Assembly: GCF_004354085.1 (NCBI RefSeq)
Contig: NZ_SMSE01000001.1
Location: 859,724 to 923,723 of the forward strand
Direction: 5' to 3'
Length of the DNA stretch: 64,000 nt
Source: Seongchinamella unica
Lineage (GTDB): Bacteria > Pseudomonadota > Gammaproteobacteria > Pseudomonadales > Halieaceae
The notes below the pieces were generated by a model, which made no database searches, was not told the origin of the DNA, and saw only the letters and a list, made by a program, of their open reading frames with translations. Position 1 is the stretch's first letter; every line of letters begins with the position of its first letter. Position numbers and translations under genes: made by a program. Below are positions 1 to 64,000 of the stretch, in pieces.

Positions 1-410
1 GCCAGTCCCTCGAAGGACTGTGCCGGCGACCAGGACAAGCGGGTCGCGGTGCTGGGCCGTACTTCCTTGCCCAGCAGAATCAGTGGCGGCGTTTCTGCGA
101 CCTCAGCTTCCGCGGGGATGACCTCCCGTGGTGGCTCTGGTTGCGCTACCGCCGGCCGCGGCGGCTCGGGCTCCTCGGGGGAAACGGGATCACCCAGGTC
201 GACGCTCTCTGCCTGGGGCAGGTGATCAGGCTGATCGGGGAGTGGTGATGCCGGTTCCTCGCCGGCAGGCGCGGTTACCTCGCTCACCGTCTCAACCGCT
301 GAGGTTTCCGTTGCGGCAGCCGTTGCTGTCCCGAGCGCGATGGACAGGGCAAGCGAGATGATTAACCCGCCCCTGGTACCGGTTGTTGCGTTCGTTTGCA
401 TCACATCCAT
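1..410 (-). CDS. Periplasmic succinylglutamate desuccinylase/aspartoacylase-like protein (N-terminal part)
   Basis: Only the first ~136 residues are in the window; the gene runs off the left edge. An ATG at 410 opens MDVMQTNATTG, and a second in-frame ATG lies at 401. A hydrophobic stretch (about residues 16-33) ends in an Ala-rich signal-peptidase-like site. It is followed by a long Pro/Glu/Ala-rich linker (about residues 35-105) and then by ILLGKEVRPSTATRLSWSP at about 112-130. From memory, that last block resembles the segment before the catalytic domain of exported zinc deacylases related to succinylglutamate desuccinylase/aspartoacylase. The zinc ligands themselves lie outside the window, so the family call rests on this short block. 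It follows folA on the same strand with a gap of 37 bases. Confidence 0.5.
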   Translation of the reverse strand, partial: MDVMQTNATTGTRGGLIISLALSIALGTATAAATETSAVETVSEVTAPAGEEPASPLPDQPDHLPQAESVDLGDPVSPEEPEPPRPAVAQPEPPREVIPAEAEVAETPPLILLGKEVRPSTATRLSWSPAQSFEGL

Positions 411-447
411 TTCACATATCTCACTATCGCAATTCGCAGCGGGTCTT

Positions 448-963
448 TCACTCCGACTGACCAGCGGTCACCCGGCTTCGGCGATGCCGGAAAACAGTAA
501 ACGCAAAGGCGTGGCTGGCATCCACACCGTGAGTCTTTACCTGCTCCGTGGTCCACTCGGTAAAGTCAAAGGCGTCAATATAGGTGTCACCTTCCAGGTC
601 GGCCATGACCACCGTCTCGTATACCTCCTGTGCCTTGGGCAATGCCTCCCGGTAAAGACTGACTCCCCCGATCACGAATACTTTGTCCGCCAGATCAACA
701 CACAGCGAGAGTGCCTCCGGCAGTGACCCGGCTCGTGAAACATTGGCCGGCAGGACCAGCTTATCACTGCGGGAAACCACAATATTCCGGCAGCCCTGCA
801 ACTCGCTGTTATTTTCCTCATAGGTCCTGCGGCCCATAATCACCGCATTGCCACGGGTGACGCGGAGGAAATGGGCATATTCCTCCGGCAGTTTCCAGGG
901 AAGCTGCCCATCACGGCCTATACAGTGGTTCTCGGACCGTGCGTATATCAGGGAGATCTTCAC
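448..963 (-). CDS. folA: Dihydrofolate reductase
   Basis: Reduces dihydrofolate to tetrahydrofolate with NADPH in the cytoplasm. The 171-residue protein has the normal DHFR length and layout: an N-terminal strand with ARSENHCIGRDGQLPWKLP (residues 8-26), the cofactor-binding VIMGRRTYE (41-49), NIVVSR, and the VIGGVSLYREALP segment. The residue at the place of the E. coli catalytic Asp27 is Glu28 here (LPEEYAHF), an acid commonly seen in eukaryotic enzymes. The stretch after MGRRTYEE (NNSELQGC) departs from the usual pattern. The start gives a complete N-terminal strand. The exported deacylase-like gene follows on the same strand. Confidence 0.93.
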   Translation of the reverse strand: MKISLIYARSENHCIGRDGQLPWKLPEEYAHFLRVTRGNAVIMGRRTYEENNSELQGCRNIVVSRSDKLVLPANVSRAGSLPEALSLCVDLADKVFVIGGVSLYREALPKAQEVYETVVMADLEGDTYIDAFDFTEWTTEQVKTHGVDASHAFAFTVFRHRRSRVTAGQSE

Positions 964-1002
964 CAGCTGCCACTCCGAGCGGTCACTGCGGCAACCTCAC
1001 TC

Positions 1003-1334
1003 TCACCAATGTCCCAGTCCCTGTTCATGATTTGTCCTGATTTCTTCCAGTAAACCCGGCCCCAACATCCTGGCCAGCGCTGGCTGAACCAACACCCGCT
1101 CCTCCAGATGCCGGGCGGAATCCAGATCACCGTTCGGTATTTCCCGGATAGTCGCCTGCCGTTGCCGGGCCACGCGCAGCAGCACTTCGCTGTACAGCTT
1201 CTCCTTGTTGCCGAAATGATGCAACAGCGCCTGCCTGTCAGCCCGAGCTCGGTGGAGAAAGCCCTTACGCCGTGACCCGGCGCCCACCGGGATGGCGAGG
1301 CGACGCGGATGCAACGTCCTCTGGCTCCGGGCAC
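1003..1334 (-). pseudogene. Decayed TetR-family regulator remnant
   Basis: One reading frame shows RQALLHHFGNKEKLYSEVL, which matches the recognition-helix end of TetR DNA-binding domains. The expected preceding helix, GHGVRAFSTELGL, appears just upstream but in a different frame. The frame must therefore change at about 1231-1242. The ligand-binding half is cut to about 60 residues, against roughly 130 in intact TetR proteins, ending near EIRTNHEQGLGHW. No intact start or full-length frame exists, so this is read as a broken gene. It accounts for most of the 964-1447 gap between folA and the cupin gene; the remaining part shows nothing but a probable upstream region for the cupin gene. Confidence 0.6.
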
Positions 1335-1447
1335 TATTCGTGTTTTATCAAATTTGCTTCGGGAAAGGCCAAGTTACCTTCACGCCCCCCCACTATAGTG
1401 CGAACTGGTTTTTTCACCGAACCCGATAACAACACGAGGACATCACC

Positions 1448-1951
1448 ATGGCACTGCCCGAAACGATCAATCACCAGGACTTCCTGCTGACCCTGGACAC
1501 CAGCACCCTGCCGCTGGTCAAAAACGCCCTCCCCGGCGTGCACATCTGGCCCCTGTTCCTGGACGCCGAGAATGGCGTCTGGGTCATCCGGGCGAAATTT
1601 GAACCCGGTGTCGTGCTGCCCAAGCACTTCCACACCGGCACCGTACACTTCTACACCACTGCCGGCAGCTGGCACTACCTGGAGTATCCGGACCAGCCGC
1701 AGACCGCGGGCTCCTACCTTTACGAGCCGGGCGGCTCGGTGCACACCTTCGCCACCGACGCCGACGGTGAGGGCGCGGACGGCTTCATGGTCATCCAGGG
1801 TTGTAACGTGAACTTCGATGAAGACGGAAACTTCATCAATATCATGGATGCCGGCTGGATCGAGATGATGGTCCTGGAAGCCGCCAGGGCCCAGGGCCTG
1901 GGCGTGCCGAAATACATCAAGCCGGGCGCCGATGCGGGGTATTCAAGCTAA
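1448..1951 (+). CDS. Cupin-domain protein, dihydroxyacetophenone dioxygenase-like
   Basis: A 167-residue single-domain cupin. The first cupin motif is visible as LPKHFHTGTVHFYTTAGSW, giving candidate metal ligands His60, His62 and His67; the second motif EPGGSVHTF supplies His99. The overall pattern resembles 2,4'-dihydroxyacetophenone dioxygenase and acetylacetone-cleaving cupins, which use an iron centre to cleave carbon-carbon bonds; the substrate here is unknown. A purine-rich GAGGA lies just upstream of the ATG. The gene is convergent with the AraC regulator and may be a single-gene unit. The preceding 110 bases contain no clear promoter that I can defend. Confidence 0.75.
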   Translation: MALPETINHQDFLLTLDTSTLPLVKNALPGVHIWPLFLDAENGVWVIRAKFEPGVVLPKHFHTGTVHFYTTAGSWHYLEYPDQPQTAGSYLYEPGGSVHTFATDADGEGADGFMVIQGCNVNFDEDGNFINIMDAGWIEMMVLEAARAQGLGVPKYIKPGADAGYSS

Positions 1952-1968
1952 CAGCCCGCAACGCGGCG

Positions 1969-2970
1969 TCACGCCTGGTGACGCTGCTGCCACTGCCGCG
2001 GTGAATAGCCGGTCCACTGCTTGAAGCTGCGGCTGAATATCGATGCCTCCGAGTAGCCCAGCTTCAGCGCCAGGTCCGTCACCGACAGGGTGCGGTGCCG
2101 CAGGTGCTGTTCTGCCAGCTCCAGTCGCGTCTCCCGCAACAGCTCACCATAGTGACATCCCGCTTCCTGCAAGCGCAGCTGCAGCACCCTGGGATGCATG
2201 TCCAGGGTGGAGGCAATCCGCTCCAGACTGCACTCTCCCGTAGACAGTAACTGGCCAATAATCTCTTTCGTCTGGTCACGGAGATTGTCCGGGTAGCGCT
2301 CCTGCAGTGTCGCCAGATACTCCTTCAGGTGAGCGCGCAGGCTCTGTTCATCGAATTCCGGCCGGCGGTTCAGCCAGCTGCTGGCAAAGCGCACCCCGTC
2401 GAAGCCGCTATTGAAGCGCACCCGCGACAGCAGACGCTCATCCACGCAAGATACGTCCAGGCGGGGCTCGGGCTGCTGCAACATGATCGGGAAACCGGGA
2501 TTATCCAGCTGTAACAAGTCACAGAGAAAGTTGGCGAGCTGGCCGGCGCTCAGCTGCAGGGTCTGGTCCAGGCCCAGGGAACTCCTCACCTCAATGGTCA
2601 GCGACAGCTGGCAACTCTCATCCCGCACCTCAATCCCGAGGCGCACGCCCCGGGCGTGCAGGTAGAGATTTCGATTGACCGCGTCGATCGCCTCACGCAC
2701 CGTCGGTTGCTGGAACACGGTTATATTGAGATCACCCAACACCGATGAATTCTGGTACTGGGACATCAGCAGGCCAAAGCAATCCTCTTCCAGCCTGCCT
2801 GCGGAAAGTTGCAGCAACTCGGCCATTTTGCTGTAGGAAATGTAGGTATTGGGATTGCGCAGCTGGGCTGAACTCAGGCCGACCTCCGCCAGCAACTCAA
2901 TGGGGTTACCCCCCAGCCGTTTGACCAGCTTTTCATATCCACTGAGGGCACCGCTGCGTACCAGAAACAT
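1969..2970 (-). CDS. AraC-family transcriptional regulator
   Basis: 333 residues. The C-terminal ~100 residues carry two helix-turn-helix units with the family signature LALKLGYSEASIFSRSFKQW and YSPRQWQQRH. The N-terminal ~200 residues match the arabinose-binding-type domain of the large Pseudomonas-like AraC group (LLAEVGLSSAQLRNP, LLQLSAGRLEEDCFGLLM). It is divergent from the alcohol dehydrogenase/SDR pair. The intergenic region holds two near-identical 15-base direct repeats 21 bases apart, the typical binding arrangement for AraC proteins, so it most likely controls that pair and possibly itself. Confidence 0.9.
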   Translation of the reverse strand: MFLVRSGALSGYEKLVKRLGGNPIELLAEVGLSSAQLRNPNTYISYSKMAELLQLSAGRLEEDCFGLLMSQYQNSSVLGDLNITVFQQPTVREAIDAVNRNLYLHARGVRLGIEVRDESCQLSLTIEVRSSLGLDQTLQLSAGQLANFLCDLLQLDNPGFPIMLQQPEPRLDVSCVDERLLSRVRFNSGFDGVRFASSWLNRRPEFDEQSLRAHLKEYLATLQERYPDNLRDQTKEIIGQLLSTGECSLERIASTLDMHPRVLQLRLQEAGCHYGELLRETRLELAEQHLRHRTLSVTDLALKLGYSEASIFSRSFKQWTGYSPRQWQQRHQA

Positions 2971-2991
2971 GGCAGCCTACTCCGGGTCCTG

Positions 2992-3027
2992 TTCGCAAAA
3001 TATCAAAACAGCTTCGCAATTTATCAA
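2992..3027. promoter_or_regulatory. Probable AraC-type operator: two 15-base direct repeats
   Basis: TTCGCAAAATATCAA at 2992-3006 and TTCGCAATTTATCAA at 3013-3027 match at 13 of 15 positions and are exactly 21 bases apart, i.e. two helical turns. They lie 22 bases upstream of the AraC gene start, in the region shared with the divergent dehydrogenase genes. AraC-family proteins characteristically bind direct-repeat half-sites at this spacing. The assignment to the adjacent regulator is inferred from position. Confidence 0.65.
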
Positions 3028-3134
3028 GCGTATGGCAAGCAAGGGGGCTAACTTACCCCGACTGGAGAACAAGGTGGCTCACTCCGAGGGAGACAGGGCC
3101 GAATATGACAGACAAGAGCCCTCCAGGCTCATGA

Positions 3135-3159
3135 CGAAGCCGGTCCAGGGCCGGCTTCG
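3135..3159 (+). repeat. Perfect inverted repeat directly before the dehydrogenase ribosome-binding site
   Basis: CGAAGCCGG (3135-3143) and CCGGCTTCG (3151-3159) form a 9-base-pair stem with a 7-base loop. The stem ends one base before the AAGGTG ribosome-binding site (3161-3166) of the alcohol dehydrogenase. In RNA it would place a stable hairpin next to the translation start; as DNA it could be a repressor site. No T-run follows, so it is not a standard terminator. Confidence 0.5.
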
Positions 3160-3173
3160 CAAGGTGAACGATG

Positions 3174-4232
3174 ATGAAATCTATCATGATGCGCGACAGT
3201 CGCGTAGTGCTTGAAGACGCCCCCATACCCGAGCCGGGGTCCGGCCAGGTCCTGGTGAAGAGCCTGGCTTGCGGTATTTGCGGCTCGGACCTGCACCTGG
3301 TGCGTCACTCACGGGAGATCTTCGATTTTTACCGCGAAATCGGCGTGGTTCCTGCCGACACCAACGCCCAGGACCTGGAGATCAACCTGGGTCATGAGTT
3401 CTGCGCTGAAATTGTCAGCTTCGGACCCGACACCAACCAGCAACTGGCCATCGGCAGCCGCGTTACCGCAGTGCCAATGCTGCTCGGCGAGCAGGGACAG
3501 CTCGGCGTGGGCGTGACCCCCGGCGTTCCCGGCGCCTACTCCGAATACTTCCTGCTGGAAGAAGCCCTGTTGCTGCCGGTACCGGATGCCTTGCCGAACG
3601 AGGCGGCGGCCCTCGTCGAACCGCTGGCAGTCGGTCTGCACGCGGTCAATCACGCCCAACCCGAGGCTGACGAGGTCGCTCTGGTGGCGGGCTGCGGCCC
3701 CATTGGACTGGCCTGTATTGCCGCGCTTAAACATCTCGGGGTGAAGACCATTGTGGCCAGCGATCCGCTGGCCACAGGGCGCAACAATGCCGCAGCATTT
3801 GGCGCCACTCACGTCGCAGATCCAGGCGCGCAGGATGAAATGGCCCTGGCCACGGAACTGGCCGGCGACCGGCGCCTGGTGGTGCTGGAGTGCGTGGGCC
3901 TGCCACGGATGATTCCCGACTTTATCCAGCGGACGCCCGAACAGGCCTGCATTGTCTTCACCGGCCTGCACACTGAGCCAGTGCCGTTCAATCCGGCCCA
4001 TGCCACGGTCAAGCAGCTCAACCTCAAGTTCAGCTATTACTACGAACCGGAAGAATACGCCGCCTGCCTGCAGGTCCTGACCGGGGGCAACATACCCTGG
4101 CAGCGCATGATCACCGGCACCGTGGGGATTAACCACGTCCCCGACGCTTTCGCCACCCTGATGCAGCGCAACGAACACGTAAAAGTCATTATCGAACCCT
4201 TCTCCAATCATCAGCTGCGGGCCTACCGCTGA
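3174..4232 (+). CDS. Zinc-type alcohol dehydrogenase (MDR superfamily)
   Basis: Predicted NAD(P)-dependent alcohol/polyol dehydrogenase of about 352 residues. The catalytic zinc ligands are visible as Cys36 in GICGSDLH and His74-Glu75 in LGHEF. The Rossmann motif is VAGCGPIGL. The four-cysteine structural zinc lobe of classical members is not apparent; instead there is an insert REIFDFYREIGVVPADTN between the first ligand and GHE. Two ATGs are adjacent (3171 and 3174); AAGGTG at 3161-3166 is better spaced for the second. It is followed after 11 bases by an SDR gene, and the pair is divergent from an AraC regulator, suggesting a small inducible catabolic operon of unknown substrate. Confidence 0.85.
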   Translation: MKSIMMRDSRVVLEDAPIPEPGSGQVLVKSLACGICGSDLHLVRHSREIFDFYREIGVVPADTNAQDLEINLGHEFCAEIVSFGPDTNQQLAIGSRVTAVPMLLGEQGQLGVGVTPGVPGAYSEYFLLEEALLLPVPDALPNEAAALVEPLAVGLHAVNHAQPEADEVALVAGCGPIGLACIAALKHLGVKTIVASDPLATGRNNAAAFGATHVADPGAQDEMALATELAGDRRLVVLECVGLPRMIPDFIQRTPEQACIVFTGLHTEPVPFNPAHATVKQLNLKFSYYYEPEEYAACLQVLTGGNIPWQRMITGTVGINHVPDAFATLMQRNEHVKVIIEPFSNHQLRAYR

Positions 4233-4243
4233 GGAATAAAACC

Positions 4244-5005
4244 ATGGATCTTGCAAATAAAGTCGCCGTCGTTACCGGCGCCACCGGCGGCATCGGCGCC
4301 GAAATCGTACGGGAATTTGTCGAGCAGGGAGCGAAAGTGCTGGTGGTGGACCTGGACCAGGCGCAGGCTGACACACTGGCAGCGAGTTACGGCAGCGCCG
4401 CCGCCGGCTTTGCCTGCGATGTTACCGATTATGCCCAGGTTGAGGCGATGCTCGACGCGGCTGTCGACAACTTTGGCACCCTGGACGTGGTCATCAACAA
4501 TGCGGGGGTGGGCCTGCCCAAACTGTTGCTGGAACACAACCCCGCCGAGGACTGGGAGCTGGTGACCAGCGTCAACCAGAAGGGCGTCTACCATGGCCTG
4601 GTGGCGGCGGGGAAGAAGTTCGTCGACCTGGGCAAGCCCGGGGTGATTCTTAATGCCTCTTCGGTTTACGGCCAGATGGCTGCGGAAATGACCTTCGTTT
4701 ACAACGTCAGCAAAGCCGCCGTGGACATGATGACCAAGTGCGCGGCACTGGAGTTCGCTCCCCACAATATTCGCGTGGTCGCCGTCGCGCCGGGCAGGGT
4801 CGACACCCCCATGTTACGCCAGTACGAGGCGCTGGGCCTGTGGGATCACATCCGCCACGAACAGATGCGCGCAGCGTTCACCCAGCCCGTGGAGATTGCC
4901 AACGTTTACGCCTTCCTGGCCTCGGACCGGGCCAACTGCATAAACGGCACTACCGTGAGCGCCGACGACGGCTTTACCAGTTTCAAATACCCCCTGCTCG
5001 ACTGA
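4244..5005 (+). CDS. Short-chain dehydrogenase/reductase
   Basis: 253 residues, standard for classical SDR enzymes. The cofactor motif TGATGGIG is at 11-18, Asp36 after the second strand suggests NAD preference, NNAG is at 85-88, and the catalytic set is Ser139/Ser140, Tyr153 and Lys157 (YNVSK). It probably acts with the zinc dehydrogenase encoded 11 bases upstream, for example oxidising successive hydroxyl groups of one substrate; that partnership is inferred from the operon. An inverted repeat follows the stop codon. Confidence 0.88.
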   Translation: MDLANKVAVVTGATGGIGAEIVREFVEQGAKVLVVDLDQAQADTLAASYGSAAAGFACDVTDYAQVEAMLDAAVDNFGTLDVVINNAGVGLPKLLLEHNPAEDWELVTSVNQKGVYHGLVAAGKKFVDLGKPGVILNASSVYGQMAAEMTFVYNVSKAAVDMMTKCAALEFAPHNIRVVAVAPGRVDTPMLRQYEALGLWDHIRHEQMRAAFTQPVEIANVYAFLASDRANCINGTTVSADDGFTSFKYPLLD

Positions 5006-5030
5006 ACCAAGGGGGTGGAAAGCGGGACCC

Positions 5031-5056
5031 TGAACACCTGCTATGATGGGTGTTCA
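5031..5056. repeat. Inverted repeat between the SDR and DsbA-like genes
   Basis: TGAACACC (5031-5038) and GGTGTTCA (5049-5056) are perfect 8-base arms around a 10-base loop. It sits after the SDR stop and before the DsbA-like start. There is no T-run, so it may be a weak terminator or an operator. Confidence 0.4.
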
Positions 5057-5079
5057 CGCCTGCCCTGCAAGAGTGCCGC

Positions 5080-5748
5080 ATGAACAGTCCAGCCACACCC
5101 ATGCCGTTGCGCGTCGACATCGTCTCCGATGTGGTCTGCCCCTGGTGCATCATCGGTTATAAGCAATTGCAACTTGCCCTGGCGCAATTAGCGGGGCGGT
5201 TCGAGGTGGATCTGCACTGGCACCCCTTTGAGCTCAATCCCCAAATGCCGCCGCAAGGGCAGGATCTGCGTGAACACCTGGCACAAAAGTACGGGACCAC
5301 GCCGGAGCAGAGCCAGGCGGCACGCGCCCGACTGACAGAGCTGGGCGCCTCCCTGGGGTTTGTGTTCGACTACTATGACGGTATGCGCATGGTCAACACC
5401 TTCCGCGCCCACCAGCTATTGCACTGGGCAGCACTGGAGGGGCGCCAGACCGATCTCAAGCTCGCCCTGTTCGACGCGTTTTTCAGTCAGCGACAGGATG
5501 TCAGTGATATCGACGTACTGGCGGCAACCGCAGGCAAAGCCGGCTTACCCGCCGCAACGGCAAGGGCGGTGCTGGAAGATGCCCGCTTCGCGGATGCGGT
5601 TCGCGAAGAGCAGCAACGCTGGCTGGACCGCGATGTCTACGCGGTGCCCACCTTTGTGTTCAATGGTCGCTACCAGGTACCCGGCGCCCAGGAGGCGGAA
5701 ACCTTCGTGCGGGTGCTCAACAAACTCGCCGACCACGAGGCGGCCTGA
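5080..5748 (+). CDS. DsbA-family (FrnE-like) oxidoreductase
   Basis: About 222 residues of the DSBA thioredoxin-fold family. The active-site motif CPWC is at Cys20-Cys23 in IVSDVVCPWCIIGYKQL. The C-terminal half shows the cis-Pro region AVPTFVFNGRYQVPGAQ typical of FrnE/HCCA-isomerase-like proteins. No signal peptide is present, so it is cytoplasmic. The ATG at 5080 is chosen because the domain starts 10 residues later; an in-frame GTG at 5050 would add an unconserved tail. Family members range from disulfide oxidoreductases to 2-hydroxychromene-2-carboxylate isomerases; a retained CxxC favours the former. Confidence 0.85.
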   Translation: MNSPATPMPLRVDIVSDVVCPWCIIGYKQLQLALAQLAGRFEVDLHWHPFELNPQMPPQGQDLREHLAQKYGTTPEQSQAARARLTELGASLGFVFDYYDGMRMVNTFRAHQLLHWAALEGRQTDLKLALFDAFFSQRQDVSDIDVLAATAGKAGLPAATARAVLEDARFADAVREEQQRWLDRDVYAVPTFVFNGRYQVPGAQEAETFVRVLNKLADHEAA

Positions 5749-5837
5749 GGCCGAAATTGCCCGCCGAGCGGCGAATTTCCAGTCCGGGGATCAGACGGGT
5801 AAAGTAGCTTATTCCCAGTCGACGACAGCGAGCAGAT

Positions 5838-6251
5838 ATGAACTGGAAATACTTTGGCAAGGTCCACAAGCTTCTCTATCAATTATCCGGGGGTCGCCTG
5901 GGTTCACGCATGGGCTGGATCGACGTTGCCCTGGTGAGCGTGGTCGGCCGCAAATCCGGCAAACTGCGCACGGTGCCCATAGCCTGCTATCCCTACCGGG
6001 ATTCGATCGCGGTCTCCGCCTCCAACAGCGGGCTGGATGCCCACCCGGCCTGGTATCTGAACATGAAAGCCAATCCGGAAGTCTCGGTGCAGTTCGGCAG
6101 GGAGCGGTTCAGGGCGCTGGCGGAAGAGGTGCCCGACGAGGAGCGGGAGGCCCTGTGGCAAGACATCGTAGAGATCAATCACCACCAGGGCGAATACCTG
6201 CAGCAGACGAAACGCAAAATACCGCTGCTCTGGTTCCGCCGTCTCGACTAG
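5838..6251 (+). CDS. Nitroreductase/deazaflavin-dependent oxidoreductase family protein
   Basis: 137 residues matching the small split-barrel family related to mycobacterial Ddn and DUF385. Recognisable blocks are VVGRKSGKLRTVPI, where a flavin/deazaflavin phosphate is bound, HPAWYLNMKANPEVSV, and a C-terminal IPLLWFRRLD. In actinobacteria these use cofactor F420; gammaproteobacterial members may use FMN or an unknown cofactor, so the reaction is not assigned. It is convergent with the DUF502 gene with only 15 bases between. Confidence 0.8.
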   Translation: MNWKYFGKVHKLLYQLSGGRLGSRMGWIDVALVSVVGRKSGKLRTVPIACYPYRDSIAVSASNSGLDAHPAWYLNMKANPEVSVQFGRERFRALAEEVPDEEREALWQDIVEINHHQGEYLQQTKRKIPLLWFRRLD

Positions 6252-6266
6252 GGGCCCGCTACCGCC

Positions 6267-6878
6267 TCAATCGCCCTTGCGGTACATCAGCGAGGCACCG
6301 GCGCCCCACTGGGTCACCGCGTTGAGGAATTCCTGGACCGGGGTATCCAGCAGCGTGATATCACTCATCGGCAGCACATGCAGTTGGCCGATCGTCGCGG
6401 CGGGTACCGCGGGCACGAAAACCACCACCCGACCATCCGGCAATTCCTCGACAATCAGCGCATACTGTCGGCCGCTGCTGCCGTAAAGCGATACCTCTGC
6501 GGGCTTTAGCTTGAGCACCTCCTCGCGGCTGCCGACAATCTGCATCACCAGGTTGCGCAGCATGCCCAGCACCGGCAGGTATTTATCCAGCAGACTGTCA
6601 TAGCGGGATTCCAGCGCGGCGCCGATACCGGTGCGCAATGCCAGCCCGATGCCGAAGCAGGCCAGGACGAGTGCTACCAGCGCGCCCAGGCCGATAATGA
6701 TGCCATCGACGAATTCACTGAACGGAAGATCCAGCCCGGTCACCCGGGCCAGTTGCACCGCCAGGTCGTAGGCGAAGTAAAACGCCACCCCCAGCAGGGC
6801 CAGCGGTACCAGCAGTAGCAGGCCCGCCAGCGCGGTGGAAACAAAGAAGGCCAGGGCCGTCTTCGGCAACAAGCTCAA
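6267..6878 (-). CDS. DUF502-family membrane protein
   Basis: 203 residues with two transmembrane segments (about residues 8-37 and 59-85), followed by a conserved cytosolic or periplasmic domain containing PVLGMLRNLVMQIVG and a C-terminal TQWGAGASLMY. The layout is that of DUF502 proteins, which are widespread in proteobacteria and chloroplasts without a firmly established function. It lies 4 bases downstream of the secreted lectin gene on the same strand, so the two are probably co-transcribed. Confidence 0.8.
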   Translation of the reverse strand: MSLLPKTALAFFVSTALAGLLLLVPLALLGVAFYFAYDLAVQLARVTGLDLPFSEFVDGIIIGLGALVALVLACFGIGLALRTGIGAALESRYDSLLDKYLPVLGMLRNLVMQIVGSREEVLKLKPAEVSLYGSSGRQYALIVEELPDGRVVVFVPAVPAATIGQLHVLPMSDITLLDTPVQEFLNAVTQWGAGASLMYRKGD

Positions 6879-6882
6879 TGGG

Positions 6883-7344
6883 CTACTTCCAGACCAGGTG
6901 ATCTGACTTGCTGCAGTTTCCCGCGACCACCCTGGCGCCCGATTCCGGCGGATTACCCTGGGGCTGCAGGCACTTCCTGGCGTTACTGATCAGTCGCTGC
7001 TGGCCGTCATGCGTCCATTTCTGGGCCTTGGCATTGCTACATTCCTGCAGATTCGAGCCGCCGATACAGCGCCCGTTGTTGGCCACCAGGCGTTGTTTAT
7101 CGTCCATTGTCCAGTTCTGGGAATTCTTCTTGTCGTTGCACTTGGCCAGCAACAGACCGTTACCCTTGAAATCCAGGCACTCGCCATTGGACGCCTTGTA
7201 GCTGCGCGCCCCCTGGGACTCGGCAACAATTTTGTGCCCCTCCTCCTGCATCGATTTGAGGGCGTCGGTATTGAATTCCACCGCCTGGGCGGGGGCGGTG
7301 AATGCCAGGTACATGGCCGAAACAAAAAATATCCGTTTCATCAT
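6883..7344 (-). CDS. Secreted ricin-type beta-trefoil lectin-like protein
   Basis: 153 residues beginning with a clear signal peptide (MMKRIFFVSAMYLAFTAPAQA, cleaved after AQA). The mature part shows three trefoil-type repeats with the QxW hallmark or variants: NSQNWTMDD, KAQKWTHDG and SDHLVWK, together with paired cysteines (ECLDF, LLAKC, RCIGG, LQECS, KCLQP, AGNCS). This is the ricin B/CBM13 fold, which binds sugars; the ligand is unknown. ATGs at 7344 and 7341 are both possible, with AAGGGA just upstream. Confidence 0.82.
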   Translation of the reverse strand: MMKRIFFVSAMYLAFTAPAQAVEFNTDALKSMQEEGHKIVAESQGARSYKASNGECLDFKGNGLLLAKCNDKKNSQNWTMDDKQRLVANNGRCIGGSNLQECSNAKAQKWTHDGQQRLISNARKCLQPQGNPPESGARVVAGNCSKSDHLVWK

Positions 7345-7449
7345 TTTGTCCCTTTCACTAGTATTGTTCGTCGTGTTGAAACCTTAGACGCTGCAGTTGG
7401 CAGTGGCAACCACCATCGCCTGACTCTGCGAAACCCAGCGAGAGCCGTC

Positions 7450-10400
7450 GTGCCCACACCCCTGAAACTGGCGCTGGCCACCCTCACCCTGCTCCTGCTG
7501 CTGTTGGTGGCAGGCGTATTGGCCGTGCTCGGATTAGTGGGCACCGAGTCAGGCACCGCACTGCTGGCCAAGCATGCCCGACAATACCTGGGCAACGCTG
7601 TGAGCTGGCAGCAGCTGGAAGGCAGGATCACCGGCCCCCTGCATATTTCGGGCCTTCGCTACCAGCAGCCTGAACTCTCCTTTGAGGCAGAACATCTCGA
7701 GCTGGACTGGCGTCCCGGGGCCCTGCTGCGCGGCCGACTTGAACTCATCACCCTGAGGGCAGACGGGATCGACCTGGCGCTCAACTCCACTGCAACGGAC
7801 GAACCCGCCACACCTTTCGACCCGTCGTCAATCTCCTCTCCTGTGGATATATTCCTCGAGGAGGTGCAGCTCACCAGGCTTACGTTCACCCAGGACGGCG
7901 CGAGCCAGCAGGTCGACAGTATCCGGCTGGCGGGCAGCCTGGCGGGCGAATCGCTGACGCTGGACCAACTGCTGGTCCACGCCCCCCAGGGGCAACTGAG
8001 TTTACGCGGTACAACCCGATTCGGCGCCAGCATGCCACTGGAGCTATACAGCAGTTGGACATTCACACCCCCCGAAAGTGCCCCGTTTTCAGGCGAGACC
8101 GGGATCAGGGGTGTGCTCGACTGGGGTGAGCCCATCGGTTTCAGCCTCAGCTATTCCATCGTCGCCAGCGGCCTCGCGGCGCTACAACCTCAACTGCCTG
8201 TTACTGCCCGGGCGGCCGGAAACATCGCTGGTCGCTATCTGGGTGACAGCCTGCAACTGGAAACTGTCAGTCTCGAACAACCGGAGAGCGGCCTCGGCCT
8301 CACCCTGACCGGCACCGTCGACGACCTGGCTGGCGATTCGCCCGCTATCAACGCCACGCTGCACTGGCAGGGACTGCGCTGGCCACTGCAGGGAGAGACG
8401 GTCGAACTATCGAGTCCTGAGGGAGAACTGCAACTGGCGGGTTCCATGGACGACTACTCCCTGCAGCTGGCGCTGGATATCGCCGGTGCATCCATCCCCG
8501 GGGGAAGCTGGCGGGCCAGCGGTAGCGGCGACCTGTCGCAGCTGCAGCTGAGCTCCCTGCGCGGCCAGCTGCTGGCAGGAGAGATAAACCTGTCCGGGCA
8601 GGTGGCCTGGGCTGATGCACCACGCTGGCAGCTGCAGCTGGAGGCCAGCGGGCTGAACCCGGGGCAAATGATGCCGGCGTTAACTGGCGAGCTGGATGCA
8701 GTGTTGATCACCAGCGGCGAAATGGCCGCCGGTGAAGCCCTCCAGGCCGAGCTAGAGCTGCGCCAGCTACAGGGCGAGCTGGCGGGTTATCCCCTGGACA
8801 TTACCGGTAACGGTCGTTTGTCGGGTGAAGTTTTCCAGCTCAACAGCCTGGCCCTGGTCAGTGGCGATAACCGGATGAACGCCCGGGGCCGGCTGTCCGC
8901 ACAATCGCTGGACCTTGACTGGCAGCTGCAGGCACTGGCGCCGGGGGAACTGCTTGCCGGTGCCGCAGGGCAGCTAACCGGCAGCGGCACCGTGACCGGC
9001 AGCATTGAATCCCCACGCGCCAGCGGACAGTTACATGGCCAGCAGCTGCAACTGGATACCGTCCTCGCGGGGGACCTCTCGCTGGCGTTCAGCGCGGGCC
9101 TGCAGCCGGAAGACAGCCTGGAGCTGCAGCTGACAGCGGGCGCGCTGCAGGGCGCTGGTACTCCGCTGCTGCAATCGGTGACGATCAGCGCCGCCGGCAG
9201 CAATCGCGCCCACCAGGTCGACCTTTCCCTCGACACCACCTCCGAGCAACTCGCGTTAACTCTGGCGGGCGGGCTGGGCGAGGCGCTGGACAGCTGGGAA
9301 GGCGTCCTGGCCTCCCTGCGACTGGGCAGCGAGGCGCTGGGCCACTGGAACCTCGAGCAGCAGAGCGCCCTGGCACTGTCGGCCTCCGCCGCGAGCCTGG
9401 GTGAAAGTTGCCTCGGCAGGGCCGATGGCCCGGGCCGGGCCTGTCTGTCCGGCCACTGGTCCACCGCCGCGGGCAGCCACGTTGCCATCACCTTAGCCGC
9501 CCTGCCCCTGAGTCTCGTCCAACCCGCCATCAGTGGCGATATCAACGGCAAGTTCCAGGGCCGGCTCGACGCCGATGGTGGCCTCAGCGCCGCTGGCGAC
9601 CTGATCCTTGGCGCGGGACTGATTACCGTTGACCCGGCCCGGAAGCCGCTGGCTCACGGCGGCGGCGAACTTGACCTGCAAATCAACGATCAGGGACTGG
9701 CGACCAGGCTGACATTCGCCGCCCCTGAAAATGGCACCGTGACTGCCTCGACGAATATGCCGGCCCTGACATCACTCCCGCTGGCACAGGAGCAACCGCT
9801 ACAGGGCAATATCCGCGTATCCCTTCCCGATCTCAGCGCTGCCGCCGCCTGGGTGCCGGAACTGGCCGCGACCGCAGGGTCAATGGACGCCGACCTGCAA
9901 CTGGCCGGAACCCTGCGGCAGCCCAGCCTGCAGGGCAGCATGAAACTGGACAACGGTCAGGCGGACATTCCCCTGGCCGGCCTGCAGCTGGCGGACATAC
10001 AGCTGCAGCTGACCGCTGCGGCACAAGATACGCTGGCTATTAACGGCGCCATGCGATCGGGAGAGGGCGTGCTGCAACTTACCGGCGCGCTGGACATGAC
10101 CGACACCAGTCTCCAGCTGGCGCTGGTGGGCGACAACTTCCTGGCCTACAACACCCGCGATGCCCGGGCGACGGTTTCTCCGGACCTGCAGCTAACCTGG
10201 CGTGACAATACGCTGACGCTGCGCGGCGAGGTCTTCGTGCCCAGCGCTGATATTACCCCCACCCTGGAACTGAGCCCGGCAGTGGTCACGGACGACGGCG
10301 AACAGGCCCAGACCGCAGGTCAGGCCATCGCCCCCTCGCAGGATGTGGTCGTCGTCAGCGGACAACTGGCCGGGATGGAGGAGAGCCCCATGAAGGCTCC

Positions 10401-10998
10401 CTTCAGGATCGACAACCAGATCAGGCTCAGGCTGGGGGAAAAGGTCAATATCAAGGCGGTCGGTTTCATCGGCCGCCTCAGTGGCGATGTCATGTTCAGC
10501 AACACGCCGCAACAAACCGAGCTGATCCCCATCGCCAACGGCAAGCTGTCGGTCGAGGACGGAACCTTCCGGGCCTTCGGGCAGGACCTCGATATCAGGA
10601 CGGGTGAACTGCTGTTCAACAACAAGCCCGCCACTGAACCGGAAATCAACCTGCGGGCGGTGCGCTGGATAGACAATGACTCCCGGGTCACCTCTGCCGG
10701 GATTCTGCTGACGGGGCCGATAACCACACCGACCATGGAGTTGTTCTCGCGGCCCCAGCTGGAAACCAGTGAAGTGCAGTCCTACCTCCTTACCGGTCGC
10801 TCCACCCGTGATCGCAACAGCGTCCTCAGCATCGGTACCTACGTCTCGCCACGGATTTACGTGGCCTATGGTTACAACACACTGTTGAAAACCAGTGAAT
10901 TCAACTCGCTGTTTACCATTACTCCGCGCTATGGACTGGGCCTGAACGTGGGTGAGGCGGACAGCAACCTCAATATGACTTTCACCTATGAACACTAG
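7450..10998 (+). CDS. tamB: Translocation and assembly module inner-membrane protein TamB
   Basis: About 1182 residues. TamB is an inner-membrane-anchored, periplasm-spanning beta-helical groove protein thought to move phospholipids and to support outer-membrane protein assembly with TamA. A single N-terminal membrane anchor (about residues 4-30, PLKLALATLTLLLLLLVAG) is followed by very long stretches of alternating short strands rich in LQL and GEL. The conserved TamB/DUF490 C-terminal domain contains YLLTGRS and ends in AYGYNTLLKTSEFNSL and a beta-signal-like tail. I chose the GTG at 7450 because it directly precedes the anchor; the frame stays open upstream but only as the antisense of the lectin gene. 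The stop overlaps tamA by 11 bases. Confidence 0.9.
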   Translation: MPTPLKLALATLTLLLLLLVAGVLAVLGLVGTESGTALLAKHARQYLGNAVSWQQLEGRITGPLHISGLRYQQPELSFEAEHLELDWRPGALLRGRLELITLRADGIDLALNSTATDEPATPFDPSSISSPVDIFLEEVQLTRLTFTQDGASQQVDSIRLAGSLAGESLTLDQLLVHAPQGQLSLRGTTRFGASMPLELYSSWTFTPPESAPFSGETGIRGVLDWGEPIGFSLSYSIVASGLAALQPQLPVTARAAGNIAGRYLGDSLQLETVSLEQPESGLGLTLTGTVDDLAGDSPAINATLHWQGLRWPLQGETVELSSPEGELQLAGSMDDYSLQLALDIAGASIPGGSWRASGSGDLSQLQLSSLRGQLLAGEINLSGQVAWADAPRWQLQLEASGLNPGQMMPALTGELDAVLITSGEMAAGEALQAELELRQLQGELAGYPLDITGNGRLSGEVFQLNSLALVSGDNRMNARGRLSAQSLDLDWQLQALAPGELLAGAAGQLTGSGTVTGSIESPRASGQLHGQQLQLDTVLAGDLSLAFSAGLQPEDSLELQLTAGALQGAGTPLLQSVTISAAGSNRAHQVDLSLDTTSEQLALTLAGGLGEALDSWEGVLASLRLGSEALGHWNLEQQSALALSASAASLGESCLGRADGPGRACLSGHWSTAAGSHVAITLAALPLSLVQPAISGDINGKFQGRLDADGGLSAAGDLILGAGLITVDPARKPLAHGGGELDLQINDQGLATRLTFAAPENGTVTASTNMPALTSLPLAQEQPLQGNIRVSLPDLSAAAAWVPELAATAGSMDADLQLAGTLRQPSLQGSMKLDNGQADIPLAGLQLADIQLQLTAAAQDTLAINGAMRSGEGVLQLTGALDMTDTSLQLALVGDNFLAYNTRDARATVSPDLQLTWRDNTLTLRGEVFVPSADITPTLELSPAVVTDDGEQAQTAGQAIAPSQDVVVVSGQLAGMEESPMKAPFRIDNQIRLRLGEKVNIKAVGFIGRLSGDVMFSNTPQQTELIPIANGKLSVEDGTFRAFGQDLDIRTGELLFNNKPATEPEINLRAVRWIDNDSRVTSAGILLTGPITTPTMELFSRPQLETSEVQSYLLTGRSTRDRNSVLSIGTYVSPRIYVAYGYNTLLKTSEFNSLFTITPRYGLGLNVGEADSNLNMTFTYEH

Positions 10999-12895
10999 GT
11001 CGGCTCTCAGGTTGTTGCAGGCTGCCCTGTTCAGCGGCCTGTTGCTCGCGGCGGGAACGGCGCTCGCCGCTGAAGCTCTGGAGGTTGATATCCGGGGTAT
11101 TGCGGGTGCCCCCCTGGACAATGTGCGCGCCTCGCTGGACGCGGTCACCCAGGGTGCCGACCCGGACCTGACAGCGGACAGGATCCAGGCCCTGCACCAG
11201 CGCGCCGACGGGCAGATTCGCCGGACCCTGCAACCTTTTGGCTACTACCGCCCGGTTATCGACCGCAGGCTGGACGCCCCGACGGCGGCGGGTGAGCCGT
11301 GGCGCGCCAGCTACCGGATCGACGCGGGCACGGCGATCAGGGTTGAGGCCGTGGAGCTGGAATTCCCCGGCGCCGATGCCGGTGCGACGAGGGAACTGCA
11401 GGCGCTGCGACCCGCGATGTCGCTCCAGCCGGGCGACGTTCTTGACCATCGCGTCTACGAAGAGGGCAAGCGGGCCCTGCTCAGCGGGATACGCGAGCAG
11501 GGGTTTCGCGACGCAACACTCGCCGAGCATCGGATTGAACTCGACCTGGACGCCTATCAGGCGAGGATTATCCTTTCCGTCGCTACCGGCCCGCGCTACC
11601 TGATCGGGCCCATCACCTTCCAGCAGTCCCGGTTCTCCCGCAGCTACCTGGAACGCTATCTGGTGCTGCATTCCGGCCAGACCTTCAAGCCATCCGGGTT
11701 GTCGCGGCAGCGCAGGCTGCTCAGTTCCAGCGGCCACTTCAGCGATGTATTGATCACGCCGGGGGAACCCGTTCCCGGCCCCAACCCGCTGGTACCGTTG
11801 ACCATCCAACTGGAGCCGTTCCCGGCCAATCGCTACCGGGGCCGCGTCGGCTGGGGTACCGATACCGGGTTTGGGCTCGGCCTGGACTGGACCCGGCGCT
11901 ATCTCGGGAAACGAGGACACCAGTTCAACGCGGGAGCTGCCATCGCCGAGGAACGGGAGCGACTGGCACTGGATTTAAGCTATACCATCCCCCTGGACCC
12001 GCTCAGCGGCAGCGCCCTGGAAATCAACGGACGCCACGAAAGCAAGGACCTGAACTTCGAGGACGTCGACCTGGACGAGGGCGGTGACACCCGCATAGCC
12101 ACAAACCTGGCCTCACTGATCTGGCATATGCCGGTGAGGGCACTGGGTGGATTCAGCCTGCGCTCAACCGCCGGACTGAGTCTGGTAGGTGAAAGCTACG
12201 ATATTTTCGAAGTGCTGTTCGGCAATCTGCCGGGCAAGGCCCAGGATACGATTATCGACGCCATCGGGCCGCTGGCCTATGAAACCCTGGCGCCCGAATT
12301 CGAGGCCGTCGTCCCGAGCCTGAGCTTCAAGTTCCGGCGCAGCGATGAGCCTCTCTACATTCGCAGGGGCGACTACCTGAGCGTGGAACTGTTGGGCACC
12401 GACCAGAGCTTCGGCTCCAACATCGACTTCTGGCAGCTTCGTCTCTCTTCCTGGAATATCTGGCCGGTGGCCGAACGCGGCCGTTTCCTGCTGCGCTCCA
12501 ATCTCGGCTATACCGACGCCGAGACCCGCCGGGTACTGGGCGTCAACTTCAACCAGATGCCGGAATATTATGAATTCCGGGCGGGTGGCGGCCGCAGTAT
12601 TCGCGGCTATGGCTTCGAAACCCTGTTCCCGGATGATGCCCTCACCGGAGGCAAGCACATCGCCGTTGCCAGCGTGGAATACGAGCACGAATTCATCCCC
12701 GACTGGAGTGTGGCTGCCTTTGTTGACGCGGGTAACGCCTTTAACGATCTGGATGACTTCGAGGAAAAGCTGGGCGCCGGCATCGGGTTACGCTGGCGTT
12801 CGCCCGTGGGGTTGGCGCGGATCGACCTGGGCTTTCCCCTGGATGACGCCGAAGACGCATTCCAGATCTACATCACCGTCGGACCGGAATTCTAG
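10988..12895 (+). CDS. tamA: Autotransporter assembly factor TamA (Omp85 family)
   Basis: 635 residues. Outer-membrane barrel partner of TamB. A signal peptide (residues 1-27, ending AGTALAA) leads into about three POTRA domains (to ~residue 265) and a 16-strand barrel. The loop-6 signature appears as GGGRSIRGYGFETL, equivalent to the VRGF/Y motif of Omp85 proteins, and the protein ends with an aromatic residue (ITVGPEF) as expected for BAM-dependent insertion. The start ATG lies inside the tamB reading frame, indicating translational coupling. The gene order tamB-tamA is the reverse of that in E. coli. Confidence 0.93.
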   Translation: MNTRSALRLLQAALFSGLLLAAGTALAAEALEVDIRGIAGAPLDNVRASLDAVTQGADPDLTADRIQALHQRADGQIRRTLQPFGYYRPVIDRRLDAPTAAGEPWRASYRIDAGTAIRVEAVELEFPGADAGATRELQALRPAMSLQPGDVLDHRVYEEGKRALLSGIREQGFRDATLAEHRIELDLDAYQARIILSVATGPRYLIGPITFQQSRFSRSYLERYLVLHSGQTFKPSGLSRQRRLLSSSGHFSDVLITPGEPVPGPNPLVPLTIQLEPFPANRYRGRVGWGTDTGFGLGLDWTRRYLGKRGHQFNAGAAIAEERERLALDLSYTIPLDPLSGSALEINGRHESKDLNFEDVDLDEGGDTRIATNLASLIWHMPVRALGGFSLRSTAGLSLVGESYDIFEVLFGNLPGKAQDTIIDAIGPLAYETLAPEFEAVVPSLSFKFRRSDEPLYIRRGDYLSVELLGTDQSFGSNIDFWQLRLSSWNIWPVAERGRFLLRSNLGYTDAETRRVLGVNFNQMPEYYEFRAGGGRSIRGYGFETLFPDDALTGGKHIAVASVEYEHEFIPDWSVAAFVDAGNAFNDLDDFEEKLGAGIGLRWRSPVGLARIDLGFPLDDAEDAFQIYITVGPEF

Positions 12896-12909
12896 CGGAT
12901 ACAGCTTGC

Positions 12910-12924
12910 CGCCCCCCGGGGGCG
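12910..12924 (+). terminator. Possible hairpin after tamA
   Basis: CGCCC (12910-12914) and GGGCG (12920-12924) can pair around a CCCGG loop 14 bases after the tamA stop. The stem is short and the T-run is poor (only CTCTTT about 9 bases later), so this is a weak candidate terminator. Confidence 0.3.
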
Positions 12925-12970
12925 CTACTATGCTCTTTAGCACAAATATAACCCCCATGAGGAATACCCC

Positions 12971-13987
12971 ATGTTAGTTCGCGTTCTGCACGGCATTCTT
13001 GCGCTGGCACTGGTCGCCTTTTCCACAACCAGCCTGGCGGCAAAAATTTCCGCAGAAGACTACCAGCGGGTGGTGAACGAAGCCTACCGCATGTTCAAGG
13101 ACGTCGATGAGGGCGCCAACGCGGACTACATCCCGATTCTGGCAACCGTGCCCAGCAACCTGTTCGGTGTCGCTATCGTCACCCGCGACGGTGAGGTTTA
13201 CGCTGCTGGCGAGCTCGACTACGAGTTCTCCATACAGTCGGTCTCCAAGCCATTCACCGCCTCGCTGATCATGCAGCAACAGGGTCCCAGGACACTGCGC
13301 GAGAAAATCGGCGTCGAGCCTACCGGCCTGCCCTTCAATTCCAAGATCGCGGTGGAGATCTACGAGGAGCGGTCGGTCAACCCGATGGTGAATGCGGGGG
13401 CCATTGCCGCGGTTAGCCTGGTTGAGGCCGACTCGGAAAAAGAACGCTGGAAGCAGGTGCTGGGCAATATCGAGGACTACGCCGGCCGCGACCTCAAGGT
13501 CCTGGAGGACGTGTACGACTCCGAGTATGAAACAGCCTGGGGCAATCGCGCCATCGCCAACCTGCTGTTCAACTATGGCCGACTGTACAGTGAGCCGGAA
13601 CAAGCCCTGCGGGTGTATACCCGCCAGTGCTCTATCGGCATCAATACGCTGGATCTGGCGATGATGGGTGCGACGCTGGCCAACGAGGGTATCAATCCCA
13701 AAACCGGCAAGCGGGTGCTGGCCAAAGAGCATATCCCCGAATTACTGGCCATCATGGCCACCGCCGGTTTTTACGACGAATCCGGAGAATGGATGTACCG
13801 GGCCGGCCTGCCGGCGAAGACCGGCGTAGGTGGCGGCATCATCGCTGTCGTGCCGGGTAAATTCGCCATCGCCACCTTCTCGCCCCCTCTCAATCCCGCC
13901 GGTAACAGTGTGCGCGGCCTGAGAGCCATCGGCCATATCGCTGCCGAATTGGGTGTTGGCCTTTACGGGCCTAATGCAGGAGAGTAA
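12971..13987 (+). CDS. glsA: Glutaminase with a signal peptide
   Basis: 338 residues. Hydrolyses glutamine to glutamate and ammonia. It belongs to the serine-dependent glutaminase family of the beta-lactamase-like fold: the nucleophile motif SVSK is at Ser90-Lys93, followed by NPMVNAGAI, the conserved NYGRLYS segment and the C-terminal KTGVGGGIIAVVPGK. Unlike most family members it begins with a hydrophobic leader (LVRVLHGILALALVAFS, Ala-rich cleavage site near residue 24), so it is predicted to act in the periplasm. GAGGA sits 7 bases before the ATG. Gene alone on its strand, after tamA and convergent with a dehydrogenase gene. Confidence 0.88.
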   Translation: MLVRVLHGILALALVAFSTTSLAAKISAEDYQRVVNEAYRMFKDVDEGANADYIPILATVPSNLFGVAIVTRDGEVYAAGELDYEFSIQSVSKPFTASLIMQQQGPRTLREKIGVEPTGLPFNSKIAVEIYEERSVNPMVNAGAIAAVSLVEADSEKERWKQVLGNIEDYAGRDLKVLEDVYDSEYETAWGNRAIANLLFNYGRLYSEPEQALRVYTRQCSIGINTLDLAMMGATLANEGINPKTGKRVLAKEHIPELLAIMATAGFYDESGEWMYRAGLPAKTGVGGGIIAVVPGKFAIATFSPPLNPAGNSVRGLRAIGHIAAELGVGLYGPNAGE

Positions 13988-14054
13988 ACCCTGCGGCTGC
14001 AGGCGGCCTGCCAGCAACACAATGGCGAACGCAGGACTGCGCGATACCTTTACC

Positions 14055-14972
14055 TTAATAACCTCGCTGCAGATCGATCATATAGCGCAGCGGCTCCCCC
14101 CGCTGCCTGCGTTCAAGATTGTCCAGAAATATTCCCACCACGTCGGCGGGAAAGCTCACCGCCGCCACATGGGGCGTGATGCGCGACCGCGGGTGGCGCC
14201 ACAGCCAGTGATCGGCGGGCAATGGCTCGCTGGCAAAGACATCCAGCACAGCCATGGACCGGGGACGGCTATCCAACCAGCGTTGCAGACTGCTTTCGCA
14301 CAGGGCCTCACCGCGACCTAGATTAAACAGGGTAGCGGCCGGGTCCAGGGTGTCCAGCAAGGCGGCATTGAGCACGCCCCGGGTTTGTGCCGTACCCGGC
14401 AATGCATTGACCAGGACCTGTGCCTGGCGGGTGGCATCCGTCACCTGCTCCATCGAACAGACCCGATCAAACTGCGCTACAGGGCGGGCGCTGCGCGACA
14501 CCCCGCGGGTGCGCATACCGAAGGCCCGGGCCACCCCGGCGATGTGGCTGCCGATAGTCCCGGTACCCAGGATCGCCATGGTTTGCCCGGCAAGCGGGCT
14601 CGGACGGCGCGGCGACCAGCGCCTGCCCTCCTGTTCCGCCCGGTAAAACAGCAGATCCCGTGATTGCTGCAACAGGAAGGCAAACACGTATTCCGCCATT
14701 TGCGGACCGAAGATGCCCTTTACGCCTGTGACCACCAGTTCCCTGCCGAGACCGGCAGGCAGGAGCCTGTCGATTCCGGCCCAGGTGGACTGTATCCAGT
14801 CAACCTCCCCGCCCAGCTCCAGGTACCGGGCCGCCAGGTCCGGTTGCGCCAGCAGCACATCATGGCCGCCCAGGTGATTTGCGGGGTCGGCAGCGGCATC
14901 GGCCGCCACCCCGGCCGCCGCCAGCAACCGGCGATACTCACTGAAGTTCTCGTCCAGTACCAGAACCTTCAC
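14055..14972 (-). CDS. D-2-hydroxyacid dehydrogenase
   Basis: 305 residues of the glyoxylate/hydroxypyruvate reductase type. The NAD(P) site is ILGTGTIGSHIAG; catalytic residues appear in order as Arg in NLGRGEAL, Glu in DVFASEPLP and His in ITPHVAAVS. The substrate-side N-terminal domain is present, in contrast to the truncated relative at 60377-60952. The start is 11 bases downstream of the RND pump stop on the same strand, so it is probably the third gene of the efflux operon; a role linked to efflux is not evident. Confidence 0.86.
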   Translation of the reverse strand: MKVLVLDENFSEYRRLLAAAGVAADAAADPANHLGGHDVLLAQPDLAARYLELGGEVDWIQSTWAGIDRLLPAGLGRELVVTGVKGIFGPQMAEYVFAFLLQQSRDLLFYRAEQEGRRWSPRRPSPLAGQTMAILGTGTIGSHIAGVARAFGMRTRGVSRSARPVAQFDRVCSMEQVTDATRQAQVLVNALPGTAQTRGVLNAALLDTLDPAATLFNLGRGEALCESSLQRWLDSRPRSMAVLDVFASEPLPADHWLWRHPRSRITPHVAAVSFPADVVGIFLDNLERRQRGEPLRYMIDLQRGY

Positions 14973-14982
14973 GCTGCTGTCC

Positions 14983-17900
14983 TCACGCCGTTACACTTTC
15001 CCCTGGTTTGCTGATACCGAAAAATATCGCGTACAGCGTCGGTACGATGGTGAGAGTCAACAGCGAGGCAAAGCCCAGGCCCGCCATGATGGTCACCGAC
15101 ATATTGACAAAGAACACGTCGGACAGCAGCGGTATCAATCCGAGAATTGTTGTGGCCGCAGCGAGGAGCACCGGCCGCATACGACTGACCGACGAGTCCA
15201 GTATGGCTTCGTAGGGTTCCTGGCCCTCCTCGATCTGCTGGTCGATTTCCTCGATCAGGACGATAGCATTCTTGATCAGCAGCCCCACCAGTGACAGCGC
15301 GCCCAGCAACGACATGAAGTCGAAGGCGCCGCCCGTGGCGAGCAGGCCGGCGGTAATGCCGACAATGGCCAGGGGCACAGTGAGCCAGATGATCGCCGGT
15401 TGCCGCAGTTTGCCGAACAGCAGGATGCTGGTCAGTATCATCAGCAGGAATCCCATCGGTAATGAAGCGATCAACCCGCTCTGGGCATTGGCCGAGTCTT
15501 CGTATTCGCCACCCCATTCGAGCTTGTAGCCCACCGGCAGCTCAATCGCCTCGATCTGCGGACGCAAGCGCTCAAACAGCTCGGTCGCCAGTCCGTTGGC
15601 CGGGTTACAGGAAGCAATGATGGTCTGGATACGATCCCGTCCACGGATGACCGCGTTTTCCATCCGTGTTTCATAGCGGGAAACAACCTGTGAGGCGGGC
15701 ACCGAACGCGCCAGCACCGGACTCCATATCTGGATATCGCGAACATTATTGATGTCGCCGCGCTCATTTTCGGGGGCACGCAGTTCGATCGGCAACAGGC
15801 GAATCCCGTCGCGATACACGCCAACGGTTGTGCCCTCAAAGGCGTATTGCAACGCACTGCCCAGCCCCTCTCGATCAACACCCAACTGACGCCCCACCTG
15901 TTCGTTGAACACCGGCACCGACACCTTGACCGGGGCGCGCCAGTCGTCGCGCACATCCACCGCGTATCCGTCCCCGCGCATGATGCGCTGAGCCTGCTGG
16001 GAAAGTTCACGTAAGACTCTGGCATCGGGACCGGAAAAACGCGCTTCTATTTTCGCGTCACGGCCAGGGCCAATCCGCATTGCCTTGATGATGGGATCCG
16101 TGGAAGGCAGGTTGTCGCGCATAAACTTTGCCGTGGCTTGCTGGATCGCGGGAATCTGTTGCCGGGTTTCAGTACGCACAATAATCTGCGCGTAGACCGG
16201 CGCCGGTTCCCGGGAGTCATAGACCAGGGTAAAGCGCTGGTGCGGGCCACCTATCACCGAGGTTGTACCGATCACGCCCGGCTGCTGGCGGATAAATTCA
16301 CTGACCTCGAGCGTGTGGTCGCGGGTGGTGCGGATATCCACGCCCTCAGGTTCCCAAACGTCGACGAAAAACAGGGGCGTATTTGAGTCGGGGAAAAACC
16401 CGCTCTTGACGCCATTAAAGCCGATGAGAGCGGCGACAAACAGGGCGAGGACCCCAACCACCGTGACCCAGCGGTGGTCAACGGCTTTGGCGACCAGAGC
16501 CCGGTATACGCGAAACAGCCGGCCACTATAGGGGTCCTGGTCCGCGGCCTGCGGATCGGGCTGCAGCAATAGGGCGCACAGCAGCGGCGTGGTACTGATG
16601 GCAGTGATCCAGCTCAGGGACAGGGAAATGAGGATCACATAAAACAGGGAACTGGCAAATTCTCCGGTGTTGTCCGGCGACAAGCCAATCGCCGAGAACG
16701 CCAGGATACCGATGGCGGTGCCCCCCAGTAATGGCCAGATGGTTTTACCCACGGCTTCCCTGGCGGCCTGGAAAGCATCCATTCCCCTGTTCATTCGTAC
16801 CATCATGCCCTCGGCGACCACAATGGCGTTGTCTACCAGCATACCGAGGGCGATGACCAGCGCTCCCAGCGAAATCCGCTGCAGCTCTATCCCATACAGG
16901 TTCATGACCAACAGCGTGCCGGCCACCGTGACCAGCAATACCGCGCCAATCACCAGGCCGGTGCGCAGGCCCATAAATATGAGCAGCACCAGGATGACAA
17001 TGGCCACCGCCTGGGCGACGCTGGCCAGGAAGCCCCCTACCGACGCCTTCACTTCCCGGGGCTGGTCATACACGGTAGACAGTTTCATCCCTACCGGGAT
17101 GATACTGAGCAGGCTGTGCAGGCGCTGGTCTACCCGCTCACCGACTGCCACCACGTTTTCACCCGCGGTCATGGAAATGCCAAGGCTGAGTCCGGGCTTG
17201 CCGTTGACGTAATATATCTTCTGGGGCACGGTCTCGTAAGCCCGGGTAATGGTGGCGATGTCCGAGAGGCGAATCAGGCGCCGCTGACTGGAGCTGATCA
17301 ACAGGTCCCCCATCGCCTGCACCGACTGAAAGTCTCCGGTGGGACTGAAGCGCAGGTAGTCATCGCCCACCCGGACGCTGCCGGCGTCGACCACCACGTT
17401 CTGCGAGCCAAGGACATTGCCAATCTGCTGCAGGGAAATACCCAGTTCAGCCAGCTGGCTGCGGGAAATATCTAGGTAGACAACCTCCCGTTGCTCGCCG
17501 TCGATCACCACCTTGCGCACCCCATCAACCAGCACCAGCTGTTTCTTGACGGCATCGGCCGTGTCATAAAGATCACGCCAGGTGTAGCCGTCACCGTAGA
17601 GCACCAGGTATATGCCATACACGTCGCCAAAATCATCCAGCACGATAGGCGCGCTGGCTCCAGGTGGCAGGCTGGGTTTGACATCGGCAATCTTGCGGCG
17701 CAGCTCGTCAAAAATATCCGGCAGGTCCTCAGCCTGGTACTCATCCTTGAACTCGATAAGAATGTCGGAAAGCCCGGGACGGGAGACCGACATCTTGATG
17801 CGCTTGACCTGCGGCATCAGCTGGATGGCGTCTTCCAGATGGTAGGTCAGTTCGTTCTGCACTTCCCGGGCGGTGGCGCCCGGATAGGGCGTGATGATCT

Positions 17901-18036
17901 TCGCCACCTTGATGGTAAAAGGCGGGTCTTCCAGTTTGCCGATGGACTGGTAGGCGAGCAGGCCCCCGCCAACCAGAATGATCACCAGCAGCCAGGAAAT
18001 GACCGGGTTGCGGACTGAGTATTCACCGATATTCAT
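14983..18036 (-). CDS. RND efflux transporter permease (AcrB-like)
   Basis: 1017 residues, typical for the HAE-type RND permeases. It opens with SVRNPVISWLLVIILVGGG (first membrane helix), followed by a large periplasmic loop, a central helix bundle and a second repeat of the same architecture. The proton-relay region of helix 4 is LGMLVDNAIVVAEG, with Asp retained at the first AcrB position and Asn at the second; helix 10 has GLLIKNAIVLIEE with the expected Lys. The lipoprotein adaptor is encoded 27 bases upstream. No TolC-type outer-membrane channel is in the window, so one encoded elsewhere is presumably used. Substrates unknown. Confidence 0.92.
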   Translation of the reverse strand: MNIGEYSVRNPVISWLLVIILVGGGLLAYQSIGKLEDPPFTIKVAKIITPYPGATAREVQNELTYHLEDAIQLMPQVKRIKMSVSRPGLSDILIEFKDEYQAEDLPDIFDELRRKIADVKPSLPPGASAPIVLDDFGDVYGIYLVLYGDGYTWRDLYDTADAVKKQLVLVDGVRKVVIDGEQREVVYLDISRSQLAELGISLQQIGNVLGSQNVVVDAGSVRVGDDYLRFSPTGDFQSVQAMGDLLISSSQRRLIRLSDIATITRAYETVPQKIYYVNGKPGLSLGISMTAGENVVAVGERVDQRLHSLLSIIPVGMKLSTVYDQPREVKASVGGFLASVAQAVAIVILVLLIFMGLRTGLVIGAVLLVTVAGTLLVMNLYGIELQRISLGALVIALGMLVDNAIVVAEGMMVRMNRGMDAFQAAREAVGKTIWPLLGGTAIGILAFSAIGLSPDNTGEFASSLFYVILISLSLSWITAISTTPLLCALLLQPDPQAADQDPYSGRLFRVYRALVAKAVDHRWVTVVGVLALFVAALIGFNGVKSGFFPDSNTPLFFVDVWEPEGVDIRTTRDHTLEVSEFIRQQPGVIGTTSVIGGPHQRFTLVYDSREPAPVYAQIIVRTETRQQIPAIQQATAKFMRDNLPSTDPIIKAMRIGPGRDAKIEARFSGPDARVLRELSQQAQRIMRGDGYAVDVRDDWRAPVKVSVPVFNEQVGRQLGVDREGLGSALQYAFEGTTVGVYRDGIRLLPIELRAPENERGDINNVRDIQIWSPVLARSVPASQVVSRYETRMENAVIRGRDRIQTIIASCNPANGLATELFERLRPQIEAIELPVGYKLEWGGEYEDSANAQSGLIASLPMGFLLMILTSILLFGKLRQPAIIWLTVPLAIVGITAGLLATGGAFDFMSLLGALSLVGLLIKNAIVLIEEIDQQIEEGQEPYEAILDSSVSRMRPVLLAAATTILGLIPLLSDVFFVNMSVTIMAGLGFASLLTLTIVPTLYAIFFGISKPGESVTA

Positions 18037-18063
18037 CTGCGCTGTCCTTGTTTCAGTCCGCGC

Positions 18064-19206
18064 CTACAACAGCTCGCCGTCACGGGGAATGGCCTGTTCA
18101 CTCAGCGGCATACGGGTGACCCGCATACCCTCCGCCAGGTAGGGCGCGCCCACTGCAACGATCTCTTCCCCCCCCTCCAGGCCGCTAAGGATCTGTATCG
18201 AGCGCCCGGACATCCGGCCCACCTCCACCGGCTGGGAGAAAACGGTCATGCTCTGGGGGTCCAGCACCCAGACCCTGGGCTCCAGGTCACTGTCAGCCTG
18301 CACAGCACGGACAGGCACCCATTTGACCGGGTCGTTATCCATCACCCGGGTAAGGTCAATGGTGACGTTCGCCGTCATACCCGGCAATACATTGAAATCC
18401 GTCGGTGCGTCCATGGTAAACGTGGTGCGGAAGGTCTGGGTCTGCTCATCCGCCTTGGTCGCCAGTTCCTTTGGCCTAAGCAAAAACTGGCGATCTCTGC
18501 GGCCTTCAAAGCTGGCATAGGCAACCACCGTCTCTGCGGCCTCTCCGCTGCGCAGGTTGCCCTCCTCTCGGGCCTCACCGCGCACACTGCGGACAACCGA
18601 TTCCGGCAGGTTGATAACCACATCCAGCTCGTTGATATTCTGCAGCCAGATCACGGTTTGTCGCGCCAATACGTCCTCGAAGTTCTCTACATCGCGGCGG
18701 GCTATGCGCCCTCTGAAGGGCGCAGTAAGCACCGTGTAGTCCAGGTCCTGTCGGGCAGCGGTGAGGGCCGCCGATGCGGTGCGGAAGTTCGCTTCCATGC
18801 GATCATAGTCAAGTCGGGAAATGTTGCCGTCGACGATCAATTCCTTGCCGCGCTCGAAGTTGCGTTTGGCATTGTCATAACTGGCCTGCCTGTCCTCCAG
18901 GACAATTTCGTAATCAGTGGGGTCCAGCTTCGCCAGCACCTGACCCTGCTCCACCAGGTCTCCCTCTTTCACCCGCAATTCCTGCAGCCGGCCTGAGACC
19001 CGGAAGGCCAGTTCGGCACGCTGGGTCGCGTCCACCCTGCCGGGAAAGGTACGAATGGCCGCATTACCGCCGCCGCCGACAGTGAACAGCTTGACCGGCC
19101 TGGAGGCGGGAGGCGGTGGTTCGGGCTCCTCGCCACGGCACCCCGCGAGCAGCGCGGTCAAGGTAAGGGCCATGAGCAAGCCCGGTGGAAGCATTGCGCG
19201 AAACAT
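18064..19206 (-). CDS. RND efflux periplasmic adaptor (membrane fusion lipoprotein)
   Basis: About 380 residues. A lipobox LLAGC ends the signal sequence near residue 23, so the protein is lipid-anchored. After it come the barrel-sandwich hybrid (KLFTVGGGGNAAIRTFPGRV, LRVKEGDLVEQGQVLAKLDP), a helical hairpin (residues ~85-140), and beta-barrel and membrane-proximal domains (VLPGMTANVTIDL, VGAPYLAEGMRV). The ATG at 19206 is preferred because it directly precedes the signal sequence; an in-frame upstream start at 19278 would bury it. It is the first gene of the unit adaptor-pump-dehydrogenase and is divergent from the PLD lipoprotein gene. Confidence 0.9.
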   Translation of the reverse strand: MFRAMLPPGLLMALTLTALLAGCRGEEPEPPPPASRPVKLFTVGGGGNAAIRTFPGRVDATQRAELAFRVSGRLQELRVKEGDLVEQGQVLAKLDPTDYEIVLEDRQASYDNAKRNFERGKELIVDGNISRLDYDRMEANFRTASAALTAARQDLDYTVLTAPFRGRIARRDVENFEDVLARQTVIWLQNINELDVVINLPESVVRSVRGEAREEGNLRSGEAAETVVAYASFEGRRDRQFLLRPKELATKADEQTQTFRTTFTMDAPTDFNVLPGMTANVTIDLTRVMDNDPVKWVPVRAVQADSDLEPRVWVLDPQSMTVFSQPVEVGRMSGRSIQILSGLEGGEEIVAVGAPYLAEGMRVTRMPLSEQAIPRDGELL

Positions 19207-19470
19207 AAGAAAACCCCAACCCGGTAGATGACGACCTGTCGACGACAGCTCTGAGTGATACCTTCGATGTTGCCACAATTACCACAACAAACGCATGCTT
19301 TATCCACCTGCGACCTCAGGCGGCAGCGGGGTATACTACGGGCGGGCGTAGGCCATTGGCCTGTTGCCAAGCTTGCTCCATGAACCATGGCTAAGACAAA
19401 GGCCGTGCACTGCAACTCGAGGCGCTGCTGTGCCAAGAACCTACAGGAACCCTGTAATTTGAACACTGGA

Positions 19471-21039
19471 ATGCGCCATTGGCACCGTCACACTCTGGCC
19501 CTGCTGGCGTTATTGTTACTGCTGGGAGGCTGCAGCTCACTCCCCACAGACTTCGACAAGCCCGTCAGTCATGCCCTGGCGGACACCAGCCAGAGCCGGC
19601 TGAGCCAAAGTCTGCAGCCACTGCTTGCACTGAATCCCGACAGGTCAGGGTTTCGCACCCTGCGCGCGGGTGAAGCCGCATTTGTTGCCCGCCTGCGCCT
19701 GATACAGGCAGCCGAGCAATCGCTGGATTTACAGTACTACATCTGGCACGACGACCTGACTGGCCGCACCCTCTTCAACCAGTTGCTGGCAGCCGCGGAC
19801 CGGGGAGTCAGGGTCCGCATTCTGCTGGACGACCTGGACACCGCCGGCAAGGACCAGGTCCTGCGGACCATAGACGCGCACCCCCGGGTGGAAATCCGCG
19901 TGTATAACCCCTTCGCCAACCGCGATAACCGACTCGGCGATTTTGCCGGTGATACCCGCCGTATTAATCGCAGAATGCATAACAAAACCATGACCGCAGA
20001 CAACATCGTCACCATCTTTGGCGGCAGGAATATCGGCGACGAGTATTTTGCCGCCGCCAGAGATGTCGGTTTTGGCGACATGGATGCCCTCGCAGTCGGG
20101 CCTATCGCCGAGGAGGTCTCTACCCAGTTCGACCTTTACTGGAACTCGCAGTGGGCCTATCCCATCGCTGCCTTTGACTGGGGTAAGCCGATTAGCCCGG
20201 CTGAATTTGCCGCCTTCCGTGCCCATTCAGACGAGTTTCTGGAAGAGGCGAAAATGTCGGAATATGCCGAGGTCATACGCCAGTTTGATATGGATGCCCT
20301 GGCCAGTATCGACCAGATCGACTGGACCTGGTCGGAGTGGTTACTGGTTTACGACCAACCGAGCAAGGTGCAGGCAAAAAAGGTAGACGCCGAAACCCAC
20401 CTGGCGCCAAAGCTCAAAATGGGCATGGACAGAACCCAACGGGACCTCATTATCGTCTCGCCCTATTTTGTGCCGGGTGATGACATAACCGATTACCTGC
20501 TCAGCCTGGTGGATCGCGGCGTACGGGTGCGCATTCTCACCAATTCGTTGCAGGCCAACGATGTCTCCCTGGTCCATGCGGGCTACATGCGTTACCGCAG
20601 GGCCCTCATCACCGGCGGCGTTGAACTTTACGAGTACAAGGCAGACGCCAACCCGGTGGTTCGCCAGCAACGCAAGGACCAGCGGGACAGGAACCGCATC
20701 GGCAGGTCCAAGGCGAGCCTGCACGCCAAATTCTTCGGTTTTGATGAAACCTACCTTTTTATCGGCTCCTTCAATCTCGACGGTCGTTCGGTGGCGCTCA
20801 ACTCGGAACTCGGCGCCTACTATGCCAGCCCCGCCGAGGCCCGGGAACTGTCAGAATTTTTTGATGAAGCCGCCTACGACGTCGCCTATCGGGTGCTCCT
20901 GAACGGCGATGGCAAGCTCGAGTGGGTAACGGTCAGGGAAGGAACAGAATTGCGTCTGAACCGGGAACCGGATACCACCTGGTGGAAGCGGTTCAGTACC
21001 GGCATCCTGCGATTTATCGTGCCGGAATCACAGCTGTAG
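19471..21039 (+). CDS. Phospholipase D-family lipoprotein (cardiolipin-synthase-like)
   Basis: About 522 residues. A signal sequence ending in LLGGC (Cys21) marks a lipoprotein. Two HKD catalytic motifs are present: MHNKTMTADNIVTIFGGRN and SLHAKFFGFDETYLFIGSFN. The family includes ClsC/YmdC-type transphosphatidylases that make cardiolipin, but periplasm-facing lipoprotein members are poorly characterised. The ATG at 19471 is chosen because it begins the signal peptide; upstream in-frame codons give a Cys-rich tail unlike the family. The window's right edge holds a second member with the same architecture. A strong inverted repeat follows the stop. Confidence 0.87.
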   Translation: MRHWHRHTLALLALLLLLGGCSSLPTDFDKPVSHALADTSQSRLSQSLQPLLALNPDRSGFRTLRAGEAAFVARLRLIQAAEQSLDLQYYIWHDDLTGRTLFNQLLAAADRGVRVRILLDDLDTAGKDQVLRTIDAHPRVEIRVYNPFANRDNRLGDFAGDTRRINRRMHNKTMTADNIVTIFGGRNIGDEYFAAARDVGFGDMDALAVGPIAEEVSTQFDLYWNSQWAYPIAAFDWGKPISPAEFAAFRAHSDEFLEEAKMSEYAEVIRQFDMDALASIDQIDWTWSEWLLVYDQPSKVQAKKVDAETHLAPKLKMGMDRTQRDLIIVSPYFVPGDDITDYLLSLVDRGVRVRILTNSLQANDVSLVHAGYMRYRRALITGGVELYEYKADANPVVRQQRKDQRDRNRIGRSKASLHAKFFGFDETYLFIGSFNLDGRSVALNSELGAYYASPAEARELSEFFDEAAYDVAYRVLLNGDGKLEWVTVREGTELRLNREPDTTWWKRFSTGILRFIVPESQL

Positions 21040-21042
21040 TAA

Positions 21043-21070
21043 CGCGCCGGGAGTCAATCGTCCCGGCGCG
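21043..21070. terminator. Strong GC-rich hairpin between convergent genes
   Basis: CGCGCCGGGA (21043-21052) and TCCCGGCGCG (21061-21070) are perfect 10-base arms with an 8-base loop. It lies 4 bases after the PLD lipoprotein stop and 13 bases before the end of nrdJb, which runs towards it. There is no clear T-run on either strand, so it is a plausible bidirectional transcription-end structure rather than a textbook intrinsic terminator. Confidence 0.55.
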
Positions 21071-21082
21071 GTCAGCGGCGAC

Positions 21083-21751
21083 TCAGCCGCACTTGGAGTC
21101 GCCGCAGTTGAGACAGGTCATGCAGCCATCCAACAGGATGGAGGCTTTCACCGAGCACTTCTTGCACAGCTCGGCACTGGCGGGAAACTCACCGCCGCCA
21201 CCATCGTCACCGGTCTTGGCGGTATACTCGGCTTTTTTCTCTTCGAGGATCTTCTTTTGGTGATCAGACAGTCCCGGCGCTTCAAGCAGGCCGATGTTCT
21301 GCAGGTGGTCCTCAATGGCCCAGCCGATCTCCGCCACCAGTGAGGGCATAAAGCGGCCGCCGGACTTGAAGTAACCGCCCTGGGGGTCGAATACGGCCTT
21401 GAGCTCCTCCACCAAAAAGGTGCAGTCACCACCCTTGCGGAATACCGCGGAGATGACCCGGGTGAGGGCCACAATCCACTGGAAGTGGTCCATATTCTTG
21501 GAGTTGATGAAGATCTCAAAAGGCCGACGCAGCTCGTGATCGGTACCCGGGTTGAGAACAATATCGTTGATCGTCAGGTACAGGGCGTGGTCGGACAGGG
21601 GCGTCTTGATTTTGTAGGTCGCCCCCTCCAGCTGCTCGGGGCGCGAGACTTTTTCGTGCATCTGCACGATATTGCTCTCGATTTCCCTCTGCTTTTCTTC
21701 CTCGGTTTTTACCTGGAAGCCAACGATTTTCTTGTCGATTTTCTTGCTCAT
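21083..21751 (-). CDS. nrdJb: Class II ribonucleotide reductase, NrdJb subunit (TSCPD-domain protein)
   Basis: 222 residues. In the split class II reductase first seen in Pseudomonas, this part carries the C-terminal TSCPD region and the cysteine-rich tail that re-reduces the active site. Visible are ALTRVISAVFRKGGDCTFLV, the GGYFKSGGRFMPSLVAEIG block, and the metal-binding tail with CKKC, CMTC, CGDSKC. It is preceded by 89 bases after nrdJa on the same strand and ends against the PLD lipoprotein gene. The division into two proteins matches the Pseudomonas arrangement. Confidence 0.9.
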   Translation of the reverse strand: MSKKIDKKIVGFQVKTEEEKQREIESNIVQMHEKVSRPEQLEGATYKIKTPLSDHALYLTINDIVLNPGTDHELRRPFEIFINSKNMDHFQWIVALTRVISAVFRKGGDCTFLVEELKAVFDPQGGYFKSGGRFMPSLVAEIGWAIEDHLQNIGLLEAPGLSDHQKKILEEKKAEYTAKTGDDGGGGEFPASAELCKKCSVKASILLDGCMTCLNCGDSKCG

Positions 21752-21840
21752 GGTTCTTTACCTATTGCGGGTTTTACGGGTGTCATCCTGTCTTTGCAAC
21801 CGTCATCCCGGCGCAAGCTATGGTGCGTGGACAACGGTTG

Positions 21841-23991
21841 TCAAAACTTCCCGTAATACCCCTCCTTCAATGCGTCAAACAGGTTGGCGGCGGTGTGCAT
21901 CTCGCCATCGTATTCGATTTCTTCATTGCCCTTGAACTCGACGGTGGAACCGTCTTCCAGGGTAAACACGTAACTGGTGTTCTCAAGGTCCTGCTCTTTC
22001 ACCAGCACGCCCTGGAACGCTTCGGGGTTGAAGCGGAAGGTCGTACAACCCTTCAGCCCCTGGCCTGCGGCATACAGATAGGTGTCCTTGAAGTCCCGGT
22101 AATCGAAGTTCGTGGGCACGTTGATAGTCTTGGAGATAGAGGAGTCCACCCACTTCTGGGCAGCGGCCTGCACATCCACATGCTGTTTCGGGGTCACGCT
22201 GTCGGCGGCGATAAAGTAATCCGGCAGTTTCTTGCCTTCCTCATCGCTGAACGGCATGGCATCGGCATTAACCCGTTCGCGGTAACACAGCAACTCGTAG
22301 GAGAACACGTCGACCTTCTCCTTACTCTTCTTGCCCTCGCGGATCACATTACGGCTGTAGTGGTGGGCAAAGCTCGGCTCAATACCGTTGCTGGCGTTGT
22401 TGGCCAGTGACAGGGAGATGGTGCCGGTGGGGGCAATCGACGAGTGGTGGGTAAAGCGGGCTCCCTCTTTGATGATGGAGTTCACCAGTTCCGGCTCTTC
22501 CTGGGCCAGGGCCTGCATGTAACGGCTGTACTTGCCGTGCAGCACCTTGCCGGGCAGCATATCGCCCACCTTGATGCCGTCAGCCGCCATTTCCGGGCGG
22601 CGACGCAGCATGTCGCCGGTCACCTCGAATTCCTGCTCCATGATCGGCGCCACGCCCTTTTCCCGGGCCAGGTCCAGGCCGACCTTCCAGCCGGAGACCG
22701 CCATCTGTTTGCTCACCTCCTCGGTGAACGCCAGCGAATCCTCCTCGCCATATTTCATCTGCAGCATGGCCAGCGTGGATCCCAGGCCGAGAAAACCCAT
22801 GCCGTGGCGGCGTTTGCTGGTGATTTCCTGGCGCTGCTGCTCCAGTGGCAGGCCGTTGATCTCCACCACGTTGTCCAGCATGCGGGTGAAGACCGCAACC
22901 ACTTCCCGGTATTCCTCCCAGTCAAAGTGGGCATTGGCCGTAAAAGGCTCGCGCACAAACCGGGTCAGGTTGACGCTGCCCAGCAGGCAGGAACCGTAGG
23001 GAGGCAGTGGCTGCTCGCCGCAGGGGTTGGTGGCACGCACGTTCTCGCAGAACCAGTTGTTGTTTTTTTCGTTGACCTCGTCAATGAGGATAAAGCCGGG
23101 CTCAGCGTAATCGTAGGTGGAGCTCATAATGGCGTTCCACAGCTTCACCGCGCGGATGCGCTGGTAAACCCGGCAGGCCACCTGGCCGTGTTCATCCGTG
23201 ACATAGCCCTCGGTCACCGGGAAGGGCCGCCAGACGATTTCTTCCGTGGGGTCCAGTTCCAGATTGGCAAACTCGCTGGGCGTTACCGGGAAGGACAGCG
23301 GCCATTCACCGTCTTCCTTGACCGCGTTGATAAAGTCTTCGGTAATCAGCAATGACAGGTTGAACTGGCGCAGGCGGCCGTCCTCCCGTTTCGCTTTCAC
23401 AAAGTCGAACACGTCCGGATGGTGCACATCGAAGGTCGCCATCTGGGCGCCGCGACGACCCCCGGCGGAAGACACGGTAAAACACATCTTGTCGAAGATA
23501 TCCATGAAGGACATGGGGCCGGAGGTGTAGGCGCCGGCACCGGAGACAAACGCACCTTTGGGACGCAGGGTGGAAAACTCGTAGCCGATACCACAACCGG
23601 CCTTGAGGGTAAGCCCCGCCTCCAGGTTTTTCTGCAGGATGCCCTCCATGGAATCGGTGACGGTACCGGACACGGTACAATTGATGGTGGAGGTGGAGGG
23701 TTTGTGCTCCTGGGCGCCGGCATTGGAAACAATGCGGCCGGCGGGTATGGCACCCCGCTTCAGGGCCCAGACAAAGCGCTGCTCCCACTCCTGGCGGACG
23801 GCCTCGTCCTCTACCTCGGCCAGCGCCCGGGCAACCCGGGCATAAGTGCCGTCGATATCCTTATCGACAGGATTGCCCTGGTTGTCCTTGAGCCGGTACT
23901 TCTTGTCCCAGATATCCAGGGACGCTCCCTGGAACTCGATGGTGCTGCTATTGCCGCGGATAGCGGTGCCCTGCCTGGCTGCTGATTCCAA
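21841..23991 (-). CDS. nrdJa: Adenosylcobalamin-dependent ribonucleotide reductase, catalytic NrdJa subunit
   Basis: 716 residues. Reduces ribonucleotides to deoxyribonucleotides using a radical from coenzyme B12, independent of oxygen. Diagnostic features are PAGRIVSNAGAQEHKPS, NCTVSGTVTDSMEGI, the active-site loop ATNPCGEQPLPPYGSC, HHSSIAPTGTISLSL and the C-terminal GLKGCTTFRF. The start codon is TTG at 23991, supported by AAGGGG six bases upstream; no ATG lies near the conserved N terminus. Upstream sits a promoter with NrdR-type boxes. No B12 riboswitch is apparent before it. Confidence 0.93.
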   Translation of the reverse strand: MESAARQGTAIRGNSSTIEFQGASLDIWDKKYRLKDNQGNPVDKDIDGTYARVARALAEVEDEAVRQEWEQRFVWALKRGAIPAGRIVSNAGAQEHKPSTSTINCTVSGTVTDSMEGILQKNLEAGLTLKAGCGIGYEFSTLRPKGAFVSGAGAYTSGPMSFMDIFDKMCFTVSSAGGRRGAQMATFDVHHPDVFDFVKAKREDGRLRQFNLSLLITEDFINAVKEDGEWPLSFPVTPSEFANLELDPTEEIVWRPFPVTEGYVTDEHGQVACRVYQRIRAVKLWNAIMSSTYDYAEPGFILIDEVNEKNNNWFCENVRATNPCGEQPLPPYGSCLLGSVNLTRFVREPFTANAHFDWEEYREVVAVFTRMLDNVVEINGLPLEQQRQEITSKRRHGMGFLGLGSTLAMLQMKYGEEDSLAFTEEVSKQMAVSGWKVGLDLAREKGVAPIMEQEFEVTGDMLRRRPEMAADGIKVGDMLPGKVLHGKYSRYMQALAQEEPELVNSIIKEGARFTHHSSIAPTGTISLSLANNASNGIEPSFAHHYSRNVIREGKKSKEKVDVFSYELLCYRERVNADAMPFSDEEGKKLPDYFIAADSVTPKQHVDVQAAAQKWVDSSISKTINVPTNFDYRDFKDTYLYAAGQGLKGCTTFRFNPEAFQGVLVKEQDLENTSYVFTLEDGSTVEFKGNEEIEYDGEMHTAANLFDALKEGYYGKF

Positions 23992-24059
23992 TGTCTGCCC
24001 CTTGTCCGTCAGAATGTGCGCCCGAAGTGCGGCCGCGAAGCTTGTTATAAGAGTTCGTA

Positions 24060-24088
24060 TTTATACCTACATATCGGCGCCCAGGCAA
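24060..24088 (-). promoter_or_regulatory. nrdJ promoter, sigma70-type
   Basis: Read on the minus strand: -35 TTGCCT (24088-24083), a 17-base spacer, and -10 TATAAA (24065-24060), followed by another T. It is 69 bases upstream of the TTG start of nrdJa and overlaps one of two NrdR-type boxes. The assignment is from consensus match and position. Confidence 0.65.
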
Positions 24089-24111
24089 CGGCAAGCCACT
24101 ATATATTGTGA
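24064..24111. promoter_or_regulatory. Pair of NrdR-box-like sites upstream of nrdJa
   Basis: CCACTATATATTGTGA at 24096-24111 is a close match to the palindromic NrdR box (core CWATATATWG). A weaker copy, TACCTACATATCGGCG, is at 24064-24079, exactly 32 bases away, i.e. three helical turns, as in known NrdR-controlled promoters. The weaker box covers the -10/spacer of the promoter, the stronger lies just upstream of the -35, so binding would block transcription when dATP/ATP-loaded NrdR is present. Confidence 0.65.
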
Positions 24112-24222
24112 AATACTTGGTCAGATTCATCAGGCAAATTGGCGACACGGCGGCATTGGCAAGCAGTTACTTACCTGCAAGGGCGCAGCGTGACAACGAA
24201 ACCCCGGCATGGCCGATCACAC

Positions 24223-25614
24223 TCAGAGCAACATCAATCCCAGCAACAGGAAGCCGAACACACTGATGCCACCGGCAATCAGTGCGTAGGGCAACTGGGT
24301 GCGCACATGCTCGATATGTTCGGTGCCGGAGGCCAGTGAGGAGACAATGGTAGTGTCCGAGATGGGAGAGCTGTGGTCCCCGAAAATCCCCCCGGACAAC
24401 ACCGCGGCTACCAGCAGCGCTGGATCCACTCCCAGCGCTGCCGCAACCGGCACGGCGATGGGCAGCATGATCGAAAACGTACCCCAGCTCGAACCCACCG
24501 CGAAGGCGATAAATCCCGATGCCAGGAACAGGCAGGCCGGCAGCAGCCAGGCCGGCCAGGTGTCTCCGACCAGGCCGGCCACATAGACGCCGGTACCCAG
24601 GGCCCTGGAGACGCCACCCAGGGCAAGGGCCAGCAGCAACACCGTGGCAATGGGCAGCATCCCGCCGGCGCCTTCCATCCAGGTACTGGTGAGCTTGTCC
24701 AGGTTCATGCTGCGCTGGAACAATACCAGCAGCGACACCACCGTCAGGGCCAGCAGGCTGGCCCAAAGCACACTGGTGGACCCGGAGCCGGCAAACAGGT
24801 CGCCGTCCCCGGTGATCAACAGGAACACGGGCATGGCCGCCACCAGGCAGGCGACCGGCAGCAGCATATTCCAGGCGTTGGGCGGAGCCGACTCCCTGAG
24901 GATTTGCGCGTCCTGCTGCACAGCCAGTGACTCTCCGGCTGCCGCCCGCCGCTCTGCCTTCGCCATGGGTCCGGGGTTGAAGTTGCGGGCCACGGTGAAC
25001 GCCGCCAACAGGACGGCTGTGATCGCATAGAGATTCATCGGGATGGATGACAGCAACACCCGCAGGGGCTCTTCCACCCCCAGCCCGTCGAGCAGGCCCA
25101 GGTTGAACGCCCCCCAGGCATTGAGGGGGATCAGCATACAAATGGGTGCGGAGGTCGAGTCGATCAGGTAGGCGAGTTTTTCCCGCGACACCCGGAACCG
25201 ATCGAACAGGGGGCGCGACACGGTGCCGGCGACCAGCACGGTGATATTTGATTCAATGAAAATGATGACACCGATAAACCAGGCCATCCACTGGGCCCGT
25301 TTGCCGTTGTCCACCCACTGCCGCTGTTCCAGAAAACGGATAAAGCCGGTGACGCCGCCTGATCGTTCCAGGGTGAGGATGAAAGCACCAATCACCAGGG
25401 TAAAGACGATGACCCGCGCATCCCCGGCGTTGGCGAGCACACCGATAGAGGCATCGATGGCCCCGGTCAATGCGCTCAGGACGCCCTCCCGGTCCAACAG
25501 GAAGTAGCCCAGCCAGATACCCGTGAACAGGGCCAGGTAGACCTGACGGGTCACCAGGGCCAGACTGATTGCGAGCAGCGGCGGCAGCAGCACCGTCCAG
25601 TTGGGGTCGCTCAT
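24223..25614 (-). CDS. NhaC-family Na+/H+ antiporter-like transporter
   Basis: 463 residues with about 11-12 membrane helices. Segments such as VIFIESNITVLVAGTVSRPL, YLIDSTSAPICMLIPLNAWG and the C-terminal GGIFGDHSSPISDTTIVSS are hallmarks of the NhaC antiporter family, which includes Na+/H+ and organic-acid/H+ exchangers. It is the last gene of a five-gene unit with murein-peptide enzymes, overlapping the LD-carboxypeptidase gene by 4 bases. Position suggests it moves a peptide-derived product such as an amino acid, or supports ion-coupled uptake; this is inference. Confidence 0.85.
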   Translation of the reverse strand: MSDPNWTVLLPPLLAISLALVTRQVYLALFTGIWLGYFLLDREGVLSALTGAIDASIGVLANAGDARVIVFTLVIGAFILTLERSGGVTGFIRFLEQRQWVDNGKRAQWMAWFIGVIIFIESNITVLVAGTVSRPLFDRFRVSREKLAYLIDSTSAPICMLIPLNAWGAFNLGLLDGLGVEEPLRVLLSSIPMNLYAITAVLLAAFTVARNFNPGPMAKAERRAAAGESLAVQQDAQILRESAPPNAWNMLLPVACLVAAMPVFLLITGDGDLFAGSGSTSVLWASLLALTVVSLLVLFQRSMNLDKLTSTWMEGAGGMLPIATVLLLALALGGVSRALGTGVYVAGLVGDTWPAWLLPACLFLASGFIAFAVGSSWGTFSIMLPIAVPVAAALGVDPALLVAAVLSGGIFGDHSSPISDTTIVSSLASGTEHIEHVRTQLPYALIAGGISVFGFLLLGLMLL

Positions 25615-26651
25615 ACAACGCCCGGTTCCAGCAGGGTCAGGGTGGCGTTCCCCGCATCCAGCCGCGCGGCAGCGCCCACCGGGATTACCGCCTGGTCTTC
25701 TACGTGACCTATCATCAGTCCGCGGATCACCGGCACACCGAGGCCGGCGGTGCGTTCACGCAGCACGTGCTCCATGGAAAAGCTGTTCCCGCTGGTTTCG
25801 GCGTCGGTGAACTTGCCAAAGGCGATGCCCGCCACTCTGTCCAGCGCCCCGGAGAGGCGCAGCTGGGTGAGCATGCGGTCGACCCGATAAGGCGCCTCGC
25901 TGACATCTTCAAGAAACAGCATACGGCCACTGAACTCCGGCTCCCAGGGGGTTCCCATCAGGTGGCAGACCAGCGACAGGTTGCCGCCCAGCAGCGGCCC
26001 CTCGGCCACCCCCGGGTGCAACACCGTCAGCCGGTTGTCTTTTTCCACGCGACCGGGGCCGGGGTCCTCGAACGGCGGCGGTGCCGCGAGTACCTGATCG
26101 GGCCTGGCCCGCATCAGGGTCTGGCGGAACTGGGCGTAGCTGTAGGGGGTGAAGTTATCGCCGGCGATCGGGCCGTGGAAAGTCACCAGCCCGGTGCGCT
26201 GGTGTATGGCGCAATGCAGCGCGGTGATATCACTATAGCCCATCAACACCTTGGGGTTGGCGCCAATCAGCTCATAGTCCAGCAGAGGCAGCAGGCGGGA
26301 CGAACCATAGCCACCGCGCAGGCAAAAAATAGCGTCGACCTCGCCGTCGGCGAACATGGCGTTGAGGTCATCGGCCCGCTGCTGGTCGGTGCCGGCCAGG
26401 TATTGGGTGCGCTGGTAGAGGTGCTGTGCCGGTTTGACCTCGAAGCCCAGCGAACGCACCACATCCATGGCGAAGGCGATGTGGTCATCCTCGGGGACAT
26501 TACTGGCAGGACTCACCAGCCCCACTGTCATCCCCTTGCGCAAACGCCGGGGCCGGATCAGGGGCCGGCCTGCGTCAGCTGCCATGGCCGCGGCCATCCC
26601 CGTTGCCAGCGGCAGCGCCGCCATGGCCTTGATCAGGCTTCGCCGATCCAT
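25611..26651 (-). CDS. LD-carboxypeptidase (peptidase family S66, LdcA/YkfA-like)
   Basis: 346 residues. S66 enzymes remove the terminal D-amino acid from murein tetrapeptides. The catalytic triad aligns with characterised members: Ser140 in MGYSDITAL, Glu248 in MLFLEDVSE and His316 in LMIGHVEDQ; GGYGSSRLLP is also typical. The N terminus MDRRSLIKAMAALPLATG looks like a Tat-type export signal (RRSLIK), which would place the enzyme in the periplasm, unlike the cytoplasmic E. coli LdcA. It is encoded between a dipeptide epimerase and an NhaC-like transporter. Confidence 0.88.
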   Translation of the reverse strand: MDRRSLIKAMAALPLATGMAAAMAADAGRPLIRPRRLRKGMTVGLVSPASNVPEDDHIAFAMDVVRSLGFEVKPAQHLYQRTQYLAGTDQQRADDLNAMFADGEVDAIFCLRGGYGSSRLLPLLDYELIGANPKVLMGYSDITALHCAIHQRTGLVTFHGPIAGDNFTPYSYAQFRQTLMRARPDQVLAAPPPFEDPGPGRVEKDNRLTVLHPGVAEGPLLGGNLSLVCHLMGTPWEPEFSGRMLFLEDVSEAPYRVDRMLTQLRLSGALDRVAGIAFGKFTDAETSGNSFSMEHVLRERTAGLGVPVIRGLMIGHVEDQAVIPVGAAARLDAGNATLTLLEPGVV

Positions 26652-26696
26652 TATCTACTCCTGCTGTAAAAGCCTACTGTACCAGCCGCAACCGGT

Positions 26697-27782
26697 TCAC
26701 AGGTACTCCAGCCCCTCGATGCCGGTTATACCAAGACCCGGTGTGTGGTTGATGGCGATCCGGGAACCGCCGAAACGGGTGCCGCCCTGCACCGGGTCAC
26801 TGCTCGCCAGCAGGGGCGCGTCCAGGTCTACCCGGGTAACGACGGCTGGTCGGGCGGCCGCCACATGAGCGGCGGCGGCCACCCCGACAGCGCTTTCCAG
26901 CATACAGCCCATCATGCAGCCAAGCCCGGCCTCCGCTGCCGCATCGGCAATGGCCAGGGCGCCGGTGATACCACCGCTCTTGATCAGTTTGATATTGAGG
27001 ATGTCGGCGGCGCCAGCGGCGATAACCCGCGCGGCATCTTCACCGTCGAAAACGCTTTCATCGGCCATGACCGGTGTCCTGATCCGCTGGCGCAGCTGTG
27101 CCATGCCGCTGGTGTCGGCAGCGGGCAAGGGTTGTTCGAGTAAATCCACCGCAATACCTTCGCCCGCCAGCTGCGCCATCACCCAGATGGCCTGGTCCAG
27201 GTTCCAGGCCTGGTTGGCATCCAGGTAGAGACTGGCACTGCCGGCGACCGCGACGGCAACATGGCGCACCCGCTGTACATCCTCGCCGGGTTCCCCCCCC
27301 AGCTTGATTTTCAGGCGGGTAAACCCCCGGTCCAGGGCGGCCCGCGCACTGGCGGCCATCCCGGCGGGGGTGCCCAGGCTAATGGTCAGGCTGGTGTAAA
27401 GGGTGGCCGGCGCGCCGCCCAGCAAACGACACAACGGGACACCCCGGCTCTGTGCGACCAGGTCGAAGAGCGCCACCTCCAGCGCGCTGCGGGCATTGCG
27501 ATTGCCGCCAGACAGCGCGGCGAATATCGCTGCCGGACTATCGATTTCCCGGTCGATGATTTGCGGCAACAGTTCTGCTTCCAGCGCACTGATCACGGAC
27601 GCGTGATCTTCACCGGTAATGGCCCGGGTTGCCGGGGCACTGCCATAACCTACCCTGCCGCATTCAGTCTCCAGTAACACCACCACGTCTTCCACCTGGT
27701 CTACCCGGCGCAGGGCGGTGGTAAAAACTTCACGCAGCGGCGCCCGCAGCATGGCCAGGCGATAGGCGCTGACTCTCACCAA
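26697..27782 (-). CDS. L-Ala-D/L-Glu-type dipeptide epimerase (enolase superfamily, YkfB-like)
   Basis: 361 residues. Converts L-Ala-D-Glu from murein to L-Ala-L-Glu so that ordinary peptidases can cleave it. The complete active-site set is in register with the B. subtilis enzyme: Lys160 in RLKIKL, Asp188 in YLDANQ, Glu216 in LLEQP, Asp241 in MADES and Lys265 in NIKLIKSGG. The start overlaps the stop of the NlpC/P60 gene by 7 bases. Exact dipeptide specificity cannot be read from sequence alone, but the neighbours argue for murein peptides. Confidence 0.9.
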   Translation of the reverse strand: MVRVSAYRLAMLRAPLREVFTTALRRVDQVEDVVVLLETECGRVGYGSAPATRAITGEDHASVISALEAELLPQIIDREIDSPAAIFAALSGGNRNARSALEVALFDLVAQSRGVPLCRLLGGAPATLYTSLTISLGTPAGMAASARAALDRGFTRLKIKLGGEPGEDVQRVRHVAVAVAGSASLYLDANQAWNLDQAIWVMAQLAGEGIAVDLLEQPLPAADTSGMAQLRQRIRTPVMADESVFDGEDAARVIAAGAADILNIKLIKSGGITGALAIADAAAEAGLGCMMGCMLESAVGVAAAAHVAAARPAVVTRVDLDAPLLASSDPVQGGTRFGGSRIAINHTPGLGITGIEGLEYL

Positions 27783-29164
27783 CCGGTCTCGAGCGCAATG
27801 CGCTTGATGGCATGGATGCTGGCGAGAAACCCTGCGCCGTCTTCGGTCAACAGCGGGGTGAGCGGGGTTACCGATACCCCCGACAGGATTCCATGGTAGG
27901 TCTCACCGGCCTCGTTCAAATAGGCCAGGGCGGTACGGTCATGAATCACATAGGGCTCGCCGTCGACCGCACCCAGGTACATCACCACATGGCCGGGCAG
28001 GTAAATCAGGTCTCCCGCCTGCAGTTTGGTCAGTGCAGCCCGAACCCCTTCCACATCCGGGGCGTTGAAGCGCAGGGTAGCGGCATACTCTCCCTCGGCC
28101 TGCTGGCTGGTATTGCGTGGCATCAACAGGCCAAAGGACTTGTAGACCTCTCCGATAAACCCGGTGCAGTCGCGGCCATTGTAGTCGTGCCCCCAGCCGT
28201 AGCGTTCTCCCAGGAACTTGAAGGCCTGCTGAATCAACAGATCGGGCTGATAGGGAAGGTAACCGAAAGTGACGTCACGTGACCGTGCGACCAGGGCCAT
28301 ACCGAATTCCAGGCTGCCACCGGCAGTACGCAGGGGCAGGCTGACGATGTAACTGGCATAGGGGTTCTGGCCATTCACCTCGAAGCCGGTGGTCTCGGGG
28401 TCAAGTAGCGGCAGCGACACGCCCATCTCCAGCGGCACCTCGGAACTGCGCTGATCTGCCGGATTGAAATTGGTGCTTACCTGATCTCCGGTGACCACCA
28501 GCCGCGGCTCGGCTGCATGCCAGGCGGCAATCTCCGCCCGCGAACCGAGGGCAACCGCATTGCGCGGCAGCCAGGCAGCATAGTGATAATTGAGGGCGAA
28601 AAACCACTCGCCGTCGGCGCTGCTGTGCAGTATGGCCAGCCTTTCGCCGGGAAACACCGCGGTTTCCTGAAAGCGGTCCAGGTGGATGTCTTCCGGGGTT
28701 TTTAATACCCGCTCTGCGGTGGGAAAGCTGCGCATGGAGCTTCGACTCACCGCCAGGCCCCAGCGCACCGGGTTGTATGCCTTTATGGCTTCCAGGTTGG
28801 CCATGGCCGACCAACGGCGATAATCCCTGTCGCTCACCCTTTCGCCACTCCCGGCGTGGTAGCGCGCTGATGATGCCGGACGGCTTACCGTGTTGATCAG
28901 GGACAGGAGTCGCTCGCGGGACAGCGAGTCGGGCAGCTGGTCCAGGTCGTGCATATGGGCGTCGACAGCGAAGGCCCGCTGATTGAACTGGCGCACCTGC
29001 GCCGGGGTCATTCTCGGTTCGGTATCCGGGAGCCGCGCCACCCAGAAGTCCGGCGACAACATGGCCTCTTCCATCGCCGGCACATCGGAAACGAAAGGAT
29101 AATGGTCATGCGCCTGTGCCGAACACAGGGCGAAAACACATACCAACGCCGTTATCAGCTTCAC
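27776..29164 (-). CDS. Secreted NlpC/P60 endopeptidase with SH3-type domains (YkfC-like)
   Basis: 462 residues with a signal peptide (MKLITALVCVFALCSAQA). Two bacterial SH3-like segments occupy roughly residues 130-300, followed by the NlpC/P60 peptidase domain. The catalytic set is Cys333 in GRDCTGF, His392 in LPGHVVMYLG and His408 in VIHDR; YGWGHDYNG just before the cysteine is typical of gamma-D-glutamyl-L-diamino-acid endopeptidases such as YkfC. It would release L-Ala-D-Glu from murein peptides in the periplasm. It is co-translated with the epimerase (7-base overlap) and with the DUF819 transporter (4-base overlap). Confidence 0.9.
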   Translation of the reverse strand: MKLITALVCVFALCSAQAHDHYPFVSDVPAMEEAMLSPDFWVARLPDTEPRMTPAQVRQFNQRAFAVDAHMHDLDQLPDSLSRERLLSLINTVSRPASSARYHAGSGERVSDRDYRRWSAMANLEAIKAYNPVRWGLAVSRSSMRSFPTAERVLKTPEDIHLDRFQETAVFPGERLAILHSSADGEWFFALNYHYAAWLPRNAVALGSRAEIAAWHAAEPRLVVTGDQVSTNFNPADQRSSEVPLEMGVSLPLLDPETTGFEVNGQNPYASYIVSLPLRTAGGSLEFGMALVARSRDVTFGYLPYQPDLLIQQAFKFLGERYGWGHDYNGRDCTGFIGEVYKSFGLLMPRNTSQQAEGEYAATLRFNAPDVEGVRAALTKLQAGDLIYLPGHVVMYLGAVDGEPYVIHDRTALAYLNEAGETYHGILSGVSVTPLTPLLTEDGAGFLASIHAIKRIALETGW

Positions 29165-30324
29165 GTCTCTACTCCTCCCAAGCCCATTAAAACCCTGCCC
29201 ACCAGCAGTCCGCCGGCGGTGCCAACCACGTAACCCAGCAGGGCCATCAGCACTCCCACCGGCACCAATTGCCGGGAATAGGCGGCAGCGAGAATCGGCG
29301 CCGATGCCACCCCGCCGATGTTCGCCAGCGAAGCAACCCCACAGGTGAAGAGGTCCAGGCGCAACAGCCTCGCTGCGACCAGCATGATGGCCCCGTGCAC
29401 CAGCAGGATAACCAGGCCTGCCACCAGGTACAGCGGCGCACTGGCAAGATCGGCGAAGCTGGTGCGTGAGGCTATCGTGGCAACCATCAGATACAGCAGG
29501 GCACTGGCCAGGTTATCGCTGCCGGAGAGCCGGGCCAATGGAGTATAGGCAAGGGCCAGGCCAATCGCAGTCACGGCGAGGATTCGCACGACGCTGACCG
29601 TGAAAAACCCCTGCCCCCCGAGCCACTGCCCCAGTTGGTCCGATACCACCGCGCCGAGCAGGCCGACACCTGCCAGCAGCAACAGCTGGGACTCACCGGC
29701 CGTGCTCTGGGCCAGCGTGGCGTCATCCGCTGGCGGCGGTAACAGCGACCGGGCCCTGGCCCATGCATTGAAACGGGGAGCGAACGGCACCAGGGCCAGC
29801 AACAACATCAGCCACAGGGAATAGTCGATCGAATCCACCAGCAGGGCATAGCCCAGGTCAGCCTCCGGCACCTCGAGGGCGGCCTGCACGGCAACCATAT
29901 TGGCGGTGCCGCCCAGCCAGCTGCCCGCGAGCGTGGCAAACACCCCCCAGGCACCCTCGCCAAGGGCCGACCGAAACAGGACGAACGCCACCACGCAGCC
30001 CAGCATGATGCCGCCGGCCGCCAGGGCGAAGGCGGCCAATAACCGCGGGCCCAGTCGCAGCAACTGCCCCAGGCGGCACTGCAACAGCAGCAGCAGGATC
30101 ATCGCCGGCACCAACAGGCGCTTGATTTCGGCATATGCCCGGGTCTGGGCGTCGTTGATCGCCCAGATCCCGCTGGCGGCCAGCAGCATGGCGCAGAGAT
30201 AGGTGAGCACGATGGGGGGTAGCCAGCGAAACAACGGCCATTGGGGGTATCGCCTTGCCAGCCAGACCAACACCCCAGCGAGCAGGGCCAGTGACGCCAG
30301 GTAACCCGCGACGCTGCTGATCAA
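29161..30324 (-). CDS. DUF819-family (YjcL-like) integral membrane protein
   Basis: 387 residues with about 11-12 predicted membrane helices. It shows the DUF819 hallmarks WLGGTANMVAVQ and ASLANIGGVASAPILAAAY, a pair of inverted-repeat-like segments suggesting a secondary transporter. The start is TTG at 30324 preceded by GGGGAG; no ATG fits. As first gene of the murein-peptide operon it is a candidate importer of the dipeptide or exporter of a product. DUF819 has no settled function, so this is inference from context. Confidence 0.83.
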   Translation of the reverse strand: MISSVAGYLASLALLAGVLVWLARRYPQWPLFRWLPPIVLTYLCAMLLAASGIWAINDAQTRAYAEIKRLLVPAMILLLLLQCRLGQLLRLGPRLLAAFALAAGGIMLGCVVAFVLFRSALGEGAWGVFATLAGSWLGGTANMVAVQAALEVPEADLGYALLVDSIDYSLWLMLLLALVPFAPRFNAWARARSLLPPPADDATLAQSTAGESQLLLLAGVGLLGAVVSDQLGQWLGGQGFFTVSVVRILAVTAIGLALAYTPLARLSGSDNLASALLYLMVATIASRTSFADLASAPLYLVAGLVILLVHGAIMLVAARLLRLDLFTCGVASLANIGGVASAPILAAAYSRQLVPVGVLMALLGYVVGTAGGLLVGRVLMGLGGVET

Positions 30325-30462
30325 AATGCTTACTCCCCAAGCCGGTAATGGGTTGAGGATGCATCATCACCGGCGGTTTCTCAATTCCAGCCTGACAATC
30401 TTTCGGCGTGATGGCAAATCTACAGTTACACTTGCCTGGTAATCACATTCGAGGGTATGGCT

Positions 30463-30981
30463 ATGACCGACATCCCATTGACTACCTGGGCCGCACTGGC
30501 CGAGATCATCGGCGCCGGCAGTATCGTAACCGGCCTGGTCGTCGGCCTGTTCCAGATTCACCAGTTCCGCATCCAGCAGCGTGATTCAGCTGCGATTAAC
30601 CTGGCACAAACGTTTTACAGCCCTGACCTGGCCCGCGCCCTGCGCCTGCTGCAGAACGTTCCGGACGGAATATCGCTGGCCGAACTGCGAGAGCGCGGCG
30701 AAGACTATGAACAGGCGGCAATTACCGTGTGTACGTCCTTTGAAACCATGGGCCTGCTGGCTCATGAGGGTATCGCACCCATGCGTCTGGTCATGGACCT
30801 GGCTGGCGGAATTGTATCGACCATGAGCCGCAAACTGGCGCGCTGGCAGGAAGACCTGCGCGAGGAGCAGTCGCAACCCTCCTGGGGCGAATGGTTTGAG
30901 TGGCTTGGCGACCAGGCCCAGGCCAGCAAACACAATGACCCGCCGGCCCACGTGCGCTTCAAGACAACGCGCCGGGTCTAG
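30463..30981 (+). CDS. DUF4760-like small membrane-associated protein
   Basis: About 172 residues. One N-terminal transmembrane segment (about 8-27, WAALAEIIGAGSIVTGLVVG) is followed by a helical soluble region with QIHQFRIQQRDSAAINLAQTF, as in DUF4760-type proteins; function unknown. An ATG at 30457 is also possible, but GAGGG at 30451-30455 is properly spaced only for 30463. It overlaps by 4 bases at its end the convergent DUF3667 gene. Confidence 0.7.
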   Translation: MTDIPLTTWAALAEIIGAGSIVTGLVVGLFQIHQFRIQQRDSAAINLAQTFYSPDLARALRLLQNVPDGISLAELRERGEDYEQAAITVCTSFETMGLLAHEGIAPMRLVMDLAGGIVSTMSRKLARWQEDLREEQSQPSWGEWFEWLGDQAQASKHNDPPAHVRFKTTRRV

Positions 30982-31874
30982 ATGAGGAATAACGCCAGCG
31001 CGGCTACCACCGCAAAGCCGGAAACGAGAACAACGGCGTAACTGATATCAACGAGCAGCGACTTGAACACGGCCCCCGTCCAGCCGGAGCCGTAGGTCCT
31101 GCGCAGGGCCAACGGCAGGTAGACCAGCAACCAGAGAACCAACCAGCCATCCACATCCACGGACGCCAGTCCAATCAGCTGCGCCAGCAGATACAACAGG
31201 AAGGCGAAAGAATGGTAGTGCAGCGAGAAGACCAGGTGCTGCAGGTAGTGGAAGGGGGACCCCAGGTAGAGCAGCTGGATCAACAGCGCAAATACCGGCA
31301 TCAACAGGAACATCATCTGCGGCAGGTAGTCGAGCACGGTCTCGATGAACCGGTTCGGGTCATCCTTCAGCTTGCCCGCATTCCGCTCCATGCGACGCTG
31401 GACGTCCTGCAGCCACTGGGGACTGTTCTCGTCGGCGATACCCAGAACCGGCGAGAAATCGTTGGGATCCCCGGCCTCGTCCCCGGATCCGGGAAACCCG
31501 TCTCTGCCCACAGTGGCGATCACCTGGCCGCTACCCATATTGGCACCGTCCCCTGCCCGGTCTACTACCTGCACCGAGCCAAAAGACATAAACAGAAACA
31601 CCAGGAAACTGATCACGAGATACAGCCTCAGCGGCGGCAAATAGCGCGCGCGACGACCGGCAATGAACTCGGCACTCAGAAGACCCGGCCGGAACAACAA
31701 ATACGCCAGCGTGCGCCAGAAGCGTGAATCCACGTCCAGCACGTCACGCAGCAATTCACCCGCCAGGTCCAGGAAACGCTTATCCGCGCGCCCCTCCCGC
31801 TGGCCACAGTCGGAACAGTACTGCCCGGTGACCCTGGCCCGGCAATTGCGGCAATATTGCGCCCGATCTTCCAT
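30978..31874 (-). CDS. DUF3667-domain membrane protein with zinc ribbon
   Basis: About 298 residues. The N terminus carries a zinc-ribbon-like motif (Cys8, Cys11, Cys20, Cys23 in YCRNCRARVTGQYCSDCGQ), followed by the conserved LLFRPGLLSAEFIAGRRARY block and about five membrane helices. These are features of DUF3667 proteins, whose role is unknown. The ATG at 31874 is used because it directly precedes the zinc ribbon; an upstream in-frame start at 31940 would add an unconserved tail. Confidence 0.8.
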   Translation of the reverse strand: MEDRAQYCRNCRARVTGQYCSDCGQREGRADKRFLDLAGELLRDVLDVDSRFWRTLAYLLFRPGLLSAEFIAGRRARYLPPLRLYLVISFLVFLFMSFGSVQVVDRAGDGANMGSGQVIATVGRDGFPGSGDEAGDPNDFSPVLGIADENSPQWLQDVQRRMERNAGKLKDDPNRFIETVLDYLPQMMFLLMPVFALLIQLLYLGSPFHYLQHLVFSLHYHSFAFLLYLLAQLIGLASVDVDGWLVLWLLVYLPLALRRTYGSGWTGAVFKSLLVDISYAVVLVSGFAVVAALALFLI

Positions 31875-31969
31875 GCTGATCCCGCTTCGTCTAGCGACTT
31901 CCGGTATACGCCTGTATCCCCAGACGCTACCATACCCCAAACCCTTGCTGAGATGGCAGCTGCGAAATC

Positions 31970-33232
31970 ATGCGCTTGAAACTATCAGCCTTCGGAGAAA
32001 AATTTTCAGGCCGGTCGGGCATCGTCGAACTGATGGATGACCTGGGCACTGCCCTCAATGAGAACCCGGACATGATATTCATGGGCGGTGGCAATCCCGG
32101 CCGCCTGCCGGAGATGGAACGCATATTCCAGCAACGGCTGGAAACCATCATGTCGGACCCGGCACAGCGACACAGCCTGTTCGGCATTTACCAGTCACCC
32201 CAGGGCGACAGGGAGTTTCGCCAGCGACTGGCAGCCTTCCTCAACAAGCACTACGGTTGGCCAGTGGGCGAACACAATATCGCCATCAGCAACGGTAGCC
32301 AGTCGGCGTTCTTTGTCCTCTTCAATATGCTCGCCGGGGAGATGCCCGACGGTCGCCGGCGCAGTATTCACCTGCCGCTGGCGCCGGAGTACATCGGCTA
32401 TGCCGACACCGGCCTGAGCGATCACTTTTTTTCCGCCACCCGTCCCAGTATCGAGCGGCTGGACCAGCACCTGTTCAAGTATCACGTGGATTTCTCACAG
32501 CTGGAGGTCGACAGCTCGGTAGCGGCCCTGTGCGTTTCACGGCCCACCAACCCAACCGGCAATGTACTCACTGACGATGAGGTGCGGCACCTCGACAGCA
32601 TCGCCGGCGCCAACGGAATTCCCCTGATTATCGACGGCGCTTACGGTCTGCCCTTTCCCAACATCCTGTTCGAGCCTGCCACACCGCACTGGAATGAAAA
32701 CACCATACTGGCCCTGAGCCTGTCCAAACTGGGGTTGCCCGGGGTGCGAACCGGCATACTGGTCGCCAGCGAGGAGCTGATCCGGGCGTATACCAACGCA
32801 AATACCATTGTCAGCCTCGCCTGCGGGACTCTGGGGCCGGCCCTGGCGCGGGCGCTTTTCGACAGCGGCGAGATACTCACCCTGAGCCGCGACTTTGTGA
32901 CGCCCTTCTACCGGGAGCGCTCCCGCCAGGCCGTGGCGTGGTTCCAGCAAAGCCTCGGGGACCTGCCCTGGCACGTGCACAAGCCTGAGGGCGCCATATT
33001 TCTCTGGCTGTGGTTTGAAAAGCTGCCGATTACCAGCCAGCAACTCTACCAACGCCTGAAGCAGCGGGGTGTGCTGGTGGTACCGGGACAGAATTTCTTC
33101 GTCGGTATGGACGACGACTGGTCCCACAAGCACGAGTGCATACGGGTGTCCTACGCCCAGGACGCCGGCAAAGTGCGCGAGGGTATCGACATCATCGGCG
33201 AAGAAGTTCACCGGGCCTACCGGGAAGGCTGA
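31970..33232 (+). CDS. avtA: Valine-pyruvate aminotransferase
   Basis: 420 residues of the class I/II PLP aminotransferase fold. AvtA interconverts valine plus pyruvate with 2-oxoisovalerate plus alanine. Characteristic AvtA segments are the N-terminal SAFGEKFSGRSGIVELMDDLG, MGGGNPGRLPEME, and the PLP lysine Lys253 in SLSKLGLPGVRTG. SRPTNPTGNV and the C-terminal substrate Arg in CIRVSYAQD are also present. The gene stands alone, divergent from the DUF3667 gene. A separate promoter was not identified. Confidence 0.9.
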   Translation: MRLKLSAFGEKFSGRSGIVELMDDLGTALNENPDMIFMGGGNPGRLPEMERIFQQRLETIMSDPAQRHSLFGIYQSPQGDREFRQRLAAFLNKHYGWPVGEHNIAISNGSQSAFFVLFNMLAGEMPDGRRRSIHLPLAPEYIGYADTGLSDHFFSATRPSIERLDQHLFKYHVDFSQLEVDSSVAALCVSRPTNPTGNVLTDDEVRHLDSIAGANGIPLIIDGAYGLPFPNILFEPATPHWNENTILALSLSKLGLPGVRTGILVASEELIRAYTNANTIVSLACGTLGPALARALFDSGEILTLSRDFVTPFYRERSRQAVAWFQQSLGDLPWHVHKPEGAIFLWLWFEKLPITSQQLYQRLKQRGVLVVPGQNFFVGMDDDWSHKHECIRVSYAQDAGKVREGIDIIGEEVHRAYREG

Positions 33233-33308
33233 AACCGGAGCGGGATCGAACCCGGTCCGCTATTGGTGGTCATAGCTACAGACGCCGGCAACACAACAAG
33301 GAATTTCC

Positions 33309-35180
33309 ATGCCCCGTTTTCTTTTTTACCTGATCGCAATCCCGCTGGTACTGGTAGTGGCCGGGGTTATCCTGGTGACGCTGTTCGTGGACGAGGAAAA
33401 AATACTGGCGCTGGCGGCGGACGAACTCCGGCAGAAAACCGGGGCAACCCTGGAGGTCGGCGGCGCCGCTGACCTGAGCATCTTCCCCCGACTCGGGCTG
33501 AGCCTGGAACAGGTGGCGCTCGATATGCCCGGTGAACAGCAGACCAGCCTGCGGGCCCGCACCCTCGAAATCGGGGTGCAAATGATGCCGCTGTTGTCGA
33601 AGCAGGTGGTCATCGACAGCATCCTGCTGGACGGGGTGGTCATTTCGATGGTCACCGAGCCGGCACCGGATCCGGTGGACACCAGTTCCTACAATGACCA
33701 GCAACTGGCCCGGTTCTACCAGCAAAAAGAAGCCGACAGAGTTGAGGCGGGCAAGGCCGCCAGCGCAGAGAACATACTGGCGATACCCCTGGCGCTGGAG
33801 GTGGCAAAACTGCACATTACCGACTCGCGCATTGAGATTACAGAAACCGGCGCCGACACCCAGGTGATCGAAATCACCAGCTTCACGGTCGAGGGGCTCA
33901 ACCTCGATGGACGCCCGATTCCCGTGGCCGCCGCTATCAGCGTTGCCGGCGAGCCACCGGTGGTGGTGAGCCTCAAGGGCAAGGTGATGATTAACCAGGA
34001 GACCCAGGTTATCGGGCTGGAAACCATGGACCTCGCGGTCACCGGGGCACTGCAGGCACCGATCTCAATGACCACCTCCGGGGAGGTAGATATCAACCGC
34101 CGGATAGCGGACCTGAACCTGGTGGCGGATATCAGCGACACCAGGGCCGAGGGACAATTGCGCTACGCCAGCTTCGAGAGTCCGCAGGTTGATGCCCAGC
34201 TGCGCCTCAACCAGTTTACCCCTGCCCTGCTGGCACTGGCGGGCCCCGACGCCGCCAGTGCGGAAACCGCCCCGACAGAACCCAGGGACCAGGACGATGT
34301 GCCACTCCCGCTGGATGCGCTGCGCCTCATGGACACCCGGGCCGACCTTGCCATCGACCAGGTCATCTGGGGTAACCACCGGGTAGACGAATTCAAGGCC
34401 AAACTGCGGGTCGTGGACGGCCAGGCCATCTTCCACAAGATTACCGGTGCCATTCACGGCGGCACACTCACCATGAAAGCCAGCCTCAATGCCAGGGAAA
34501 GCACCGCCAAAGTCAACGCCCAGGGAGACCTGCAACAGCTGGATATCGCCAGCGCATTGGCAGCATCGGACGTGGAACCCATTCTCACCGGCCAGGCCAG
34601 CCTGGACTGGAAGCTTCACGGCCAGGGCAACACCAGCGGGGCCATCACCAACACCCTGCGAGGGCCGGTGAATTTAATAACCGAACAGGCGGTGCTGCAG
34701 GGCATGGGCGTGGAAAAAATGCTGTGTGAGACCGTGGCGCTGGTTAACCAGGAAGCCCTTGCCACAGACTTCCCCGAGGATAGCGCCTTCGAGGAATTGT
34801 CCGTTTCCCTGCAGTTGGCCGGTGGGAAGGCCCGGTTGCAACCACTGAAAGCCAGTTTCCCCGATATCCGCCTGCTTGGCGAGGGCGCCATGGACATCGC
34901 CACGCTCGATTTCGACACCACCTTTACCGCCAGGCTATCCCCTGGTCTGGAGCAACTGGATCCGGCGTGCCGGGTCAATGAGCGCATCACAGCCATCGCA
35001 TGGCCGGTCAACTGCCGGGGCAACGCGAGCGGCGACCCGGCCGACTGGTGCGCCGTGGACAGCCAGGAAATCATCGAGGACCTGGCGACCAACGAACTCA
35101 AGCGCAAGGCCCAGAAAGAGATCGAGAAAAAGTACGGCGAGGAAGCCGGCGCACTGCTGAAGGGGCTGCTGGGCAATTAG
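33309..35180 (+). CDS. AsmA-family protein
   Basis: 623 residues. A single N-terminal membrane anchor (about 5-25, LFYLIAIPLVLVVAGVILV) leads into the AsmA N-terminal domain (KTGATLEVGGAADLSIFPRLGLSL) and a long beta-rich body ending in the AsmA C-terminal domain (ITNTLRGPVNLITEQAVLQG, IRLLGEGAMDIATL). AsmA-like proteins span the periplasm and are implicated in phospholipid traffic to the outer membrane, the same broad role as TamB encoded at 7450-10998. A charged coiled tail rich in Lys and Glu closes the protein. Confidence 0.87.
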   Translation: MPRFLFYLIAIPLVLVVAGVILVTLFVDEEKILALAADELRQKTGATLEVGGAADLSIFPRLGLSLEQVALDMPGEQQTSLRARTLEIGVQMMPLLSKQVVIDSILLDGVVISMVTEPAPDPVDTSSYNDQQLARFYQQKEADRVEAGKAASAENILAIPLALEVAKLHITDSRIEITETGADTQVIEITSFTVEGLNLDGRPIPVAAAISVAGEPPVVVSLKGKVMINQETQVIGLETMDLAVTGALQAPISMTTSGEVDINRRIADLNLVADISDTRAEGQLRYASFESPQVDAQLRLNQFTPALLALAGPDAASAETAPTEPRDQDDVPLPLDALRLMDTRADLAIDQVIWGNHRVDEFKAKLRVVDGQAIFHKITGAIHGGTLTMKASLNARESTAKVNAQGDLQQLDIASALAASDVEPILTGQASLDWKLHGQGNTSGAITNTLRGPVNLITEQAVLQGMGVEKMLCETVALVNQEALATDFPEDSAFEELSVSLQLAGGKARLQPLKASFPDIRLLGEGAMDIATLDFDTTFTARLSPGLEQLDPACRVNERITAIAWPVNCRGNASGDPADWCAVDSQEIIEDLATNELKRKAQKEIEKKYGEEAGALLKGLLGN

Positions 35181-35274
35181 CACCCCATGCCTACGCGCCA
35201 AAACCTTTAGCTAAATCAATTTTTGCCGGTGCCGGGCCTGATACCCTTGTGCTGAATCAAGCTTAAGGGCGCCA

Positions 35275-36009
35275 GTGACCTCTACCCTAAAAAAACTGCT
35301 CACCGCCATGCTGGGCAGCCTGCGGGATCTGTTGCCAATCATCCTGGTGATCCTGTTCTTCCAGTTTGCGGTGCTGCAACAACCCCTGCCGAATGTCGGC
35401 CAGATCCTGGTCGGTGTGCTCTTCGTGGTGCTGGGCCTGACATTTTTTATTCACGGGCTGGAGCAGGGCCTGTTTCCTATCGGCGAGTCCATGGCCAGCG
35501 CCTTTGCCCGCAAGGGCAGCCTGTTCTGGTTGATTGCCTTCGCCTTCGCCCTCGGTTTCGGGACAACCGTGGCCGAGCCCGCACTGATCGCGGTGGCGGC
35601 AGAGGCCGCTTCGGTGGCTGCCGAAGGCGGTATGATAGCGTCGACCGATGATGCCCGCAGCGAGTATGCCAGCGGCCTGAGATACACAGTGGCATTCTCG
35701 GTCGGGCTGGCAATCGTCATCGGTGTCGTGCGCATTATCAAGGGCTGGCCGGTACAGTGGCTGATTATCGGCGGCTATGTTCTGGTGGTGATCATGACCA
35801 TGTTCGCGCCACAGGAAATTATCGGCATTGCCTATGACTCCGGCGGCGTCACCACCTCCACCATTACCGTGCCACTGGTGACAGCGCTGGGGGTGGGACT
35901 GGCCTCCTCCATACGCGGCCGTAACCCGATGATCGACGGCTTTGGCCTTATTGCCTTCGCGTCCCTGACCCCGATGATTTTCGTCATGGCCTACGGGATG
36001 CTGATCTGA
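35275..36009 (+). CDS. DUF1538-family membrane protein, first of a pair
   Basis: 244 residues with about six to seven membrane helices. The signature segments [35 protein letters not shown] and [16 protein letters not shown] define DUF1538. A GTG start at 35275 is preceded by AAGGG; a later ATG at 35308 is possible. The stop overlaps the start of a second DUF1538 gene by one base. From memory, a two-component DUF1538 pair in Halomonas was reported as a cation/proton antiporter (UmpAB); whether this pair does the same is inference. The following PII-like and CBS genes suggest control by a nucleotide signal. Confidence 0.83.
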
Positions 36010-36815
36010 TGGAGTTGTTCACCGCTATCTGGACCACCACCCTGGGCACGGTGAAGGACGTGATACCGATCGCCGTTATTATTTTTGGCTTCCAGTTCGC
36101 GGTCATACGGCAGAAGCCGGCCAACCTGGCGGAGATACTGTTCGGCTTCTGCTGGGTGCTGGTGGGCCTCTCGCTGTTCCTGCTGGGGCTGGAATGGTGC
36201 CTGTTCCCCCTGGGCCGGTTGATGGCCGCGCAGCTGACCGACCCCGGCTTTATCCGCGGCGCACTGGAAGCGGGAGACCTCGCTGCGGATGTGGCCTGGA
36301 CAGATTATTACTGGGTTTACATTTTCGCCTTTATGATCGGCTTCAGCACCACCATTGCCGAGCCCTCGCTGATCGCTGTGGCGATCAAGGCCAGTGAAGT
36401 ATCCGGTGGTGCCATTGGCATCTGGGGACTGCGTATCGCGGTCGCGCTCGGGGTCGCGGTGGGCATATCCCTGGGCTGCTACCGCATCGTGGCCGGTGAC
36501 CCCATCCACTGGTATATCATTGCCGGCTATGTGCTGGTGGTACTGCAAACCGCGGTAGCGCCAAAAATGATTATTCCCCTGGCCTACGATTCCGGCGGGG
36601 TAACCACCTCAACCGTGACGGTGCCCCTGGTGGCCGCACTGGGCCTGGGATTGGCGGAAACCGTACCCGGCCGTAACCCGCTTATTGACGGCTTTGGCCT
36701 GATCGCCTTTGCCAGCCTGTTTCCCATACTTTCGGTAATGGCCTACGCTCAGCTCTCGGAACTGCGCAGCGCTGTGGCCCGGAGGCGAAAGGAGGACGCG
36801 CAACATCGCGCATAA
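36009..36815 (+). CDS. DUF1538-family membrane protein, second of a pair
   Basis: 268 residues, clearly paralogous to the preceding protein: it repeats [38 protein letters not shown] and [16 protein letters not shown]. The duplicated, similarly sized subunits suggest a heteromeric membrane complex. It ends in a short basic cytoplasmic tail (ARRRKEDAQHRA). A PII-like gene begins 9 bases after its stop. Direct experimental function is unknown to me for this lineage. Confidence 0.83.
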   Translation: MELFTAIWTTTLGTVKDVIPIAVIIFGFQFAVIRQKPANLAEILFGFCWVLVGLSLFLLGLEWCLFPLGRLMAAQLTDPGFIRGALEAGDLAADVAWTDYYWVYIFAFMIGFSTTIAEPSLIAVAIKASEVSGGAIGIWGLRIAVALGVAVGISLGCYRIVAGDPIHWYIIAGYVLVVLQTAVAPKMIIPLAYDSGGVTTSTVTVPLVAALGLGLAETVPGRNPLIDGFGLIAFASLFPILSVMAYAQLSELRSAVARRRKEDAQHRA

Positions 36816-36824
36816 GGAGAAGCC

Positions 36825-37175
36825 ATGCACTTCAAAATGATTATCGTCTTTACCGAGGACGACAAGACCGAGGCCATCATGGATGCCGCCCGTGAGGCCG
36901 GAGCCACCGGGGCCACTGTCATCCACAATGCCCGTGGCGAGGGGCTCAAGGTCAGCAAGACCTTTTTCGGGCTGAGCCTGGAGACCCAGCGGGATGTGAT
37001 TCTGATGCTGGTGGAGCAGCACCTGTCGCGGCAGATTCTCGAGGAAATCAATCGCGCCGGCGAACTGGACGACAGGCCCGGCACCGGCATTGCTTTTCAG
37101 CTGGATGTGGAGGACGCGGTAGGTATCACCCGCCAGGCCATGCAGCTATCCCGTGACGTAGAGGAATTGATCTGA
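36825..37175 (+). CDS. PII-like signalling protein with shortened T-loop
   Basis: 116 residues with the ferredoxin-like PII fold: MHFKMIIVFTEDDKTEAIMDAA at the start, GATGATVIHNARGEG as the beta2 region, and GTGIAFQLDVEDAVGI near the C terminus. The T-loop region (GEGLKVSKTFFGLSLETQRD) is shorter than in GlnB/GlnK and lacks the uridylylated tyrosine of the YRGAEY motif, so it is not a classical nitrogen regulator. Position 9 bases behind two DUF1538 genes and one base overlapping a CBS-domain gene suggests it controls that membrane pair by binding nucleotides. Confidence 0.8.
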   Translation: MHFKMIIVFTEDDKTEAIMDAAREAGATGATVIHNARGEGLKVSKTFFGLSLETQRDVILMLVEQHLSRQILEEINRAGELDDRPGTGIAFQLDVEDAVGITRQAMQLSRDVEELI

Positions 37176-37579
37176 TGAACCGTAAAGTCATTAAAGCCAG
37201 GGACGTCATGCACGCAAACCACCTGGAGATAGACGGCATGGCCACCGTGGCCGAAGCGCTGAGCGCCATGCGTAAAGAGCGGTCCGAAGTGCTGATCGTG
37301 AAAAAACGCAACGAAAACGACGCCTTTGGCATTGTGCTGCTGGCCGATGTCGCCAAGGAAGTACTGGCCCGGGACCGGGCAGCGGAGCGGGTCAATGTCT
37401 ACGAGATCATGTCCAAGCCGGTCATCCCGGTGGAGCCCGACATGGACGTGCGCTACGTGGCACGGATGTTCCAGAGCTTTGGCCTGTCCAATGCCCCGGT
37501 GATCGAGCATGGCAGGGTGATCGGTATTGTCAGCTACAGCGAGCTGGTGTTCGAGGGCCTGTGTAAACTGATCGAGTAA
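37175..37579 (+). CDS. Tandem CBS-domain protein
   Basis: 134 residues made of two CBS motifs, ARDVMHANHLEIDGMATVAEAL and VYEIMSKPVIPVEPDMDVRYVA..LSNAPVIEHGRVIGIVSYSEL. CBS pairs bind adenine nucleotides and regulate attached or neighbouring transporters. The start overlaps the PII-like stop by one base, so both are translated together with the DUF1538 pair. Likely an energy-sensing subunit of that module; inferred from context. Confidence 0.85.
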   Translation: MNRKVIKARDVMHANHLEIDGMATVAEALSAMRKERSEVLIVKKRNENDAFGIVLLADVAKEVLARDRAAERVNVYEIMSKPVIPVEPDMDVRYVARMFQSFGLSNAPVIEHGRVIGIVSYSELVFEGLCKLIE

Positions 37580-37584
37580 CGGGG

Positions 37585-38094
37585 CTATTCCGGCATGTGC
37601 GGGGCGTCGTCCTCCTCCAGCGAATGTTCCGGGTCCGCGGGGAGTTTGCCCAGCCACTTGACCAGGTGGGCAGCATGGGATGCCTCCTCAGCAGAAAATC
37701 GCGAGGCCAGCCGCCGGGTTTCGCTATCACTGCTGGTTTCGGCGAAAGATCGGTAAAACCGCTCGGCGGCCCGTTCGTTATCGAGTGCCAGCAACATGGC
37801 CTGGCGCAGGGTCATGCGGTAGTGCACCGCCTCGTAGCTGGCCGCTTCCGGTGATTCCTCCTCCGGCCAGTTGAACTCCCAGGCCTTGAGGTCGGGCAGG
37901 TCGTGTTGCTCGGCAATTTCCGCCACTTCCTCCAGGTGCAGCCGCGACTCGTCGGCCATACGGCCAAAGAACTCCGCAACCTCACTGTTATTGTGCTCTG
38001 CCATGGCCTCGGACAGTTCAAGGTAGCGTTCCCGGGCCTCTGACTCCAGTTCCACCGAATGGGCCAGAAATTCACCCAGCTGTTGCTTGCTCAT
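37585..38094 (-). CDS. Ferritin-like/rubrerythrin-type diiron protein
   Basis: 169 residues forming a four-helix bundle. Diiron ligands follow the rubrerythrin pattern: a Glu at about residue 15-17 (SVELESEARERY), Glu49-His53 in DESRLH, Glu107 in DNERAAERFY, and Glu137-His140 in EEASH. There is no rubredoxin domain. The start overlaps the stop of the 2-oxoacid oxidoreductase beta gene by 4 bases, so it belongs to that operon. A protective role against oxygen or peroxide for the iron-sulfur enzyme is a plausible inference. Confidence 0.8.
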   Translation of the reverse strand: MSKQQLGEFLAHSVELESEARERYLELSEAMAEHNNSEVAEFFGRMADESRLHLEEVAEIAEQHDLPDLKAWEFNWPEEESPEAASYEAVHYRMTLRQAMLLALDNERAAERFYRSFAETSSDSETRRLASRFSAEEASHAAHLVKWLGKLPADPEHSLEEDDAPHMPE

Positions 38095-38915
38095 AATCTG
38101 AATCCTTCGCTGATGTCCGCTGATTGCACCTGCGCCTGCGGCCCTGGCCAGCTATTGCGCGGCGCGGCATAAAGCAACCCGGTCTGGAAGCCATCTTCGT
38201 GGTGAAACAGGCTGGCCGCAACGTCAGCGTCGCTCAGTGCCGGCTCGCTACGCTCACTGACGATGGACTTCCAGTCTGTCTGCTCCGGACAAAAGGTAAT
38301 GCACTGGGACAGCACATGCAAAAAACTGAATCCCGGATGTTCGATAGCGGCGGCAATCAACCCGGCCATCTGGTTGGGGTTGCCGGAATAACCCCGGGCG
38401 ATCCACGGCGCCCCCGCCGCCAGGGCCAGAGCCGCCGGCTTGAACGGCCGCACACCGGGGCCGTGGGGGGTGAGCTTGCTGTGATCCCAGTCGGCCGGGG
38501 TAGTGGGTGACGCCTGGCCCTTGGTCATCCCGTAGACCTCATTGTCCATGGCGATATAGGTCATGTTCACATTGCGCCGGCAGGCGTGCAGAAAATGATT
38601 GCCGCCAATGGAGAACCCGTCCCCATCACCGCCCAGGGCAATGACTGTGAGATCCGGTCGCGCGACCTTGAGTCCCTGGGCAATGGCAAGTCCCCGCCCG
38701 TGAACCCCGTGAAATCCGTAGCTGTCCACGTAGGCAGGCAAGCGGGAGGAACAACCGATGCCCGAGACCAGTACTGTGTCGTCCTTGGCAATGCCCAGAC
38801 CGGCGAAGGCCTTGGTGATGGCGTTGAGCACCGAGAAGTGGCCACAGCCCGGGCACCAGATAGGCTTGACCTCTGACTTGTAATCCTTGGCCCTTACTTT
38901 CACAGACTGCTTCAT
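38091..38915 (-). CDS. 2-oxoacid:acceptor oxidoreductase, beta subunit
   Basis: 274 residues. Binds thiamine diphosphate and a 4Fe-4S cluster. Cys21 and Cys24 are in WCPGCGH, Cys55 in GIGCSS, and Cys205/Cys209 in SQCITFC supply cluster ligands; ALGGDGDGFSIGGNH is the thiamine diphosphate motif. This matches KorB-type 2-oxoglutarate:ferredoxin oxidoreductases, but other 2-oxoacids are possible. The ATG at 38915 shares its A with the TGA stop of the alpha gene (TGATG), showing tight coupling; the longer upstream frame is just the end of the alpha gene in another frame. Confidence 0.9.
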   Translation of the reverse strand: MKQSVKVRAKDYKSEVKPIWCPGCGHFSVLNAITKAFAGLGIAKDDTVLVSGIGCSSRLPAYVDSYGFHGVHGRGLAIAQGLKVARPDLTVIALGGDGDGFSIGGNHFLHACRRNVNMTYIAMDNEVYGMTKGQASPTTPADWDHSKLTPHGPGVRPFKPAALALAAGAPWIARGYSGNPNQMAGLIAAAIEHPGFSFLHVLSQCITFCPEQTDWKSIVSERSEPALSDADVAASLFHHEDGFQTGLLYAAPRNSWPGPQAQVQSADISEGFRL

Positions 38916-40615
38916 CAGCGGCCCTCCGCGGTCATGTAATCGGCAATCGCCCGCCCGTTCAGGGGCACCGGGCCGGCCCGGCTGTAACTTGCCACGGGCA
39001 CCGCGAACTCCATCTGGCCGCGCAGGTAATGAAACAGCTGGGCACCGTGATTCTGTTCCACCACCACCACCCGGCGGCAGCCCGCAAGCGCTGCTGCCAG
39101 TCGCTCGTGTTGCAGGGGCGCCACCAGGCGCAGGGCCACCGTCCGCGTACTGAGGCCGGCGTCGGCCAGGATCGTGGCCGCCTCGGTCACCGCCGCCCAG
39201 GCCGAGCCGAAACACAGCAGGGCCAGCTCTCCCGTGCCATCGATACGGGCCCAGGCGTCGCCAAAGGGGTGATTGTTCAATTTGCCGGCCCGCTTGGCCA
39301 GTTGCTTCTGGTGGTCATCATCGCGCGCCGAGGGTGTACCCCGCTCATTGTGCTCCAGGCCGTCGGCGGTGAAACGCTGGTCCGCGTCCCCGGGTGCCGC
39401 CAGCGTGGACACACCTGACTCGGTCAGTCTGTAGCGCAGGTAGTCGTTCCCGCTGTCCTGCGCGGGGAATTCCGGCCTGGGACAGCGAACGGGCTCGGTA
39501 ACCACCGCCGTCGACTGGCCGATGAACTGGTCGGAGAGCACAATGGCTGCGGTCTGCAGGCCCTGCGCCAGGTGCACCGCCCAGGCGCTGGTATAGACGC
39601 AGTCGGCAATGTCCAGAGGCGCCAGCACCAGGTGGGGAGCGTCTCCGTGCAGACCGTTGAGGGCGATATTGAGGTCGCTTTGCTCGGACTTGGTGGGAAT
39701 ACCGGTGGAGGGCCCGCCGCGCATGACGTCGAGAATGGTCACCGGCGTTTCACTGGCCACCGCCAGCCCGATACTCTCGGTCATCAGCGCCAGCCCGGGC
39801 CCGGAAGTGGCGGTGAATGACGGCACACCGCCAAAAGCCGCCCCCAGGGTCATATTGATAGCCGCCAGTTCGTCTTCCGCCTGCACCAGCTGGCCGCCGA
39901 GTTTTTCCAGCCCTCCTGCCATCCACTCGAGTACATCGGATGCAGGGGTTATGGGGTAGGCGGCAACAAAGCGGACGCCGGCCTCCAGCGCCCCCAGGCC
40001 GGCTGCCTGATTGCCGCTGAGGTACCAGGCCCCGGGTTCACCCAGCGGTGGCGCAGCCAGCTGGCAGGGCAGCGACAACTGACTGCCCGCCTCAATACAG
40101 GCTGCCGCGGCATCCTGGTAAGCCTGTGGTTTTGCGGCGAGCTTGTTCCGGGCCAGCGACTGCAGGTCTGCACTGGCAAGCCCCAGCAACCGCCCCAACA
40201 GACCCAACGCGATCATGTTTACCCGGCCCTCTTCGTGAGTGTCGACGGCCAGGTCAGCCAGCGGCAGGTAATGCACATCGGGGTCTACCGCCCGCACCGG
40301 CGGCGGCAGCTCGCCTTCTTCCCCGCAAATCACCAGCGCACCGGGGCAGAGCGTTATCTCGTCACCAAAGCGGTTGAAGTTTGTCCAGTCGAAGGCCAGA
40401 AACAGGTCGTAACGGTCTGCGGGGGTATAGTGTTCAGTATCGGTGAGTTTCAGCAGGGCGGCGGATTCGCCGCCGCGGATTTGTGGTCCGAAAGCCTTGC
40501 GCAGCAGGCCCCGGCCGCCGCCTGCCGCCCAGGTTTGCAACAGCAGCTCGCCGACGGATATGACACCGGCGCCGCCGGCGCCGGTGATTGCTATGGAAAG
40601 CTGTTGCTGCGTCAT
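38915..40615 (-). CDS. 2-oxoacid:acceptor oxidoreductase, fused gamma-alpha subunit
   Basis: 566 residues. The gamma domain is N-terminal (ITGAGGAGVISVGELLLQTW, GPQIRGGESAAL) and the alpha pyrimidine-binding domain follows (about residue 200 on: YLSGNQAAGLGALEAGVRFVA, YPITPASD, TSGPGLALMTESIGLA, GGPSTGIPTKSEQSDLN). This is the KorA-type layout of ferredoxin-dependent 2-oxoacid oxidoreductases, used by some aerobes in place of the usual dehydrogenase complex. With the beta subunit it decarboxylates a 2-oxoacid to the acyl-CoA. Confidence 0.9.
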   Translation of the reverse strand: MTQQQLSIAITGAGGAGVISVGELLLQTWAAGGGRGLLRKAFGPQIRGGESAALLKLTDTEHYTPADRYDLFLAFDWTNFNRFGDEITLCPGALVICGEEGELPPPVRAVDPDVHYLPLADLAVDTHEEGRVNMIALGLLGRLLGLASADLQSLARNKLAAKPQAYQDAAAACIEAGSQLSLPCQLAAPPLGEPGAWYLSGNQAAGLGALEAGVRFVAAYPITPASDVLEWMAGGLEKLGGQLVQAEDELAAINMTLGAAFGGVPSFTATSGPGLALMTESIGLAVASETPVTILDVMRGGPSTGIPTKSEQSDLNIALNGLHGDAPHLVLAPLDIADCVYTSAWAVHLAQGLQTAAIVLSDQFIGQSTAVVTEPVRCPRPEFPAQDSGNDYLRYRLTESGVSTLAAPGDADQRFTADGLEHNERGTPSARDDDHQKQLAKRAGKLNNHPFGDAWARIDGTGELALLCFGSAWAAVTEAATILADAGLSTRTVALRLVAPLQHERLAAALAGCRRVVVVEQNHGAQLFHYLRGQMEFAVPVASYSRAGPVPLNGRAIADYMTAEGR

Positions 40616-40740
40616 GCCCGGTTACTCACAGTTGAGGACAACCAGCATAGCGCCGGCAGCGGTGATGGCCAGTACAAAACCCCGCAAGTTTGCTCTGGCT
40701 CAATAAATTACCCCGTGTTGCCCTCGCCTGGTACTGCCGA

Positions 40741-42612
40741 TCAGGCTGCCCGCAGGGCACGCCCCAGGGTCTGCTTGCCCAGGGCCGGGCCAAACTCGCC
40801 GTCCCGCCACACGGGTTCGCCATTGATAAAAGTATGGGTCACCACGCCGTCAGAACGACTGACCATTTGCTGGTGCTCGAACAGCTCGCGGTAGATCAAT
40901 TGCCTGCCGGTCTTGTCATCCCAGGTTTTCAGGGCCTCGGGATCGATCATGGTGATATCGGCCTGGTCGCCGAGTTCCAGCGTGCCCACGTCCAGCCCGA
41001 AAAAGGCGGCGGGCTCGCTGGTCAGGCGCCTGACCATCCTGGCAACGGTTTCCAGCGACTTGCGCTGGGCCAGCTTGAGGGAATGCAGGTTGGCATCGAA
41101 AAATGCCATGTTGGTGATATGGGCACCGGAGTCGTTAAAGCCCGGCAGGGTGTGCTTGTTGAGCAGGAGGTCCAGAGTAACATCGTCGTTCCTGTTGGCC
41201 ACATCCACCCAGTAGCGGAAGCCCTTGTCGTACTCGCGCATCATATGCAGCATGAATTCGGCGTCGTCGCCAACGGGCCGGGGGAATTTATCCAAGGCAT
41301 CGCGCTCGGCGTCAGAGCGGGCCTGGTCAGCCTGACCCCGCTGGTAACGCTCCAGTCTGTCATACACCTGCTGCAGGGTTTCGCCATCCCACTCAGGCAC
41401 CGGCGCGCCATCAAAGTGCATCATGTCCAGGTCGCGCGGCACCAGCACATCGGGCAGGCCCAGCTTTGCCTTGATCGTGGCGAAGTCCTTGTCACCACGG
41501 CCGTGATGCCAGTCGTCCCGAAATTGCTGGATGAAGGCCGGGTTATTGAGCAGGGCCCTGCGGCCCTCCACGTCGTCATACTCCTTGGCGATCAGCTGAC
41601 AGGTTGAATCCAGCTCCTCGTATAAGGGACTGACAATGCCGTCGGACCAGATTCGGAAACTGGTGCCCAGGGCCTGGAAGTGGATATTGCCCTTGAACAG
41701 ACGGCTGTTCATCAACGCGGCAAAGCCGAGGAACCCGTTCACGGCCTTGGGCGCCAGCACAAACTCCACTGCCGACAGGGCCGAAGTTTTCAGCGTCTTG
41801 CCGAACAGACGCCCGCTGGTGAACATGAAATAGAGAAACGCTTTCAGCCTGTGCTCGAGTATGGGAGTGGTCTGCCAGACCCGGGCGCGGTTGCGCACCA
41901 CCCGCAGCAGGCGCTTGAGCTCACCAAAGCTGGCGAACTGGGTGGGGATGCGCTTGTCGGTATGTGGGTCGTTGGAGAGGTAGTGGAAGGGCAGGCCGTC
42001 GGTGCTCATGCCGATATAGCCCTGGTCCATGGCCGTGTCGAGCAGGGCCTCCATGCGCAACAGTTCCGCTTCAGTGGGCTCGCGGGAGATACTCTGCTCC
42101 AGGCCCATCACTTCAATCCGCAGCATGGAATGTGGCACAAAGACCCCGACATTGGGCCCCAGCGGGATCTTCTCGAAATGATCCATGTACTCGCCGGTAT
42201 TCTGCCAGTCCACCGCTGCGACGCACTTGCGCAGCACCGACTTGGGGATATTTTCCACCCGGGTGAAACAGTCAACAATGGGGTCCTGTTCGCCCTCCAG
42301 CTGGCTGCCGAAACAGGTACCCAGGCTGCAATTGCCGACCAGCACAGTGGTGGTGCCATGGCGCACCACCTCGGGCAGGCCCGGCTCCAGGTCAACTTCC
42401 AGGTCCAGGTGGGTGTGAATGTCCAGCAGCCCCGGCATCAGCCACTGGCCGCTGCCATCGATAACTTCCGCCGCCATGGATCGCGGCAGGAACATACCCT
42501 TGGCGGCGATCTTGCCGCTCTTGATGGCGATATCCATCTCCCTTGGCTTTTCACCTGTACCGTCAAACACCAGTGCGTTCTGGATGAGGGTGTCCCAGGT
42601 TTTCCTCGACAT
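40741..42612 (-). CDS. N-acyl-D-amino-acid deacylase-type amidohydrolase
   Basis: About 623 residues of the D-aminoacylase group of metal-dependent amidohydrolases. Visible are the metal-binding MPGLLDIHTHLDLEVD, the GTTTVLVGNCSLG strand, NDSGAHITNMAFFDANLH, and the C-terminal beta-sandwich with HTFINGEPVWRDGEF. Members hydrolyse N-acyl-D-amino acids or related amides; the substrate is not determinable. The ATG at 42612 is chosen because AGGAGA lies seven bases upstream; an in-frame start at 42660 has no such support. It is divergent from selO. Confidence 0.85.
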   Translation of the reverse strand: MSRKTWDTLIQNALVFDGTGEKPREMDIAIKSGKIAAKGMFLPRSMAAEVIDGSGQWLMPGLLDIHTHLDLEVDLEPGLPEVVRHGTTTVLVGNCSLGTCFGSQLEGEQDPIVDCFTRVENIPKSVLRKCVAAVDWQNTGEYMDHFEKIPLGPNVGVFVPHSMLRIEVMGLEQSISREPTEAELLRMEALLDTAMDQGYIGMSTDGLPFHYLSNDPHTDKRIPTQFASFGELKRLLRVVRNRARVWQTTPILEHRLKAFLYFMFTSGRLFGKTLKTSALSAVEFVLAPKAVNGFLGFAALMNSRLFKGNIHFQALGTSFRIWSDGIVSPLYEELDSTCQLIAKEYDDVEGRRALLNNPAFIQQFRDDWHHGRGDKDFATIKAKLGLPDVLVPRDLDMMHFDGAPVPEWDGETLQQVYDRLERYQRGQADQARSDAERDALDKFPRPVGDDAEFMLHMMREYDKGFRYWVDVANRNDDVTLDLLLNKHTLPGFNDSGAHITNMAFFDANLHSLKLAQRKSLETVARMVRRLTSEPAAFFGLDVGTLELGDQADITMIDPEALKTWDDKTGRQLIYRELFEHQQMVSRSDGVVTHTFINGEPVWRDGEFGPALGKQTLGRALRAA

Positions 42613-42705
42613 ACGTGTCTCCTGAATATTCTTTGCGCCGGTTAGGCTATTATGCGCCAACAGACGTATATAGCAGATCAGACTGCTTCAGGATAGTTCA
42701 AGCCC

Positions 42706-44175
42706 ATGGGCCCGATCCCCTTCGACAATACCTATGCCCGCCTGCCGGAGGAGTTTTACACCCGGCTGCCCCCTACCGCAGTGGCAACTCCGGGACTCAT
42801 CGCGGTCAACCGTCCACTGGCAGGGGAACTGGGTATCGACCCGGGCTGGCTGGCCTCGGCAGAGGGCGTTGCCGCAATCGCCGGCAACCATCTGCCGGAG
42901 GGGGCCGAGCCACTGGCCGCCGTCTACGCCGGGCACCAGTTCGGCAGCTACAATCCCCAGCTGGGAGACGGCCGGGCCATACTCCTGGGCGAGGTGCTGG
43001 ATGAGCAAGGAAAGCGCTTTGATATCCAGCTCAAGGGCGCCGGACCGACGCCCTATTCCCGCGGCGGCGATGGCCGCTCACCCCTGGGGCCGGTACTCCG
43101 GGAGTATCTGCTCAGCGAAGCCATGTACGCCCTGGGGGTGCCCACCACCCGCGCCCTGGCGGCGGTGACCACCGGCGAGCAGGTCGCACGGGACAGGTTC
43201 CTGCCGGGGGCGATTCTGGCCCGGGTCGCAGCCAGTCACATCCGCATCGGCACCTTCCAGTTTTTCGCCGCCCGCCAGGACCCGGACACCCTTGCCACCC
43301 TGGTGGATTACACCCTGCAACGGCACTATCCCGAGCGCGCCAACGCCGACAATCCGGCCCTGGCCCTGCTGCAGGCAGTCATCGCCGCCCAGGCAGCGCT
43401 GATTCCACGCTGGCAACTGCTGGGCTTTATTCACGGGGTGATGAACACCGACAATATGCTGGTCAGTGGTGAGACCATCGACTACGGACCCTGTGCTTTT
43501 ATTGACGACTTTGACCCCGCCAAAGTCTTCAGTTCAATCGACCACGGCGGTCGCTATGCCTACCGCAACCAGCCCGGGATTGCCCACTGGAATCTGGCCG
43601 TGCTGGCTCAGGCCCTGTTACCGGTCTTGCACAACGACCAGGAAACAGCGGTAGCACTGGCCCAGGCCGCCGTGGATGATTTCCCCAGCCTGTTTGAGGC
43701 CGCCCATTTGCGCGGCCTCGCCGACAAACTGGGCCTGGACGAAATTCGCGACGCGGACAGACCACTGGTGGATGAATTGTTTGAACTGATGAGCGGTGGG
43801 CAGGTCGACTTCACGCTATGCTTCCGCCGCCTGTTCGACCTCGCAACAGAGCCGGAACAGCCCGTGGCTGAACTGTTCGAGTTCCCCGACAGCTTTATTC
43901 CCTGGCTGTCCCGCTGGCGCCAGCGCCTGGACGCCGACCAACTGACCCCGGAGACCCGGACCCGGCGCATGGACAGGGCCAACCCGGCGTTTATTCCCCG
44001 CAACCATCTGGTGGAAGCTGCCATACGGGCAGCGGAGGATGAGGGAGATTTCGGCCCCTTCGAAAAACTGCTGGACCGGGTGACCCATCCGTCGCCCTTT
44101 GCGCCTGAATACCGGGAGTACGCACTACCCCCTGGGCCAGAAGAGACCGTGTCACGAACATTTTGCGGGACCTGA
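42706..44175 (+). CDS. selO: SelO-family protein AMPylator (YdiU)
   Basis: 489 residues, usual for bacterial SelO, a pseudokinase-fold enzyme that transfers AMP to protein hydroxyls and is linked to redox control. Conserved blocks are AVYAGHQFGSYNPQLGDGRA, DIQLKGAGPTPYSRGGDGR, FIHGVMNTDNMLVSGETI, DYGPCAFID, and the terminal cysteine region TFCGT, equivalent to the selenocysteine/cysteine tail. The ATG begins a well-matching N terminus (FDNTYARLPEEFYTRLPP). It is convergent with the TlpA-like gene. Confidence 0.93.
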   Translation: MGPIPFDNTYARLPEEFYTRLPPTAVATPGLIAVNRPLAGELGIDPGWLASAEGVAAIAGNHLPEGAEPLAAVYAGHQFGSYNPQLGDGRAILLGEVLDEQGKRFDIQLKGAGPTPYSRGGDGRSPLGPVLREYLLSEAMYALGVPTTRALAAVTTGEQVARDRFLPGAILARVAASHIRIGTFQFFAARQDPDTLATLVDYTLQRHYPERANADNPALALLQAVIAAQAALIPRWQLLGFIHGVMNTDNMLVSGETIDYGPCAFIDDFDPAKVFSSIDHGGRYAYRNQPGIAHWNLAVLAQALLPVLHNDQETAVALAQAAVDDFPSLFEAAHLRGLADKLGLDEIRDADRPLVDELFELMSGGQVDFTLCFRRLFDLATEPEQPVAELFEFPDSFIPWLSRWRQRLDADQLTPETRTRRMDRANPAFIPRNHLVEAAIRAAEDEGDFGPFEKLLDRVTHPSPFAPEYREYALPPGPEETVSRTFCGT

Positions 44176-44195
44176 CCCCGGTTACCCGGTGACGA

Positions 44196-44666
44196 TTACA
44201 GGATGCGCGCGAGCATGTCCCGCAGCTCCGGATCCTCGGGCTTGTAGGCGTTGCTGATGCCGGCCACCTCACCCTCACGGGTAATAAAGAACGTGGTGGG
44301 CGTGCCTTTCACGCCATACAGCTCCACCACCGGCTTGCCCTTTACCAGAGTCCTGAAACTGAGGCCGCGTGAACTCAACACTTGCTGTGGATCAACGCCC
44401 TCGTCCTCGGCAAAATTGACCCCCAGCAGAACCACCTGCTGGTCGGCGTGTTGCTCCGCCAGCGCCTGCAACCCGGGCTGGCCCATTTTACAGGCGGGGC
44501 ACCAGCTGGCCCAGAAGTGCAGAATGACCGGTTTACCGGCATAGTCGGACAGGTTGACCTGCTGGCCATTGCTGTCAGCCAGGGAGAATGCCGGGGCCGG
44601 CTCGGCCATGGCGGGTGCTGTGATCAATACAAGCACCGCGATAAATGCACGGAAGAAATGACCCAT
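44196..44666 (-). CDS. TlpA-like periplasmic thioredoxin-fold protein
   Basis: 156 residues with a signal peptide (cleavage near AMA-EPAP, residue 21). The redoxin fold has the active-site motif WCPAC (Cys56, Cys59) and the cis-Pro region GVKGTPTTFFI. Such proteins reduce periplasmic disulfides, for example in cytochrome c maturation; the partner here is unknown. It is 24 bases downstream of the TPR-protein gene on the same strand. Confidence 0.88.
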   Translation of the reverse strand: MGHFFRAFIAVLVLITAPAMAEPAPAFSLADSNGQQVNLSDYAGKPVILHFWASWCPACKMGQPGLQALAEQHADQQVVLLGVNFAEDEGVDPQQVLSSRGLSFRTLVKGKPVVELYGVKGTPTTFFITREGEVAGISNAYKPEDPELRDMLARIL

Positions 44667-44690
44667 GTTTAGTCCTCGAGTGGTTTCGGG

Positions 44691-46847
44691 TTAAAGAATG
44701 TCGGCCAGTGATTTCGGCGGCCAACCAAGCTTGGCACGTTCCTCGTTCATGGTTGCCTCCATATCCTGGCATAGCTGGCGGAAGTCCAGATTTTCCCTGA
44801 GTGACCCGGCGAACAGGCGGGAGAATGCGGCCACCCGTATAGGGGCGAGGGCGTTGTGTTCATACACATCGCGCAAAGATGCCACCGCCTCCTCATCCCT
44901 GTTGAGAATAAGCAACAAATGCGCCCGCAAATCGTCCCAACTCCTTATCGGCAGGCCGTTTGCCACTGCCCGGTCGAAGTAGGCCAACAACTTCTGCGCG
45001 AGTTGTTCCGCACGCCCCACTTCGCCAGTTTGCCGCAGACAGTGGGCGTAATAGGAGCCCAGTCCGAAATCACTATCGCCGTCGCCCAGATCGCCAAACT
45101 GGTCCATTTGTTCGAAATTCATAGCCGCCAATTTTGACAGCAGATCGCCGCAGCGATCCAGGGCAACCAGGGCTATGGCCAGGATATGCAGTTGTTCCCG
45201 CGATAGCGCCTGCAAATCGTCTCCCACTAACGCTGATGCCGCTATATCCGGAGCACGCACTGCAGTAAAGATATCTTCCATATGGGTGGGGAAGGTCCCC
45301 TCGGGCAAATCGGTCTCACCCAGCCACACAAAGCGCACCAGGTCACGGTAAAATGCGTTCAGCTCCCGGCCCTGCACCTTGTCGGCGGCGTCCATTAAGC
45401 GGTACTGGTCCGCCCTGCGCCCCTCGGCGCCGGCAATAAAGAACTCCGCGACATAATACTCCCGGGTGCCCTTGGCGACTGACTTGCGAATCCTGTCGAA
45501 ATTGCGGTCATCCACCTGTTGCTGGATCCAGTTCACCCTGACCGAGCGGTGCAGCGGGTCCACTTCAAAACCCCGGTTGACCGCTTCCCGCGCCGCGTCG
45601 TACTGGCCCAGCGACCTGAGGCAAAAGCTCTGCCAGGTGTACAGAATGCCCTCGGCGGGCAGCTGCGCCAGGGCCTTGTCCAGGCTTTGCAGGGATTGCT
45701 CGCAGCGATCCTGTACGTTGTACAGCAGGGCCTGGCCGGCGTGGGCCTCGCCGAGTTCGGGGTCCAGGGCAAAGGCCTGGTCCAGGTATTCCTGGGCCAG
45801 CCGGTCCGACTCCGGGCCGGGAATTTTGCCGTAGCTGTCCTCCCGCAGCAGTTGGGTCGCCAGCGACATCCCCGCCCAGGGCTGGGCATAGTCCGGGTCG
45901 ATATCAATGGCCTGCTGAAACTGCTTTAACGCGAATTCCAGCGCCTTGGGATCGCGCTGCCGGACATTGTGCCGGCCCTGCAGGTAGAGGTTGTAAGCGT
46001 CGATATTCACGGGTTGCTGCGCTGCCGGCGCCTCACCCGCCGAGAGGTGCAGCTTGAGGGCATCGACAATGGCCGCCGATATCTCGTCCTGAACGGCAAA
46101 AATATCGGTCAGGTCCCGGTCATAGGTCTCGGACCACATGTGGTAACCATCGTCCACCGAGATCAGCTGAGCAGTAATGCGCACCCGGGCGCCGGACTTG
46201 CGCACCGAGCCCTCCAGCACGGTTTCCACCTTGAGCTGCTCCCCGATGTCGGTGATGTTCTGGTTGTTGTCTTTAAACGCGAAGGAGGACGTGCGCGCCG
46301 CCACCCGCAATTCGCGAATCTTGGCCAGGGCATTGAGCAACTCCTCGGAAATACCATCGGAAAAATACTCCTGCTCCGGGTCGTCGCTCATGTTGACGAA
46401 GGGCAAAACGGCGATGCTGCGGGGTTTCGCTTCTGCCTCGGGGGCCGACACCGGTGCGGCAGCGACGTCGACTTCCGCCGGCGGCGCAAGCAGCGAGCCA
46501 AAATCCAGGTATTTGTCCGCCAGCAGAATGGCAACCGCGGCGCACAGCAGCGCGATGGTAATCTTGTTAAGCGCGCCCGCGGTCTGCCCGGTGATGGACT
46601 CTTCCGGGGTAACGTCTTCGCTGCGCTTGAGACCTTGGGGGGTCAGTTCAAAGGCCCAGGCAAAAAACAGGGCAAAGGGGAAACCCAGTATGCCAAGGAA
46701 GGTGACCAGGCTGAGAGTCCACTCGGGGAGCAGCAGCGCCGGCGCCACCAGGTCGGTAATCTGCATCACCACCCAGGCGAGTACCAGGTAGCCCACCGCC
46801 ACGCGGAACACGTTGCGGCGCTTCAGTTCCTTCAGCAGTGATGCCAC
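44691..46847 (-). CDS. Membrane-anchored TPR protein with adenylate-cyclase-associated N terminus
   Basis: 718 residues from a GTG start (GAGGTGG lies upstream). It begins with ELKRRNVFRVAVGYLVLAW and three membrane segments (about 15-35, 42-65, 95-112), including FAWAFELTPQGLKRSEDVTP. A FlgO-like/TolB-like domain follows (SIAVLPFVNMSDDPEQEYFSDG, LEGSVRKSGARVRITAQLI), then TPR repeats to the C terminus. The layout is that of the family often annotated as transcriptional activator or cyclase-associated TPR proteins; no DNA-binding or cyclase domain is present. Function unknown. Confidence 0.8.
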   Translation of the reverse strand: MASLLKELKRRNVFRVAVGYLVLAWVVMQITDLVAPALLLPEWTLSLVTFLGILGFPFALFFAWAFELTPQGLKRSEDVTPEESITGQTAGALNKITIALLCAAVAILLADKYLDFGSLLAPPAEVDVAAAPVSAPEAEAKPRSIAVLPFVNMSDDPEQEYFSDGISEELLNALAKIRELRVAARTSSFAFKDNNQNITDIGEQLKVETVLEGSVRKSGARVRITAQLISVDDGYHMWSETYDRDLTDIFAVQDEISAAIVDALKLHLSAGEAPAAQQPVNIDAYNLYLQGRHNVRQRDPKALEFALKQFQQAIDIDPDYAQPWAGMSLATQLLREDSYGKIPGPESDRLAQEYLDQAFALDPELGEAHAGQALLYNVQDRCEQSLQSLDKALAQLPAEGILYTWQSFCLRSLGQYDAAREAVNRGFEVDPLHRSVRVNWIQQQVDDRNFDRIRKSVAKGTREYYVAEFFIAGAEGRRADQYRLMDAADKVQGRELNAFYRDLVRFVWLGETDLPEGTFPTHMEDIFTAVRAPDIAASALVGDDLQALSREQLHILAIALVALDRCGDLLSKLAAMNFEQMDQFGDLGDGDSDFGLGSYYAHCLRQTGEVGRAEQLAQKLLAYFDRAVANGLPIRSWDDLRAHLLLILNRDEEAVASLRDVYEHNALAPIRVAAFSRLFAGSLRENLDFRQLCQDMEATMNEERAKLGWPPKSLADIL

Positions 46848-46975
46848 TCCGTAGCCACCTCACCTGTTGCGAATGGGGTTATTCCGTACCACGCTCAATA
46901 CCGCTCGATACAGTGTACAACACTGCTCCCCGGCCGCCAGTGCGGGATTCGCCGGATGGCCCGGCAGGCTTTATA

Positions 46976-48631
46976 ATGCGCACTCCTCGCCAGCCCCAGA
47001 TCGAGTCCATAACCTTGAGCACAGAATTTTTCGGCAAGACCCTCTCCGGCCCCTTTACCATTCCCTCGGGCATCGTCACTACCGCGGTGCCGATCATGCA
47101 GTATATTTTTGACCATATGCCCGAGGTGGGCGTGGTGACGACCAAGAGCATCGGTCCCGAGCCCCGGGCCGGGTATCGGGAGCCTGTGCTGAGCCAGTAC
47201 GCCCCAGGATGCTTCGTCAACGCTGTGGGCCTGACCAATCCCGGGCCACGGCGTTCGGCGGAACTGATGGCCCAGCTGCGCGTACCCGAAGATCGCTTTC
47301 TGCTGACCTCGATTTTCGGCGGCAGCATCGCCGAATTTGTCGAGGTGGCGAAGATCCTGGCGCCGGTCTCCGACGGCCTGGAACTGAACCTGTCCTGCCC
47401 CCACGCCAAGGGCTATGGCATGGCCATGGGCCAGGACCCGGATATGGTGCGGGAAGTGGTGGCTGCGGTGAAGGCCGCGGTGGACATTCCGGTGATTCCC
47501 AAGCTGACCCCCAATACGCCCGATATCGCCGTGATCGCCCGGGCTGCCGAAGCCGGCGGCGCCGACGGTTTCTGCGCCATCAACACGGTGGGACCCGGCT
47601 ATACCTCCGCCCACGGCCACCCGGTGCTGAGCAACGGCGCCGGGGGGATGTCCGGCAAGGGCGTGCTGCCCATCGGCCTCAAGTGCGTCAAGGAGGTGGC
47701 GGAAGCCAGCGATCTGCCGATCATCGGCTGTGGCGGCGTGTCCAGCGCCGATGACGTGCGCGCCTATTTCGACGCCGGCGCCAGCATCGTCGGTGTCGGC
47801 TCAGCACTGGTGGGACTGACCACCGATGAAATTGGCGACTATTTTGCGACCCTGTCGTCAGACCTGGCCCGCGACCGGAACCGCGCGGAGTCAAAAGTGC
47901 GCTACGACATCGACATGAATTTCCGCCCGGTCAGCCTGGTAAAGAACGAGAAAGTCTGCGACGACATCACCATTCTCACCTTCGATCGCAAGATCAACAT
48001 CCAGGCCGGGGAGTTCATTTTCCTGTGGGTGCCCGGTGTCGGCGAAAAACCCTTCTCGGCCCTGACCGACGACCCGTTTTCCCTGGTGGTGATCGACGTA
48101 GGCGAATTCACCCACGCCATGATGTCGTTACCCGAGGGCACCGAGTGCTACGTGCGCGGCCCGCACGGCATTCCCGTCGACCCGCCGGAAGGCGCTCGAA
48201 TCATGGCAGTGGCCGGTGGCACCGGCCTGGCAGCGGTGTACCAGGCGGCCCGGGACTTCGGTAACGCGGAAGTGTTTGCCGGCGCCCGCACCGCCGAGCG
48301 CCTGTACTTCCTCGAGGAATGCCAGCAGATCGCCGAGGTGCATGTGGCCACCGACGACGGCAGCGCCGGCTACCATGGCCTCGTCACCGAGCTGTTGCGC
48401 CGGCGCCTGCAGGGGATGTCAGCCGGGGAGCGGGACGCACTGGTATTTTACAACTGCGGGCCGGAACCGATGGTGCATGCGGCAGAAGCGGTGCAGCGGG
48501 AATTCTGCCGCGATGAGCAGATATTCAGCGCCATTGATTACCTCACCAAATGCGGGGTGGGCATCTGCGGTGCCTGCGCGGCGCCGGACGGCCGCCGCCT
48601 GTGCGTGGACGGGCCCTTCCTGTCCGCTTGA
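46976..48631 (+). CDS. Fused dihydroorotate dehydrogenase-like (class 1B type) and PyrK-like electron-transfer flavoprotein
   Basis: About 551 residues. The N-terminal ~325 residues form an FMN TIM barrel with the catalytic cysteine Cys141 in ELNLSCPH, the LTPNTPDI strand and phosphate-binding GCGGVSSADD. After a short linker comes a ferredoxin-reductase-like FAD/NAD module (DITILTFDR, AGEFIFLWVP, VAGGTGLAAVY) closing with a 2Fe-2S site (Cys526, Cys531, Cys534, Cys543 in CGVGICGAC..LC). In Gram-positive bacteria these are separate PyrDB and PyrK proteins. Part of the barrel (YGMAMGQDPD) also resembles dihydropyrimidine dehydrogenase, so the pyrimidine substrate is uncertain. Starts at 46976 (ATG) or at a TTG near 47014 are possible. 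Confidence 0.82.
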   Translation: MRTPRQPQIESITLSTEFFGKTLSGPFTIPSGIVTTAVPIMQYIFDHMPEVGVVTTKSIGPEPRAGYREPVLSQYAPGCFVNAVGLTNPGPRRSAELMAQLRVPEDRFLLTSIFGGSIAEFVEVAKILAPVSDGLELNLSCPHAKGYGMAMGQDPDMVREVVAAVKAAVDIPVIPKLTPNTPDIAVIARAAEAGGADGFCAINTVGPGYTSAHGHPVLSNGAGGMSGKGVLPIGLKCVKEVAEASDLPIIGCGGVSSADDVRAYFDAGASIVGVGSALVGLTTDEIGDYFATLSSDLARDRNRAESKVRYDIDMNFRPVSLVKNEKVCDDITILTFDRKINIQAGEFIFLWVPGVGEKPFSALTDDPFSLVVIDVGEFTHAMMSLPEGTECYVRGPHGIPVDPPEGARIMAVAGGTGLAAVYQAARDFGNAEVFAGARTAERLYFLEECQQIAEVHVATDDGSAGYHGLVTELLRRRLQGMSAGERDALVFYNCGPEPMVHAAEAVQREFCRDEQIFSAIDYLTKCGVGICGACAAPDGRRLCVDGPFLSA

Positions 48632-48633
48632 GA

Positions 48634-48996
48634 TCAGTCTCCGGAGAGCAGCCTTTGCTGCTCCAGGACATTGTCGATGGGGCAGGTAATGACCGATACG
48701 TTCTGGTAACCCAGGCGCTTGAGTTGCTCCGCGGCGAGGGTCGCCCTGCCGCCCGTGGCACAGTGAAGGTAGAGCGGATGGTTCTCATCCGGCACCAGTT
48801 CGGTAATTTTCATTTCCAGGATCCCGCGGGGGATATTCAGAGAGTGGGGCGCATTTAACTGTTCCACCTCAATCAACTCCCGCACGTCAACGATCGTGCC
48901 CTGGTTCTCATTGACCTCGGTCATCGCGGTCTCTGCATCCACACAGCGTAACTCGGTCCGGGCCTCGGCCACGATTTCAGGTACGGTTTTCAACAT
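48634..48996 (-). CDS. Single-domain rhodanese-like protein
   Basis: 120 residues with the rhodanese fold: IVDVRELIEVEQLNAPHSLNIP and the active-site loop LHCATGGRA with Cys79. Rhodaneses transfer sulfane sulfur to cyanide or physiological acceptors. It is cytoplasmic and stands alone, ending 2 bases from the convergent flavoprotein fusion. The C-terminal SVITCPIDNVLEQQRLLSGD is slightly extended. Confidence 0.87.
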   Translation of the reverse strand: MLKTVPEIVAEARTELRCVDAETAMTEVNENQGTIVDVRELIEVEQLNAPHSLNIPRGILEMKITELVPDENHPLYLHCATGGRATLAAEQLKRLGYQNVSVITCPIDNVLEQQRLLSGD

Positions 48997-49157
48997 CGAT
49001 TCACTTTCCTGTATTTACGGTAATCTGGCGCTGAATCTTAACGCTCCAACGCCGACGGGACCATGGCCTGAATCAATGCACCGGGCATATCTGGCGGATA
49101 GGACGATGATCGGTGCCACAACATCCGTCCACTGGGGCATCTGCGCCGGTAAAGCCA

Positions 49158-50438
49158 TCACGCAGACCGACGACACCAGTACCAGTCCACCGGGCGGCCG
49201 ATATAGGCCAGCAGGTGGTGACAGATATCCCGGGCATCGTCTCCGGCGCCGCAGATAAAGCTGGACCTGCGCCTGCGCATAAACGGCAGCCCCATAAAAT
49301 ACACCCCGGGCATCGCACTCACCCCGCCCTCGTGTTGCGGCATACCCCGGCGGTCGAAAATGGGCAGCTCCAGCCAGCTGTAATCCGGGCGATAGCCGGT
49401 CGCCCAGATCACCGTCTGGATACCGCCCTTGCCCAGAGGCAGGCCCAGGCCTGCGAGATTATCCAGCTGGATGCTTGCAGGGCGGCGGACCGGGGCAACT
49501 TGCGGGGTATTTACCTCTATCCAGCTGTCAATGCCATCCAGCAAGCGACCGAGCTTCAGGTCCGCCAGCCGGGTCACATTGGCCAGCCCACCCGAGAATT
49601 GCAGTTTGCCGGCGTGGATACCGGCGAGACGCCCCGCCAGGCGCACCCCCTGCTGCTGCAGGCGATTGAGATCGGCTTCCCGCCGCTCCGGCGATCCCAG
49701 CAACTGCGGCGAGGGCAGGCGACGGGCGCGGGACAGATCCTCGAGCTGCCGCCAGTTTTCATCCAGCAGGCCCGTTGCCTGCAGCCAGTACTGGATATCG
49801 CGACCCCGGTAGGTTCTGGGCATGCGCACATGCTCGCCGACCGCCAGCGTTACCGGGTGACCGCTGCGCTGGATTTCATCGGCAATCTGCACCCCGCTGG
49901 CCGCGGCCCCCACCACCAGGACATCACCCCCGGGCAGTTGCCCGGGGTTTCGATAGTCATGACTGCTGAACTGGGCCACGGAGGCCGGCAGCTCGTGTGC
50001 CAGCGCCGGGATCGACGGCAGGTTGAAGGCGCCACTGGCGACAATAATGGAGACACAGCGCCAGTTGCCCCTGTCGGTGCACACCCGGTAGCCGCCGGGC
50101 GCCGGCGCCACGCCGGTCACCCGGGTATGCACCTGCACCGGAGCCTGGTGGTGGCGGCCATAGGACGTGATCAGGTCAATGACACCCCGCATGTCCATAA
50201 AGCCGTCAGGATCATCCCCCTGATACGCCTGCCCTGGCAGCCCATTCTGCCAGTTGGGTGTCAGCAGACGCAGGGAGTCCCAGCGCTCATGGCGCCAGGA
50301 ATTCGCCACCTCGCCGCGCTCCAGCACCACATGGTCGACACCAAAGCGGGACAGGTAGTAACTGCAGGCCAGTCCCGCCTGTCCGGCGCCAATAACCACC
50401 ACCGTGGTCAACCGCTCTCGTGGGTGGGCACAAGTCAT
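49158..50438 (-). CDS. FAD-dependent flavin monooxygenase-type oxidoreductase
   Basis: 426 residues. FAD site VVVIGAGQAGLACSYYLSRFG at the N terminus, a second Rossmann motif VVGAAASGVQIADEI for NAD(P)H, and VIWATGYRPDYSW at the C-terminal side. This is the layout of class B flavin monooxygenases and related oxidoreductases; the exact family fingerprint FxGxxxHxxxW is replaced by FSSHDYRNPGQ, so the reaction is uncertain. The start ATG overlaps the OsmC-gene stop by 4 bases; it is the last gene of the BTAD-regulator operon. Confidence 0.85.
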   Translation of the reverse strand: MTCAHPRERLTTVVVIGAGQAGLACSYYLSRFGVDHVVLERGEVANSWRHERWDSLRLLTPNWQNGLPGQAYQGDDPDGFMDMRGVIDLITSYGRHHQAPVQVHTRVTGVAPAPGGYRVCTDRGNWRCVSIIVASGAFNLPSIPALAHELPASVAQFSSHDYRNPGQLPGGDVLVVGAAASGVQIADEIQRSGHPVTLAVGEHVRMPRTYRGRDIQYWLQATGLLDENWRQLEDLSRARRLPSPQLLGSPERREADLNRLQQQGVRLAGRLAGIHAGKLQFSGGLANVTRLADLKLGRLLDGIDSWIEVNTPQVAPVRRPASIQLDNLAGLGLPLGKGGIQTVIWATGYRPDYSWLELPIFDRRGMPQHEGGVSAMPGVYFMGLPFMRRRRSSFICGAGDDARDICHHLLAYIGRPVDWYWCRRSA

Positions 50439-50998
50439 GAGCGTACCTCGACCTCCACCATGGTGGGATTGGTGACCATGTCAAACACCGCAGAGCGTTT
50501 CTGGGACTGGGCGACGACAGCTTCTATTTCCTCTCGGGTGGCATCGGCATCAATGTCGAAGGTCACCTTGATCCCCTGGTAGCCGTTGCGTACCTGGGGG
50601 TCGATGCCGAGAATGCCCTGGATATCCATATCCCCGCACACGCTGGCCTTGACGGAGTGCAGTTGGATGTTGCGGTGCTGCGCCACCGAGGCAACACCCG
50701 CCGTGAGGCAGCTGGCCAGGCCCACCAGCACGTACTCCGCTGGCGTGGCGCCATTGTCTTCGGCGGCAAAGATTTCCGGGTGGTCCGCGTCAAAGCGGAA
50801 ATTGCGGCGGTGACAGTGTTCCTCCCCCAGGCCGGAAAACTGCTCGACCTCGGAGCGGGTGTGGGTGCCATTGACCCAGTGACAGGTGGCACGCCATTGA
50901 AATCGGGCTCCGGCCGGGGCCTCAGTGAGCGCTTCCCGGGCGCCGATCAGCGCCTCCACATTTACGCCGTTATCCACGATTCGGTTATACATATTCAT
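50435..50998 (-). CDS. OsmC-family peroxiredoxin-like protein
   Basis: 187 residues of the OsmC/Ohr fold. Visible are FRFDADHPEIFAAEDNGATP, the first reactive cysteine in YVLVGLASCLTAGVA and a second in ASVCGDMDIQG, followed by KVTFDIDADATREEI. Such proteins reduce organic hydroperoxides by a thiol mechanism. The ATG at 50998 has a strong AAGGAGAG upstream. It is the third gene of the operon that begins with the BTAD regulator. The N-terminal ~35 residues (VNVEALIGAREALTEAP) precede the core domain. Confidence 0.87.
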   Translation of the reverse strand: MNMYNRIVDNGVNVEALIGAREALTEAPAGARFQWRATCHWVNGTHTRSEVEQFSGLGEEHCHRRNFRFDADHPEIFAAEDNGATPAEYVLVGLASCLTAGVASVAQHRNIQLHSVKASVCGDMDIQGILGIDPQVRNGYQGIKVTFDIDADATREEIEAVVAQSQKRSAVFDMVTNPTMVEVEVRS

Positions 50999-51095
50999 TG
51001 TGACTCTCCTTGCTTGGGTTGACGGCAGTGATTCCGCCGTTGGAGAGCAGTCTGCGGATGGCGCGTTTAAGCCTGCGTGGAAGTCAGCGTGTTTT

Positions 51096-51656
51096 TTAGG
51101 GCGCTGGCGTGGAATCGCTTCCATCCGGCGAGGAAAAAAAATTTTCGGGGGTGTAGTGCCGGCAGGCCCAGATCGACTGGAACGGCATTTTCGCCTGCTG
51201 CTGTGCCAGTCGCACCGATTCCGCATCCGGCGCGGCATAAAGGCAGACCATGCTCTGCCGGTCGCGGGAGAACAGGCTGCGGATAAACCGCACCCGGTGC
51301 AGTTGCAGGCAGCCGGCGGCCGCGTCCTCCCGGGCCTGCAAGTCCTCTATCGCGACGGGCTCATCAAAACTCCGCTCGACGATCACCCGCGCCAGTTCAT
51401 CCACCCCGGCCTCGTGCACGGTGGCCGCCCACACCGATTTCTGCCTGGCCCCGTCGTCTCGGGAGAGCTGGCGCAGCGACTCCGTGTCGGGGGCCTGGAA
51501 GCGGCAGACCAGGCGATTGCCCTGCTCCGCCAGAAAGCTCTCCTGCCACTGGGCGCGGTAGAGATCCAGGCAGTCCATGGTTTCCCTGGCCAGGGCGTAG
51601 AAGCCGGTTTCGCCCAGGGGTTGGGGAAATGTTCGCTGCAGTACGATCTCGTCCAT
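51096..51656 (-). CDS. Tandem DUF4242 protein
   Basis: 186 residues made of two copies of DUF4242, roughly residues 3-80 (VLQRTFPQPLGETGF.. QAPDTESLRQLSRDD) and 87-165 (VIVERSFDEPVAIEDL.. APDAESVRLAQQQAK). The copies share the pattern R-x-F, Arg/Gln-F and APD-x-ES. Single-domain DUF4242 proteins are small ferredoxin-fold proteins of unknown function, some annotated as nickel-binding. Here it sits 9 bases after the BTAD regulator stop, upstream of OsmC. A tandem copy is less usual. Confidence 0.8.
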   Translation of the reverse strand: MDEIVLQRTFPQPLGETGFYALARETMDCLDLYRAQWQESFLAEQGNRLVCRFQAPDTESLRQLSRDDGARQKSVWAATVHEAGVDELARVIVERSFDEPVAIEDLQAREDAAAGCLQLHRVRFIRSLFSRDRQSMVCLYAAPDAESVRLAQQQAKMPFQSIWACRHYTPENFFSSPDGSDSTPAP

Positions 51657-51665
51657 AATCCTGCC

Positions 51666-54596
51666 CTATGGTCCTGCCAGGACTGCCTGGCTGCGTTTTC
51701 TAGCCCACCCGGCAACACCGGCCGCCACCGCTTGTTGTATCTGTTCCCGCTGACTGCACTCCACCAGCCCAGGGTCCTGCTGGTGGATACGCTCGAGGTT
51801 CAGCAGTGCCTGCAGCACCTCCGAGGGTCGCTCCATAAGTCGGGCCAACTCCAGCGCCTCGGTTGCGCAGGCCTGCCCCCGGGCCAATTCGCCATGCTCG
51901 ATATACTGGATGGCGGCGCGGTTGAGCACGAAAGCGAGTCGCTGCTTGGCATCTGCCCGGTGCAATGCCTCCAGGGCCGGCGCCAATCCCGAGTCATCAT
52001 CGGTCAGCGAGTAGCGGCACAGGGCCTCCAGGCACTGGGCATAGGGCAGTTCACTACCCTCGCGCACCCTGGCACCAATTTCCACCAGCGCAGCGGCATA
52101 ATCCTGTGCCGCCCCACAGTCCCTGCGCTCCATCTCCACCATGGCGAGATATTCGTTGGCCATGAACTCGGTCAATCGGTCCCCCTGCGACTTGGCCAGG
52201 GTACGGGCATCCTCCAGGTGTTCTATGGCGACATCAAAGCTGTCCGCGTAGTAATTCAGGATGCCGAGGGTGGTCGGGATAGCGGCGCTCTGGTAGCCGG
52301 TCCGCTGGGCAAGGGACTGGGCCTCCATGGTCATGGCATCCGCCCTGGACAGGTCGCGCTCCAACATGGCCAGGCATTTGGCGGCCTCGGCCAGGCCAAG
52401 AATCTGTGCCTCGTCAGTGCCGCCGCGACTCATCCGTTCCGCCTGCAGGGAGAACCGCTTGGCGGCGGATAATTCACCGTGCAACCAGCGCAGGTAACTG
52501 GCCATCTGGTAGCCCAGCCGCGCGTGTGAGCGGGAGCCGTGATCCATGGCCTGTTCCGCCAGACCAACAAACTCATTCGCCATGCCCTGCCAGTCTTCCA
52601 CCGGCGCCCCGGTCATGCGGATCTCCTCCAGCTCCAGGGTCAGGCATACCCGTTGCGCATCGTTGAGCTGACCGGCCAGGGCAATGCCCTCACGGTACAG
52701 GGCCAGGGCGTCTTCGTTGGCAAAAAAGCGCAGGCATAACTTCCCGGCGGAAACCATGGCCTTGCCCGCCAGGAAAGGATCGCCACTGAGGCGGGCATGG
52801 TGGGCCAGGTCTGCCGCCAGTTCCAGGTCCACCGCGGCGTCCCGCTCCAGTTGTTCCGCCACCTGCCGGTGCATACTCTGGCAACGGGACGGGGGTATAC
52901 CCTGGTAAACACTCTGACGTATCAATTCATGGGCAAAGCGCAGTCCTCTCTCCCCGGGATGCAAAATGCCCTGTTGTTCCGCCTGTGCCAGGGCATCGTC
53001 GATCATCTGCGGGGGCAGGCCGGTGACTTGCTGGAGGACCGAGACATTGAGCCGTGGAGATATCACCGCCGCCCAGTGCAGCACTGTCTCCGCGTCGGTA
53101 TCGAACCGCGACATCCGCTCGGCCACCAGTTCCGCCAGGGAGCTGCCTCCCTCTACCCCCGCCCGGGCAAGCTCCAGGGCCAACAGCGGGTTGCCGGCAC
53201 AGTCGTGCCCCAGGGTCGCAAGTTCTGAATCGGGAAAGTGGGCCTTGACCAGGCGCTCGATGTGCTCCGGGGGCATCGCCGACAGGAACACTTCATCCAG
53301 CAGCTTGTCTGAGCGCAGGCTGCGCAGGACCTGCTGTGCCGCGTTATTGTCCCTGAGCTCCACTTCGCGGGACGTGGCCACCAGCAACAGGCGTTGCCGG
53401 GGAGAACTGCGCAAGACATAGTGCAAGGCGCTGAGACTGGATTCGTCGGACCAGTGCACGTCGTCGCACAGGACCACGACCGGGTGCCGCTCCGTCTGTT
53501 CACTCAACACCCGGGCGAGACTGTCGAACACCTGTTCCCGGGCCACTTCGCCGGCACTGGCGAGCAGGCGACTGGTGGCGTTGTCTGGCAGGGCCCGCTT
53601 GAGGGCGTCGTTCCAGACCCCAAAGGGACGGATCATCTCCGACTCGAAGGCGGCGGCCTTGAGGATGCCGGCGCCCACATCCCGGGCCATGGCCGCCACC
53701 GCCTGCAACAGCCGGCTCTTGCCAATCCCCGGCTCGCCGCGGATCAGCACCACCCGCGCCCGATCTGCCTGGGCGAGGGAATCAACCATCCCCCGAAACA
53801 GGGCCACCTCCTCCTCCCGACCGACCAGTGAATGCTCCGGTGCCGGTCGCCTGGCGCCGGGCGCAGGCTGGGGCGCGACGGCTGAACGCTGGCGCAGGGC
53901 GGCTGCCAGACGACCGGATTCCTCCACGCCCAACTCAGCCAGCTTCTCCAGGCCCACCCGGTACTGGTGCTCCGCTTCCTGCTTGCGATCCAGTTGCACC
54001 AGCAGTTGGATCAATCGCGCCCGCGGGGATTCGTCAAAGGGGGTCAGGCTGACCAGCGACAGGGCGTAATCCAGGGCGCGCTCCGGCTGGTCAGCCAGGC
54101 GCTCACCCAGTTCCCTGAGGACCTGCGCCTGGGAGCGGATGGCGCGCTCCCGCTCGCCAATGCACCAGGCGTGGTAGTCGTGAAAATCGGGCAGGTCCAG
54201 CCCCTGGAGGAAAACCCCCTGATTCTGCTCGGCCAGGCGGACCAACTCATCCACCGAGGCGTGCGCCAGGTCATCCGTGGCCCGGTGCAGGTCGAGTACG
54301 TCGATCTCCACGTCCGCCGTATCGAAGGCCACGGTACTGCGATCGGCAATAATCCGCGGCTGTTGCTCGTCATCGACGAGTTTGCGAATCTTGGACAGGC
54401 TCCAGCGCAGGGAGCCCCGGGGATCATCAGGAATTTCCCACAGTAACTCGCACAGCTGCTCCCGGCGCTGGGGACGGTTGTTCAGGGCCAGGTAAGCTAG
54501 CAGACCACGGGTCTTGCGGGAGGGAGGCAGAGGCAGCACGCTGCCATCCCGAATCACTTCGAGATCACCCAGCACCTGCAACTGCAGTCCCGCCAT
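51666..54596 (-). CDS. BTAD-type transcriptional regulator with AAA ATPase and TPR domains
   Basis: About 976 residues. The N terminus holds a winged-helix DNA-binding domain (LQVLGDLEVIRDGSVLPLP, SRKTRGLLAYLALNN, RGSLRWSLSKIRKLV), then a BTAD segment (residues ~100-235), an ATPase with Walker A GEPGIGKS (287-294) and Walker B VVVLCDDVHWSD, and C-terminal TPR-like helices. This is the SARP/AfsR-like large-regulator architecture. The ATG at 54596 is favoured by GGGAG six bases upstream. It heads the operon with DUF4242, OsmC and the monooxygenase, and is divergent from the AhpD-like gene; heptamer direct repeats lie in between. Confidence 0.87.
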   Translation of the reverse strand: MAGLQLQVLGDLEVIRDGSVLPLPPSRKTRGLLAYLALNNRPQRREQLCELLWEIPDDPRGSLRWSLSKIRKLVDDEQQPRIIADRSTVAFDTADVEIDVLDLHRATDDLAHASVDELVRLAEQNQGVFLQGLDLPDFHDYHAWCIGERERAIRSQAQVLRELGERLADQPERALDYALSLVSLTPFDESPRARLIQLLVQLDRKQEAEHQYRVGLEKLAELGVEESGRLAAALRQRSAVAPQPAPGARRPAPEHSLVGREEEVALFRGMVDSLAQADRARVVLIRGEPGIGKSRLLQAVAAMARDVGAGILKAAAFESEMIRPFGVWNDALKRALPDNATSRLLASAGEVAREQVFDSLARVLSEQTERHPVVVLCDDVHWSDESSLSALHYVLRSSPRQRLLLVATSREVELRDNNAAQQVLRSLRSDKLLDEVFLSAMPPEHIERLVKAHFPDSELATLGHDCAGNPLLALELARAGVEGGSSLAELVAERMSRFDTDAETVLHWAAVISPRLNVSVLQQVTGLPPQMIDDALAQAEQQGILHPGERGLRFAHELIRQSVYQGIPPSRCQSMHRQVAEQLERDAAVDLELAADLAHHARLSGDPFLAGKAMVSAGKLCLRFFANEDALALYREGIALAGQLNDAQRVCLTLELEEIRMTGAPVEDWQGMANEFVGLAEQAMDHGSRSHARLGYQMASYLRWLHGELSAAKRFSLQAERMSRGGTDEAQILGLAEAAKCLAMLERDLSRADAMTMEAQSLAQRTGYQSAAIPTTLGILNYYADSFDVAIEHLEDARTLAKSQGDRLTEFMANEYLAMVEMERRDCGAAQDYAAALVEIGARVREGSELPYAQCLEALCRYSLTDDDSGLAPALEALHRADAKQRLAFVLNRAAIQYIEHGELARGQACATEALELARLMERPSEVLQALLNLERIHQQDPGLVECSQREQIQQAVAAGVAGWARKRSQAVLAGP

Positions 54597-54696
54597 CCAC
54601 GACTCCCGGTGGGGCACCTAGAAGGGCCAAGTATAGGCAGGCCGCGCCCTTCCGTCACCGGGGAGTCGCTCTATCTCGCGGATATCGTTGAAAAAA

Positions 54697-54723
54697 CACG
54701 GTATTTGCAAAAATTCCACGGTA
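54697..54723. promoter_or_regulatory. Heptamer direct repeats in the regulator/AhpD-like intergenic region
   Basis: CACGGTA occurs at 54697-54703 and again at 54717-54723, 20 bases apart, between the divergent BTAD regulator and AhpD-like genes. SARP-type regulators bind heptameric direct repeats set at near-helical-turn intervals, so this is a candidate binding site for the neighbouring regulator. A TTGAAA just upstream (54688-54693) could be a -35 element for the rightward gene, but no good -10 is seen. Confidence 0.45.
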
Positions 54724-54794
54724 ACTCCAACGATGGATTCCCCGATTCGGGAGGAATATGGCCATCAACGAAAAGGGAGACCGGAGTCATCACC

Positions 54795-55433
54795 ATGTGC
54801 TTTATCGAAACCATCTCACCGGACCAGGCCACCGATTGCGTGGAGATACTTTACCAGCGTCTTCAGGGCAGCAAAAACTACCTGCCCAACTACGCCCGGG
54901 TGTTTTGCCATCGACCCACCCTGATGGCGCAGATCGCGACCCTGATGGAAGCCCTGCGCGGCACCATGAGTCCGCGCCTGTGGAGCCTGGTGAATCTCGC
55001 GGCCGCCCGCGCCAGTCACAGCTCCTACTGTTCCCTGGCTTTCGCCAACACGCTGATTGGCAAACACTTTTCAGAGCAGGAATTGCTGCTGATTCTGCGG
55101 GACGACGAACAGGCTCCGCTCACTGCCACCGAAAAGGCCGCCATGCACTATGCCGGCCTGGTCGCCACCGACGCCTCGCGTATCTGCCGTGAAGACGTCG
55201 CGACGCTAAAGGCCTGTGGCCTCAGCGATGCCGAAATCTTCGATGTCACCGCTGCTGCCGCCTGGCGCTGTTTCTTCGCCAGGGTGCCGGATGCGCTGGG
55301 AGCCAGGGCCGACGAATCCCTGACCCGGCTGGACGCGGCGCTGCTGCAGCGACTGCTGGTCGGGCGTCCGGCGGAAGCGAACCAGCATGCTGCTGAACAC
55401 CCAGGAAAGGCCAGACCGGAATTACCTGGCTGA
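54795..55433 (+). CDS. Carboxymuconolactone decarboxylase/AhpD-like protein
   Basis: About 212 residues, all-helical CMD fold. The segment NLAAARASHSSYCSLAFANTL corresponds to the AhpD active-site helix, but only one cysteine of the usual CxxC is retained (YCSLAF), so peroxidase chemistry may be altered. LTATEKAAMHYAGLVATD and SDAEIFDVTAAAAWRCFFAR are typical of the family. The ATG at 54795 has GGAG eight bases upstream; the frame is open further left but without family similarity. It is divergent from the BTAD regulator and likely part of the same regulon. Confidence 0.78.
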   Translation: MCFIETISPDQATDCVEILYQRLQGSKNYLPNYARVFCHRPTLMAQIATLMEALRGTMSPRLWSLVNLAAARASHSSYCSLAFANTLIGKHFSEQELLLILRDDEQAPLTATEKAAMHYAGLVATDASRICREDVATLKACGLSDAEIFDVTAAAAWRCFFARVPDALGARADESLTRLDAALLQRLLVGRPAEANQHAAEHPGKARPELPG

Positions 55434-55442
55434 CGACTTTTA

Positions 55443-55458
55443 GCGCTTACAGAAGCGC
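55443..55458 (+). terminator. Hairpin after the AhpD-like gene
   Basis: GCGCTT (55443-55448) and AAGCGC (55453-55458) pair around ACAG, 9 bases after the stop, followed by ATGTTTG. A short but perfect stem with a modest T-stretch; a possible intrinsic terminator. Confidence 0.4.
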
Positions 55459-55523
55459 ATGTTTGCGGCCTCAGCCAGCCGCCTCATGCGCCAAACCGAA
55501 CTGGCTGGAGAGGGAGAAACATC

Positions 55524-55772
55524 ATGAACACCACATTGCTTGTCACCCAGGCTCCTGCGGAAACCCTGTTGGGACTGCTCCTGTTTTTCATCTTTAGCGC
55601 AACCATTCTCGTCGCTCTGGCTGCGGAGGCGGGCCATTACCGGGACCTGAACGGTGTCATGCGCACACTCCAACGCAAGCTGTGCGAGCTGCGTCCCCGC
55701 CGCCGCTGGCTATTCAATACCGGCATTGGCGAGCAGACGGAATTTAGTGCCGGCTCATCACTGACACACTGA
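55524..55772 (+). CDS. Small single-helix membrane protein
   Basis: 82 residues with one hydrophobic segment (about 13-34, TLLGLLLFFIFSATILVALAA) followed by a basic cytoplasmic tail with RKLCELRPRRRW. A strong GGAGAGGGAG lies upstream of the ATG, and the gene ends 10 bases before the cysteine synthase-glutaredoxin fusion. No family recognised. The good ribosome-binding site and operon position favour a real gene over chance. Confidence 0.55.
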   Translation: MNTTLLVTQAPAETLLGLLLFFIFSATILVALAAEAGHYRDLNGVMRTLQRKLCELRPRRRWLFNTGIGEQTEFSAGSSLTH

Positions 55773-55782
55773 GGAGAAAACC

Positions 55783-57273
55783 ATGAACGCTATCTACAGT
55801 AATATTCTCGAGACCGTGGGCAACACGCCGATTGTCCGCATCAACAAGCTCGCTCCAGACCACGTCAACCTGTTCGTGAAGCTGGAAGCTTTTAATCCCA
55901 TGGCTTCGGTCAAGGACCGACTGGCCCTGGGCATCATCGAGGCGGCGGAGCGGGACGGGTCGCTGCAACCGGGCCAGACAGTGGTGGAGGCCACCAGTGG
56001 CAACACAGGCATCGGCCTGGCCATGGTATGCGCGCAAAAGGGCTACCCCCTGGTGGTCACCATGGCCGAAAACTTCAGTGTGGAGCGTCGGCGCCTGATG
56101 CGTTTCCTTGGCGCAAGGGTAGTACTGACCCCGGCGGCGGAAAAGGGTACCGGCATGCTCGCCAAGGCAGCGGAACTCGCCGCAAGGCACGGCTGGTTCC
56201 TGGCCCGCCAGTTTGAAAACGAGGCTAACGCCGACGTCCACTCCCGAACCACAGCGCCGGAGATTCTCGCCGCCTTTGCCCACCGTTCCCTGGACTACTG
56301 GGTCACAGGCTTCGGCACCGGGGGTACGCTCAAGGGCGTCGCCCGGGAGCTGAAGGCACAGCGCCCCGCGGTTAAAATCATCGCCACCGAGCCGGAAAAC
56401 TCGCGCCTGCTCGCCAGCGGGATCGGCCAGCAGTTCGCCGACGACGGCTCGCCCCTGGCCAGCCACCCGCAATTCCGTCCCCACCTGATGCAGGGTTGGT
56501 CACCCGACTTTATCTCCAAACTGGCAGGGGATGTATTGCAACTGGGGCTGGTGGACGAGTTTATCGGGGTCAACGGCGAGGAGTCTCTGCGCCTGGCCCG
56601 TGAGTTGGCCCGGCAGGAGGGAATCTTCTGCGGGATTTCCGCCGGCGCCACCTTCCAGGGTGCACTGCAGATCGCTGAGCGGGCGCCCGCCGGCAGCAAC
56701 ATTGTATGCATGCTGCCGGACACCGGCGAGCGCTACCTGAGTACTCCCCTGTTCGATGATATTTGCGCCGACATGGATGAAGAGGAAATGGCCCTGTCGG
56801 AGTCCACCGAGGGCTACCGTTTTGGCGGCCAGAGTTCCCCTGCCAAAAACACAACCCTGGTGGCGGCCCCGGCGCGGGCCCGCAGCGAGCTGGATGAGCT
56901 GATAGAAGACACCGAACAACCGGTAGTGATGTTCTCACTCGAGTGGTGCGAATTCTGCTGGTCGGTGCGCAAGATGTTCCGGGAACTGGGTATCAGTTAT
57001 CGCTGTATCGACCTGGATTCCGTGGCCTATCAGCGTGACAACCGGGGCGGCGAACTGCGGGCTGCGCTGCTGCAGCGCCTGGGCACACCGACTATCCCCC
57101 AGGTGTTTGTCGGCGGTGAGTATGTCGGTGGTGCGACCGAGACCTTCGACGCCTTCAACGAGGGTCGCCTGCAGAAGCTGATGGACCAAGAGGGTATCGA
57201 TTACGACAAAGGGATGCGCTTCAATGCCTACAATTTCCTGCCGAAGTGGCTGCATCCTCGCAAAACCGGCTGA
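55783..57273 (+). CDS. Cysteine synthase fused to a C-terminal glutaredoxin domain
   Basis: 496 residues. Residues ~1-310 are a CysK-type PLP enzyme that makes cysteine from O-acetylserine and sulfide: NTPIVRINKL, the PLP lysine Lys44 in ASVKDR, EATSGNTGIGLAM and GFGTGGTLKGV. A variable linker (~315-370) leads to a glutaredoxin domain with the active-site WCEFCWS (Cys389, Cys392) and the GSH-binding region GTPTIPQVFVGGEYVGG. The fusion would link cysteine synthesis to thiol redox chemistry in one polypeptide. GAGGAGAAAACC precedes the ATG. Confidence 0.9.
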   Translation: MNAIYSNILETVGNTPIVRINKLAPDHVNLFVKLEAFNPMASVKDRLALGIIEAAERDGSLQPGQTVVEATSGNTGIGLAMVCAQKGYPLVVTMAENFSVERRRLMRFLGARVVLTPAAEKGTGMLAKAAELAARHGWFLARQFENEANADVHSRTTAPEILAAFAHRSLDYWVTGFGTGGTLKGVARELKAQRPAVKIIATEPENSRLLASGIGQQFADDGSPLASHPQFRPHLMQGWSPDFISKLAGDVLQLGLVDEFIGVNGEESLRLARELARQEGIFCGISAGATFQGALQIAERAPAGSNIVCMLPDTGERYLSTPLFDDICADMDEEEMALSESTEGYRFGGQSSPAKNTTLVAAPARARSELDELIEDTEQPVVMFSLEWCEFCWSVRKMFRELGISYRCIDLDSVAYQRDNRGGELRAALLQRLGTPTIPQVFVGGEYVGGATETFDAFNEGRLQKLMDQEGIDYDKGMRFNAYNFLPKWLHPRKTG

Positions 57274-57336
57274 TGCACTGTGCCGTGATCAGCTTCGCCC
57301 AGGGGAGACGGTCGACGCCGGGGCACTCACCGAGTG

Positions 57337-58041
57337 TCAGGCCGGAGCGACGATGGCATTGGCCGGTTCAATGCCGGCAAAAATAGACGGGGTAATCCAC
57401 TCGGAGATGGTGCGGGTGAGTGCCGGGGGGCCCAGCAACTGCAGGCTGCCTTCCCGGCTGGCCTGGCGGTAGCTGATCATCCCCATCCACAGGTCGCACA
57501 TGGTTCGCAGGTCCACATTGATGTAGACATCGACCTCCTTACCCGGGTCATGAACGCAGAGGTCCACCTCGTCATTCTCGACCACCACCCACCACTGGTT
57601 GAACTCGCTGACATCCTCGAACTGGAAACGGATCACCGTCTCCCTGCCGGGCAGCTTGGCCGGGTTGATGCTGCGCTCCATGTACAGCATCAACAACTCC
57701 AGATCGAAGTCATCGTCTGTCATATTATTGCGCGCCCATCGCATCCCCCAGTTGCCGATCTGCTCCATCAGCGGCATCAGTTCCTTGCAGGACTCGGTGG
57801 GGAAATACTCATAGCCCCGTTGGCCGGGGATCTTGCGTTTTACCAACAGGCCTTCCGCTTCCAGGCTGGCGAGACGCTTGGTCAGCAGAGAGGGAGAAAT
57901 GTGGGTGAGCCCCCGCTGCAGCTCATTAAAGCGGGTACCACCCAACAATAACTCGCGCACGATGAGCAGGGTCCACTTCTCCCCCAGGATTTCCATTGCC
58001 TTGGAAATGGGACAGAACTGTCCATAGCCGGATTCAGCCAT
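57337..58041 (-). CDS. HxlR-family regulator with C-terminal SCP2-like domain
   Basis: 234 residues. The N-terminal ~100 residues are the HxlR winged helix: FCPISKAMEILGEKWTLLIV (with the redox-sensitive Cys10 position of the family), RFNELQRGLTHISPSLLTKR and GYEYFPTESCKEL. The C-terminal ~110 residues resemble a sterol-carrier-protein-2-like ligand domain (VRFQFEDVSEFNQWWVV, DVYINVDLRTMCDLWMG); that part is assigned with less certainty. It is divergent from the flavin reductase/monooxygenase genes with paired operator-like repeats between them. Confidence 0.85.
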   Translation of the reverse strand: MAESGYGQFCPISKAMEILGEKWTLLIVRELLLGGTRFNELQRGLTHISPSLLTKRLASLEAEGLLVKRKIPGQRGYEYFPTESCKELMPLMEQIGNWGMRWARNNMTDDDFDLELLMLYMERSINPAKLPGRETVIRFQFEDVSEFNQWWVVVENDEVDLCVHDPGKEVDVYINVDLRTMCDLWMGMISYRQASREGSLQLLGPPALTRTISEWITPSIFAGIEPANAIVAPA

Positions 58042-58053
58042 CGCTCTTCTTTT

Positions 58054-58091
58054 TGTAGTTAGTTACTTCAAAAAGTGTAGCTCATTACTCC
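58054..58091. promoter_or_regulatory. Paired operator-like repeats between HxlR and flavin reductase genes
   Basis: TGTAGTTAGTTACTTC (58054-58069) and TGTAGCTCATTACTCC (58076-58091) are direct repeats 22 bases apart. Each contains GTA-N6-TAC, so each is also weakly dyad-symmetric. They start 13 bases upstream of the HxlR start. HxlR dimers typically bind two such sites; assignment to this regulator is by position. Confidence 0.6.
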
Positions 58092-58170
58092 ATTTTCTGC
58101 AGTTTCCGGCAATCACCTGCAGGGCTATGGTTACGCCCAGGGTCAACACAAACCCAAGGAGGTCGAGACC

Positions 58171-58707
58171 ATGTGCAAAAACAGTTTCAACAGCTCAGAC
58201 AAACGGGCCCTGCGCCGCAGCCTGAGCCAGTACCCCACCGGGGTCGCTGTGGTGACCACCGTCGACGAGGCGGGCCGGTGCAGCGGCATGACCATTAACA
58301 GTTTCAGCTCAATTTCCATGAACCCGCCCCTGGTGGCCTGGTGCGTGGACCGCAGCGCCGGGAGCTATCGGGCTTTTGAGCGTTGTGGCAGCTACACCAT
58401 TTCAGTGCTGGCCGAAAATCAGGCAGACATTGCCAGACGGTTTGCCACTGCCGGCGCCGATAAATTTGCCGACATCGCGACAACTGATACGTGCCCGGAC
58501 GAGCCGGGTGCACTGCAGATACCGGGCGCCTGCGCCTGGCTGCACTGCACGGTGTACCGCCGCCTGGTGGTGGGAGACCACCTCATGCTGATTGGCGAGG
58601 TACAGGCCTTCAACGCCGCAGACCGGCGCCCCCTGGTCTTTGCGCGGGGTGACTTCAGCGCTATCCAGGATCCCCATCAACAGACCGGCCTGAACCGGGC
58701 TGCCTAA
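58171..58707 (+). CDS. Flavin reductase (HpaC-like)
   Basis: 178 residues of the flavin reductase split-barrel family, which uses NAD(P)H to supply reduced flavin to a monooxygenase. Typical segments are LSQYPTGVAVVTTVDEAGR, GMTINSFSSISMNPPLVAWCVDRSAGSYRAF, and the C-terminal DHLMLIGEVQAF. AAGGAGG precedes the ATG. It is 16 bases upstream of an acyl-CoA dehydrogenase-fold protein, forming a probable two-component monooxygenase. Confidence 0.87.
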   Translation: MCKNSFNSSDKRALRRSLSQYPTGVAVVTTVDEAGRCSGMTINSFSSISMNPPLVAWCVDRSAGSYRAFERCGSYTISVLAENQADIARRFATAGADKFADIATTDTCPDEPGALQIPGACAWLHCTVYRRLVVGDHLMLIGEVQAFNAADRRPLVFARGDFSAIQDPHQQTGLNRAA

Positions 58708-58723
58708 CAGGAGAACACAGAAA

Positions 58724-59932
58724 ATGACTGCAATAGCCAAACAGCAAACCGCGAGCCACGCTTCAACTGCGCTGGCCTATACTCAGACCGGCAAGGTCCA
58801 GCCAGGAGAGCACATCATGTGCCTGAAAACGCGAATCGAGGAACTGGGTCCGAAAATCGCAGACGAAGGCCGAGAGGCAGATGCCAACGACCGTTTCTCC
58901 ACCGCCAATTATGACCTGCTGGCCAGTCAGCGGATATTTTCCGCACTCATTCCCGAGGCCCATGGTGGCGAAGGATATGCCTACAGTGAGATGGCCGACG
59001 CGCTGCAATGCCTGGCTGGTTACCATCCGTCTACGGCACTCTCGATGTCCATGCACCAGCACGTGGTAGCCGCCAATGTCTACAAGGACCTGCACGGCGA
59101 GGGCGGCGGACCCCTGCTGCAGAAAGTGGCCGCTGGAGAATTGCGCCTGGTCAGCACTGGCGCTGGCGACTGGCTGGCCTCCAATGGGGAAATGACCCGC
59201 GTCGATGGCGGCTACCGCTTCAGCGCGACCAAACATTTTGCCAGCGGCTCCCCCGGGGCCGACATGCTTGTTACCTCAGGCCCTTACCTCGATCCCGAGG
59301 AGGGCTGGCAGGTTTTGCATTTCCCGGTTTCTCTTCGCGACGAAGGCGTCACTGTGCTGGATAACTGGGCACCCATGGGAATGCGCGGCTCCGGCTCTAA
59401 CAGCGTGTCGATCAACGACGTCTTCATTGCCGACGAAGCCATCGCCGGTCGTCGTCCGCGGGGAGACTTTCACGCGGTCTACTGTGTGGTGCTGCCGGTG
59501 GCCCTGCCGCTCATCATGTCCGTTTACCTGGGCGTTGCCGAAACAGCGGCAGCCAGGGCGCGCGGCCGCTGCGAGAGCAGCAACGACCCGGTCACACCCT
59601 ATATCATCGGCGAGATGGAAACCGCACTGACCAGTGCCCGGGTGACTGTGGCAGACATGGTGCGCCTGAGTGACGGCTACACCTTCAGGGCGGACACTGA
59701 CACGGTCAACGAGATGGTGAAGCGAAAGACCATTGCTGCCGAGGCCTGCAAACTGACCTGCGCCAAAGCCGTGGAAGCCTGCGGCGGGCCCGGGTTCATG
59801 CGCGCCAACGGCATCGAATCACTGCTGAGGGATGTCATGGCCTCCCACTTCCACCCGCTGCAGGAAAAACGCCAGCAACTGTTCACCGGCTCCGTGGCCC
59901 TGGGCAAGGAGCCCCCCGGGCAGGCGTTCTGA
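58724..59932 (+). CDS. Flavin-dependent monooxygenase of acyl-CoA dehydrogenase fold
   Basis: 402 residues from the first ATG. The fold is that of acyl-CoA dehydrogenases: N-terminal helices (IFSALIPEAHGGEGYAYSEM), the flavin-contacting SATKHFASGSPGADM, DNWAPMGMRGSGSNSVSIND, and the C-terminal CGGPGFMRANGIESLLRDVM. The YEG catalytic glutamate of true dehydrogenases is absent (SHFHPLQEKR instead), favouring a reduced-flavin monooxygenase paired with the upstream reductase. A second in-frame ATG at 58817 has a better-placed AGGAGAG and starts right at the domain; the first 31 residues are unconserved-looking. Confidence 0.83.
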   Translation: MTAIAKQQTASHASTALAYTQTGKVQPGEHIMCLKTRIEELGPKIADEGREADANDRFSTANYDLLASQRIFSALIPEAHGGEGYAYSEMADALQCLAGYHPSTALSMSMHQHVVAANVYKDLHGEGGGPLLQKVAAGELRLVSTGAGDWLASNGEMTRVDGGYRFSATKHFASGSPGADMLVTSGPYLDPEEGWQVLHFPVSLRDEGVTVLDNWAPMGMRGSGSNSVSINDVFIADEAIAGRRPRGDFHAVYCVVLPVALPLIMSVYLGVAETAAARARGRCESSNDPVTPYIIGEMETALTSARVTVADMVRLSDGYTFRADTDTVNEMVKRKTIAAEACKLTCAKAVEACGGPGFMRANGIESLLRDVMASHFHPLQEKRQQLFTGSVALGKEPPGQAF

Positions 59933-60358
59933 TCAGGCTTTGAGGTGCTGGGAAAGATCCCCCGACAGGCGGGGTATAATCTGCCGGCTGGTGAAATACC
60001 AGCCGGCCTCGTCGCGACAGAATTCGTCCCTGTAGCGACCGGCCATCACCGGCTGCAGCGGCAGGGACTGGGTTGCCTGGAATACGGTGAAGTAGGACCG
60101 GGACCTGGCCGTGTCCCCGTCAACCTCGATAATCAGGTTGCTGGTGACATGGTGTGACAGCGGCGTCCCGTCATCATGCAGGCGGGTGAATGCCCGGTAA
60201 ATCGCGGCAATCGCCTCGCCGCCCTCGGCGTGGACCTCGCCCTCAGGACCCACAAACCGGGCCCGGCGCAACAGCTCACCGATGGCGGCAAGGTCACCCT
60301 GATCGATCAACTCGGCGTAGCGATAGATCAGGTTCTCGATGGCTCTTTCTGGTGACAT
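59933..60358 (-). CDS. NTF2-like (SnoaL-type) protein
   Basis: 141 residues of the NTF2-like alpha+beta barrel: SPERAIENLIYRYAELIDQGD at the start, FVGPEGEVHAEGGEAIAAIY, and the C-terminal GRYRDEFCRDEAGWYFTSRQ. The family includes isomerases, hydrolases and ring dioxygenase small subunits; no catalytic residue set is decisive here. It ends one base from the convergent monooxygenase and is 18 bases after the truncated dehydrogenase on the same strand. Confidence 0.83.
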   Translation of the reverse strand: MSPERAIENLIYRYAELIDQGDLAAIGELLRRARFVGPEGEVHAEGGEAIAAIYRAFTRLHDDGTPLSHHVTSNLIIEVDGDTARSRSYFTVFQATQSLPLQPVMAGRYRDEFCRDEAGWYFTSRQIIPRLSGDLSQHLKA

Positions 60359-60376
60359 GGTGGACTCCCCGACCGA

Positions 60377-60952
60377 TCAGTACCCTGCCTGCATGTTTAC
60401 AGTGTTGAGCAGCGCTTCCCCAGCCACGTAGCGTCGCAGGTTTTCCGCGGCTATTATCGCCCCCCGACGGAGGCTGTCGCCGCCGGCAGCGGATGAGTGG
60501 GGCGTGACAATCACGTTGGGCATACGCCACAACGGGCTTTGTTCAGGCAAGGGCTCCGGGTCAGTCACATCCAGGCCGGCACCGTAAACCCGGCCGGATT
60601 CCAGTGCCGCTATCAGGTCGGCTGTCACTGTACTCTTGCCACGGCCGACGCTGACGAACAGGGCGCCGGGCTTTACCGCAGCAAAAAAGGCCTTGTCGAA
60701 CAGTCCTGTGGTTTCGGGTGTCAGCGGCAGGGCATTCACCACCACATCGGCGCGGCCCGCCAGTGTGTGCAGTTCATCGGACAGGCCCACATAGCTGACA
60801 AAATCGGGGCCGGATCGCGATGAGTTGCGGGTAGCGATCGCTTCCGGACCGGGACCGGCCCCAAGGGCAAACAGGCCGGGGAGGAACAGAAAGGCAGCAA
60901 GTATTATTTTGGGGATCACTGCTTGAACTCCGACGTGGTGTAATTCTGGCAT
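60377..60952 (-). pseudogene. Truncated D-2-hydroxyacid dehydrogenase with a signal-peptide-like N terminus
   Basis: About 191 residues. The C-terminal ~150 residues are a normal second half of a D-2-hydroxyacid dehydrogenase: DVVVNALPLTPETTGLFD, VSVGRGKSTV (Arg), GAGLDVTDPEPLPEQSPLW (Glu) and VIVTPHSSA (His). The whole first catalytic domain and the GxGxxG nucleotide-binding motif are missing. In their place is a hydrophobic segment VIPKIILAAFLFLPGLFALG that looks like an export signal. The join near GAGPGPEAIATRN looks like a deletion or recombination junction. It may be a non-functional chimera, or an exported domain; the former is likelier. Confidence 0.6.
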
Positions 60953-61047
60953 TGTAGAGAGAGCGCCGCTGTTCGGCCAGCGATGGGGCATCCGGGCCCG
61001 TTGCGGTCGTCCGGGACACAGCTGCCAGTCGCCAGGGTGGTTGTTTG

Positions 61048-61944
61048 CTACCCGGGGTCGGGGATAGCGAATTGCTCAACCAGGAATTCAATCAACACCC
61101 TGATCTTGGGCGCGATGTGTCGGCGCGAGGGATAGACCGCGTAAACGCCCAGTTCGCCGGCGCGGAACTCCGGCATCACTGCAACCAGTTTGCCGCTGGC
61201 GATTGCATCATCGACGAGGAAATCCGGCTGCATGACCAGGCCCTGCCCGGCGAGCGCTGCCGCGACGCAGGTATCGCCATTATTGCTCTGGATGGCGGGC
61301 TTAACCCGGACACTCACCGTTCCCTGCGGGCCCTCCAGCCGCCATTCGTCCCCCCCGGCCGAATAGCGGTAACCGATCACCGCATGGTCGCTGAGTTCCC
61401 GGGGGTGCGAGGGTGCGCCATTGGCGGCGAGATAGTCCGGCGAGGCACAGACGACCAGGCGCGAGCCGGTCAGCCGGCGAGCCACCAGGCTGGAACTGCT
61501 CAAGGCGCCGATGCGGACCGCAAGATCGTAACCCTCTTCGACGAGGTCGACGACCCGGTCAGAGAGGTCGATGTCGAGCCGGACCTGCGGATGACACTGG
61601 CGGAAGTCTCCCCACAGCGACGCCAATCGGCGCAAACCGAAAGACACTGGCACGTTAACACGCAGTAATCCGCTGGCGACCTCGCTACCTGCGGTTACTT
61701 CCGCCTCGGCTTCTTCCAGCAGGGCGAGGAGTTCCCGGCAGCGGACCAGAAAAATCTCGCCCTCGACCGTCAGGGACAGGCGCCGCGTGGTGCGATGCAG
61801 CAGGCGCACACCCAGGCGCGATTCCAGTGTATTCACGTGACGGGACACCGCCGCTTTGGACCAGCCCAGGGCGTCGGCGGCGCCGACAAAGCTGCCGGCA
61901 TCAACGACCGTGGCAAAACTCTGCATTTCGAGGAATCGATCCAT
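61048..61944 (-). CDS. LysR-family transcriptional regulator
   Basis: 298 residues, standard length. The N-terminal winged helix is clear (FATVVDAGSFVGAADALGWS, KAAVSRHVNTLESRLGVRLL), followed by the substrate-binding half with the DHAVIGYRY and CVAAALAGQGLVMQPDFLV segments. Its pattern matches the group that often sits beside quinone or DoxX-type genes. It is divergent from the DoxX gene; palindromic sites lie between them and are candidate operators. Confidence 0.9.
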   Translation of the reverse strand: MDRFLEMQSFATVVDAGSFVGAADALGWSKAAVSRHVNTLESRLGVRLLHRTTRRLSLTVEGEIFLVRCRELLALLEEAEAEVTAGSEVASGLLRVNVPVSFGLRRLASLWGDFRQCHPQVRLDIDLSDRVVDLVEEGYDLAVRIGALSSSSLVARRLTGSRLVVCASPDYLAANGAPSHPRELSDHAVIGYRYSAGGDEWRLEGPQGTVSVRVKPAIQSNNGDTCVAAALAGQGLVMQPDFLVDDAIASGKLVAVMPEFRAGELGVYAVYPSRRHIAPKIRVLIEFLVEQFAIPDPG

Positions 61945-61953
61945 TGTTTTATT

Positions 61954-61985
61954 TTACGTAACAATAAGTCTCTGTAATAGCTATT
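61954..61985. promoter_or_regulatory. Palindromic sites between LysR and DoxX genes
   Basis: TTACGTAA (61954-61961) and AATAGCTATT (61976-61985) are perfect palindromes whose centres are 23 bases apart, just upstream of the LysR start. A further inverted repeat GTCAC-TGCT-GTGAC is at 62022-62035, and TATAAA at 62005-62010 could be the -10 of the DoxX promoter, with no good -35, as expected for an activator-dependent promoter. Candidate LysR binding region. Confidence 0.45.
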
Positions 61986-62068
61986 TATGGCATAAACCAG
62001 GGCCTATAAAGTCACTCTCCAGTCACTGCTGTGACAACAACCCATTAACTGGATAACGGAGATACACC

Positions 62069-62575
62069 ATGACAACGATGACTCACACCAACAAAGACAC
62101 CTTCACACCCGAACAGGACAGCACCCCCACCGGCACCGGCTTTGTCGCGCGGCTACTGGGCAGCAATGCCGGTTGGAGCACACTGGCACTGCGACTCCCC
62201 GCCGGCATTATTTTCGCTGCCCATGGCGCTCAGAAACTGTTTGGCTGGTTCGGCGGTTATGGACTGGAGGGTACCGGTCAATGGATGGCCTCCATCGGCC
62301 TTGAGCCGGGCTACCTGATGGCGCTGCTCGCCGGTAGCGCGGAATTTTTTGGTGGCCTGGCCCTTATCATCGGCCTGCTGGTTCGTCCCGCGGCGGCGGT
62401 TCTGGCCGTCACCATGCTGGTCGCCATCCTCACCGTGCATATCGGCAACGGCCTGTTCATGAGCAACAATGGCTACGAGTTCGGCCTCGCCCTGCTCGCC
62501 ATGTCAGTCTCACTGGCCGTCAGCGGCGCCGGCCGGGCATCCCTTGACCGGATACTCAGCGGCAAAGGCGCCTGA
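62069..62575 (+). CDS. DoxX-family membrane protein
   Basis: 168 residues with four membrane helices: LALRLPAGIIFAAHGAQKLF, LMALLAGSAEFFGGLALIIG, AAAVLAVTMLVAILTVHIG and GLALLAMSVSLAVSGAGRA. This is the DoxX/YphA layout, including the HGAQKLFGWFGG motif. DoxX proteins are linked to quinone or thiol redox in the membrane, but the reaction here is unknown. A hydrophilic 25-residue N terminus precedes the first helix. Divergent from the LysR regulator, which probably controls it. Confidence 0.87.
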   Translation: MTTMTHTNKDTFTPEQDSTPTGTGFVARLLGSNAGWSTLALRLPAGIIFAAHGAQKLFGWFGGYGLEGTGQWMASIGLEPGYLMALLAGSAEFFGGLALIIGLLVRPAAAVLAVTMLVAILTVHIGNGLFMSNNGYEFGLALLAMSVSLAVSGAGRASLDRILSGKGA

Positions 62576-62753
62576 GTTTTCATACTATGGCGGGCTACGG
62601 CGAGCAACGATTTACCGCACCATCGATCCGCTTCGACCAGTGGTTGGGCGACACCGTCCAGGCCGCACCGCTCGGTGCAAACTCTCCCGTAAGAAGCCGT
62701 TCAAGCGTCTGGTAGAGTTGCCGACTGAGATCATCAGGAGAGCCGGTACCATC

Positions 62754-63188
62754 ATGATGTCGCAGCAAGAAAGGCTGCTGCAGTCAGTGCTGTTCGAAGC
62801 ACTGCTGATAGCAATGATAGCGCCCCTGGTCTACTGGCTGGGCTCGACCGAAGCTCCCATCGAGCCCGAGCAGGCCCTGGTAACCTCCCTGGTCGGGTCG
62901 GGGATCGCCCTGGTCATGAACTATTTCTATAACATGGCCTTCGACCGGGTGTTCGGCCATGTGCGCATCGAGCGCACGCTGCGCGTACGCCTGCTGCATG
63001 CGGTCGGCTTCGAACTGAGCCTGGTGACGACCTTCCTGCCCTTTGTGATGTGGTACCTGGACATCGGATTTATCCAGGCCCTGTTGCTGGACATAGTGCT
63101 GATGGGTTTTACGCTGGTGTACACCTATATTTTTCACTGGGTCTACGACCAGTTGCGACACCGCTACCGGATGCGGAATACCGCGTAA
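62754..63188 (+). CDS. PACE-family biocide efflux transporter
   Basis: About 144 residues with four membrane helices arranged as two tandem bacterial transmembrane pair domains: RLLQSVLFEALLIAMIAPLV, MNYFYNMAFDRVFG, RLLHAVGFELSLVTTFLPFV and FTLVYTYIFHWVYDQLRHRY. This is the PACE (AceI-like) chlorhexidine-type efflux family. ATGs at 62754 and 62757 are adjacent; AGGAG lies about 13 bases before the first. The 178 bases upstream (62576-62753) contain no gene I can support. Confidence 0.88.
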   Translation: MMSQQERLLQSVLFEALLIAMIAPLVYWLGSTEAPIEPEQALVTSLVGSGIALVMNYFYNMAFDRVFGHVRIERTLRVRLLHAVGFELSLVTTFLPFVMWYLDIGFIQALLLDIVLMGFTLVYTYIFHWVYDQLRHRYRMRNTA

Positions 63189-63189
63189 A

Positions 63190-63422
63190 CAGGCAACGCG
63201 GTGTTCCATGGGCGCGCTGTAAAGCGTCGAATATTGGGTCTCTTCACCCCAGTTCAACACCTGCTCCTCGCGTAGAATGTCGCAACGCCACACGCCATCA
63301 TAGAAGTTGAAGTAACCCTTCTCGGGCGTAATGGCCTTCAGGGCGCCCGCCCAAACCGTGACCTGTGCACCCCTGTCCCTGATGCGGGCTGCGAGGCGCT
63401 GGAATATCAGCGTGCGGGCGTT
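63190..63422 (-). pseudogene. Possible coding remnant of unknown family
   Basis: On the minus strand a frame without stops begins right after a TGA (63425-63423) and reads smoothly as protein-like sequence, including AARIRDRGAQVTVWAGALKA, ITPEKGYFNFYDGVWRCDIL and LNWGEETQYSTLYSA. There is no ATG, GTG or TTG before the VWRC segment, so no complete gene can be drawn, and the frame runs into the antisense of the PACE gene. I do not recognise a family. It may be the tail of a deleted gene, or a chance frame. Confidence 0.3.
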
Positions 63423-63472
63423 TCAGTGACGCTGCCGTGCTGATATCCTGAACGCTACAGGGAGGAAGTTTT

Positions 63473-64000
63473 GTGATTGATCGCCCGACCCACAGGTCGC
63501 TGCTGAGGAACGCGCTGCTCGCAACCTGCATGAGCCTGCTTGCCGCCTGCGCGAGCGTGCCCTTTGATTACCCCCGGGATACCTCGTTGGCGATTCCCGC
63601 TGTGCCGGATTCCGAGATCGGTGCCGTGGCGCTCGCCTGGCAGCGGGAACACGGGGAGCAGTCCGGTTTCCTGGGTCTCTCAGACGGGGTAGACGCCCTC
63701 GGCGCCCGGCTGCGCCTGCTGGAGTTGGCCCGGGAGTCTGTCGACGCGCAGTACTTCATTCTCAAGAAAGACCAGGCAGGAGCCCTGTTTGCGGCCGGCC
63801 TGCTTGCCGCGGCAGACCGCGGGGTGCGGGTGAGGCTGCTGGTGGACGACATCTTTTCGCCCGGGGTGGATGCGGCCTTTACCCTGATGGCGACACATCC
63901 CAATATCGAGGTGCGCCTGTTCAACCCCCTGGCACGCCAGCGGCTCAAGTACCTGGGTTTCCTCACCGACTTCAAGCGCGCCAATCGGCGCATGCACAAC
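63473..64000 (+). CDS. Phospholipase D-family lipoprotein, N-terminal part
   Basis: 176 codons to the right edge, which cuts it inside the first catalytic motif. A GTG start has an ideal GGAGG seven bases upstream. The signal sequence ends in a lipobox LLAAC near residue 26. The body resembles the PLD lipoprotein at 19471-21039: LRLLELARESVDAQYFILKK, LAAADRGVRVRLLVDDIFSP, NIEVRLFNPLARQR, and RANRRMHN at the edge where the first HKD begins. A second family member with the same lipoprotein architecture. Confidence 0.85.
   Translation, partial: MIDRPTHRSLLRNALLATCMSLLAACASVPFDYPRDTSLAIPAVPDSEIGAVALAWQREHGEQSGFLGLSDGVDALGARLRLLELARESVDAQYFILKKDQAGALFAAGLLAAADRGVRVRLLVDDIFSPGVDAAFTLMATHPNIEVRLFNPLARQRLKYLGFLTDFKRANRRMHN

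Follow-up and report, generated by a model that had tools for sequence, protein, structure and literature searches.

In the 64,000-nucleotide stretch of Seongchinamella unica DNA analysed here (the window), four consecutive genes on the forward strand encode two paralogous DUF1538 membrane proteins, a PII-like protein and a tandem-CBS protein. We think it probable that this operon specifies a monovalent-cation/proton antiporter with its own regulatory subunits: a UmpA+UmpB heterodimer as in Halomonas, for which both antiport and heterodimer formation are carried over from the literature on that homologue, a PII-like core regulator that would dock by its T-loop, and a CBS protein that would serve as an optional second sensor. 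The features of the unit, in window coordinates, are as follows.

35181..35274, + strand: gap of 94 bases 5' of umpA, probable promoter region
35275..36009, + strand: umpA-like gene, DUF1538 membrane protein of 244 aa, GTG start
36009..36815, + strand: umpB-like gene, DUF1538 membrane protein of 268 aa with a hydrophilic C-terminal tail
36825..37175, + strand: PII-like gene, 116 aa (Pfam P-II, Foldseek, VIA, pocket analysis)
37175..37579, + strand: tandem-CBS gene, 134 aa (Pfam, NCBIfam, conservation across 140 rows)

The first-pass annotation of this DNA had proposed these four reading frames, with these coordinates and family assignments and with overlaps or a 9-base gap between them, and the ORFs and Pfam matches agree with it. 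The umpA stop and the umpB start share 1 base, the PII stop and the CBS start share 1 base, and 9 bases separate umpB from the PII-like gene, with an AAGGAG just upstream of the PII start. By Pfam, an AsmA-family protein gene lies upstream of the unit and a convergent rubrerythrin/ferritin-like protein gene downstream; also near the operon is a gene of the pyruvate/2-oxoacid:ferredoxin oxidoreductase type on the - strand (38091-40615, with Pfam POR_N and POR on 38915-40615). A sequence scan of the + strand finds no sigma-70 consensus or promoter-like site in the 94-base gap, a promoter and terminator scan gives no signal above chance, and there are no Rfam families at 33000-39000.

The linkage of the four genes extends well beyond the window. 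The genome-wide survey that the annotation had suggested as a check was carried out on 168 loci (80 stretches from named genomes, 80 regions in two sets of 40, and 8 plasmid records), taking as adjacent any gene on the same strand at <=3 kb. A PII gene is adjacent to DUF1538 in 162 of the 168 loci, Bacillota included, and a CBS gene in 136, never without PII; 80 of these loci are from close relatives of the window, and genomes G113 and G454 contribute two loci each. A DUF1538 profile scan of named genomes gave 590 confirmed stretches, and the best 80 make up the named-genome sample; they are the closest relatives, many of them metagenome bins. Besides Gammaproteobacteria, the titles of these best 80 loci include Thiobacillus, Gallionellaceae, Rhodocyclaceae, Polarisedimenticolaceae and Desulfuromonadales. 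Among these best 80, the order UmpA-UmpB-PII-CBS on one strand is found in 77, which is beyond chance and supports the single module that had been claimed. The remaining three end at a contig edge: L110 breaks off behind umpA, L142 near the beginning of umpB and L113 behind PII. The genes outside the four-gene unit vary, and the commonest neighbour cluster occurs in 14/80 loci. An Amidase_2 gene cluster, presumably AmpD-like, occurs in 13/80 loci and lies within 21 bases 3' of CBS in 12 of those 13 (scanned at L107:6329-6958).

In the two sets of 40 regions, which were picked for diversity from the listed hits and are not a random draw, PII is adjacent to DUF1538 in 37/40 and 39/40, and CBS in 22/40 and 37/40. 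Nine of 72,556 plasmid records match UmpA, of which eight were opened (the ninth, H3, is from the same species as H2). All eight carry a PII gene next downstream of DUF1538, and none a CBS gene by profile. Querying the same 72,556 records with PII gives two matches, both directly downstream of DUF1538, so this query is specific but of low sensitivity. In viral contigs, no DUF1538 relative was confirmed. The association also holds at the level of whole genomes. Of 299 sampled genomes from the phylum, 116 contain DUF1538 (E<=0.001) and 115 match the Ump-type PII profile (E<=1e-10); 110 genomes have both, 6 only DUF1538, 5 only PII, and 178 neither (Fisher p 3e-67, a value overstated since the genomes are related). 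All six of the DUF1538-only genomes are less than 90% complete. This tight linkage of regulator genes to DUF1538 is new relative to the known UmpAB pump.

What the membrane pair transports is best read from its nearest characterised relatives. UmpA and UmpB score 240.2 and 223.2 bits against Pfam DUF1538 (PF07556), both above the gathering cut-off of 22.6. The nearest NCBIfam models are those for the Na,Li,K/H+ antiporter subunits UmpA (NF041627; 383.9 bits, E 2.5e-115) and UmpB (NF041628; 342.3 bits), and both scores lie below the respective equivalog cut-offs of 490 and 500. That UmpA cut-off is a narrow one: in a survey by the UmpA cut-off only, none of 369 genomes of the class and none of 20 further genomes passes it, and the Halomonas locus with the proven umpAB, which we sought in those 369 + 20 genomes to see if a PII gene comes next, was not found by it. 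Work on the Halomonas zhaodongensis pair showed that an E. coli lacking its antiporters is rescued at 0.2 M NaCl by UmpA and UmpB together but not by either one alone, that the two form a heterodimer by co-immunoprecipitation, and that Na+, Li+ and K+ are exchanged for H+ across pH 6.5-9.5 in everted vesicles (PMC5484666). The connection of a Halomonas DUF1538 pair with cation/proton exchange, which the annotation had mentioned, is that of a proven antiporter homologous to the window pair. By transfer from this homologue, the UmpA and UmpB of the window would carry out Na+(Li+,K+)/H+ antiport.

The AlphaFold2 model of UmpA is all-helical (pLDDT 87.5). Compared with the PDB, the DUF1538 fold has no Foldseek match at E<=0.001 (best E 1.8), its best VIA hit has Z 5.4 (rmsd 4.4, 95 aligned), and a DUF1538 profile search of the PDB sequences finds nothing below E 0.9. 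Profile comparison gives no signal of a two-half internal repeat. These searches detect no relative, which is not proof of a new fold, and since the fold matched nothing known, it adds no support for antiport. The same result leaves room for another reading, in which UmpAB naturally carries something different, such as bicarbonate, ammonium or some organic ion, and shows Na+/H+ exchange in E. coli as a side activity. Bicarbonate or ammonium is what the best known PII-gated transporters carry, and PII and CBS proteins would suit a carbon or nitrogen transporter on the model of SbtA-SbtB or AmtB-GlnK; without a detected solved relative, the DUF1538 fold does not fix the cargo. Antiport has been measured for one pair only in the literature accessible to us. 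We nevertheless regard a different cargo as unlikely, given the everted-vesicle antiport with Na+, Li+ and K+ (PMC5484666) and a machine-learning study of growth pH that places DUF1538 among the key features (PMC13255231).

The PII-like protein scores 41.4 bits against Pfam P-II (PF00543; cut-off 25), matches PII structures with a Foldseek probability of 1.00 (250 matches at E<=0.001), and reaches Z 12.3 by VIA (rmsd 3.3, 93 aligned). Its AlphaFold2 model, from 58 sequences, has the PII fold (pLDDT 77.2) with a low-confidence T-loop in which residues 38-46 are below 50. Like other PII proteins, it is probably a trimer. The three canonical PII proteins of the same genome score 99.9-118 bits with the Pfam profile, versus 41 for the PII-like protein. 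We aligned those three with 173 rows, namely the window protein and 172 of the 179 PII domains near DUF1538, leaving out seven domains below 60 bits (the L177 row duplicates L034). The Ump PII T-loop is 5 residues shorter than that of canonical PII; it reads KTFFGLSLETQRD in the window and follows the family pattern KTFFGLxLExQRD, with F47 conserved at 91%, G49 at 95% and T46 at 86%. Such strong conservation is what one fixed target would be expected to impose. Tyr51, which we take to be the uridylylation residue of canonical PII, is replaced in at least 170 of 173 copies (Thr in the window). Of the two residues that we assume to hold 2-oxoglutarate in canonical PII, Lys58 falls inside the 5-residue deletion in 173/173, and Gln39 is kept in 18/173 (Lys in the window). 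Of the presumed ATP-phosphate residues, Lys90 is found in 0/173, Arg101 has become Gly in all 166 copies that cover the site, and the site of Arg103 is mostly Ala, Ser, Glu or Asp (Thr in the window). The pocket retains Thr29 in 173, Gly35 in 173, Gly37 in 167 and Gly89 in 171 of the 173. Judged from this alignment, the glycine frame of the pocket is kept and the phosphate, 2-oxoglutarate and uridylylation residues are gone, and the Ump PII is a distinct PII subfamily, not a canonical GlnB/GlnK.

In the CBS protein, the Pfam CBS match (64.4 bits) covers residues 75-125, which is the second repeat only; the first is supported by NCBIfam CBS-bearing models that span residues 3-125, and two repeats are thus accounted for. 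Across 140 rows, the usual nucleotide motif, which we take to lie at positions 55/58 and 120/123, is better kept in the second repeat (Ser/Thr at 120 in 83%, Asp/Glu at 123 in 78%) than in the first (Asp58 in 89%, position 55 mostly Leu, 58%). Nucleotide binding by the CBS protein is plausible on this pattern.

These residues bear directly on a second alternative, in which the PII and CBS proteins are both sensors of adenylate energy charge (ATP/ADP/AMP) and thereby couple transporter gating to energy supply. The PII and CBS folds bind adenine nucleotides in other proteins, Thr29, Gly35, Gly37 and Gly89 persist in nearly all PII copies, and in most rows the second CBS repeat has Ser/Thr and Asp/Glu where the motif normally carries them. 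Against these stand the loss of the residues that would hold the polyphosphate (Lys90, Arg101 and the deleted Lys58) and a first CBS repeat whose motif Thr is mostly Leu. The PII family having lost its ATP-phosphate and 2-oxoglutarate residues, membership of a nucleotide-binding family is not evidence for energy-charge sensing. The first-pass annotation was right that the PII-like protein lacks the uridylylation tyrosine, has a short T-loop and is no nitrogen regulator of the usual kind, as the replacement of Tyr51 and the absence of Lys58, Lys90 and Arg101 bear out; its suggestion of a transporter gated by two different energy signals is unsupported for PII, where Lys90, Arg101 and Lys58 are gone and Gln39 survives in so few copies. 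Energy-charge sensing is possible, less likely than that annotation held, and we rate it as rather unlikely.

The module is rearranged in many lineages. Among the ORFs scanned, 30 have two domains that join UmpA to UmpB (a few places were fetched twice), and none joins DUF1538 to PII or CBS. All six Bacillota plasmid records opened (L152, L154, L155, L156, L158 and L159, of which L152 and L158 were read without annotation) have a fused UmpAB of 497-519 aa and, after it, a double PII protein of some 220 aa. In all six, the first PII domain scores lower than the second; five have a clear first domain, and that of L156 is weak (E 0.0017). In L193 the order is PII-CBS-UmpAB, in L034 a single CBS gene is flanked by two UmpAB-PII units, and in L070 and L202 two units stand in tandem. 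The divergent fused systems L181 and L182 have a second, very weak PII-like gene. Beside divergent DUF1538 genes at L179:4398-4808 and L180:3929-4339 we find 136-aa proteins that match nothing in Pfam at E<=0.01 and may be highly diverged PII proteins.

Six loci lack an adjacent PII gene. For L110 and L142 the contig ends. In L050 (genome G084) and L055 (genome G116), both of one family, umpAB is on one contig and PII and CBS are together on another. L051 is a UmpAB pair and L209 a lone UmpA, and a PII gene adjoins neither. Ump-type PII copies away from DUF1538 also occur, in the five PII-only genomes and in some others. The T-loop motif of these orphan copies is largely that of the linked ones, so it may not be specific to UmpAB. 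The separated PII-CBS genes of G084 and G116 and the orphan copies are what one would expect if PII and CBS were merely co-expressed with the antiporter and acted on other targets. This we find quite improbable, because DUF1538 is present in nearly all genomes with an Ump-type PII (110/115) and because the linkage persists through UmpAB fusion, PII duplication and the reordering in L193.

Several of the stray PII genes have neighbourhoods of their own. L164-L167, L172 and L176 carry an Ump-type PII on fetched stretches from which DUF1538 is absent; in L167 its upstream neighbour is an SH3-domain protein and its downstream neighbour an ETF-QO-like flavoprotein. L168-L171 and L178, likewise without DUF1538, contain another PII type with lower scores; downstream of the L168 copy come Dus, a PAS sensor kinase and a sigma-54 response regulator, the last two presumably NtrB/NtrC-like. 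Five genomes have one in-frame stop within the matched PII frame (G101:C80, which is L176; G045:C10; G097:C93; G073:C100; and G181:C133, which is L165). In L176 the stop is probably the gene's own end, and the PII ORF ends at residue 110.

Control by c-di-AMP, with the PII-like/CBS pair as counterpart of the c-di-AMP receptors DarA and DarB of Bacillus, would fit the shared folds, the control of potassium and osmotic homeostasis by c-di-AMP (PMC7900238, PMC7857571) and the diadenylate cyclase matches (E<=0.001) in 74 of 116 DUF1538 genomes, but that overlap is mostly one family (f33), and we disfavour such control in this organism as highly improbable because its 99.99% complete genome has no diadenylate cyclase match (PF02457; 11 of 14 control genomes match) and the 12 further DUF1538 genomes of its class in the sample, which do have the PII gene, show none either.

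We return to the antiporter with regulatory subunits. UmpAB works alone in E. coli, so catalysis does not depend on PII or CBS, and a regulatory role is the best reading of both. PII is nearly always present, CBS occurs only with PII and neither is needed for the pump to run in E. coli, which is why we assign to PII the role of dedicated regulatory subunit and core regulator. Docking, the direction of regulation and the ligands we infer. The UmpA+UmpB heterodimer would swap a monovalent cation for a proton; the short T-loop of PII may dock on UmpAB from the cytoplasmic side; and docked PII would restrain or release the antiporter, by analogy with GlnK and AmtB or SbtB and SbtA. The CBS protein would act together with PII as an optional second sensor. 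GlnK acts on AmtB and SbtB on SbtA, and both are precedents for PII-controlled transporters.

Few signalling proteins are as widespread as those of the PII family, which are known for nitrogen and carbon control. If our reading is true, a dedicated PII (and CBS) partner of an antiporter extends PII signalling to pH and sodium homeostasis, and the Halomonas DUF1538 pair was characterised without its likely regulators. A stronger version, which we put forward tentatively and hold to be doubtful, is that a PII subfamily across several bacterial phyla dropped ATP/2-oxoglutarate sensing and became an ion- or pH-sensing subunit of a cation/proton antiporter; PII signalling would then control cytoplasmic pH and sodium, not nitrogen or carbon. 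The module is small, and reconstitution in E. coli KNabc thus makes regulation directly testable. The UmpAB pump and PII-gated transporters are known already; their combination is absent from the literature searched. We found no published description that links PII or CBS to DUF1538 (most subscription journals lie outside the search), in keeping with the earlier remark that regulation by such partners is not worked out. The term PII has no hits in the accessible text of the growth-pH paper (PMC13255231) and of two cable-bacteria papers with UmpAB passages.

Four known systems resemble this operon in part. In Bacillus subtilis, DarA is a PII-like and DarB a CBS protein, stand-alone as in the window and likewise in a setting of ion homeostasis. 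They differ in being c-di-AMP receptors, whereas a diadenylate cyclase match is lacking in the genome of the window, and in the literature accessible to us they are not described as an antiporter operon. The Halomonas zhaodongensis UmpAB has, like the window, two paralogous DUF1538 proteins from overlapping genes, a shorter UmpA and then a longer UmpB with a hydrophilic tail. The window pair, unlike it, falls below the equivalog cut-offs (384 vs 490; 342 vs 500) and has PII and CBS genes, which are not among the four ORFs of the Halomonas clone; PII, P-II and CBS have no occurrence in the main text of that paper (PMC5484666). GlnK-AmtB likewise pairs a PII-fold protein with a membrane transporter, and the AmtB-GlnK complex 2ns1 is among our fold matches, although the transporter family differs and the Ump PII lacks Tyr51, Lys58, Lys90 and Arg101. 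SbtB is a carbon-control PII-like protein paired with the bicarbonate transporter SbtA. It differs in having structures with AMP, cAMP and ATP (by the titles of entries 6mmo, 6mmq and 6mm2); like the PII-like protein of the window, SbtB is a non-canonical PII with a dedicated membrane partner, and SbtB structures are among the Foldseek matches. A PII gene encoded together with the transporter, one mark of a PII-gated system of this kind, is found in 162 of the 168 DUF1538 loci.
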